NCBI RefSeq assembly: GCF_014230055.1
Contig: NZ_JACHVA010000023.1
Coordinates: 1 to 36,822, forward strand
Direction of reading: 5' to 3'
Length of the DNA stretch: 36,822 nt
From: Puniceicoccus vermicola
GTDB taxonomy: Bacteria > Verrucomicrobiota > Verrucomicrobiia > Opitutales > Puniceicoccaceae
Under the pieces are notes generated by a model that worked only from the letters and a program-made list of their open reading frames with translations, had not been told where the DNA came from and searched no databases. This document shows positions 1-36,822 of the stretch, one piece after another. The translations under genes were made by a program, and so were the position numbers. The number at the start of each line of letters is the position of its first letter. Positions within the stretch are counted from its first letter, which is position 1.

Positions 1-399
1 GTAGTGAGAGCTTCCAGCTCTCTCGTACGTAGGAGCGGTCCCTGTAACGTGGGAATCGGCAGCTAAAGCAGCCGGTCCTTGGAAGGTTCCGTCGCGACCA
101 TGGGCCGTCAAGTGCCCTCGCACCACATCCGAAAAAGTACTGCCACGGCAAAGGTCAAAGTAGTGAGAGCTTCCAGCTCTCTCATGCGTAGGAGCGGCCC
201 CCGTGACGTGGGAATCGGCAGCTAAAGCAGCCGGTCCTTGGAAGGATTCGTCGCGACCATGGGCCGTCAAGTGCCCTCGCACCACATCCGAAAAAGTACT
301 GCCACGGCAAAGGTCAAAGTAGTGAGAGCTTCCAGCTCTTTCACCCGTAGGAGCGGCCCCCGTAAGGCGGGAATCGGCAGCGAAAGCAGCCGGTCCTTG
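1..399. repeat. 159-bp tandem repeat, about 2.5 copies, cut by the window edge
   Basis: Units begin at 1, 160 and 319, exactly 159 bp apart. The third copy follows the others to about 399 and then diverges. Each unit has the 17-bp palindrome GAGAGCTTCCAGCTCTC (6-22, 165-181, imperfect at 324-340), preceded by CAAAGTAG in copies 2 and 3, and a second imperfect hairpin around CGGCAGCTAAAGCAGCCGG. The array very likely continues to the left of the window. It lies downstream of the lipoprotein gene at 504-2339 (-). No convincing coding capacity was seen; the open frame at 238-507 comes from the repeat. Confidence 0.9.
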
Positions 400-503
400 T
401 TGGGGGAGATGATCCTTGGCGGAACTACTTCTGTATCCGGATATTTCTACGAGCAGTCGGTGCAGATACCATCCCCCGCCGCACTTATCGATTTCTATCC
501 GGA

Positions 504-2339
504 CTAATAGCTGAATTCGACCGTCTCACCGGAATCGGTGGTGACGCTCAGAGTTCCGCCCATGGTTACGGTCAGTTGGGTGTAATCTTCGCCATCAACC
601 GGAACGACCGATCTTACGTAGGTTGGCACAATGTCATCGTAGGTGGCTTCGGTTACGCCTTCCTCGAGAATGTATTGCTGGCCTCCAGAGGCGATCTGGC
701 GGAGGTTGTTCATAATCGTTTTCTGCTCGGCTTGGGCGGACATGCTCGAAGGGTAACCATAGCTGTTGCTCTGAGGAAACATGCCCGAAGTTGCGGGAAC
801 GTCTGGAGCCGGTGGATACTGTACCGTCAGTCCGGTGACGGTGGTGACCACGAGTGGTTGATCATCGGCAGTAACGACCAGCTGCGAGTAGTCTTCGCCC
901 GCTACCGAGGGTAGTGGAGAAAAGTATTCGCCGACGATCACGGAATAGGGTGCTTCGGTTACACCGTTTTCCAGCATATACTGCTGGCCGGCCGCACTGA
1001 CTTGTCGGAGATTATTGAGAATGGCTTTTTCCTGGCTGGTGGCCCGTACCTTTTGAAAGGCAGGAACGGCCATCGCAGAGGTCATTCCCACCGCAAAGAC
1101 GACGGGTTGGATTGCGAGTTGAGCCATGGTGGTGCGATGGGAGTAACTCATATTGGAAGCGGTATAGAGACCTTCCGGACCGACCGTAGTGACCGAGGCT
1201 GCCGGATTTGGCATATCGGGAATGAGGAGCTTGATGATATCGAGAAAGGCGGGCTCCATTGCGGGATTACTGTCCATCGAAGAAGTCATCATATCTCGAA
1301 ACGCCTGGGTGTATTCGGGAGTCACGTAGGAGAAAAAGACGCCGTCCGAGGGGAGCTGATTGGCGGCCTTCCGGAAGGCATCGGTGTCTTTCAGCTTATC
1401 CTTGTTCTGCAGACATGCGTCCAAGTAGGTCTGACTGGAGGCAAGAAAGAGCCGTTTGGTTTGCGTATCGGCGACGATCACGGGCTGGATGTAATCGAAT
1501 GGTGCCGGGAACTGCTCTGTGGCGCGCAGCTCGAATCCGTTGTCGGTATCCTTCCATTCAACTTGGGGCTGGCCTTGGAGAGCGGGCTTGAGCGACTCGA
1601 ATAGGTCCGTGACTCCGTCGAGAACAATCAGGGCATCGGTGTGAGGAAGGCTCCCATAGAATCCGAACGGGAGGAGATTCTCGGAGTCGAAATCGAGAAT
1701 GAGGATCCCGCGATTTCCCGAGGCTTCAATGACCTGGTTCACGGTGCGATTACCCATCTCCGGAACGGGAGATTGTAGCCATGCAGCGATCATTCCACGG
1801 CCGAAAGGACCAGCGACTGCGTCCCCAATTCCGAGGATGGTGTCGCGCAAGGTTTCAGGGCGGTAACTCATCTCCATCACGAGATCGGAGGTGGAAGGGG
1901 CCAGATCAAGTGAATCGAAAGGATGGGGGGCATCGCCGAAGAACTGGAAAAAACCGGTGGGACCTTCAGGGAAATAGAGAATCGAGCGGTTGTGGAACAT
2001 CCCGTCTCCAATCTCCCGGGAGCTGAGTCCGATGGCGTCGAGGCCACTGAAGCCAGCTGCGGACAGCATCTTCTCGAAATTGAGTGGAAGTGGGGGAACG
2101 TCAGGCACCTCGCTCTTCACCTTGTTGGCGATCTCGGTCAGGGTCTTGCCCAACTTTTCGGTCTCATGGGTGAGATCCATGTAAGCATAAAAAACTCCAC
2201 CGAGATCCAGAAACTCGGAAACTGCGTCAAACTGCGGAGCCCGATCCTCCTTGGGGAGAAGTCCTGCCGTGTCCTGCTCTTTTGTGCAGGCATTGAGGAT
2301 AAGGAGTACGCAAGCGAAGAAGGGGATAGCTTTTCTCAT
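504..2339 (-). CDS. Lipoprotein with two C-terminal pilin-like modules
   Basis: A 611-residue predicted lipoprotein. The signal peptide ends in a lipobox, LILNAC, with Cys18 as the lipidated residue. Residues about 35-400 have no catalytic motif I recognise; the layout resembles large DUF3352-type surface proteins, but weakly. The C-terminus is distinctive. Residues about 409-508 include a hydrophobic stretch followed by AVPAFQKVR and NNLRQVSAAGQQYMLENGVT. Residues about 535-611 repeat that pattern (NNLRQIASGGQQYILEEGVT, then VDGEDY). Both resemble the helix and head of verrucomicrobial type IV pilin-like proteins; the first also keeps a pilin-like hydrophobic helix, without the GFTLIEL cleavage site. 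This suggests capture and internal duplication of a pilin module. Function is unknown; an envelope location is inferred from the lipobox. The gene is divergent from the VIT-VWA gene at 2703. Confidence 0.85.
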   Translation of the reverse strand: MRKAIPFFACVLLILNACTKEQDTAGLLPKEDRAPQFDAVSEFLDLGGVFYAYMDLTHETEKLGKTLTEIANKVKSEVPDVPPLPLNFEKMLSAAGFSGLDAIGLSSREIGDGMFHNRSILYFPEGPTGFFQFFGDAPHPFDSLDLAPSTSDLVMEMSYRPETLRDTILGIGDAVAGPFGRGMIAAWLQSPVPEMGNRTVNQVIEASGNRGILILDFDSENLLPFGFYGSLPHTDALIVLDGVTDLFESLKPALQGQPQVEWKDTDNGFELRATEQFPAPFDYIQPVIVADTQTKRLFLASSQTYLDACLQNKDKLKDTDAFRKAANQLPSDGVFFSYVTPEYTQAFRDMMTSSMDSNPAMEPAFLDIIKLLIPDMPNPAASVTTVGPEGLYTASNMSYSHRTTMAQLAIQPVVFAVGMTSAMAVPAFQKVRATSQEKAILNNLRQVSAAGQQYMLENGVTEAPYSVIVGEYFSPLPSVAGEDYSQLVVTADDQPLVVTTVTGLTVQYPPAPDVPATSGMFPQSNSYGYPSSMSAQAEQKTIMNNLRQIASGGQQYILEEGVTEATYDDIVPTYVRSVVPVDGEDYTQLTVTMGGTLSVTTDSGETVEFSY

Positions 2340-2702
2340 CAGAGGAGATGCTTCGTGTTGGTGAGGCGGGAGGCAACTCTAAATGGGCCAATCCGAGTCG
2401 GAATCGGTTAACAAAAGCGTGACGGGTTTTGGAACGAAACGATCCTATTTTGCCCGGTCTTCTGGGAGCGCAGCGCTTCCGCCTGCGGGCGGTAGCAAAG
2501 GAAAATACCGAAAACGCAGGCTTCCGACTTTCGCCAAGGCTTCTGCAGACATAAAAGCACCGCGCGTCCCTGAACCCCTCCGTGGCTTTCTCAAAGAATG
2601 GCTGTAATTGCCTGGCGAAGTCCCTCGGGTTACCCCGGAATCGGAGAGAATTCATCGTCTTTCCACAAGACCTCCACATTCCCTCCATCTGGATCTTGAA
2701 GA
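2340..2702. other. Intergenic region between divergent genes
   Basis: 363 bp separating the lipoprotein gene (-) from the VIT-VWA gene (+), so promoters for both should lie here. I see no clear sigma-70 boxes. A small GC hairpin CCGCC-TGCG-GGCGG lies at 2479-2492. The nearby stretch reading TTTCGCCAAGGCTTCTGCAGAC (about 2528-2549) looks like a dispersed repeat remnant seen in environmental genomes, though no second copy occurs in this window. No supported gene was seen. Confidence 0.4.
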
Positions 2703-4727
2703 ATGAGGGAGATGAAAACCAAAAACATTCTTATCCTTCTCTCTGCAGGCTTCGGTGGGCTTCTCCTCATGGGTTCCGCGCGAGCGAACTCCCCTGGGGA
2801 GTCTTCTACAGACCGCACCGAAGTGCCCTATTTTTGGACGCCTTCGATGAAGGAAGGAGTTGATGCGTTGCCGCTTAAATCGACCGATGTTCAAGTGAAG
2901 ATCGAGGGGATGTTGGCCACGGTCACGGTGAGTCAGGTCTACCGCAATGAAGGAACGGTCCCGATTGAGGCGTCCTACATTTTTCCGGGATCGACGCGGG
3001 CTGCGGTGAACGATCTCCGTTTTACGATTGGAGAACGGGTGATTTCCGCGGAGATCCAGGAAAAGGAGGAGGCTCGTCGCACCTATGAAGCCGCGAAAAC
3101 CGAGGGCAAGCGAACCGTTCTCCTCGAGCAGCACCGTCCGAACGTGTTTCAGATGAAGGTTGCCAACATCCTTCCCGCCGATGTGGTTTCGGTGCAGCTA
3201 GTCTATACCGAAACGTTACCCCGTGAGAACGGGGACTACGAGTTTGTCTATCCCACGGTGGTCGGTCCGCGCTATGTCGGAGACCCGGAAGCACAGGCAG
3301 GAAACTCAACGGAATGGGTGCACTCTCCCTTTCTCTCACCGGAGACCGAGGTTGCGGCCCCAGAGTTCCGCTTGTCGGTCGATCTGACTCCTGGCCAGAC
3401 GATCCGAAGAATCGGCTCTCCAAGCCACAAGGTGGACATCGATTATCGGGAGGCGGACCATGCTGTTCTCGAGCTGACCCCCGCACCCCTGCGATCGGAT
3501 GATCGAGACTTTATCCTCCGTTACTCGTTGGCTGATGAGGAACCGGAAGTGGGGATTCTGCTGACGAAAACTGAGGACGGCGGCTACTTCCTCGTCAATC
3601 TGGAGCCACCTGCACGCCAGGCTTCGGGGGTGGCAATGCCGCGCGAATATTTGTTCTTGCTCGATGTTTCGGGTTCGATGGAAGGGTTTCCTCTCACCAT
3701 CGCAAAGCAAGTAATGGGCGGACTGATCGAGGATCTGGGATCTGGCGACTCTTTCAATATCGTCGCATTTGCCGGAAGTTCCGAAGTGTTCTCCGAGAGG
3801 GTTTCTGCAAAAGTGAGTCCTTCTTCGAAACAGAGGGCCTTGGAATGGATCGATGGGCTTAGCGGCATGGGAGGGACCAACCTGCTTCCAGCCCTTAAGA
3901 GGGTCTTACAGCTGCCGCGGGATGAGGGCACTTCTCGAACGGTCGTTGTCATCACGGATGGATACGTGGTTGTGGAGCGGGAGGCGTTTGAACTCATCCG
4001 GAACTCGCTCGGGGAAGCCAATCTCTTCGCCCTTGGCATTGGTTCCTCAGTGAATCGGCATTTGATTGAGGGAATGGCCCGAGCGGGAGGCGGCGATGAG
4101 TTTGTCGCGACCAATATTCGAGAAGGAAAGGAGGTCGGTGCTCAATTGATCAAAATGGTGCGGAATCCGGTGCTGACTCAGATCTCATTGGATTGGGAAG
4201 GCTTGGAGGTAAAAGAAATGCTTCCGGAGCGGCAACCGGACCTCTTTCTGGATAAGCCGGTTCGAGTTATCGGTCGCTTCGAAGGTGAGTGGGGCGGTCG
4301 CCTGACTGTAACTGGGAAAGCGGGCTCTGACGACTTTGAGCAAACCGTCGAACTCGGTAATGGAAACCAACCTTCCGTGGGTTCGATCGGGATTCTGTGG
4401 GCGCGGGAAAAAGTTCAGGCTCTGACGGATTCACTGCTCTTCGGGGACGAAGGATCGGTCCGAAGCCAGATTGTTGAGCTGGGTCTGCGCTACCGGCTGC
4501 TTACTCGCTACACATCTTTTGTTGCGGTAGAAGAGGTCATTGCCCGGCAGGAAGAGGATCTGGCTACGGTTAAGCAACCCGTTCCGCTTCCCGCTGGAGT
4601 GAGCTCTCTCGCGGTCGGGGCCGGTATCCCCGCTTCACCCGAGCCCGAAACCGTAGGATTAGTCCTATTGGTATTGGGAGCGCTGGCGGTATTGTTCTGG
4701 AGTTCCCGCAAGAAGGATGCGCAATGA
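2703..4727 (+). CDS. VIT and VWA domain protein with PEP-CTERM-like sorting tail
   Basis: A 674-residue secreted protein. It has a signal peptide (about 1-28, ending ARA), a VIT (inter-alpha-trypsin) domain at about 42-173, and a von Willebrand factor A domain at about 314-485. The MIDAS metal site is complete (DVSGS at 321-325, Thr392 in GGTN, Asp419 in TDG). Near the C-terminus, LGLRYRLLTRYTSFVAVEE is typical of VIT-VWA sortase-target families. The tail has PEP (646-648), a hydrophobic segment (651-667) and a basic end (RKK), the layout of an exosortase sorting signal. The gene overlaps the exosortase gene by 4 bp (ATGA), so they are probably translationally coupled and this protein is the likely dedicated substrate. 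VIT-VWA partners are known for sortase and XrtN-type exosortase systems. The start could instead be Met4 (2712). A role in adhesion or surface assembly is inferred. Confidence 0.9.
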   Translation: MREMKTKNILILLSAGFGGLLLMGSARANSPGESSTDRTEVPYFWTPSMKEGVDALPLKSTDVQVKIEGMLATVTVSQVYRNEGTVPIEASYIFPGSTRAAVNDLRFTIGERVISAEIQEKEEARRTYEAAKTEGKRTVLLEQHRPNVFQMKVANILPADVVSVQLVYTETLPRENGDYEFVYPTVVGPRYVGDPEAQAGNSTEWVHSPFLSPETEVAAPEFRLSVDLTPGQTIRRIGSPSHKVDIDYREADHAVLELTPAPLRSDDRDFILRYSLADEEPEVGILLTKTEDGGYFLVNLEPPARQASGVAMPREYLFLLDVSGSMEGFPLTIAKQVMGGLIEDLGSGDSFNIVAFAGSSEVFSERVSAKVSPSSKQRALEWIDGLSGMGGTNLLPALKRVLQLPRDEGTSRTVVVITDGYVVVEREAFELIRNSLGEANLFALGIGSSVNRHLIEGMARAGGGDEFVATNIREGKEVGAQLIKMVRNPVLTQISLDWEGLEVKEMLPERQPDLFLDKPVRVIGRFEGEWGGRLTVTGKAGSDDFEQTVELGNGNQPSVGSIGILWAREKVQALTDSLLFGDEGSVRSQIVELGLRYRLLTRYTSFVAVEEVIARQEEDLATVKQPVPLPAGVSSLAVGAGIPASPEPETVGLVLLVLGALAVLFWSSRKKDAQ

Positions 4728-6052
4728 GGAGACAGATTCCCTGGGGGAGTCTCCTGTTTCTCTTAGCGTTGTTGACTCTCAGCCTGCCGTCCGCCCGCTG
4801 GTATGTTGCGCGCATGCTGGACGGTGCGGACGAGCCCTACGGGATTCTCGCCCTCGGAGTGTGGTTGTGGTTTCTTCCCTGGAAACGTTTTCGGCGGGAT
4901 TTCGTCGCGAATACATTTCCAAGTGGGGTGGAGGCTCTGCTGTGGATTCTGGTGATTGCGATCATCCTCTTCGGCCCGGAGTGGCCAGCACTCCTTCGGG
5001 CGGCCCTGCTCGTTGGGATGATTTCGACGTCCGCGATTATCCGGGGTATGCCTCGGGGAGCGGTCGTTCTGGGCTTTCTCAGTCTCCCGATTCTCGCTAG
5101 CCTCGACTTCTACCTCGGCTTTCCCATGCGTTATGCATGTGGCTGGGTGGGAACTGAGGGTCTTCGGGCCGTCGGGGTCCCCGTATCCTTGAGTGGGATC
5201 CGCATGTTGGTCGAGGGGCATGAGATTGTCATCGATCGTCCCTGCAGTGGACTGAAGTATCTGTGGTTCGGTTGGTTCTTTGCCGGATGCCTCATGGCCC
5301 AATATCGATTAGCGGCCCAGCGGGTACTGGTTGGCTCCTTGTTGTCAGGCCTGATCCTTTTCCTTTCCAATGCTTTGAGGGTCACGGTTCTCTTTCTTCT
5401 CGAATGGCGCGGTTGGGGGAGCGCCAGAAGCCATGAGATTGCCGGTCTGATTCTGTTCGGGGCGGCGCTATTCGGAATCTTTCTGGCAATTCGCGGGATT
5501 GCGCGGGGAGGGGAACCGAAGTTCGAACAAGAATGGTTCTTGGGTCGGGGGACATTCGTTTCACCATTTGTTTGGATCTTCGTGTTCGGCGTGATTGGAG
5601 CGACATATGGAGCCCCTTTCCTCCAAAAGGAGGACGCGTCGAACGCCCGATTGGCTAAGGTTGAGCAGATTGCCATTCCCTCCGAGTTTGGCGGTCTCGT
5701 CTTGGACCGGGCGTTTCAAGAGGGTGGGTTGCAGGCTCAGCTCTATCACAGTCAGGAAGGAATGGTTCTGATCCGTGAGATTCGCCGGCCGACCCGCCGC
5801 TTGCATTCTGCCGAGGATTGTTTTCGCGGAGACGGATGGAAGATCGAAACGGCACCGCTCTGGAAAGACCCCTATGAAAGGAATTGGCGGCGGTTTTATG
5901 CGTCGCGCGATGGCTCCCGCCTGGAGGTGCGTCAGAGGATCGAGGGGAGCGATGGCTGGACTGGAACCGATATCTCCGAGTGGTTCTGGAATGCGACCAC
6001 CGGACGAACGAAAGGGCCTTGGAAAGCGTGGGTCGTCGTTCTCGAGGCATAG
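4724..6052 (+). CDS. Exosortase fused to EpsI-like C-terminal domain
   Basis: A 442-residue inner-membrane protein with many hydrophobic segments up to about residue 300. The exosortase/archaeosortase catalytic set is visible in order: Cys174 in PCSGLK, Arg219 in SNALRV, and His237 in SHEIAG. These transpeptidase-like enzymes cut PEP-CTERM signals and transfer the protein to an envelope anchor. After a last transmembrane segment (about 281-298), residues about 310-442 form an extracytoplasmic domain with HSAEDCFRGDGW (361-372). That matches the HxxExCxxxxGW pattern of EpsI/exosortase-associated domains. Such fusions are known. The likely substrates in this window are the upstream VIT-VWA protein and the PEP-CTERM protein at 22762. 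The downstream polysaccharide genes fit the usual link between exosortases and exopolysaccharide production. I did not assign an Xrt subfamily. Confidence 0.92.
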   Translation: MRRQIPWGSLLFLLALLTLSLPSARWYVARMLDGADEPYGILALGVWLWFLPWKRFRRDFVANTFPSGVEALLWILVIAIILFGPEWPALLRAALLVGMISTSAIIRGMPRGAVVLGFLSLPILASLDFYLGFPMRYACGWVGTEGLRAVGVPVSLSGIRMLVEGHEIVIDRPCSGLKYLWFGWFFAGCLMAQYRLAAQRVLVGSLLSGLILFLSNALRVTVLFLLEWRGWGSARSHEIAGLILFGAALFGIFLAIRGIARGGEPKFEQEWFLGRGTFVSPFVWIFVFGVIGATYGAPFLQKEDASNARLAKVEQIAIPSEFGGLVLDRAFQEGGLQAQLYHSQEGMVLIREIRRPTRRLHSAEDCFRGDGWKIETAPLWKDPYERNWRRFYASRDGSRLEVRQRIEGSDGWTGTDISEWFWNATTGRTKGPWKAWVVVLEA

Positions 6053-6270
6053 GAGGAGCATTCAGGTCACGGCACGAGGAGCGGGTAAGGTCCTTAGCTC
6101 CACATTTTGAATTCGGAACAGGGTTGATTTCTGAGAGAATTGGAGATGATCTTTATTCAGCTCTGAACTGCTCCGCCAGCGTGACGAATCTCTGAAAGTT
6201 CTGATTCATTACGTTAAAACCTTGTAAAATTCAGGGCTATTCATTCCGCTATCCCTTCTGAGCTCTTTCC

Positions 6271-8556
6271 ATGGTTTCTCGACTTTTCACCCGGATCACG
6301 ATTCTCGTCGCAATTCCAACTTTGTTTGCGATCGGGTATGTCGTGTCTGGACAAGAAAATGACCCGGCGCTTTTGATTCGTGCCCGGGAACTGCGCTTGA
6401 ACGAAGTGTATTTGGAGAGTGCGCGGGTCTATCGGGCATACTTGGCGGAGTATCCGGATGATCTTGAGGCACGGCTCGAGTTTGGAGAACTACTGGTGCT
6501 ACTGGATCAGCCAGTCGATGCGGCGAATCAGGTGATTCCGATCCTCAATGAGGAGCCCGACAACGCCGAGGCGCGTGAGATATTTGACCAGAGTCTGGTG
6601 AAGATCGAAGAGGATCTCGATCCCACAAATTCTGTAGGGTTGCTCCAAATCGCTCGATTGAAACGGTTTTCGGGGAACGAAGAGGAATCGCAAGAATACT
6701 ACATTCGTTATCTTCAGGCGGTGCCTGAGGACTCGCTCGCTTTACATGAGCTTGCGCAGATGGTCTATGATTCCGGCGATCACGAGCGTGGCCAGGCGCT
6801 CCTCGTTGAAGCCATTCGGAAGGCACCCGACGACGAAACCCGCAAGGAACTCCTCTTGAAACAGGCGACCTGGCTTTCGTATGACGAGGAAACGCAGGAC
6901 GAGGCGGTGATAGCCTTTCAGGATCTTCTGGTCGAATACCCGGATATGGCTCAGGCCTATCTGAATCTGGGAGATCTTTATCGTTACCGAGGCGATTACG
7001 AAGAGGCCGGCGAAGCCTACTTGAAGGCCATTCAATATGGAGGCGCTAGCGAAAGAGCGACCGAGGGATATTTTCAGGTTTTGCTTCAGACACGCGCGTT
7101 GCAGACGGCACGGAAAGAAAAAATAGCCGGGAACTACGAGGAGGCGGTTACCTTCTATGAGCTTCATTTCCAGGAAATGGAACTTACCCGACAAAAATTG
7201 GCACAAATCCAAGCCTTGGAAGCCCAAGGGGTCGCAACCGAGAATCAGGTGATGGCGGCTGACTTTTTCGAGCGTTTTCTGGCCGAGACTCCTGATGAAG
7301 TCACGATCCGCCTCGAGGCCGCCGATTCCTATGCTCAAATCGGAGAAACCGAGCAAGCAATGGAAGAGACTGAGCGGGCTATCGAGTTGAAGCCCGACGA
7401 CCGTGAGATTCGCTTGCAGCTAGCGCGTTATCAGACCTATGACTCCGATTCCGTGGTTGAGGCGGGCGAAACCCTCGACGCGGTAGCCGAAATTTTTGGA
7501 CCCGATGCCGAAGTGTCCACATTGCGAGGCGATGTTTACCGTTTCGAAGGGGATTACGTTGAAGCGAGCGCGGCCTATCGACGGGCTTTGGAGGAGAATC
7601 CCAATGATCCTGTGGCACTTCAAGGTCTTGAGGAAATTAAGAATGCCTTTTCTCCTGAGTTTTACGGAGGCCTTGGATTTATTCGCGATTGGTCCTCGGA
7701 TTTTGATCACTTTTTCTTGGGGCTTGGGCTTCGGAATGTCTTTTCGGGCATTCAGCATCGAGTCGACTTGGAAGTAGACGCGCTCTACTACAATCAACCG
7801 GTTTCTACCCAGAATCCCGAGTTGTCGAACAACACGAACAGCGTTGCGGGTACGGATGTTATGGTGTCGGTGAGTGGCCCCATCGAACGCCCGTGGTCCT
7901 ATCTTCTCTCGCTGGGAGCCAATTTCTACAACAAGGTGGATTGGACCCCCGTCGGTCAGTTGGCACTCGGTTACGCCGGTGATCAAGTAAATGCGGTCTT
8001 CGGATTTCGTCGGAAGGAGGCCGTAGACGACCATTACAATTTGAGTGCGCTTCTGGATGAAGTGCGCATGAACGACTTTTTCGGGCAGGTCATTTATCAG
8101 ACGATTGGAGACGAAGTCTGGGAGCGTTGGCAGGTTGAGGGCTACGGGGAGACTGGATGGTTTTCCGACGATAATTATCGCTCGCGAGGCTTGTTGACCT
8201 TGATGAACCGCACCTATGAGTCGGCAGAGGATTCCTTGAAGCTTGGGGTTCGTGGCCTTTATACCAATTACAGATTTCAGTCTCTGAATTACTTTTCGCC
8301 GTCCGATTATTACGGGATTGGCCTCACTGGGAGACTTGATCACCATTTTAACGAAGATACCGATGGGGGAGTCTCCGCGTCTGCCATCTGGATCGAGCAG
8401 GTCGAAGAGTTTGATATCGCCGTAGGCGGATACCTATATCACCAGATTTCCGATTCGGCTCGTGGTAGCCTCCGGCTGGACTACGGCCAATCGACATTTC
8501 AACAGGGAGACATCCGGTCAATCAGCGGTCGCGCCGAAGTGGAGATCCTGTTCTAA
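6271..8556 (+). CDS. TPR-repeat outer-membrane porin, PgaA-like polysaccharide exporter
   Basis: A 761-residue protein with an N-terminal signal peptide (about 1-28), then many tetratricopeptide repeats over residues about 30-460 (for example PDMAQAYLNLGDLYRYRGDY and PDDEIR-type helices). The last roughly 295 residues are rich in alternating aromatic and polar residues and end in EVEILF. A terminal Phe is the usual beta-barrel assembly signal. TPR plus C-terminal barrel is the architecture of PgaA/HmsH, PelB and BcsC, which guide a synthase-made polysaccharide through the outer membrane. The length is close to PgaA. The GT2 synthase starts 5 bp downstream, supporting an export role. A 218-bp gap separates this gene from the exosortase, so it may start its own transcript; TTGTAAAAT at 6223-6231 could be part of a promoter, but this is weak. 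Confidence 0.85.
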   Translation: MVSRLFTRITILVAIPTLFAIGYVVSGQENDPALLIRARELRLNEVYLESARVYRAYLAEYPDDLEARLEFGELLVLLDQPVDAANQVIPILNEEPDNAEAREIFDQSLVKIEEDLDPTNSVGLLQIARLKRFSGNEEESQEYYIRYLQAVPEDSLALHELAQMVYDSGDHERGQALLVEAIRKAPDDETRKELLLKQATWLSYDEETQDEAVIAFQDLLVEYPDMAQAYLNLGDLYRYRGDYEEAGEAYLKAIQYGGASERATEGYFQVLLQTRALQTARKEKIAGNYEEAVTFYELHFQEMELTRQKLAQIQALEAQGVATENQVMAADFFERFLAETPDEVTIRLEAADSYAQIGETEQAMEETERAIELKPDDREIRLQLARYQTYDSDSVVEAGETLDAVAEIFGPDAEVSTLRGDVYRFEGDYVEASAAYRRALEENPNDPVALQGLEEIKNAFSPEFYGGLGFIRDWSSDFDHFFLGLGLRNVFSGIQHRVDLEVDALYYNQPVSTQNPELSNNTNSVAGTDVMVSVSGPIERPWSYLLSLGANFYNKVDWTPVGQLALGYAGDQVNAVFGFRRKEAVDDHYNLSALLDEVRMNDFFGQVIYQTIGDEVWERWQVEGYGETGWFSDDNYRSRGLLTLMNRTYESAEDSLKLGVRGLYTNYRFQSLNYFSPSDYYGIGLTGRLDHHFNEDTDGGVSASAIWIEQVEEFDIAVGGYLYHQISDSARGSLRLDYGQSTFQQGDIRSISGRAEVEILF

Positions 8557-8561
8557 AAACC

Positions 8562-9926
8562 ATGAAGTCTTGGTTTATTCGTCTCTCCTTACTGCTGGCC
8601 ATACTGCTCTTCATGGCGGTAGCTGGGCTGGCGGTGTGGCTGCTTATTGAGCGCACCGATCATACGGTCTCGAAGTGGTTGGCTACGGCCGCTTTCAGCT
8701 TCGTTATTATTTTCGTGTCCGTGTTGATCTTGCGGGTGCTGTTTTTCGCTTTTTTTGCGATGGTTCACCTCTTTGTTTATCGGCGCGGTCTGGCCTCCGA
8801 TGACAAGAGTCCGCGTTGGGAGGGTCGAAACCAGCCGAAGGTTTCCATCATCGTACCAGCCTATAATGAAGAAAAGGTGATTGCCGAAGCGATCCGTTCC
8901 CATTTGCGGATGGATTATTCCTCCTTTGAAATTGTCGTGGTAGACGATGGCTCGACAGATAAAACCACGGAAATGGCCCAGCAAGTTGCCGATGAGGACG
9001 CGGCCGGCCGGGTTCAGGTGCACAAGATACCCAATGGCGGAAAAGGGAATGCCTTGAACTATGGCATCCGGGTCGCCAAATCTGAGTTTCTACTTTGTGT
9101 GGATGCCGACAGTCGTCTGGATCCCGATTCGCTGAACTATGCGGTGCGGCATATGAAAGATCCCCGCGTCGCGGCCGTTGCGGGGAACGTGAAAGTGCTG
9201 AACCGGCACAAAATTCTCACCAATCTCCAAGCCCTCGAGTACATCATCGGGCAGAATCTGATGCGGCGTATTCAGGGCCTCTTCCGTTGTGTCGGTATTG
9301 TCCCCGGGCCGTTTGGTCTCTTCCGGAGGAGTGCGATTGAGCAGGTAGGATTATACACCGACGATACCTTCGCGGAGGATTGTGACTTGAGTCTTCGTCT
9401 CCTCGCTTCGGGCTGGCGCATCGTCGACGAAATCAACTCCGTGGTCAGGACGGAGGCCCCTGAGAAGCTCAAGCCCTTTATCAAACAGCGCTACCGTTGG
9501 ACACGAGGGGTTTTACAGGCGCTGCGTAAGCATAAGCATGGATTCACGGGGCGGGGTGGCATCCGACTCTGGTTTGTGCTTATCAATATGTTTTTCGACG
9601 GCGTGATTTGGCCGGTCGCTAACCTCTTGGCACACGCCTGCGTCTTTTATCTAATCCTTGAGTTCGGTCTCGTGACCTATCTGGTCTTTTGGTGGATCCA
9701 CTTTACGCTCTTGGATATGGGCTTGGCTCTGGTTTGTATTGCCAGCGAGCGAGAGACCGCCCGCTTGGTCATTCACATTCTTTTCTACCGCTTGTTTTTC
9801 CTCGTGATCATGGATGTTTGTAAGCTCCTCTCGTCCTTTGAGGAGGTTTTCCAGATCAAAATGGGCTGGGGTAAACTCGAACGCACCGGTTCGGGTGGCA
9901 ACACCAAGGAGGTTCCCGTATCATGA
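8562..9926 (+). CDS. Membrane GT2 polysaccharide synthase, PgaC/IcaA-like
   Basis: A 454-residue processive family-2 glycosyltransferase. Two N-terminal transmembrane segments (about 6-29 and 40-72) precede a cytoplasmic GT-A domain. Motifs in order: SIIVPAYNEE (95-104), VDDGS (127-131), DAD (181-183), FAEDCDLS (270-277, the TED-type base), and QRYRW (309-313), the acceptor-binding signature of processive synthases. Three or four more transmembrane segments follow (about 335-430). This set matches PgaC/IcaA/HmsR, which make poly-beta-1,6-N-acetylglucosamine, and related hyaluronan and cellulose synthases. No PilZ domain is seen. The sugar substrate cannot be read from sequence. The stop overlaps the start of the next small gene by 4 bp (ATGA), indicating translational coupling. 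Confidence 0.9.
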   Translation: MKSWFIRLSLLLAILLFMAVAGLAVWLLIERTDHTVSKWLATAAFSFVIIFVSVLILRVLFFAFFAMVHLFVYRRGLASDDKSPRWEGRNQPKVSIIVPAYNEEKVIAEAIRSHLRMDYSSFEIVVVDDGSTDKTTEMAQQVADEDAAGRVQVHKIPNGGKGNALNYGIRVAKSEFLLCVDADSRLDPDSLNYAVRHMKDPRVAAVAGNVKVLNRHKILTNLQALEYIIGQNLMRRIQGLFRCVGIVPGPFGLFRRSAIEQVGLYTDDTFAEDCDLSLRLLASGWRIVDEINSVVRTEAPEKLKPFIKQRYRWTRGVLQALRKHKHGFTGRGGIRLWFVLINMFFDGVIWPVANLLAHACVFYLILEFGLVTYLVFWWIHFTLLDMGLALVCIASERETARLVIHILFYRLFFLVIMDVCKLLSSFEEVFQIKMGWGKLERTGSGGNTKEVPVS

Positions 9927-10078
9927 TTCCTTTCGAACTACGTGATTTCATCAACATCATGTCGCTGATTATTTTCGGCGGCGTCGCAGTTTCCTGTGTC
10001 TTCGCGGTCTTCGCCTACTTTTTGGCGATCAACCGCAAGAAACGGCAGAAGAGAATCGAGGAGAAAAAGGCAGCTTAA
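9923..10078 (+). CDS. 51-residue single-pass membrane protein, candidate synthase partner
   Basis: A short gene starting inside the stop of the glycosyltransferase (ATGA overlap) and ending 2 bp before the next start codon. The product is 51 residues: a short N-terminus, one strong transmembrane segment at about 13-35, and a highly basic tail (NRKKRQKRIEEKK), predicting a cytoplasmic C-terminus. Its tight placement and full open frame between two real genes argue that it is translated. Its position is that of PgaD/IcaD, small membrane partners needed by PgaC/IcaA. Those proteins are larger with two membrane segments, so this is a positional analogue, not a shown homologue. Confidence 0.75.
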   Translation: MIPFELRDFINIMSLIIFGGVAVSCVFAVFAYFLAINRKKRQKRIEEKKAA

Positions 10079-10080
10079 CG

Positions 10081-11895
10081 ATGACGGCCCCTCGGCGCAC
10101 ATCGGATTTGATACCGTCTCAGGCGGGTTTCAAAGGCACGTTTCTGGCTGGGATTCTGATCCTGGGCTTTTGCGTATGGAACTACTGGTACCTTATCCTC
10201 GAAACGAATGATCGAGTCCCTACCGATCTAGAGGTCGTGATTCCCCAGCTCGCCGAAGTCCAGCTTTACGAGAATGAAATTCGCGTGGGGGTATACGATT
10301 CGGCGGCCACACGAATGCACTACCGCCAGATGCGCTTCGACTACGGAAGTGTGCTGAGCTCATGGAAGGATTTTCTGGAGAATATGGGGCTCGCCTATGA
10401 CCCCTTTCTCAAGATCGAGAACATCAGCGATTACGATATTGTGATCTTGCCCTTCACCGCCTGCCTTAGCGATTACGAAGCACGGGTGATCAAGGAGTAT
10501 GTCGGCAATGGTGGCCGATTGTTCATGACGGGAACGGTGGGATCCCGATTCGAGGATGGCGATTGGCGGGATGAGCCGGTTTTCGGAGATATTGTCGGTG
10601 CCCGTTTTGTGGGAAACGCGAATCCGAGCCCCAAAGGTCCAGCCCGCCTTTCTCTCAATCGCGATCTTCCGGTTTCCTTGCGTTGGACCCCTCGGCGAAG
10701 TCTCGTGATCCCGTCTTACAACGAGGTGCTGGTCATTCGTCCAATTGGAAGCCGAATGAATATCGTGGCCAAAGCTCCGTATTATCGGAGGGACGAGACC
10801 TATGACGAACTGGTGGCAATCTGTTACGGGCCCTATCTGAAAGGTGAAATCGTCTGGTCCGGTGTGCGAATCGCTGCGGCCCCAAGTGGCGATGAAACGG
10901 CTGAAAGAGCTTTCCGTGAGCTTTTTGTGAACATGATGGTCTGGCTTGCAGATCGACCGCGCGTAACGACTTCTACATGGCCGGAGAAAAAGAAAGGTGC
11001 GCTGGGTCTTGTCGTCGAGTTTCCAGAGAAATCACCACTGCGGCTGTTGTCTAAAATTCAGAAAACCGAGCAGCCGATTGGGGTGTTGGTGAGTCCACAA
11101 CAAGCGAATCAGCTTGTTGACCTCCCGGGGGTAGATCAGCTGGATGTTGAGTGGATCCTTCATCTCGATCCTGCATTTCTGAAGTCCAATGAATTTGAAG
11201 AAATGGGGGCAAAACTGAGATCGTTAAAAGCCCGGGTGGAAAAGACCCTGAATACAACCTTGTCTGGGGTCATGGTCGACGGAATGCGGCCACGTGATAT
11301 GGCTTCCATCGCTCTCGACGCAGGTTTCGTCTACCTTCTCTCGCCGCCGACTGATGGCATTGAGGAGTATCCGGAAATTTTTGCCTCGGTCCGTAGGAAG
11401 GGCCCCTTCGAAGCTCCTGAAGTCCTTTCACTGGCGCCATTCCGAGAGAAGCTCCCCGAACAAATCTCCCCGACCGACTGTTTCTTTGTCGTCTTGCCTG
11501 CAGAGGATTTTCTGGAGCTGAAAACGCCCCTAAAGTTCACGGGGCTCGATGATCAGAAGGAGCTGTGGAAAGCCTTCCCGAGGGAAATTGTCAACTGGCG
11601 CTCCGATCGGAATTCAGTGGTTATGGATGAAGAATTTCTTCCGAACGACCGTCTCCGGCTCCGGATCAGTAACGGTTCCTATACCGAATTTCACCAGTTC
11701 CCTTTCTCCATCGGATTCGGTGGTTCCATTGAAAAGGTTCTCATCTGGCCGAAGGCGGTGGGCCAACCTCCGCCCGATTTGGTTTCGAAGAAAAACGGAG
11801 ATTGGCATTTCAGTATCGACCGCTTCCGGCCGGGAATGACCCTGGAGTTCATCTTTACGCCTTTGAAGGAAGGGGAGACTCCCTCGAATTTCTAA
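10081..11895 (+). CDS. Membrane-anchored protein with GATase1-like and degenerate NodB-like regions
   Basis: A 604-residue protein anchored by one transmembrane segment (about 20-40), with the rest probably periplasmic. Residues about 65-290 resemble a class-I glutamine amidotransferase-like fold of the non-enzymatic type: DYDIVILPFTACLSDYEARVI followed by GNGGRLFMTG (143-152). Residues about 297-430 resemble the polysaccharide deacetylase (NodB) barrel: a strand GALGLVVEF, then GVMVDGMRPRDM and a helix-strand ALDAGFVYLLSP. The acidic TFDDG-type motif and the metal-binding HxxxH are not recognisable, so any deacetylase activity is doubtful. The gene starts 2 bp after the small membrane gene. 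In pga-type loci this place is filled by the deacetylase/lyase PgaB, so a periplasmic polysaccharide-handling role is inferred. The fold calls rest on short patterns only. Confidence 0.7.
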   Translation: MTAPRRTSDLIPSQAGFKGTFLAGILILGFCVWNYWYLILETNDRVPTDLEVVIPQLAEVQLYENEIRVGVYDSAATRMHYRQMRFDYGSVLSSWKDFLENMGLAYDPFLKIENISDYDIVILPFTACLSDYEARVIKEYVGNGGRLFMTGTVGSRFEDGDWRDEPVFGDIVGARFVGNANPSPKGPARLSLNRDLPVSLRWTPRRSLVIPSYNEVLVIRPIGSRMNIVAKAPYYRRDETYDELVAICYGPYLKGEIVWSGVRIAAAPSGDETAERAFRELFVNMMVWLADRPRVTTSTWPEKKKGALGLVVEFPEKSPLRLLSKIQKTEQPIGVLVSPQQANQLVDLPGVDQLDVEWILHLDPAFLKSNEFEEMGAKLRSLKARVEKTLNTTLSGVMVDGMRPRDMASIALDAGFVYLLSPPTDGIEEYPEIFASVRRKGPFEAPEVLSLAPFREKLPEQISPTDCFFVVLPAEDFLELKTPLKFTGLDDQKELWKAFPREIVNWRSDRNSVVMDEEFLPNDRLRLRISNGSYTEFHQFPFSIGFGGSIEKVLIWPKAVGQPPPDLVSKKNGDWHFSIDRFRPGMTLEFIFTPLKEGETPSNF

Positions 11896-11903
11896 TCGGG
11901 TAT

Positions 11904-13053
11904 AGAGTTTCCGTGTTGAAGTGAGTCTGCCGGCGAAAGGGGTGCGTTTTGTTAATCGAGAGCTGGAAGCTCTCGCTACTTTGTTTGGCAGCGTTCTGGT
12001 TGTTTCCGGGCGATTGCGGGCCGAGGGGCGGTTCTCAAATGTTCCGGATCGACTTTAGTCGTTCCGCCGAGTCGGCCGAGAACGGTGTGAGATCTTAAAG
12101 AGTTTCCGCGTTGAAGTGAGTCTTTCCTCGGATGGGGTGCGTTTTGTCCGAAGCGGGCGTTTTGATAATCGAGAGCTGGAAGCTCTCGCTACTTTGTTTG
12201 GCAGCGTTCTCGTTGTTTCCGGGCGATTGCGGGCAGAGGGGCGGTTCTCAAATGTTCCGGATCGACTTTAGTCGTTCCGCCGTGTCGGCCGAGAATGGTG
12301 TGAAGCTTTATCGAGTTTTCGTGTTGAAGTGAGTCTGTCGGCGGAAGGGGTGCGAGTTGTCCGAAACGAGCGTTTTGGTAATCGAGAGCTGGAAGCTCTC
12401 GCTACTTTTTTTGACAGCGTTCTTGTTGTTTCCGGGCGATTGCGGGCAGAGGGGCGGTTCTCAAACGTTCCGGATCGACTTTAGTCGTTCCGCCGAGTCG
12501 GCCGAAAACGGTGTGAGATCTTAAAGAGTTTCCGCGTTGAAGTGAGTCTGTCGGCGGAAGGGGTGCGCGTTGTCCGAAACGAGCGTTTTGGTAATCGAGA
12601 GCTGGAAGCTCTCGCTACTTTGTTTGGCAGTGTTCTGGTTGTTTCCGGGCGATTGCGGGCCGGGGGGCGGTTCTCAAACGTTCCGGATCGACTTTAGTCG
12701 TTCCGCTGAGAACGGTGTGAGGTTTTATCGAGTTTCCGTGTTGAAGTGAGTTTGTCAAAGGATCGGGTGCGTGTTGTCCGAAGCGGGCGTTCTGGAAATC
12801 GAGAGCTGGAAGCTCTCGCTACTTTGTTTGGCAGCGTTCTGGTTGTTTCCGGGCGATTGCGGGCCGAGGGGCGGTTCTCAAGCGTTCCGGATCGACTTTA
12901 GTCGTTCCGCCGAGTCGGCCGAGAACGGTGTGAGATCTTAAAGAGTTTTCGTGTTGAAGTGAGTCTTTCCTCGGATGGGGTGCGTGTTGTCCGAAGCGGG
13001 CGTTTTGATAATCGAGAGCTGGAAGCTCTCGCTACTTTGTTTGACATCGTTCT
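11904..13053. repeat. Six-copy tandem array, 213-bp unit, with two hairpins per unit
   Basis: Units start at 11904, 12099, 12312, 12525, 12729 and 12942, giving unit lengths of 195, 213, 213, 204 and 213 bp; the last unit is partial. The first unit lacks about 18 bp, and the fifth-unit boundary reflects a 9-bp loss next to GTTCCG. Each unit holds the palindrome GAGAGCTGGAAGCTCTC (starts 11958, 12171, 12384, 12597, 12801, 13014) followed by GCTACTTTG or close variants. All but the partial sixth also hold a second hairpin, CGACT-TT-AGTCG, within GTTCCGGATCGACTTTAGTCG. Stops interrupt every unit, so it is not coding. It fills the gap between the polysaccharide locus and the end of mutS; no other feature was seen to 13146. 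Confidence 0.95.
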
Positions 13054-13146
13054 CCCGGTACCGTGCAGCTTCAGCAAACGTTCGCTGCCTCACAGAGATC
13101 GGTTACTCGATCCCAGTCCAAGCTCCGCCTCGGGAATAGACCCGCT

Positions 13147-15669
13147 CTAGAAAAGGCTGAGCTGATCGCTCTCTTTCACGGGCTTCTTTTTCTTCGTCGG
13201 AACGTTACTTTGCTGCGGGGCGTTTGTCGCGGTGCTGCCTCCCTCAAGAGCTTCAAGAATTTCTTTTGCGCGGTCTATGACCGGGACAGGAATCCCTGCC
13301 AGACGGGCGACTTGGATCCCGTACGAGCGATCAGCGGCACCCGGGATGACTTGTCGCATGAAAACGATTTGGTCGTTCCACTCCTTGACCGAAACCGAGA
13401 AATTCCGGAGGCGGGGTAGGCTGTCCTCGAGCCGCGTGAGCTCATGGTAGTGAGTGGCGAAGAGGGTCCGTGGTCCGCGGGGACCTTGGCCGTGCAGGTT
13501 TTCAATCACGGCCCAGGCAATGGAAAGGCCATCGTAAGTGCTGGTGCCCCGGCCAATCTCGTCGAGAATAATAAGTGAACGCTCGCTGGAGTTGTTGAGA
13601 ATATTGGCGGTCTCATTCATCTCGACCATGAAAGTCGAATGGCCGCGAGCCAGTTCATCGCTGGCACCAACGCGGGAGAAGATCCGGTCAATCCAGCCGA
13701 TTCGGCAGCGGTCGGCGGGGACCCAACATCCAGTGTGCGCGAGAAAAGCGATGAGGGCAACCTGACGAATGTAGGTCGATTTCCCCGCCATGTTTGGCCC
13801 GGTGAGGACGGCGATTTGATGGCTCTCGGAGGAGAGGGCGCAGCTGTTCGGGACAAAGCTGTCGGCTCCGGCGATGCCTTCAGGAGAAGAACGTAGCGAC
13901 TCTTCGATGACGGGGTGGCGTCCGTTCTCGATGTCGATCTCGAGGCTGTCGTCAATCTCCGGGCGAACGTAGCCGCGCATCCGGGAGAGGTCCGCCCAGG
14001 CAATGAGGAGGTCGGTCTCCGCCAACGCTTCGGCGGTCCGGCGCAAACCGTCGGCATCGGTGAGGACGCGGTCGACGACTCCCTGAAAGATCTCTTCTTC
14101 CCGGGCGATTGCCTTGTCCTCGGCGTTGAGGATCTCCTTTTCTTTCTCTTTGAGGTCCTCGGTGTAATAGCGCTCAGCATTGGTCATCGTCTGCTTGCGC
14201 ACATACTCGTCGGGGACGAGATGGACGTTCGCTTTGGTGACCTCGATAAAGTAGCCAAAACTGCCGTTGTACTTGATGCGGAGATTCTTGATCCCCGTCT
14301 TTTCGCGCTCTTCCTGCTCGCGCTCGGCGACCCAGGTGCGGGCGTTTCGGGCGAGAGAACGGACGCGGTCGAGTACCTCGTCGTATCCATCGCGGATGAC
14401 TCCGCCGTCGTTCAATTTGCCGGGGAGTTCCTCGGCCATGGTTTTCTCAAGAATCTCTTTGAGTTCAGCAAATTCGCCGATCCGGTTGGCTAGATCGGTC
14501 GCCTTCTCGTCTTCAAGGATTTGGAGTCCACTGAGAATTTCGGGGAGCTGGCGCAATGTATCGCGGATGCCGCCGATCTCTCGTGGGTTGCGAATTCGAT
14601 TTTGTAGACGGCTGAGGATCCGACTGAGGTCCCGGGTTTGCCGGAGAGCGGCACGCAGGTCAGAGGCCTGGATCGTCCGATCATGAAAAATACTGATCAG
14701 AGACTGGCGCCGATGGAGTTCGGGAACGTCGCGGACCGGATTGGCAAACCAGCGTTCGAGAAGCCGTGAACCGGCAGCGGTGACGCATTGGTCGAAACAG
14801 TCGATCAGGGAGCCGGATCGTCCTCCCTTGGTGACTTCAAAGATCTCCAGGTTGCGAAGGGTCGCGGAATCGACACGGACGGTTTCATCGAGTCGACGCC
14901 AGGAAAGCCGATTTAGGTTTCCAGGGGTTCGTCGAAGCATCTCCGACGAGTAGCGGATGAGGGTCGCGGCAGAGGGCACTGCCGGATGCTCCGCATCGAT
15001 CCCAAAGCCTTCGAGGGAGAGAACTCCCAAGGTTTGGCAGAGTTCTCCCGCCGGATCCCGACTTTCGGTTTCCTCACGATCCAATTGGGTCACGATCGAT
15101 CGTTTCAGAAGCCATTCGACTTCCTCGGGGAGATCTTGCTGGAAAATGGCGGCAGGGACGACGATCTCGGTGGGAGAGAGTGCGTCCAGACAGCTGACGA
15201 GGTCTTCTGGGCGCTCTTCTGAGGCAATCTCGAAGATCCCCGCGGAAAGATCGACCCAAGCGGCGTGAAGGCCCTTCTTGTCCCAATTGAGGGCTGCGAG
15301 CCATGAACCGCTACGGGGATCGAGCTGGTCCTCTTCTAACACGGTTCCCGGAGTCAAAATCCGGGTCAGGGCGCGCTCGACGAGTTTTCCGGGCTTCGGT
15401 ACTTCGGTTTGGTCGACGATGGCCACCTTGAGCCCGGCATCGAGGACCTTCTGGATGTAATTGTCGGCGGCGTGAAAGGGGATCCCCGCCATCTGCGTAT
15501 CATGGCGCTTGGTCAGGGTGATACCGAGGACCGAGGCCCCACGTACAGCGTCTTCCCCAAACATTTCGTAGAAATCACCAAGGCGAAAGAGGAGCAGGCA
15601 GCCGGGGGGGAGTCCTTCCCGAACTTCGCGGTATTGCCGCATCATCGGCGTTTCCTTCTTGGCAGTCAT
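13147..15669 (-). CDS. mutS: DNA mismatch repair protein MutS
   Basis: An 840-residue MutS, close to the usual 850-870. The mismatch-wedging motif GDFYEMF (Phe33, Glu35) is near the N-terminus. The C-terminal ABC-type ATPase has Walker A GPNMAGKST, Walker B IILDEIGRGTS and the ATHYHEL signature. It recognises base mismatches and small loops and recruits MutL. The end is a basic tail before DQLSLF, like the beta-clamp-binding ending found in many MutS proteins. mutL is not in the window. Its start codon is only 32 bp from the preferred start of the divergent hydrolase gene, so their promoters must overlap or lie within each other's 5' ends. Confidence 0.97.
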   Translation of the reverse strand: MTAKKETPMMRQYREVREGLPPGCLLLFRLGDFYEMFGEDAVRGASVLGITLTKRHDTQMAGIPFHAADNYIQKVLDAGLKVAIVDQTEVPKPGKLVERALTRILTPGTVLEEDQLDPRSGSWLAALNWDKKGLHAAWVDLSAGIFEIASEERPEDLVSCLDALSPTEIVVPAAIFQQDLPEEVEWLLKRSIVTQLDREETESRDPAGELCQTLGVLSLEGFGIDAEHPAVPSAATLIRYSSEMLRRTPGNLNRLSWRRLDETVRVDSATLRNLEIFEVTKGGRSGSLIDCFDQCVTAAGSRLLERWFANPVRDVPELHRRQSLISIFHDRTIQASDLRAALRQTRDLSRILSRLQNRIRNPREIGGIRDTLRQLPEILSGLQILEDEKATDLANRIGEFAELKEILEKTMAEELPGKLNDGGVIRDGYDEVLDRVRSLARNARTWVAEREQEEREKTGIKNLRIKYNGSFGYFIEVTKANVHLVPDEYVRKQTMTNAERYYTEDLKEKEKEILNAEDKAIAREEEIFQGVVDRVLTDADGLRRTAEALAETDLLIAWADLSRMRGYVRPEIDDSLEIDIENGRHPVIEESLRSSPEGIAGADSFVPNSCALSSESHQIAVLTGPNMAGKSTYIRQVALIAFLAHTGCWVPADRCRIGWIDRIFSRVGASDELARGHSTFMVEMNETANILNNSSERSLIILDEIGRGTSTYDGLSIAWAVIENLHGQGPRGPRTLFATHYHELTRLEDSLPRLRNFSVSVKEWNDQIVFMRQVIPGAADRSYGIQVARLAGIPVPVIDRAKEILEALEGGSTATNAPQQSNVPTKKKKPVKESDQLSLF

Positions 15670-15701
15670 GTATGGGCTGTGTCTATTTCGTTAGCTGTTC
15701 T

Positions 15702-16532
15702 ATGGCGATAAACCACCAGAGTTCCACTTCCCGCCCAAATCGCAAAGGGAAAATTCATACCCGAATCCTTTCTGAAGGAAATGGTTCGGAGAATCCTCCG
15801 CTGATCATCCTGCCCGGCCTTCTCGGTTCGTCGAGAAACTGGCTGACCGCGGGCCGATCCCTCGGGGAGGAGAGAAGGGTCTACGCCCTCGATCTGCCCG
15901 ACCATGGGGAGTCGGAGTGGACGGAGGAGCCTTCCTTCGACGAGATGTCCGTCCGAATACTGGAGTGGGCAGAAGAGCAGGGCATTGAAGAAGCCGACTG
16001 GCTCGGGCACAGTCTCGGGGGCAAGGTCTCGATGCGAATCGCCTCGGATCGCCCATCGATCGTCCGAAAACTGGTCCTTGCCGATATTTTTCCGAGGGTT
16101 TACCCGCCGCATCATGCGAAGGACTTTGCGGCAATGGCCTCGCTCGATCTGGAGTCGCTCTCCGACCGAAAAGCTGCCGACTCCGCGATGGCCGAAGAAG
16201 TTCCGGACTGGGCGCTTCGTCAATTTTTGCTGACCAACCTTACTCGATCCGAACAGGGTGGATTCGCCTGGCAGGTCAACCTTGAGGGGTTGCATCGCAA
16301 CCTGCCTCAGTTGGCAGGGATGCCTTTTGGAGACGGTGACCTTCCCATTGTCGTTCCCACCTTGCTCGTATATGGGGGCAAATCTAATTTTGTACGAGCC
16401 GAAGATCTCGAAGATGCGGAAGATTTCTTTGAGGATCTCCGGGCGCGGCGTCTCCCCGAATCCGGACACAACATCCATGTCGAAGCAAAAGAGGACTTTG
16501 TCCGGACGGTGAAGGATTTTCTCAAAGGATAG
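15702..16532 (+). CDS. Alpha/beta hydrolase, YbfF-like esterase
   Basis: A 276-residue alpha/beta-hydrolase from the start at 15702. An in-frame ATG at 15672 would add ten residues but lies 2 bp from the divergent mutS start, so the later one is preferred. Visible: oxyanion region IILPGLLGSS (35-44), DLPDHGES (64-71), nucleophile elbow GHSLGG with Ser104, and catalytic His in SGHNIH near residue 256. The sequence order matches small carboxylesterases of the YbfF group, cytosolic enzymes acting on short acyl esters or acyl-CoA. The actual substrate is unknown. Confidence 0.88.
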   Translation: MAINHQSSTSRPNRKGKIHTRILSEGNGSENPPLIILPGLLGSSRNWLTAGRSLGEERRVYALDLPDHGESEWTEEPSFDEMSVRILEWAEEQGIEEADWLGHSLGGKVSMRIASDRPSIVRKLVLADIFPRVYPPHHAKDFAAMASLDLESLSDRKAADSAMAEEVPDWALRQFLLTNLTRSEQGGFAWQVNLEGLHRNLPQLAGMPFGDGDLPIVVPTLLVYGGKSNFVRAEDLEDAEDFFEDLRARRLPESGHNIHVEAKEDFVRTVKDFLKG

Positions 16533-16703
16533 TGTTCCGCGGGCGGTGAGTGACCCGAATCGCTTTGTCCTCGGAGGAACAAGAGCTGGTATTATCCCGC
16601 GAAGCTGCCGAACGAAGCATGGAAGCTCTCTCTACTTTGGGGAGACCGTAGGAATGAAAGAACGCGACGGTTCCCCCCCGCGCCGGGCCGTCTACTCTGG
16701 CCA
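16533..16703. other. Short intergenic stretch with a decayed hairpin repeat
   Basis: About 170 bp between convergent genes. GGAAGCTCTCTCTACTTTGG at 16620-16639 is the right half and flank of the GAGAGCT-GGA-AGCTCTC element; its left arm is not intact. No gene was seen. Confidence 0.5.
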
Positions 16704-16741
16704 TAAAAAAGGCCGGACTCACGCGAGGTGAATCCGGCCTG
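16704..16741 (-). terminator. Rho-independent terminator of the small lipoprotein gene
   Basis: On the minus strand, AGGCCGGATTCAC and GTGAGTCCGGCCT form a long stem (16710-16740) with a short CTCGC-type loop, directly followed by a run of T residues (16705-16710). It sits 20 bp past the stop of the gene at 16762-17310. The symmetric stem could also work for the convergent hydrolase gene, but the T-run favours the minus strand. Confidence 0.85.
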
Positions 16742-16761
16742 GAAAGTGAATCTCTCCGAAT

Positions 16762-17310
16762 TTACTTGGTGAGTTTGCTCAGGCTCGAGAAGCCGCCGGA
16801 GAGGCCTTTGATGGCCGAACCGATTTGGTCTTTGTAAGAGCCCCAGTCGCCGGAAGTAATGCTGCTGGCCTTGTCGATGATGTTGTCGAGGCCGCCGAGC
16901 TGATCGGAGAGGCCGGAAATTTGCTTGATGAGAGCCTTTCCGGTATCGCCGGTAACCATCGGAGAAATCTGCTTGAGCATGCCGATGTTCTTCGAAGCCG
17001 TAGAGGCGAGACTCTTCACTTGCTTGATGAGAGCGTCCTTGTCGGAGAAGTCGAGACCCTTGACGGATTTCCAAGTGCTGTTGAGCGTGTCCGAGAACCC
17101 GGAAATTTTCGAAATTTGGCTCATCGCGTCGTCCATGGAAACGTCGCCTCCGATGAGGCTCTTACCCTTTTCGGTAATCGAGGACAAGAGCCCCCCCGAC
17201 TTTTCTTCTTTCGCCGAAGCGGCAGAATCGTCAGAGCCCTTTTCCTCGGTGCAGCCTAGGAATGCGAGGCTGGTGAGCAGGAATGAGAAGAGAATTGTGA
17301 ATGTTTTCAT
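16762..17310 (-). CDS. Small lipoprotein of unknown function
   Basis: A 182-residue protein with a lipoprotein signal peptide: hydrophobic core, then LAFLGC with Cys20 as the modified residue. A charged Ser/Glu/Lys-rich linker (about 21-40) leads to a mostly helical region rich in Gly, Ser and Lys, with repeating ISGFSD-, ISGLSD- and IKGLSGG-like segments. No known domain was recognised. It lies downstream of the TrpB2-like gene on the same strand with a 119-bp gap and its own good terminator, so it may be a single-gene transcript. An envelope location is inferred from the lipobox. Confidence 0.8.
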   Translation of the reverse strand: MKTFTILFSFLLTSLAFLGCTEEKGSDDSAASAKEEKSGGLLSSITEKGKSLIGGDVSMDDAMSQISKISGFSDTLNSTWKSVKGLDFSDKDALIKQVKSLASTASKNIGMLKQISPMVTGDTGKALIKQISGLSDQLGGLDNIIDKASSITSGDWGSYKDQIGSAIKGLSGGFSSLSKLTK

Positions 17311-17362
17311 GAGAGCCAGAACATTGAGAAGGGTGCTCTGGATTGGAAAGCAATTTTTGTTA

Positions 17363-17380
17363 ATTTTTCGTATGAAAAAT
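17363..17380. promoter_or_regulatory. AT-rich palindrome upstream of the small lipoprotein gene
   Basis: ATTTTTCGTATGAAAAAT is a perfect inverted repeat with 7-bp arms, 53 bp upstream of the ATG at 17310 on the minus strand. It could be an operator or part of the promoter; a weaker GCCC-TTTC-GGGC hairpin at 17394-17405 may end the upstream gene. Function is not shown. Confidence 0.35.
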
Positions 17381-17429
17381 CGTCGTTTTCATTGCCCTTT
17401 CGGGCAGGTTTTGGAGATTTGCGAGCCAA

Positions 17430-18788
17430 TCAGACCGACGGAAGACCGGAAAGAGCCATGGCGATTTCACTCTCCGTGTAGTCGTAATCGACGAGTTTAT
17501 CTCCGAAGTAATTGATGTAGGCCTGCATGTCGAAGTGTCCGTGCCCCGAAAGGTTGAACAAAATGGTTTCTTCTTTGCCTTCCTCTTTACAACGGAGGGC
17601 TTCCTGGATGGCTCCGGCTACCGCATGGGTCGTTTCCGGTGCCGGGACGATGCCCTCGGCTTTGGCGAAGGTGATGGCTGAGGAGAAGCACTCGAGTTGC
17701 TGAACATTGCGCGCTTCGCAAAGTCCAAGTTCCAGCACCTTCGAGACCATCGGAGCCATCCCGTGGTAGCGAAGGCCCCCAGCGTGGATACCGGGAGGGA
17801 CAAAGCGACTGCCGAGAGTATGCATCTTCACCAGCGGCGTAAGTTTGGCGGTATCTCCGTAGTCGTAGGCAAATTTCCCTTTGGTCAGGGTGGGGCAGGC
17901 CGCCGGTTCAACCGCTACAAGACGAACGTCCCGACCGCCGCGAAGCTTTCGACCGAGATAAGGGAAGACCAGACCGCCCCAATTGGACCCGCCTCCGGTG
18001 CAGCCGACAATGACATCGGGCTCCGCTCCGGCCATTTCCATTTGTTCAATCGCTTCCAGGCCGATGATGGTTTGGTGGAGGAGAACGTGGTTCAGAACGC
18101 TGCCGAGGGCATAGCACGTGTCATCCCGCTGGGCGGCTTGCTCGACGGCTTCGGCGATCGCCATCCCGAGGGAGCCTGTGCTGTCGGGATCTTCGGCGAG
18201 GATGGCACGGCCCGCCTCCGTTTCGGAGGAGGGGCTCGGAACGACTGTTGCGTCAAAGGTCTCCATCAGAGCGGCTCGATAGGGCTTTTGCTCGAAGGAG
18301 CAGCGGACCATGAAGACCTTACATTCAAGACCAAACTGGGCACAGGCAAAGGCCAGCGATGAGCCCCATTGACCGGCTCCAGTTTCGGTGGTGATTCGTT
18401 TGGTTCCGGAGATGGCGTTGTAGTAGGCTTGGGCAACGGCGCTGTTCGGCTTGTGCGAACCAGTCGGGCTGACTCCCTCATACTTGTAAAAAATCTTTGC
18501 CGGGGTGCCCAGGGCCTTCTCCAGTCGACGGGCGCGAAAGAGGGGACTCGGCCTCCAGAGTCGAAGGATGTCGCGGACGGGTTCAGGGATCTCGATTTCC
18601 CTCTCGGTCGACATTTCCTGCTCGATGATCGGCATCGGGAAAATGGCACTGAGCTCGTCAGGACCGATCGGCGCACCCGTGCCGGGGTGGAGCGGCGGAT
18701 CCAGCGGACTCGGTAAGTCTGCGGCGAGATTGTACCAGTGCGTCGGAAGTTTATCTTCTGGGAGGAGGTATTTGAGCTGCTTACTCAT
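17430..18788 (-). CDS. TrpB2-type tryptophan synthase beta chain
   Basis: A 452-residue PLP enzyme of fold type II. The N-terminal region with HWYNLAADLP and the overall length fit the TrpB-like (TrpB2) family rather than classical TrpB of about 400 residues. The PLP lysine is Lys113 in GSHKPNSA. GCTGGGSNWGG is the phosphate-binding glycine loop, and VAVEP and ETTHAV are also typical. It should join indole and serine to give tryptophan. TrpB2 enzymes often work without TrpA and may salvage indole; no trpA or other trp gene is nearby. I leave the symbol blank because trpB usually denotes the classical chain. Confidence 0.93.
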   Translation of the reverse strand: MSKQLKYLLPEDKLPTHWYNLAADLPSPLDPPLHPGTGAPIGPDELSAIFPMPIIEQEMSTEREIEIPEPVRDILRLWRPSPLFRARRLEKALGTPAKIFYKYEGVSPTGSHKPNSAVAQAYYNAISGTKRITTETGAGQWGSSLAFACAQFGLECKVFMVRCSFEQKPYRAALMETFDATVVPSPSSETEAGRAILAEDPDSTGSLGMAIAEAVEQAAQRDDTCYALGSVLNHVLLHQTIIGLEAIEQMEMAGAEPDVIVGCTGGGSNWGGLVFPYLGRKLRGGRDVRLVAVEPAACPTLTKGKFAYDYGDTAKLTPLVKMHTLGSRFVPPGIHAGGLRYHGMAPMVSKVLELGLCEARNVQQLECFSSAITFAKAEGIVPAPETTHAVAGAIQEALRCKEEGKEETILFNLSGHGHFDMQAYINYFGDKLVDYDYTESEIAMALSGLPSV

Positions 18789-19140
18789 GGTTTCTGAATA
18801 TCAGCTGTTCTAATGTATTGTCGCCTCAGTGAAAAGCTTCGAGTTGGGAATCATTCAAATTGGGAAGCTGAAAAGGGTCGGAACTAGGCCTGCATTTGCA
18901 GGTTCGACAAAATAGAGAAAGAGTGGGCGAATCGTGGATAAACCTTGATCGGGTCGTTGCAGTCGGAAGCCGAGGCTTCACGAGGCTCAAGGTTCTCAGG
19001 TGAAGTGATCCCGATCCGGAAGTCCATTTTTGCGACACGATTGAGACCTCGGATATTTGCAAAGACGATCCCTTGCGGAGTCTGCTTCGCGGGAATCTCG
19101 GATTGACTCGTTAGCACCGAGTTCAAAGTCTTCGCTGCTC
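18789..19140. other. Intergenic region between divergent trpB2-like and pqiA-like genes
   Basis: 352 bp with no supported gene. A perfect 14-bp palindrome CCTGCATTTGCAGG lies at 18889-18902, about 100 bp upstream of the TrpB2-like start and 240 bp upstream of the PqiA-like start. It could be an operator, but nothing else supports this. Confidence 0.4.
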
Positions 19141-20139
19141 ATGGAAACGGAGAAGACGGTCCCGAGAAAAGTAAGAGTTACTTGCTTTCTCTTTTTGCTG
19201 CTGGCGCTGGCCTGCAACATTACCGTTCTGTTCATTCCTTTCATCACTTTCCGGAAATTTGTAAAACCGGAAGTGTATACGCTTTTCCACACGGTGGAGA
19301 TGTTGTGGAATGAGAGGATCTATGCCTTGGCGGTTTTAGTCGTCGGATTCTCCGTCTTATTTCCCTTTTTCAAGCTCTTCGTTCTTTTTCTCGTGGTGTT
19401 GTTGAAGAAGCCGGGACCGCGAGTTTTGGCCCTTCTGAACCGAGTCGAGATGTTGGCGAAGTGGTCGATGTTGGACGTTTTTCTCGTCAGTCTGGTGCTC
19501 ACCCTGACCTCAGGCCAAGTCTTGGTCAGTGCATCGCCCAAGGGCGGGGTCACCTTGTTCATGGCGGCAATTGTCATCAGTATGGCTGTGGGTCAGGTTC
19601 TCGCGGGTCATCTTCTCGATCATACGGGCCGAGCGAAGCACTTCCGACTCCTGAAGTTCGATTTCAAATCAGGAATTCGGAAACTTCTCGTTGTTGTTGC
19701 GGGATTGATGCTTTTCGGGGCGCTGAGTTTTCCGTTTCTGAAGATTGAGGCCTGGTTTCTGGTCGATAGTGACTTCAGCGTCGTGACCGTGATTCCGGCG
19801 CTCTGGAAGCAGGATTCGTACTCGGCCGCATTGGGCGTGGGCTTATTCCTGGTCCTCTTCCCGGTTGCTCGCTGGATCGGTCTGGTCCGCCGCACATGGA
19901 GTGGCGCCAATGGTGGCGATCCCCGGGAGCATCAACGCGTTTTCGAGTTGGCTCGCTACTGGAGTATGCTTGATGTCTTTGCGTTGGCTCTTGGCATTTT
20001 TCTGGTAGAGGGAAGCCGTTTCGTCCCAGCTGACGCCCAATTGGGGCTATACCTCTTGGTGATCGTCGTTTTCGGGAACGTCTTGATCGAGCGAATACTC
20101 GAGGCAAATCCGCACGAGAGTACCAAAGCTCACGAATAA
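19141..20139 (+). CDS. Paraquat-inducible protein A (PqiA)-like membrane protein
   Basis: A 332-residue inner-membrane protein with two PqiA-type modules, each of about four transmembrane segments. The family signature occurs twice: KWSMLDVFLVSL at about 118-129 and YWSMLDVFALAL at about 274-285. The CxxC zinc-ribbon found before each module in E. coli PqiA is not visible. PqiA proteins pair with MCE proteins (PqiB) in lipid transport between membranes; no MCE gene is in the window, so it stands alone here. The start at 19141 is chosen because the upstream 28 in-frame codons are polar and do not resemble the family. It is convergent with the response-regulator gene. Confidence 0.85.
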   Translation: METEKTVPRKVRVTCFLFLLLALACNITVLFIPFITFRKFVKPEVYTLFHTVEMLWNERIYALAVLVVGFSVLFPFFKLFVLFLVVLLKKPGPRVLALLNRVEMLAKWSMLDVFLVSLVLTLTSGQVLVSASPKGGVTLFMAAIVISMAVGQVLAGHLLDHTGRAKHFRLLKFDFKSGIRKLLVVVAGLMLFGALSFPFLKIEAWFLVDSDFSVVTVIPALWKQDSYSAALGVGLFLVLFPVARWIGLVRRTWSGANGGDPREHQRVFELARYWSMLDVFALALGIFLVEGSRFVPADAQLGLYLLVIVVFGNVLIERILEANPHESTKAHE

Positions 20140-20168
20140 GACCGGTGCTCCGGTGACCCGTCCTGTTG

Positions 20169-20720
20169 TTAACGGACTGGAGGATACTTTCGCAGTTTGC
20201 GCTGAAGGGTTCGCCGTTCGATCCCCAGCCGCCGGGCGGCTTCGCTGACATTGTTCTCACAGTCCACGAGCACCCGCTGGATGTGCTCCCACTCGACGCG
20301 CTCCAGACTCGGGACAGAAAGATCGGGTGTAGGAGTAGAGACCTTCGGACTCTCGGGCGGAGAGGTTAGGATTTTTTCGATTTCCTCGGCATCGGTCGGC
20401 TTCATGAGGTAATCGACTGCGCCTTGGCGGAGAGCTTCCTTGGCGGTGCTGACACTCCCGTATCCGGTGAGAATGAGTACGTCCATAGCGGGATCGAGGT
20501 CACGAAGGGCTCCGATGAGGGCTAAACCGCTACCATTCGGCATGCAGAGGTCGACTACGGCTGCGTCGAAGGATTCCTTCTCGCAGAGGGCGAGCGCCTC
20601 ATCGTTCCCGCTCGCCGTGGAAACTTGGTATCCGCGTCGGCGAAAGGAGATCGCCAGGCGCTCGCGGAATCGTTCGTCGTCGTCGACGATCAAAAGGTGC
20701 TGGATCTTTTCGTCAGTCAT
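20169..20720 (-). CDS. RegA/PrrA-type response regulator
   Basis: A 183-residue regulator, the size of RegA. The receiver domain has acidic pocket Asp13-Asp14, phosphorylation site Asp57 (VVDLCMP) and Lys107 (MKPTD). A proline-rich linker (about 120-137) leads to a Fis-type helix-turn-helix near 155-178 (NVSEAARRLGIERRTLQRKL), the strongly conserved RegA/PrrA/ActR DNA-binding end. A start at 20720 is preferred over upstream codons because it overlaps the kinase stop by 8 bp, giving translational coupling, and matches RegA length. In proteobacteria RegA controls photosynthesis, respiration, carbon and nitrogen genes in answer to redox state. Likely binding boxes occur at 22072, 22707 and 24634. 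Confidence 0.92.
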   Translation of the reverse strand: MTDEKIQHLLIVDDDERFRERLAISFRRRGYQVSTASGNDEALALCEKESFDAAVVDLCMPNGSGLALIGALRDLDPAMDVLILTGYGSVSTAKEALRQGAVDYLMKPTDAEEIEKILTSPPESPKVSTPTPDLSVPSLERVEWEHIQRVLVDCENNVSEAARRLGIERRTLQRKLRKYPPVR

Positions 20721-22014
20721 TGGATTTCGCATGGGCACTCGCCGGGAAGAACATCCTTGCCGAGGTCCCTTTTCCAGGAACGGAGTCAAAGCCAAGGCTG
20801 CCTCCGTATTTTTCGCAGAAAGTTCGCGTCAGGAAGAGGCCGAGACCCATCCCCGTGCCGGGCGCCTTTGTCGTGAAAAAAGGGGTGCCCAACTGGCGGA
20901 CCTGCTCTTCGGGGATTCCTTCACCCTGATCGCTCACGGTAAGTGTAGACCCGCGGGCTGCACTGTGGCGCCAGGCGATCTCCACCTCCTGATCTGGATG
21001 TGAGGCTTCAAAGGCATTCTTGACCAGAACCGATAGGGCCGAAAAGAACCCGTGTGGAGGGAGCCACAGGCCGGGAAGATCCTTTTCGCACTTCCAGATG
21101 ATTCGGTCGGCGTAGGCCTTTTGGAGAAAAAGGGGAAGCTCGGCTCGTAGGAGAGCGGGGCGGATCAGTTCACACGGTTCCTCTCCGGTTTCCCCGGTGC
21201 GCTCACCGAGTTTCAGGAGCACCTCCCGGCATCGGTCCACCTCTTCGCGGATGAGACGGGCGTCGGCTTTGCACTGTTGATTGCGGTCTCCTTCACAAGT
21301 CTGTTGGGCAAGGTCGCGGCTAACGATGGCGATGGTTCCCAGCGGGGTGGCCATCTCGTGAGCAATGCTGGCAGCGAGATTGGCGAGACCGGACATTCGT
21401 TGGGCTTCCTGAATCTTTTGGCTCATTTGCTCCAAAACCTCTTTCCGCCTTCGGTGGTCGCGGCTGACTGAGCTGACAAAGAAGACGATTCCAGAGGCGG
21501 TGACGAAGAGAGCGATGACCATCCCCTGGAGGTGGTTCGACATCATCCCGTGAGCGCCATGGTTCATGGCCTCATGAACGAGTTCGTGCCGCGAGGTGAA
21601 GAGAAGGGAAAAGGCCAGGGTGCTTGCTGCGACCATTATCCATCCGCCAAAGCTCGGGAGCAGAAAAATGGCAACCGTCACGAAAAGGAGGTAGAAAATG
21701 GTAAAAGGATTGTGGGCGCCTCCGGTAAAATAGAGGAGGGTCGTGAAGACGATCAGGTCCAGAACGAGAAGTGACATCAGGGTCCACTGAGGATGCCGGT
21801 CACAAACATCCTTGAGAGAATAAAGAGCCAGATTCCCGAGGAGCACAAAAATGAGCAATGCGATCAGCAGCGGCCATGGCAGCGCAAATCCGAAGCCGAA
21901 CTGCGCGGCGAGGGTAATGATCGCTGCCACGACCACGGCAAACCAACGCAGCCGCTTGTACCGGAAAAGGCCGGGTTCGCGGCGATTTTCTTCAAGGAGA
22001 GCGTTGGTGTTCAT
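20713..22014 (-). CDS. RegB/PrrB-type redox-sensing histidine kinase
   Basis: A 433-residue kinase with about six N-terminal transmembrane segments (25-185). The RegB quinone-binding signature GGxxNPF is present as GGAHNPF at 98-104. The H-box is IAHEMATPLGTI with phospho-acceptor His219. Cys262 in VDRCRE is close to the position of the redox-active Cys265 of Rhodobacter RegB (His225 there). The ATPase part has an N-box (VLVKNAFEAS), G1 (SDQGEGIP) and G2 (TGMGLGLFL). These features together indicate a kinase sensing the quinone pool and thiol redox state. A predicted RegA box lies 58 bp upstream of its start, so the pair may be autoregulated. Confidence 0.93.
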   Translation of the reverse strand: MNTNALLEENRREPGLFRYKRLRWFAVVVAAIITLAAQFGFGFALPWPLLIALLIFVLLGNLALYSLKDVCDRHPQWTLMSLLVLDLIVFTTLLYFTGGAHNPFTIFYLLFVTVAIFLLPSFGGWIMVAASTLAFSLLFTSRHELVHEAMNHGAHGMMSNHLQGMVIALFVTASGIVFFVSSVSRDHRRRKEVLEQMSQKIQEAQRMSGLANLAASIAHEMATPLGTIAIVSRDLAQQTCEGDRNQQCKADARLIREEVDRCREVLLKLGERTGETGEEPCELIRPALLRAELPLFLQKAYADRIIWKCEKDLPGLWLPPHGFFSALSVLVKNAFEASHPDQEVEIAWRHSAARGSTLTVSDQGEGIPEEQVRQLGTPFFTTKAPGTGMGLGLFLTRTFCEKYGGSLGFDSVPGKGTSARMFFPASAHAKSND

Positions 22015-22071
22015 CCCTTCCAGAATGCAAAACGAGGGGAAAGAGCCAATCCAAAGAAAATCGATGCCGCC

Positions 22072-22086
22072 GCGTCAATTTGCCGC
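22072..22086. promoter_or_regulatory. Predicted RegA box upstream of the regB-like gene
   Basis: GCGTC-AATTT-GCCGC matches the RegA/PrrA half-site pattern GCGNC-spacer-GNCGC with a 5-bp spacer and is nearly palindromic. It lies 58 bp before the start of the kinase gene (minus strand). Near-identical boxes precede two other genes in this window. Confidence 0.65.
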
Positions 22087-22189
22087 AGGTCGGGGGAAGG
22101 GGATAATCGGAAAGTGGGAAGGGGAGGGTTAATGGGGGCCGAAACCGTACCGTGCACCTTTCGCAAATGGCGCTGGCTCTCTGCTTTTT

Positions 22190-22525
22190 CGCAATCAGAG
22201 AAACCGCATGCTCTTGGCGTCAACTGGGCGCGGAGAGGTCGCGGAAGTTCGAGCTAGGGATTTCCGATCCTGAAATCGAGAGCTGGAAGCTCTCGCTACT
22301 TTGGTTTGGTCGGTATTTTTATATTTTTGGGGCTATCGCGCGACGGGGACGGTGCTTCGCAATCAGAGAAACCGCATGCTCTTGGCGTCAACTCGGCGCG
22401 GAGAGGTCGCGGAGTTCTAGCTAGGGATTTCCGATTCGAAAATCGAGAGCTGGAAGCTCTCGCTACTTTGGGTTGGGCGATATTTATATATTTTCTGGGC
22501 TATCGCGCGACGGGGCGGCGCGAAA
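22190..22525. repeat. 168-bp direct repeat, two copies
   Basis: Copies start at 22190 and 22358 (CGCAATCAGAGAAACCGCAT in both) and run about 168 bp each. Both carry GAGAGCTGGAAGCTCTC (22278-22294 and 22445-22461) followed by GCTACTTTG, and end with GGCTATCGCGCGACGGGG. A decayed version of the GTTCCGGATCGACT hairpin follows at about 22527-22550. The body of the unit differs from the 213-bp and 159-bp arrays; only the palindromes are shared. The rest of 22551-22700 shows nothing recognisable. Confidence 0.9.
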
Positions 22526-22706
22526 ACGTTCCGGATCTACTGGAGTCGTCCCGCTGAAACGGCGGGAGATGCTACGAACGATTGCGAGGTTTTGCGTAGA
22601 GATACTTTGGCGGAGGAATCGAATCTTCGGCGAATCCAAACCGCGCGGATGAAGTCAGAAGGGAGGGTGATGATTGAGGATGGGGATTCCCGCTCCGGTT
22701 CCCGAT

Positions 22707-22721
22707 GCGTCAATTTGCCAC
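22707..22721. promoter_or_regulatory. Predicted RegA box upstream of the PEP-CTERM gene
   Basis: GCGTC-AATTT-GCCAC differs at one position from the boxes at 22072 and 24634. It lies 41 bp before the ATG at 22762, a distance similar to the other boxes. The identity extends over the 5-bp spacer, which a generic consensus would not require. Confidence 0.6.
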
Positions 22722-22761
22722 ATTCCCGGATCCATTCGCTCGTGGTAACTTTTTGGTGACA

Positions 22762-23574
22762 ATGAAAATTCTTCCGTTACTCTTCGTTTCCTTCTCGGCA
22801 GCTTCGGCCCATGCGGCCCTGATTACTTCGGTGCCGGGTCCCGACTTTCAAGGAGGCATGCTCATGCCGATGGTCTCGATCCAAGCCTCGACCGGAGATG
22901 GGGCCAATCCGACCTCTGGTTCGATTGAGATCGATTTTAGTCCGGCAGAAACTCCTGTATTGAAGCCATTGAGCCAGTGGAGCCCGGGAGACTGGTTCGG
23001 AGAAAGCGCGGCTTGGCGGGAAGACTTGAGCCCGACGGAAGGATCGGTTCCAGGAATGCCGACTGCCAATGCTGGGAACGGGGACCTTTTCAATAACCGT
23101 TATGGTTTTATGTACATGGGCAATGGCAGTGAGATGATGGCATACGTTCCGGAGGGGAACTCGCTGGCGATTCGTCTCGTCGATATTAGTTCCGATAGTC
23201 TTTCCGCTTTCAATTACGGGAACGCCGACAACCGCTGGGACCCTGTCTTCGAAGATGTTGGCGATCAGGTTCTGTGGAGTGCCCAAATGTGGCACAACTA
23301 TTTTACCCTTCCAGCCGATGCGGAACCCGGGACCTACACCGCACAGTTTGAGATCTTTATGGCCAGCACGGAGTTCACTGGAGACACCGGCTTTGCTCAG
23401 TATGATGCTGCCGCGGAATCGGCGGTAAAAAACGAAAATTTCACTTCTGCTTTCCTAACTTACGAATTCACGGTGGTCCCTGAACCGGCTCATTTTGCGG
23501 TTGGGATGGGGCTTCTGGCGCTGGGGGCAGTTGCTTTCGGGCGAGGTCGTAGTCGCCGTGGAGGACAATCCTGA
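22762..23574 (+). CDS. PEP-CTERM surface protein, likely exosortase substrate
   Basis: A 270-residue secreted protein. The start at 22762 gives a clean signal peptide (MKILPLLFVSFSAASAHA, cleavage about 18); an upstream ATG at 22705 would run through the predicted RegA box. The body is acidic and rich in Gly, Met and aromatic residues with no known enzyme motif. MWHNYFTL followed by PGTYTAQFEIFM (about 185-208) recalls beta-sandwich PEP-CTERM proteins with a His-containing ligand strand, but only loosely. The C-terminus has VVPEPAHF, a hydrophobic helix and an Arg-rich end (GRGRSRRG), a full PEP-CTERM signal, so the exosortase at 4724 could process it. The pseudopilin gene follows closely. 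Confidence 0.85.
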   Translation: MKILPLLFVSFSAASAHAALITSVPGPDFQGGMLMPMVSIQASTGDGANPTSGSIEIDFSPAETPVLKPLSQWSPGDWFGESAAWREDLSPTEGSVPGMPTANAGNGDLFNNRYGFMYMGNGSEMMAYVPEGNSLAIRLVDISSDSLSAFNYGNADNRWDPVFEDVGDQVLWSAQMWHNYFTLPADAEPGTYTAQFEIFMASTEFTGDTGFAQYDAAAESAVKNENFTSAFLTYEFTVVPEPAHFAVGMGLLALGAVAFGRGRSRRGGQS

Positions 23575-23587
23575 AACCACCTCCAGT

Positions 23588-24349
23588 ATGGGCGTCTCAA
23601 TCGTGACTAGACTGATGCTGCCACTTCGGAGACCATCAGCGGGCCAAATCACTCCCCTTAAGAAGGCTAAGCCACTGATCGGGTTTACGCTGATAGAGCT
23701 ATTGGTCTGCATCGCCGTCTTGGGGATTCTGGTGGCGTTGGTCTTTCCGGCGATCAGCAAGGCGCGTTCGGGTGCGGATCAGACTGCAGATGCCGCGAAA
23801 ATGCGAAATATCGGTCAGGCCGTTATTCTCTTTTCCCAAGATCATAACGGAGTGTTTCCGCGCAGCTGGCACAGCTCCGGTGCCAATCGGGAGCCGGGTT
23901 GGGCTCAATCAATTGCTCCTTACATGGGAGCCAGCTCTTCCGAAATCTCGGGTGAATGGGCCCGGACCTTTAACCGCTATTTTCGAGCTCCCGACGACGA
24001 TAACATTGACCCCTATCTTTACAGTTATGGTTTCAATGTTAATTTCGAACTCGATCCCAATGGAGACGATTACACCGGGAGTCCACAAACTTGGCGCAAG
24101 GTGTCTCAAGTTCCGGATCCCGGTCATACCATTCTCGTCGCCAGGATTCAGCCGATCCAGTTCGCCGACCATTTTATGTGTCACCTCTGGTCGAGTATTT
24201 CTGCTGCAGAGAATATAGTGAACTACGATGTGCATAAAGGGCAGGCCAACTACTTATTTGTCGATGGGCATGTGGAAACATTGGCTCTCGCTGAAACCTT
24301 CAATCCGAGTCAGAAGATCAACCGGTGGAATCCTTCCCTGTCCCGATAG
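23588..24349 (+). CDS. DUF1559-like pseudopilin with H-x9-DG motif
   Basis: About 253 residues from 23588, 13 bp after the PEP-CTERM stop; Met10 (23615) is an alternative start and the exact start is uncertain. A basic leader precedes the prepilin peptidase site IGFTLIELL (cleavage after Gly32) and a hydrophobic helix. The head ends with HKGQANYLFVDG, the H-x9-DG motif of type II secretion-like pseudopilins that are abundant in Planctomycetes and Verrucomicrobia. The mature protein would be held in the inner membrane or built into a pseudopilus. Its role is unknown; co-transcription with the PEP-CTERM gene is likely from spacing. Confidence 0.82.
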   Translation: MGVSIVTRLMLPLRRPSAGQITPLKKAKPLIGFTLIELLVCIAVLGILVALVFPAISKARSGADQTADAAKMRNIGQAVILFSQDHNGVFPRSWHSSGANREPGWAQSIAPYMGASSSEISGEWARTFNRYFRAPDDDNIDPYLYSYGFNVNFELDPNGDDYTGSPQTWRKVSQVPDPGHTILVARIQPIQFADHFMCHLWSSISAAENIVNYDVHKGQANYLFVDGHVETLALAETFNPSQKINRWNPSLSR

Positions 24350-24394
24350 CGGATTGGTTACTGGTCAATCGGAATCAGAAGTGGGGCAACACCA

Positions 24395-24421
24395 GTTCCG
24401 GATCGACTTTAGTCGTTCCGC
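24395..24421. repeat. Single copy of the CGACT-TT-AGTCG hairpin element
   Basis: GTTCCGGATCGACTTTAGTCG then TTCCGC, the same as the second hairpin in the 213-bp array. A partial inverted relative (CACGACTAAAGTCAT) follows at 24516-24530. The 336-bp gap 24350-24685 holds these, purine-rich sequence and the box at 24634, and no gene. Confidence 0.75.
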
Positions 24422-24633
24422 AGAAGCGGCTACGTGGGTGTGAGGGAAGGAAAGGAAAGGTTCGAATGAGGCCGTGGGGTGCCTGAACGATGTTAGTTTA
24501 TGAAGAATCCGAGCCGCACGACTAAAGTCATACGCGAACGTTCAGAGGGGGGCGGTTTCGTATGGAGGCTCTCTGAATCGATCGTTTTGCGCAAAAGATT
24601 GTAAATGACTAGAGCCAGATAGGCTGTGCCGCT

Positions 24634-24648
24634 GCGTCAATTTGCCGC
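24634..24648. promoter_or_regulatory. Predicted RegA box upstream of the barrel gene
   Basis: GCGTC-AATTT-GCCGC, identical over 15 bp to the box upstream of the regB-like gene, lies 38 bp before the ATG at 24686. At this distance, binding could activate or block RNA polymerase. Confidence 0.65.
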
Positions 24649-24685
24649 ACCTCCTTTGGAGATACACTGTGTTAAGGTCTTGTCG

Positions 24686-25726
24686 ATGAAACTAACAACC
24701 CTTTCAGGATCTCTTTCTTGTTCCATTATGGCCCTGCTCAGTTCCGCACTGGTCTTGGCCGATGAGGCCACTCAATCAAATACGGATGATTGGACCTCCG
24801 ATCGTCCCGATGGGCATGCACCGATCGGCGTCATGTCGGATCATATGCACCATAAAGGGGAGTGGATGCTTTCCTACCGCTTTATGTATATGGACATGGA
24901 CGGGATGAGGAACGGGACGGATAACCTCAGTTCGCAAGATGTCTTTGCCGAAGGCTATATGGTTTCTCCGAAAAAGATGACGATGGAGATGCACATGCTC
25001 GGCGCGATGTATGCTCCCAGTGACGACATTACCCTCGTGGCCATGGTGCCGTTTTCCCGGAAAGACATGGACCTGGAAACGAAGATGGGAATGGATTTCA
25101 GCACCGAATCTTCGGGTCTGAACGATATTTCGATCGGGGGACTGTATCGTTTGGCGAGCTGGGACCAACAGACGATCCATGCAGGACTTAGCCTGAGCCT
25201 TCCCACCGGATCGACCGACGAACGGGACGATACTCCGATGGGCTCCAACCAAGTGCTGCCGTATCCGATGCAAATGGGTTCCGGCACGTATGATTTGCTT
25301 CCGACCGTGACTTACTTGGGGCAAACCGAATGTTGGTCCTGGGGTGCGCAACTCGGGGGCGCTCTTCGGATGGGGCGCAATGATGAAGGGTATTCCCTGG
25401 GCAACCGAGGCAACGCCACCAGCTGGATCGCCCGCGAATGGGCCGACTGGGTTAGCTCTTCGTTCCGTATTGATGGATCGATCTGGGGCAATATCGATGG
25501 GGCCAACGACGACCTTAACCCGATGATGATTCCGACCGCTGACCCGAAAAATCAGGGTGGTAAGCGTGTCGATCTCGCCCTCGGATTTAACTTTTACAAG
25601 CCCGACGGACGCTTGGCCGGAAATCGGCTCGGGATCGAAGTAGGCGCCCCGGTTTATCAGGATCTCGACGGTCCGCAAATGAAGACCGATTGGACGGTTA
25701 CTGCCGGTTGGCAATACGCTTGGTAA
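24686..25726 (+). CDS. Met/His-rich outer-membrane beta-barrel protein
   Basis: A 346-residue protein from 24686. The longer frame starting at 24626 would run through the RegA box. A signal peptide (about 1-25, ending VLA) precedes a Met/His-rich stretch (DHMHHKGEW at 52-60, then MYMDMDGM, and MTMEMHMLGAMY near 97-108). The remainder shows alternating beta-strand patterns and ends GWQYAW, a terminal aromatic typical of outer-membrane barrels. It resembles transporter-like barrels of the MetA-pathway (phenol degradation) superfamily, relatives of which occur beside copper-resistance genes. Metal contact is suggested only by the Met/His content. A strong terminator follows, and a predicted RegA box precedes it. 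Confidence 0.82.
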   Translation: MKLTTLSGSLSCSIMALLSSALVLADEATQSNTDDWTSDRPDGHAPIGVMSDHMHHKGEWMLSYRFMYMDMDGMRNGTDNLSSQDVFAEGYMVSPKKMTMEMHMLGAMYAPSDDITLVAMVPFSRKDMDLETKMGMDFSTESSGLNDISIGGLYRLASWDQQTIHAGLSLSLPTGSTDERDDTPMGSNQVLPYPMQMGSGTYDLLPTVTYLGQTECWSWGAQLGGALRMGRNDEGYSLGNRGNATSWIAREWADWVSSSFRIDGSIWGNIDGANDDLNPMMIPTADPKNQGGKRVDLALGFNFYKPDGRLAGNRLGIEVGAPVYQDLDGPQMKTDWTVTAGWQYAW

Positions 25727-25749
25727 ATCACTTCCTCTGTAAATTTGAT

Positions 25750-25786
25750 GAAGCCCGCATGACGAGACGTCATGCGGGCTTTTTTA
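25750..25786 (+). terminator. Rho-independent terminator after the barrel gene
   Basis: AAGCCCGCATGACG-AGA-CGTCATGCGGGCTT is a perfect 14-bp stem with a 3-base loop, followed by a T-run to 25785. It lies 24 bp past the stop at 25726. Confidence 0.93.
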
Positions 25787-25825
25787 CGAGAGTGCTTCGG
25801 GGTGCAGGAGTAATGGCAAAGGAGT

Positions 25826-26048
25826 GAGAGCTTCCAGCTCTCTTCCGTCAGCCGGGAAAACGGAGAGAGAATCTCCTCCCGTCGGTTGAAATGTATCGTC
25901 GCAAAAGTTCGGTGAGTCAGTGTGGAAGCGTTGCTTCAGCGCCCCCATTGCGTGTTTTCGGGTCCGCACCCCAAAAAACTCCCGGAATCCCAGGACCGCG
26001 CAGCTAAAGCTGAGCGGCTACTTCTTGTAGGGGAGTAGCTTTAGCTGC
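25826..26048. repeat. Intergenic hairpin elements
   Basis: GAGAGCTTCCAGCTCTC at 25826-25842 is a copy of the dispersed palindrome. A perfect 12-bp inverted repeat, GCAGCTAAAGCT (26000-26011) and AGCTTTAGCTGC (26037-26048), has a 25-bp loop; its arm resembles the GGCAGCTAAAGCAGCC motif in the 159-bp array. GCTTCAGCGCCC at 25933-25944 recurs at about 34304. The gap between the terminator and the helicase gene (25787-26148) holds no gene. Confidence 0.8.
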
Positions 26049-26148
26049 CCCCATCGCGTCGGTTCCGGAACGGCACCCCGGAAAACCTCCCGCAACCCAA
26101 AGACCGCACAGCTCCAGCATCTTTTGCGGCCTCTCATTAATCCGTCTC

Positions 26149-28224
26149 TTATCCTCGGCCCCTGTGCTTTCGAGGGAAACAGCGTTCCCAGTCGGCGCGA
26201 TTGAACCGGGTGAAGGTCGTTTTGGGGAGGGCTTCGACGAAGGCGCGTCCATATTCCTTGCGGAGTACGCGGGAGTCGAGAATGACGAGGCGACCGCGGT
26301 CGTCAACTTTGCGGATGAGGCGTCCTAACCCCTGACGAAACCGGAGGACGGCTTCGGGAAGGGATATTTCGAGGAAGGGGTGGCCGCCACGGTCGCGAAC
26401 GTATTCCTCGCGGGCCTGAAACACTGGATGGCTCGGATTCTCGAAAGGAAGCTTCGTCATAATGACCTGCGAGAGAGCAGGGCCGGGGACATCGATTCCG
26501 GTCCAGAAGGTCTCGGTGCCGAAAAGGACGCCGTTGCCCGCCTCGCGGAACTGGTCGAGAAGTTGGGAGCGAGTGCCGCCGGGGACTTGCTCGAAGAGAG
26601 GGCGCCCATGCGTGGCGAGACTCTCGCGGCAGATGCGAACGACGGCCGCGAGATCGCGGTAACTGGTGAAGAGGATTAGGCTGCCTCCCTCGATGGCGGT
26701 GGCCGCGCGGACGATACAGTCACTCCAATATTGGATGGTCGAGGGACTGGTTTGTCCGCCCGAGGCCGGGCAGTCAGTGGTAATCAGGATTTCGCAGTGA
26801 CGTTCGTAGTCGAAAGGGGAGGTCACGGCGCCGTGAGGCTGGCCGTCGGCCCCGATTCGGGCAAGAAAGGGGTCCATGCCTCCCGAGGTTGCAAGCGTGG
26901 CACTGGTGAGCGCAACCGAGGTGTTGCGGCGAAAGAGGATTTGACGGAGAACGGGTGCGAGGTCGATGGGAGCGCTGCGGAGGCTGATGATTTGGCGGGT
27001 TTTCCCGGTGCGTTCAACCCAGGGCACGTGGCCGTCAAAGTCGAGGGCGAGGAAGCGACCGAGGACCGTGCGGTAGCTATCGATCCGAAGTTGCTGGTCG
27101 CGAATCTCATCGGCCCGGGTCTCATCCTGCTCCTTGTAAGCGAGTGCCTTGAGCCGCTTGGTCAGTTCGAGAAGGGGCTCTTGGAATACGGGTTCTGTCC
27201 ACTCCCCCTCGGCGAGGCGGACTTGGTCCTTTTTGCCCAAAAGAGTGTGGGACGTCTGCTCGAAGAATTCACTGCAGGCGGCGAGGGCTTCGGCGACGAG
27301 TCGGCGGTCACCGGGGTTACCGATCTTTTTCAAAAAGCCCTTCTTCGTCTTTGGGTTGTAGAGAATGCGGAGGGCCCTCTCGACGGCATAACTCGAAACC
27401 GCCGCTCCGAGGTGGTTGGTGGCGATAATCGGAAGGGTGTGAGCCTCATCGACGACGACAAAGTCATTCGGGTAGAGGATGCCTGGCGTATCGCCACCGG
27501 GGCTCATGCCAGCCGCTATCAGGGAGAAGAGCAGGCTGTGGTTGAGAATGATTAGGTGAGCTTTCTGCACCTTCTGTCGGGCGGAGTGGAAAAAACAATT
27601 CTCGGCCGGGCAATTCTTGCGGTTGCAAGTGCTCGCATCGGCGTTGACCGCATCCCAGATGTCCGGGGGAATGGGGAAGTCCGTTTCCTGGCGAAGGCCA
27701 GTCTTCGTGTGGGTGGCCCATTCCGAAAGAGAATCGAGGGCCTGCTGATTCCCCTGATTGAAGAGGTCCGCACGCTCTTCGGCGGCCCGTACCAGCCGTT
27801 TCATGCAGACGTAATTGCCACGTCCGACTAAAAAGGCGGATTCAAATCCCGCATAGCGGTGGAGTTCGGGAACGGATTTGAAGAGGACCCGGCACTGCTC
27901 GATATCCTTCTCGCGAATCTGCTCCTGCAGGGAGATGGTGTGGGTCGAGACCAGAAAAGGGCGTTTGGAATCGACGGCGTAGATGATGCCCGGAACCAAA
28001 TAAGCTAAACTTTTGCCGACGCCCGTTCCGGCCTCAAAGATGATCGGGGCATCCATGGCGAAGGATTGGGCCACTCGAATTGCCATTTCTTCCTGCTGTG
28101 GACGATGTTCGAGGCCGAGTTTTACTTGTAGCCATCCGCCCTCGCCGAAGATTTTTTCCGTCAGCGCGACCATCCCGAAGCCGTTACGGGCGGGTGACTC
28201 GGAATCGTCGAGGATGCGGATCAT
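26149..28224 (-). CDS. DinG/XPD-family Fe-S DNA helicase
   Basis: A 691-residue superfamily-2 helicase. The start at 28224 is chosen because the 64 upstream in-frame codons look unlike protein. Walker A is AGTGVGKS (about 65-72) and the Walker B/DEAH box is VVVDEAH (256-262). Four cysteines (140, 200, 205, 210) between them have the spacing of the 4Fe-4S domain of XPD, DinG and Rad3. Motif VI is near the C-terminus (LRFRQGLGRLIR). Such enzymes unwind 5'-to-3' and act on R-loops, D-loops and damaged DNA. It stands alone, divergent from gcvT. Confidence 0.93.
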   Translation of the reverse strand: MIRILDDSESPARNGFGMVALTEKIFGEGGWLQVKLGLEHRPQQEEMAIRVAQSFAMDAPIIFEAGTGVGKSLAYLVPGIIYAVDSKRPFLVSTHTISLQEQIREKDIEQCRVLFKSVPELHRYAGFESAFLVGRGNYVCMKRLVRAAEERADLFNQGNQQALDSLSEWATHTKTGLRQETDFPIPPDIWDAVNADASTCNRKNCPAENCFFHSARQKVQKAHLIILNHSLLFSLIAAGMSPGGDTPGILYPNDFVVVDEAHTLPIIATNHLGAAVSSYAVERALRILYNPKTKKGFLKKIGNPGDRRLVAEALAACSEFFEQTSHTLLGKKDQVRLAEGEWTEPVFQEPLLELTKRLKALAYKEQDETRADEIRDQQLRIDSYRTVLGRFLALDFDGHVPWVERTGKTRQIISLRSAPIDLAPVLRQILFRRNTSVALTSATLATSGGMDPFLARIGADGQPHGAVTSPFDYERHCEILITTDCPASGGQTSPSTIQYWSDCIVRAATAIEGGSLILFTSYRDLAAVVRICRESLATHGRPLFEQVPGGTRSQLLDQFREAGNGVLFGTETFWTGIDVPGPALSQVIMTKLPFENPSHPVFQAREEYVRDRGGHPFLEISLPEAVLRFRQGLGRLIRKVDDRGRLVILDSRVLRKEYGRAFVEALPKTTFTRFNRADWERCFPRKHRGRG

Positions 28225-28430
28225 TCGGACTATCAAGAACACCGCTGGGAGGTTCTTCAATTGGAAAGATTGACTGGGGACTTCGGCGATGCGGTCTTTG
28301 TCACGAGGAAGCTTTCGGGAAAGAAGCCGATGGGGTCCGTTGCTCGCCCACTGGTTCCCCAAGAAGGCAGACCATTTACGATTCTCTTTCCCCTTGCCAT
28401 TTTTTGGGGGCTCCATGAATAGTTCCGACT

Positions 28431-29525
28431 ATGCCCAGCGAGGACTCTTCCGGATCAACTCTTTCACGTACACCCCTCTGCGAACTGCACAAGGCCGCAG
28501 GGGCGAGGATGGTCGATTTCGCTGGCTGGGAGATGCCGGTGTCCTATAGCGGAATTCTCGAGGAGCACCGGGCGGTGCGGGAGAACGTGGGATTATTCGA
28601 TGTCTCTCACATGGGTGAATTCGTTGTCCATGGCCCGCAAGCCGCAGAGTTTCTTGACCATCTGGTGACCAATCGCATTGCCGGATGCCCTCCCGGAAAG
28701 GCCATTTACAGTCCCATGTGCGATGAGAAGGGCGGGGTGGTCGATGACCTGATTGCCTACCGGAAAGCCGATGGTTCCTTTCTCGTTGTCGTCAACGCTT
28801 CGAATCGGGAGAAGGACTTTCAGTGGATGAAGGGACGCGTCGGGCTTTTCGATGTGGAGCTGCGTGACGATTCGGACGATTGGGCCCTTCTCGCCGTCCA
28901 GGGGCCGAAAGCCGAAGAGTATCTCTCGGGTCTAGGCTTTATTGGTCTAGGCGTTTTGAAGCGGTTTCACCTTGTCGGAATGGAGTGGCAGGGGTTGTCG
29001 CTGCTGGTGAGTCGCACAGGCTACACTGGCGAGGATGGTTTCGAAATTTTTGTTCCCGCGACTCAGGCCGTGGAGCTGGCTGAAGCCCTCTCGGCGGGAA
29101 AAGATCTGCCTTGGATTGGTCTCGGGGCTCGCGACAGCTTGCGTCTCGAAGCGGGTCTGCCGCTCTATGGTCACGAGATGAGCGAATCGATTTCCCCGGT
29201 TCAGGCCGGATTTGGCTGGGCCGTGAAGACGGACAAGGAGTCCTTTGTTGGACGTGATCCCCTCCGTTTTGAAAAAGAGATGGGGCCTGAGAAAAAGGTC
29301 CGCTTCTTCCTCGTTGATGACAAGCGAATCGCCCGGGAGGGGATGCCGATTGTGGCGGACGGACAGGAGATCGGAGTGGTCCTTTCCGGATCGAAAAGTC
29401 CCGTCCTGAACCAGCCGATTGGGTCGGCTTTGATCGATGCTTCTTTCGCTGGCGAGGAGGCGGCTGTCGAGTCGCGCGGAAAACAGTTGCCGATTCGTTT
29501 TGCCAAGGCACCCCTGCACCGGTAA
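28431..29525 (+). CDS. gcvT: Aminomethyltransferase, glycine cleavage T-protein
   Basis: A 364-residue T-protein, the typical length. The N-terminus has RTPLCELHKAAGARMVDFAGWEMP-type sequence (typical start of GcvT), then GLFDVSHMGE with the folate-binding region, and later RDSLRLEAGLPLYGHE, all family signatures. It transfers the methylene group from the aminomethyl-lipoyl of GcvH to tetrahydrofolate and releases ammonia. gcvH starts 18 bp downstream. gcvP is not in the window. No glycine riboswitch could be recognised in the 206-bp upstream gap. Confidence 0.97.
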   Translation: MPSEDSSGSTLSRTPLCELHKAAGARMVDFAGWEMPVSYSGILEEHRAVRENVGLFDVSHMGEFVVHGPQAAEFLDHLVTNRIAGCPPGKAIYSPMCDEKGGVVDDLIAYRKADGSFLVVVNASNREKDFQWMKGRVGLFDVELRDDSDDWALLAVQGPKAEEYLSGLGFIGLGVLKRFHLVGMEWQGLSLLVSRTGYTGEDGFEIFVPATQAVELAEALSAGKDLPWIGLGARDSLRLEAGLPLYGHEMSESISPVQAGFGWAVKTDKESFVGRDPLRFEKEMGPEKKVRFFLVDDKRIAREGMPIVADGQEIGVVLSGSKSPVLNQPIGSALIDASFAGEEAAVESRGKQLPIRFAKAPLHR

Positions 29526-29543
29526 TTCCAAATTAATAAGATT

Positions 29544-29930
29544 ATGAGCGAGATTCCCAAGGAACTGAAGTATACGAAAGAGCACGAGTGGGTCCGGATT
29601 GAGGACGGTTTTGCGATCGTCGGCATCACCGACCACGCGCAGGAAGCGCTTGGGGACATCACATTCGTCGAGCTCCCGGACGAAGGGGCCGAATACGAGG
29701 CGGGAGATACTTTCGGGGTCGTTGAATCCGTGAAGGCCGCCTCCGATATCTACTTGCCCATGAAGGGGACGGTTGAAGGGGTAAACTCCGATCTCGAAGA
29801 CGCTCCTGAAACCGTCAATTCCGACCCTTACGGTGAAGGTTGGCTGATCAAGGTAAAGGTGGAGGACACCGCGGAGTTGGAAGCCCTGTTGGATGCCGAT
29901 GCCTACGCCGAACTTTGCGAAAACGAGTAA
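29544..29930 (+). CDS. gcvH: Glycine cleavage system H protein
   Basis: A 128-residue lipoyl carrier protein. It begins [12 protein letters not shown], the usual H-protein opening, and the lipoylation site is Lys64 in [23 protein letters not shown] matches the conserved C-terminal part. It shuttles the aminomethyl group between P, T and L proteins in the cytoplasm. It follows gcvT with an 18-bp gap, and its last 38 bp overlap the annotated start of the next gene. Confidence 0.97.
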
Positions 29931-32124
29931 GGCTTTCGGGCGGTTCGCCGCGCTTTTTCTGATTCTTTCGGTCTGGCTCCCGCTGCTGGGTGAGGCAGCC
30001 GAAGAGATTGCCGATGGGGTGTGGGTCGCATCGCCCCCGGGTTGGGCGGAGTCGAAGGAGGATTTTACTCCGGGCGATAGTCCTCCCTACGCCGAAGGAG
30101 GGATTTTTTATCACCGCACGGCCGATCACTTCCGGCCGGATGAGGATTCGATCTTTTCCCGGGTGGTCTACGAATTTCAATCGAAGGCCGGACTCGAGGA
30201 CAACGCGACCCTCAGCTGGAATGTGGATCCGGAGTTTGAGGAAATTCGTCTACACTGGATCCGGGTCTATCGGGAGGGACGGTGGATTGACCTTCTCCCA
30301 GAGATCGACCTTGAGGTGGTTGACGCCCGAACGGATGTGCGCACCTGGTATTACGATAATTCGAAAGATGTCCGGGTCATTCTCGAAGGAGTCCAGGTTG
30401 GGGATATTCTCGATTATGGGTTTACGCGAACCGGATCCAATCCGATCGTGAAGGACCATTTCTCCGATTCGGCTTCGCTCGGGTTTTCCGTCCCGGTCGG
30501 GTCAATCGACATCCGCCTCGATTGGCCGAAGGATCGTGGGGAACTGCAGTATCGCACGTATCCGACCCGAATTCCGCCTGAGATTTACGAGAACGACGGA
30601 TATGAGGTCTATCAATGGAGTATCGAGGACTCTGAGGCGGTAATTTTGGATTCCCGTCTGCCCCAGGGCTACGAGGTTCTCCCTTGGGTGCAATTTTCGG
30701 ATTGGCCGGGATGGGGCGCGGTTGCGCAATGGGCCGTCGACCTCTATCCGCTCGATCAGGAGTTGCCGCCACTACTGGTCAAGGAGGCGGGCAAAATTGA
30801 GAAAGCCGGAGGGACTCCGTTGATGAAGGCAACGAAGGCACTTCAGTTCATTCAGGATGTCATCCGGTACGTTTCGATCCCCGTGGGACCGCATTCCTAT
30901 CAACCCTATCCACCGGAGACGATTGCAGCGCGGCGGTACGGTGATTGTAAGGATAAAAGCCTTCTCCTCGTTCTTCTCCTGCGGAAGCTGGGCATCGATG
31001 CGGATCTCGTCCTCGTGAGCACCGATGATCGTCAACTCCTGCGTCGCCGTCTGCCCACCCAAGCCGCTTTTGACCATGTGCTTGTCCAAGCAATTATCGA
31101 GGGTGAGACGATTTGGATGGACCCGACGGACAGCCACGAGGGCGGGGTGCTGCCGATGCGGTATTTTTCGGATTTTGGGTATGGTCTGGTTATTTCCCCC
31201 GATACGACCGATCTCGCAGCCAAAGTGGGCCCGCAAGGGAGAGACGGGGCTCTGGCCTCGACGACCGAATCGTTCTATTTCGAGGATTTTGCGAAACCGG
31301 TGAAGCTCGTTGTCGATTCGATCTACGAAGGGCGCAACGCGGATAACCTGCGCTGGGATCTCGCCACGGACGGGCTCGATTCGTTCGCTCGGGCCTATAC
31401 CAACTACTACGCCAGTCTCTATGACGTCATCCCGGAAGCCCAGCCTCTGGCGGTGGAGGATGAGCGGGAAATGAATCAGGTGCGAATCGTTGAAGAATAT
31501 GGGTTGCCAACTCTTTTCCCATCCGAAGAAGACAGCGAAACGACCGTCTGCAATTTTTCGGCCCAGATCATTGCCGACCAGATTCCGGAACCATCGGAGA
31601 AGATTCGTTCAGGACCCTTTGCCTTGCCGAGGCCTCTTCATCAGATTCAGACGATTGAGATTCATCTTCCGGATGATTCCGATTTCGGGGCAGAGGATTT
31701 TTCGATGGAGAACCAGTGGTTCCGTTACGATTTCTCCGTGAGCCAGAACGAGAGGGTCCTGCGGATCCATCATGATTTCGAAATCCTCTCCGATTTCGTT
31801 CTCCTGGAGGATATCGATGCCTACCAGAAGAAAGTCGATGAGATGAAGGACTACCTGGATTACTATATTGAGGTCAATCTGGGTGACTCCTGGCCAGAGA
31901 AGCCTCCCGGCTTCCTGAAATCGCTGGGCATCGCCTTTTCGCAACCCGCCTCCGAATCTGAGGCGAGTGATGATTCTTCGGAGGGAACGGGTCAGGCAGT
32001 CGGCCCGGATTCAGGAGCCAGTCTGGAAAAGGGTGTCTCCCGCGCCGAAGCCTTGGGTTTCTCGGTGGTTTCCTTTTTCGCCGGTGTGGCCTGGGCAGCC
32101 TTTCTCTGGCGTCGCAAGTCGTAG
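29893..32124 (+). CDS. DUF3857 and transglutaminase-like membrane protein
   Basis: A 743-residue exported protein. The signal sequence (about 16-36) is followed by a DUF3857 beta-rich domain (about 60-280) and a transglutaminase-like core. The catalytic triad is visible: Cys352 in [10 protein letters not shown], His395 in AFDHVLV, Asp410 in WMDPTD. A beta domain follows, then a Ser/Glu-rich linker and a C-terminal transmembrane helix (about 720-738) ending RRKS. DUF3857-transglutaminase proteins are common in Bacteroidetes and Verrucomicrobia, with unknown substrates; periplasmic peptide cleavage or crosslinking is inferred from the triad. The start lies 38 bp inside gcvH, so it is probably in the same transcript; Met3 (29899) is equally possible. 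Confidence 0.88.
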
Positions 32125-32279
32125 GCGGCACTCTCCCGGGATCTTCTTTTCGGTGGGAAAACCGTTTTCTCCGGAGAATCTGGAATTCCAACGCCACTGG
32201 AAACCACCTGGGGCGGTTTGCAGCAAAGCTGCGACTTTCCGTTTGCCCGGGGTCGCGGAGTCATTCACCGTTTTCCCTT

Positions 32280-33086
32280 ATGAGTTTTCTACAGATGGAA
32301 GATCGCACTTATCTGGTCTTTGGCGTGGCCAACCGGAAGAGTGTGGCTTGGGCAATTGCCCGCGAGCTTGAAGCCGCTGGGGCAAAGGTGATCTATAGCG
32401 TCCGCTCCGAGAAGCGGAAGGAGAGTCTCGCCAAGCTGTTGGGGGACCGTCCGTGCCACATTTGCGATGTGGAAGAAGAAGGCGCAGTGGAGCGTCTAGC
32501 GGAAGAAATTGGATCGGATACTCTCCTCGACGGGATCGTTCACTCCATCGCCTTTGCGGACTACAGCGAAGGATTCCGCCCCTTTCACGAAACCGGTCGA
32601 AAGCAATTTTTACAGGCGACCCAGATCTCGGCTTTTTCTCTTTCGGAAATCGCCAATGCATTCAGTGAATCCCTTAAACCCGATGCTTCGGTGGTCTCCA
32701 TCGGCATCTCGACAACGGAGCTGACGGCGGAAAATTACGGGTACATGGGGCCGGTGAAAGCCGCCCTCGAAGCGGTGAGCCGCAACCTCGCCAAGTCATT
32801 CAGCGCCTTTTCGGAGGTGCGGTTCAATACCGTAAACTCGGGACCCCTGAAGACCAGCGCTTCGGCAGGCATTCCCGGCTATCTCGACAACTATCTTTAC
32901 GCCGAGAAAATGACCCTGCGTAAGCGCGCGCTCGCAACCCGTGAAGTGGCCGATACTGCCATTTTCCTCCTCAGTCCCCGTTCCTCGGGAATCAACGGTC
33001 AGGGGATTGTCGTCAACGCCGGGATGGACACCAACTACTTCGACAAGGAATTGGTCGAGCGAACCATGCGCGGTGATGCAGTTTAA
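32280..33086 (+). CDS. fabI: Enoyl-ACP reductase, FabI type
   Basis: A 268-residue short-chain dehydrogenase-like enzyme. The N-terminus [17 protein letters not shown] is the FabI-type NAD-binding opening (GVANxxS rather than TGxxxGxG). The active site is Tyr153 and Lys160 in [14 protein letters not shown], with the Tyr-x6-Lys spacing of FabI. It reduces trans-2-enoyl-ACP in the last step of each fatty acid elongation cycle. A start at Met6 (32295) is possible. Its end overlaps the FabH-like start by 11 bp, so the two are probably co-translated. Confidence 0.93.
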
Positions 33087-34110
33087 GAATACCCGGATTG
33101 CGGCCATCGCCCACGTCCTCCCGGAGGAAATCATCACCTCCGATGAGGTGGAAAACCGCTTGGCGCCGGTCTACGAACGACTACGCCTCCCTGGCGGACG
33201 ACTCGAGCTCATGACCGGAATTCGGGAACGTCGGGTTTGGCCTGCCAAAACCCGTCCCTCTGACGCCAGCAGCGCTGTCGGTAAAGCCGTCCTCGCCAAG
33301 GTGCCAGACCTCCCTCCCGTCGATCTCCTGGTACATGCCGCTGTCTCCCGCGATCGCCTCGAGCCCGCCACTGCCGCCTACGTCCACAAGAGTCTGCAGC
33401 TGCCCCGGCATACCCAGATTTTCGACCTCTCGAACGCCTGCCTCGGTTTTCTGAACGCAATGGTCACCGCGGGTGGAATGATTGAGAGCGGGCTGATCCG
33501 CACTGCGCTCATCGTTTCGGGCGAGAACGGACGGCCGCTCCTCGAAGAAACGATCAAAACCCTTTTAGCCGGCGATCTGACCCGCAAAACCATCAAGCCC
33601 TTCTTCGCCAACCTGACGATCGGTTGTGGGGCCGTAGGGATGGTTCTCTGCCATCGCGACCTCATGCCCGACGATGGTTTTGGAGACCTCGATTTCGGCG
33701 TTTCCGGCACCGACGGCAATTTCTCGAACCTTTGCGAAGGGGACAGCTCGGCGGGTGGGGGTCTCGTCATGCAGACCGACTCGGAAGCGCTTCTCGAAGC
33801 GGGTATCGGCCTAGCCGCCGACACCTGGAAGAACTTTTGCGAGAACGATCCCTCCGGGGACCGCTTCGACCGGATCATCACCCATCAGGTCGGCAAGACT
33901 CACCAGCGCCGCCTCCACGAAGCCCTGGAGATCGATCCGTCCCTCGATTATCCCAGCTATCCAATTCTCGGCAACGTCGGCTCCGTAGCTTGTCCGATCA
34001 CCCTGTCTCTCGCTGAAGAAGACGGAGCCCTCCCGTCAGGCGGACGCGTGGCCCTCCTTGGCATCGGCAGCGGCCTTAGCTCGGTCATGCTGGCCTTGCG
34101 GAAACGGTAG
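33076..34110 (+). CDS. FabH-like 3-oxoacyl-ACP synthase III
   Basis: A 344-residue thiolase-fold enzyme. The catalytic triad Cys122 (NACLGF), His270 (ITHQVG) and Asn300 (GNVGSVA) is complete, as in FabH. The start at 33076 overlaps fabI by 11 bp; a longer open frame upstream only reads fabI in another frame. FabH starts fatty acid synthesis by joining acetyl-CoA and malonyl-ACP. Relatives include OleA and other beta-ketoacyl synthase III enzymes with different acyl donors, and divergence (for example GETIKT-like inserts) leaves the donor open. The link with fabI supports a fatty acid role. Confidence 0.9.
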
Positions 34111-34804
34111 GAGCAGTGCTCATCTAGTCGGGCAGGAGGAAGTCTTCGGCCGCGATGGGGCTTTCAAGGTTCTCGGGAATAGAGTGAGAGCTACATCTTC
34201 ATTCTGAAAACGTTGATTCCTGACGATCGAGCGGAGTGAATACTCAACGTTTTCAGCGGAACCTAGTCATCTATTAAGCGAAAGGAAAACGGTGGCTGGG
34301 TGGCTTCAGCGCCCACCGGGATGGGCGGGGGCCTAGGCGATCGAGTCCAAATCGCAAGGTCGCCTGCAATTTTCCAACCGAGAGGAATTCGCCGATCTTT
34401 CGATCTCTTGCCACGGAGGAATAACGTTTCGGCAAAAATTCTGGTGTAAGATATGCGGCCTATGGGGAAGGGGGGAATGGGTTCTCTTTTTCGCTATTGA
34501 ATTCCTTACGAGATTGGTAAGGGGCATAAACCGAAAAGGTATGATACTCCGGCGAGAATCGAGTTTGGATTGACCTTCGATCTGCTCCGGAATTACGCTT
34601 TTGCTGGATCGATAGATGTACCGTTGCAACCGACTTCGCCGCTTATTGTAAATACTGTAATTTTTGTTAAACTCCTGATAGGCAACCTTTAATGGATTTT
34701 TTTATCCTACGTTTTTTGGGGCATTTTCGTCTGCGAATGGATCCGCAGGACCTCCGGGATATTCGAAACGGAGTTACGCAAATAACACTTTCTGACCAAA
34801 TAAA
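34111..34804. other. AT-richer intergenic region with a long inverted repeat
   Basis: 694 bp without a supported gene. A perfect 13-bp inverted repeat, CTGAAAACGTTGA (34204-34216) and TCAACGTTTTCAG (34244-34256), encloses 27 bp. A decayed relative of the GAGAGCT element (GTGAGAGCTACATCTTC) lies at 34184-34200. From about 34440 the sequence is clearly more AT-rich than upstream. TTGTTA at 34664-34669 and TTTAAT at 34688-34693 could form a promoter for the acetyltransferase; weak. Confidence 0.6.
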
Positions 34805-35323
34805 ATGATCAAGATCCGCAGAATCCGTATCGGTGAATTCGATCTCTACCGGAAGGTTCGATTAAGAGCCCTCAAGGAGGATTCATACGCTTTCTGTGCA
34901 ACTTACGAGTCGGCACTTGAAAGAACCGAAGAGAAGTGGCGAGACCAAGCCGACAAGGCAGCGGAGGGATCCGACCAAGCCATATTCATCGCTTTTTGCG
35001 GTGGCGACCCAGTGGGTCTATCAGCGGTTTACAAAGACAAGAGGAAAGAGGACGAAGCCGAGGTTTTTCAGGTTTGGGTAAGCGCTGAGTCTAGGGGAAC
35101 CGGGTTGGGAAAGAGAATCATGGATTCGGTTCTCGAATGGTCAAAGAGCTCTGGGTACAAGCGGATCATCGCTACCGTTGCGAATACGAACAAAAAAGCT
35201 ATAGGATTCTATGAAAACTATGGGTTCGAAAAGAAGCTCGAGGATTCCGAGGAAACAAAAATGGCAATGGAAATTGGGTCGAAAAAGTCGGCCCATGCAA
35301 CTCGTGCAAGGGCTCGCGTATGA
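34805..35323 (+). CDS. GNAT-family N-acetyltransferase
   Basis: A 172-residue protein with GNAT layout. The acetyl-CoA-binding motif A is VFQVWVSAESRGTGLGKRIM (about 86-105; R/Q-x-x-G-x-G as RGTGLG). Motif B follows with VANTNKKAIGFYENYGF (about 125-141). It should acetylate an amine from acetyl-CoA; the substrate is unknown, with small-molecule or ribosomal-protein targets both possible. Its stop overlaps the start of the GxxExxY pseudogene by 4 bp. Codon use and base composition look AT-richer than the genes to the left, consistent with later gain. Confidence 0.88.
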   Translation: MIKIRRIRIGEFDLYRKVRLRALKEDSYAFCATYESALERTEEKWRDQADKAAEGSDQAIFIAFCGGDPVGLSAVYKDKRKEDEAEVFQVWVSAESRGTGLGKRIMDSVLEWSKSSGYKRIIATVANTNKKAIGFYENYGFEKKLEDSEETKMAMEIGSKKSAHATRARARV

Positions 35324-35573
35324 CTTTCGACGTTCGAAAAAGTCACTCCGAAGAGCACGATGGGAAGAGGTTCGAGGAGCTCTCTCGGCAGATTCTCGGA
35401 TGTGTAATTGATGTACATCAGCGGGGCTGCTCGAATCTTCCTTTCCGGGCTGCCTGAGCAGGGAATTAGAGTTGGCTGGTATAGGTCATGAGTGCGAAGC
35501 ACCTCTCCCAATCGAATATAAGGGAATCTCTCTGGAATGCGGTTATCGTGTGGATAATTTTAATAGCGAGACC
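35320..35573 (+). pseudogene. GxxExxY-family protein, frameshifted and IS-interrupted
   Basis: The frame from ATG 35320 gives FEELSRQILGCVIDVHQRG and then a stop at 35455-35457. From about 35427 another frame continues the family: LLESSF, then SRELELAGIGHECEAP, then IEYKGISLECGYRVD. Joined, these match GxxExxY-type small proteins (IGxxxEVH...GxLLEsxY...Y+G..L..GYR.D). A deletion near 35425 removed a few residues (the LGPG turn) and shifted the frame. The homology stops at about 35555 and the IS begins shortly after, so the C-terminus is lost or lies past the element. The family has no settled function. Confidence 0.75.
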
Positions 35574-36822
35574 CACTACTGTCCAGTTAGGAAGTCGTTG
35601 AAGTTGAGTTGGTTAGATAATTGAGTTTCGTCAAAATTTGTGAAGGATTCTGTAAATAGCTGATTGATATGAACTTTCTGAAAAGCGTTAACACTCAGAA
35701 CTTGCAGAATCCGGGTCAAACTGTGGTCGAGGCAGAGAGTCTTTTTGAGACTGGCGACGAGAAGATAGGTGCAGATGGCGATCCAAATTTGGGTTCTGAC
35801 GGCATTGTCCGAGGTTCCGAAGAAGGACTTGATCCGCAGGTTCTGTTTGATCCATTTGAAGAAAAGTTCGATCTGCCAGCGGCTCTTGTAGACCAAGGCG
35901 ACGGTCAATGCTGGGATGGAAAAATTGTTGGAAAGGAATACCAAGTCCTTGCCAGTCTCCTCGTCGAAGAAACGAACTCGACGCAAAGCAATGGGATATC
36001 GTTCCTTGGACAGGGCTCCGCTCAGACCGATTGTTTGATCGCTGCGCAGACCTGTGATTTTGGCAACTCTGCGGGACTCCCGGACATAGCAGTCGAGGTT
36101 GCGTTTGGCACGGATAACGAAGAACGCTCCGGCCTGGCTGAGGCCGAAGAGTCGACCGAAGTCGAGGTATCCACGATCCATTACATAGATCGTTCCGGGA
36201 GAGACTGGCATTCGGTCGAGGAAAGACACATCGTGTTCCCGTCCCTTCGTAACGTCGATGAACAGCGGGATAGAGCCTTGAAGTTCGAACTGCGTGTGGA
36301 TCTTTACCGCCGCTTTCGTGGAACGAAAGTCCGCCCAAGGGAAGAGAGTCAGGCAAAGATCGATGGTGCTCGAATCGACCGCGACGACCATGCCATCGAG
36401 ACCCATCGGGTTCGTCTCGCCTGCCTAAAGTCTCCGCGTCCTTCGAATGAGGATATGAGCCATGGCTTCGTAGACGCGCCAGTCCCTCCATTGGTTGGCA
36501 TATGCCAAATTGGTGCGGGTAATGTTGCCGCGAAACCCCATCGCGTAAGCGTTTTGATTCCCGCGCAAACAAGCCTCGATCTCGCGCAACCCCTCCCGGT
36601 AAGTCAACTGGGCAAAGACCATGGCAAGGAATTGGTCGCGTGCGGTAAATCCGCGACTGCTCTTGGGCATCGGGTAAAGCTTGATGCATCGGTCGAACTC
36701 CTTCCGGTCCAAGCCATCGGTAATCTGAGTAAAAACGAGCCTGCCAGCGTTCATCCGTTATTGAGAACGAATGCGACGGAAGGTCGCCAGCCGATTCAAA
36801 TGCGTGACAACCTTTATCCTGT
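35574..36822. mobile_element. IS4-family insertion sequence, right end not confirmed
   Basis: The left end is placed near ACTACTGTCCAGTTAGG (about 35575-35591), just outside the transposase stop; this boundary is inferred from the loss of GxxExxY homology. The transposase reads leftward. Only 68 bp follow its start codon before the window ends, and I see no inverted copy of the left end there, so the right terminal repeat and target duplication probably lie outside. Confidence 0.75.
35576..36754 (-). pseudogene. IS4-family transposase with in-frame amber stop
   Basis: The N-terminal part (36425-36754, 109 residues) is a DUF4372-type domain with DQFLAMVFAQLTYREGLREI and RRTRRL. A TAG codon (36425-36427) follows. 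After six more codons in the same frame, the catalytic part (35576-36406, 276 residues) starts at an ATG. The DDE residues are visible: Asp in AVDSSTIDL, Asp in YVMDRGYLDF, and Glu in RWQIELFFKWIKQ (the YREK-like region). The expected residue after RRL in this family is usually Tyr, so TAT or TAC to TAG is the simplest cause. Total length with read-through is 392 residues, normal for the family. It is probably inactive unless suppressed. Confidence 0.88.

Follow-up and report, generated by a model that had tools for sequence, protein, structure and literature searches.

The PEP-CTERM/exosortase (EpsH) system has in common with the locus described here an exosortase of the family with Cys, Arg and His and a PEP-CTERM substrate, and the C-terminal extension of the present exosortase is like the EpsI fusions described (PMC1569441). 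The locus differs from that system by its one adjacent VIT-VWA substrate and by its match to XrtQ (117 bits against 270). The dedicated sortase system of marine proteobacteria (target TIGR03788, regulators TIGR03785 and TIGR03787) uses LPXTG and a sortase. Its VIT-VWA target is related to the protein found here, which scores 423 bits with the target model, and several relatives of the present pair likewise have a two-component system as neighbour; however, a PEP-CTERM tail and an exosortase are present here, and the regulators of the relatives score as CreB/CreC and not as TIGR03785/TIGR03787. MSEP-CTERM (TIGR04286)/XrtN (TIGR04477) systems likewise place a VIT-domain protein beside an exosortase but have another VIT family and a short exosortase. 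CreBC is a regulator linked to cell-envelope stress. The CreBC/BlrAB-CreD regulon shares with the locus a tandem tag of the TTCACN6TTCAC type, with CreB, CreC or CreD as neighbours in some relatives. The published cre/blr tag is TTCACN6TTCAC (PMC4689548) and CreBC was also described as a sensor of growth conditions (PMC3599342); the regulon members named in the passages concerned are creD and cbrABC, exosortase pairs being unmentioned there.

The PgaABCD (PNAG) system shares with the locus a TPR-barrel exporter and a GT2 synthase. However, a small protein with one TM segment here replaces a recognisable PgaD, and the fourth protein is not like PgaB, which in Gram-negative bacteria combines deacetylase and GH domains (PMC7112194). 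In Agd3 (CBM87-CE18) and its bacterial homologues, a GATase1-like domain precedes a domain of the deacetylase type, and the end of the protein is rich in beta structure. The same layout is predicted for the last protein of the locus, whose fold neighbours include 3RHT and 4JQS, both named closest to the Agd3 binding domain. The locus differs from Agd3 by lost deacetylase positions and other companion genes, and none of the six genes gave a GH114 match. Overall, the locus is the meeting of two modules, a VIT/exosortase pair and a polysaccharide export block, and their union is a new combination and not a new kind of machine because both halves occur separately elsewhere.

The window, i.e. the whole stretch of 36,822 nucleotides of Puniceicoccus vermicola that was analysed, contained six ORFs with the strand, places and spacing (5 bp, 4-bp overlap, 2 bp) given in an earlier sequence-only reading (Table 1). 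The genome of the window is referred to as G000, and two other species of the same genus as G001 and G002. Pfam matches over cut-off among the six products were VIT (112 bits), VWA_3 (82), Exosortase_EpsH (75.7), several TPRs, GT2 (125 bits) and Glyco_hydro_42M (30).

Table 1. Features of the VIT-exosortase pair and the export block in the window.
Feature	Position	Strand	Remarks
Tandem cre/blr-tag-like array	2651..2688	+	Precedes the VIT gene; four degenerate units repeating every 11 bp
VIT-VWA gene	2703-4727	+	ORF at the place given in the sequence-only reading
Exosortase gene	4724-6052	+	4-bp overlap with the VIT gene
16-bp element GTTAAAACCTTGTAAA	6213..6228	+	42 bp before the TPR start
TPR/barrel gene	6271-8556	+	Predicted PgaA-type outer-membrane barrel, residues 455-761
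GT2 synthase gene	8562-9926	+	5 bp after the TPR gene; membrane, PgaC/IcaA-like, QRYRW
Small-protein gene	9923-10078	+	51 residues, one hydrophobic segment; 4-bp overlap with the GT2 gene; position conserved
GATase1-like/NodB-like gene	10081-11895	+	Membrane-anchored product; 2 bp after the small gene; key deacetylase positions lost

The start of the VIT gene appeared more likely at ATG 2712 than at 2703 because AGGGAG lies just upstream. The PEP-CTERM-like tail ascribed earlier to the VIT-VWA protein was present with its PEP, TM stretch and basic end, and scored 22.6 bits (cut-off 20.7) in a genome scan and 16.7, below cut-off, in a separate Pfam search. The whole protein scored 422.9 bits with TIGR03788, below the cut-off of 551.65. 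The exosortase exceeded the Exosortase_EpsH cut-off of 25.7 bits, while its nearest model was Exosortase Q (XrtQ, NF012182; 116.7 bits, below the cut-off of 270). It keeps Cys174, Arg219 and His237, which we take to be the active site, and Cys, Arg and His were conserved in 16/16 aligned exosortase cores, the L101 and L107 cores being left out of the alignment. The gene had been read as an exosortase-EpsI fusion. The exosortase part held, while no EpsI model of Pfam or NCBIfam matched at E≤1, and the EpsI label derives from the fused layout, a DUF3485 match of 13.4 bits, below cut-off, seen in one split homologue among the four scanned, and a weak XrtT C-terminal match.

Window-type exosortases were found in 18 of 286 genomes of the class, drawn evenly from a larger group (E≤1e-8). 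Outside the genus, a VIT protein of the same family was encoded directly upstream of the exosortase in 15/15 genomes (553-713 bits), and the tails of all 18 VIT proteins contained a PEP motif, a hydrophobic segment and basic residues. G000 also gave 46 PEP-CTERM matches, of which 32 exceeded the cut-off, and three further exosortase matches, so the pairing need not be exclusive. The genes scanned near the other G000 exosortases were metabolic, regulatory or unnamed or encoded an efflux protein or VWA proteins, and an enzyme of the glycogen/starch-synthase type adjoins the copy on C40. A second VIT-exosortase pair, of the MSEP-CTERM/XrtN type, was located on contig C118 of G000.

The main signal at the pair, absent from the sequence-only reading, was the cre-tag array together with its CreBC links. 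Tandem 11-bp repeats matching the tag occurred at the VIT gene or its gene run across the pair loci. Several relatives had exact tag units, while those of the window were degenerate (TTCAT TCCAC TCCAC TCCAT), the array being more degenerate in this genus than in most relatives. With both strands scored, 15 of 18 loci had their best four-unit TTCAC array at the start of the VIT gene. The best array of L098 preceded creB of the same gene run, that of L100 was tied between VIT and creD, and the window array (15/20) was not the best there, as another place scored 16/20. Three-unit scoring again favoured the VIT start for 15 of 18 loci, two of these being ties. Strict three-unit matches numbered 86 in the 18 genomes against 2 for the reversed-pattern control; G000 had four, two of them overlapping at the window array, with none for the reversed pattern, and the G001 array failed the strict pattern. 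Both VIT-exosortase pairs of G000, and both of G002, carried tandem cre-tag-like arrays.

CreC, CreB-CreC or CreD was encoded near the pair in 6 of the 15 loci outside the genus, and 9 had no CreBC neighbour. CreC was directly upstream of VIT in five, accompanied by CreB in four, and L100 had CreB/CreC approximately 4 kb upstream of VIT and CreD downstream. The NCBIfam cut-offs were exceeded by 5/5 kinases given for CreC, 3/3 proteins for CreB and 1/1 for CreD. The kinase-like genes of L107 (93 and 31 bits) were not counted as CreC. CreC was over cut-off in 15/15 genomes searched, including all three of the genus, against 1/14 control genomes; the count covers 15 of the 18 pair-holding genomes. 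In the genus, CreBC was not adjacent to the pair and the creBC stretches fetched had no strict array; contig C134 of G000 encoded a CreC over cut-off with an adjoining CreB-like gene (275 bits to a local profile). Judged from these sequence patterns, the VIT-exosortase pair looks like a member of the CreBC regulon. No paper was found for CreBC and cre-tag as joint literature terms.

For the export block, the barrel proposed for the TPR protein was predicted in a structure model. Residues 455-761 matched PgaA (4y25) with Z 23.2 over 268 residues and an rmsd of 2.5, in a model with a mean pLDDT of only 62.7, and Pfam PgaA_barrel scored 13.6 bits, below the cut-off of 27. The best NCBIfam match of the GT2 protein was PgaC/IcaA with 218 bits, below the PgaC cut-off of 422.3, and PgaD models gave no match to the 51-residue protein.

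The structure model of the 10081 product showed a predicted GATase1-like domain (residues 65-292) followed by a deacetylase-type barrel (303-512), with fold Z of 15-20. No NodB model of Pfam or NCBIfam matched this protein, whose NodB-like domain showed in its fold and when relatives were aligned. Compared with intact relatives of this protein, the window and both congeners have lost the key Asp/His positions; these positions were lost in 7/7 sequences from the phylum (one from Kiritimatiellae included) and kept in 11/11 others. The active site of the deacetylase-type domain thus seems to be lost, and its loss in all seven phylum sequences examined suggests that a binding role outweighs chemistry there. 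As modelled, the protein resembles the Agd3 layout more closely than that of PgaB. Agd3 was absent among the sequence matches listed, and Agd3 and PgaB were absent among the fold matches listed, most of which were filled by one domain.

The four genes had been compared with PgaA-PgaC-PgaD-PgaB. The barrel exporter and GT2 synthase agreed with this, while the small protein had no PgaD match and the comparison of the last protein with PgaB failed, as no GH domain matched (Pfam, NCBIfam, E≤1) and the key deacetylase positions were lost. A true PNAG operon of the pgaABCD type beside an exosortase would fit the PgaA-type barrel, the PgaC/IcaA match of the synthase and the A-C-D-B order in role, but it is very improbable with a GT2 protein below the PgaC cut-off, no PgaD match and a fourth protein that has a GATase1-like domain and lacks a GH match and the deacetylase positions. 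It was dropped because of the PgaC score and the missing PgaB features.

In the gap between the modules, GTTAAAACCTTGTAAA occurred once in the genome of each of the three species, against one match in G000 and none in G001 and G002 for the reversed-pattern control. Its loose form, TTAAANNCTTGTAA, matched outside this locus in L030 only. A search beside other blocks with ≤2 mismatches gave a few AT-rich hits in L023, L028 and L030, none of which was taken as real. The reverse strand of the element reads TTTAC-N6-TTAAC, with two mismatches to the cre tag, a level at which the background is 0.41 per kb and strand. A weak terminator-like stem of 5 pairs (6220-6236) overlaps the element. Three sigma-70 promoter-like sites were found in 2300-12200 against 4.4 expected, none of them in the gap. 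The presence of a conserved element of its own in the gap suggests that the export block is controlled separately.

The six genes were in the same order in 3/3 species of the genus, and the union was seen there only. Little gene order was shared further out, and each congener shared one flank with the window (MutS and a hydrolase for G001, a gene of 611 aa for G002). The layout is beyond chance because two other species keep the six-gene order, and the union counts as a single observation because one event in a shared ancestor may account for all three species. In 15 of the 18 pair-holding genomes, those outside the genus, no export block was found within the 11-20 kb fetched around the pair, and three further genomes of the phylum had the block but not the pair. 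Other members of the phylum, as well as Campylobacterota and Proteobacteria, have related export blocks that lack an exosortase. In 15 loci of other lineages found with the GT2 protein, several of them incomplete, neither a VIT nor an exosortase match occurred. The sequence-only reading was right on gene content, predicted barrel and side-by-side union, but the halves were not generally conserved together, an outcome that it had itself named as refuting, and the PgaB likeness failed. An exosortase beside a Pga-like synthase had also been called unusual; exosortases with GT2 enzymes have named precedents in NCBIfam ('XrtG-associated', 'XrtP-associated glycosyltransferase'). No paper was found joining exosortase with 'VIT domain', three were listed for exosortase with 'von Willebrand', and 'exosortase' was absent among the 10 of 119 matches listed for pgaC/synthase literature.

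The earlier proposal was a dedicated matrix system working as one unit, with the sorted VIT protein attached to the exported polymer or organising it. It is consistent with the six genes kept in order in three species that share little further order, with the general tie of PEP-CTERM systems to exopolysaccharide (PMC1569441), and with a scan of a few genes near each G000 exosortase, in which the window copy alone adjoined a membrane GT2 synthase and an exporter. However, each half is found elsewhere without the other and the conserved element of the gap suggests separate control, and we regard a single unit as unlikely; the two halves may plausibly share a role in the matrix, though this is unproven. 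The modules could also have adjoined once in the genus ancestor with no joint work, as a union in one genus only, both modules alone elsewhere and separate upstream elements would suggest. This is a somewhat less doubtful reading, though the junction was kept in 3/3 species in which each congener shares one flank only and little beyond.

The explanation that we consider probable is that of two independent cell-surface modules placed side by side and kept in the genus, with the pair switched by CreB and the block exporting polymer without deacetylation. The VIT-VWA protein would be exported via its signal peptide and held by its PEP-CTERM tail, after which the neighbouring exosortase would cut and transfer it. 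CreB would probably switch the pair on via the tandem cre-tag array, i.e. in response to envelope-stress cues. The GT2 synthase and its one-TM partner would make the putative polymer chain and move it across the inner membrane, the anchored GATase1-like/pseudo-deacetylase protein may bind and guide it without deacetylating, and the TPR-barrel protein would release it outward.

The purpose and timing of exosortase systems are poorly known. It is conceivable, at a little under even chances, that CreBC controls whole exosortase-substrate systems in the class and that, in this genus, the pair and an exporter with a dead deacetylase form a stress-induced surface layer of sorted protein and unmodified polymer. 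A conserved array of regulator sites before a pair of one enzyme and one substrate would offer a direct handle on such systems, with CreBC induction on one side and one sorted protein on the other.

The window constitutes the entire contig C23 of the P. vermicola genome (G000; 5.2 Mb, 143 contigs). The six genes were located at the positions and with the overlaps described in the sequence-only reading, and family matches agreed with their assignments, with caveats. Within the genus sample of three species, G001 and G002 showed the same six-gene order as the window, with protein identities of 52-87% for the five larger genes, and the 51-residue gene was also found in both. The complete set was present in none of 32 other relatives searched, which showed weak partial matches to the last gene in two genomes and to the exosortase in one. 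The window also had 12 copies (0 expected) of an interspersed repeat whose core is AGAGCTGGAAGCTCTC, including tandem arrays, 159 and about 213 bp long, on either side of the locus.

A search with the exosortase alignment matched 18 of 286 class genomes, an even draw from a larger group, at E ≤1e-8. All 15 loci outside the genus were fetched as stretches of 11-20 kb each, and in every one the exosortase was preceded by the gene for a VIT-VWA protein of this family (553-713 bits), with the EpsI-like part as a separate gene in several. A PEP-CTERM-like tail ended all 18 VIT proteins. No TPR, GT2, small-gene or GATase1/NodB match (E ≤1e-3) was found in these 15 stretches, some of which are shortened by contig ends (L093, <1 kb upstream; L095, about 4 kb downstream).

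A search of the 286 class genomes for the last protein gave some match at E ≤1e-3 in 185; with up to four candidates scored per genome, full-length matches among those listed belonged to the three genus members only, the others spanning a single domain or a portion of the model. In the phylum, 17 of 387 genomes matched at E ≤1e-15, among them G388, G314 and G412 with further full-length matches and G434 with a partial match at a contig end. The block order in G388 and G412 was TPR, GT2, small gene and last protein, G314 had an additional 1007-residue gene between TPR and GT2, and small-gene matches in the three were weak (13-15 bits). No VIT or exosortase match at E ≤1e-2 was found in these stretches, which extend only 0.5, 4.3 and 4.6 kb upstream; none was found either in 15 loci identified through GT2 (Kiritimatiellae, Proteobacteria, Campylobacterota and one other bacterium), several of them shortened. 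The gene downstream of GT2 aligned with the last protein in 12 of these 15; a Pfam search of two upstream TPR genes and four downstream genes matched both of the former to TPR. Between the GT2 and last genes, 16 of the 18 loci examined (all but L016 and L127) had a small ORF encoding a single, strongly hydrophobic segment. In L018, from a proteobacterial MAG, a BcsE-domain gene (6925-8685, 219 bits) was located upstream of the GT2 block, and c-di-GMP may control the block in other lineages. Overall, the proposed union of pair and block held for the three genus species, the pair occurring without the block in 15 other class genomes and the block without the pair in G388, G314 and G412, within the stretches covered.

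The barrel expected of a Pga-like exporter was predicted in the TPR protein (mean pLDDT 62.7), in which residues 455-761 matched the PgaA barrel (Z 23.2, rmsd 2.5, 268 residues aligned); PelBC and BcsC entries came next, with Z 21. The last-protein model (mean pLDDT 72.5) had fold neighbours including 3RHT (Z 15.5) and 4JQS (Z 15.9), named in an excerpt of PMC7229062 as the closest structures to the Agd3 carbohydrate-binding domain. In an 18-sequence alignment, the deacetylase Asp, His-x3-His and final His were kept in all 11 Campylobacterota and Proteobacteria sequences and absent in all seven from the window's phylum (a Kiritimatiellae locus counted in). One His was retained in two of three genus sequences, and remnants of other motifs persist, such as GFLPP in L128. 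The last protein is therefore best read as a putative glycan-binding scaffold.

Locations of features in the window, the last protein and fetched loci (L; contigs, C)
Feature	Location	Remarks
Interspersed repeat AGAGCTGGAAGCTCTC	Window 1-399, 11901-13086, 22279-22294, 22446-22461, 25826-25841	
Membrane helix	Last protein, N-terminal to GATase1-like domain	Predicted
GATase1-like domain	Last protein, residues 65-292	Model
Polysaccharide-deacetylase-type domain	Last protein, residues 303-512	Model
Beta-rich end	Last protein, C-terminal to deacetylase-type domain	Model
Second exosortase-VIT pair	L035 8339-11746 (G000 C118)	XrtN/XrtK-like exosortase; MSEP-CTERM protein, 244 bits (cut-off 150); cre-tag-like array just upstream
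Second exosortase-VIT pair	L182 4392-7837 (G002)	Same arrangement; cre-tag-like array just upstream
Further exosortase gene, G000	L033 8930-9829 (C53)	Neighbours scanned include dehydrogenase E1, MreB, efflux protein
Further exosortase gene, G000	L034 8960-10018 (C40)	Neighbours scanned include glycogen/starch-synthase type gene

Outside the genus, a sensor kinase gene was directly upstream of VIT in five of the 15 pair loci, accompanied by a response regulator in four; a sixth had both about 4 kb upstream and CreD after the pair, and neither was found in the remaining nine. NCBIfam models identified, over cut-off, CreC in 5/5, CreB in 3/3 and CreD in 1/1 of the neighbours given, the L105 pair and L099 regulator being left out. 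CreC exceeded the cut-off in all 15 pair genomes searched (of 18 with the pair) compared to 1 of 14 control genomes. According to excerpts of PMC3599342 and PMC5402928, peptidoglycan damage induces the creBC genes in E. coli and, in P. aeruginosa, CreBC is linked to loss of PBP4 and to biofilm growth; the system is also described as a sensor of growth conditions.

The CreB site is given as TTCACN6TTCAC in an excerpt of PMC4689548. When both strands of each complete locus were compared for four-unit arrays, the best one was at the start of VIT in 15 of 18; in L093, L099, L101 and L105 it was just inside the called VIT ORF because the called start seems too far upstream. The best array of L098 preceded creB in the same run of genes, L100 was tied between VIT and creD, and the window's VIT array scored 15/20 with 16/20 elsewhere in the locus. 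The 18 genomes had 86 strict three-unit matches, and the reversed pattern gave 2; an array with overlapping matches contributed more than one to the count. G308 had none and G001 two, neither at the VIT gene. The tag is tied to CreB by further arrays, located before creB in G180 and G175 and before creD in G113; no strict array was found in creBC stretches of the genus itself. The second, MSEP-CTERM-type pair had an array 22 bp before its exosortase in both genomes covered, G000 and G002. In L150 (G284 C11), an array at 1501-1538 preceded the gene for another protein (≥489 residues), adjoining a CreC-like kinase gene, and further regulon members are to be found.

A 16-bp element, invariant at 14 positions, was common to the exosortase-TPR gaps of the three species (218, 151 and 123 bp); 200 first-order resamples gave a maximum of 11 invariant positions. 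Allowing one mismatch, each genome had a single copy, always in the gap; the reversed pattern matched once in G000 and never in G001 or G002. Beyond the six genes, the window had one flanking gene in common with G002 on one side and, on the opposite side, two in common with G001; when the comparison was extended to adjoining sequence (40 kb of G001, 20 kb of G002), one more shared gene was found at E ≤1e-15. Retention of the junction where little other gene order is shared favours a joint function of the two modules without proving it. The pairing, initially considered unusual, is less odd than claimed, since exosortase genes are usually found near EPS genes (PMC1569441, in excerpt) and NCBIfam already names XrtG-associated and XrtP-associated GT2 enzymes. 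No GT2 exopolysaccharide gene was found among the few neighbours scanned of the C53 and C40 exosortase genes of G000. Overall, the observation of a joined locus was confirmed and its interpretation supported in part. Most likely, the locus combines an exosortase pair, putatively under CreBC control, with an export block carrying a pseudo-deacetylase, the two having been joined in this genus.
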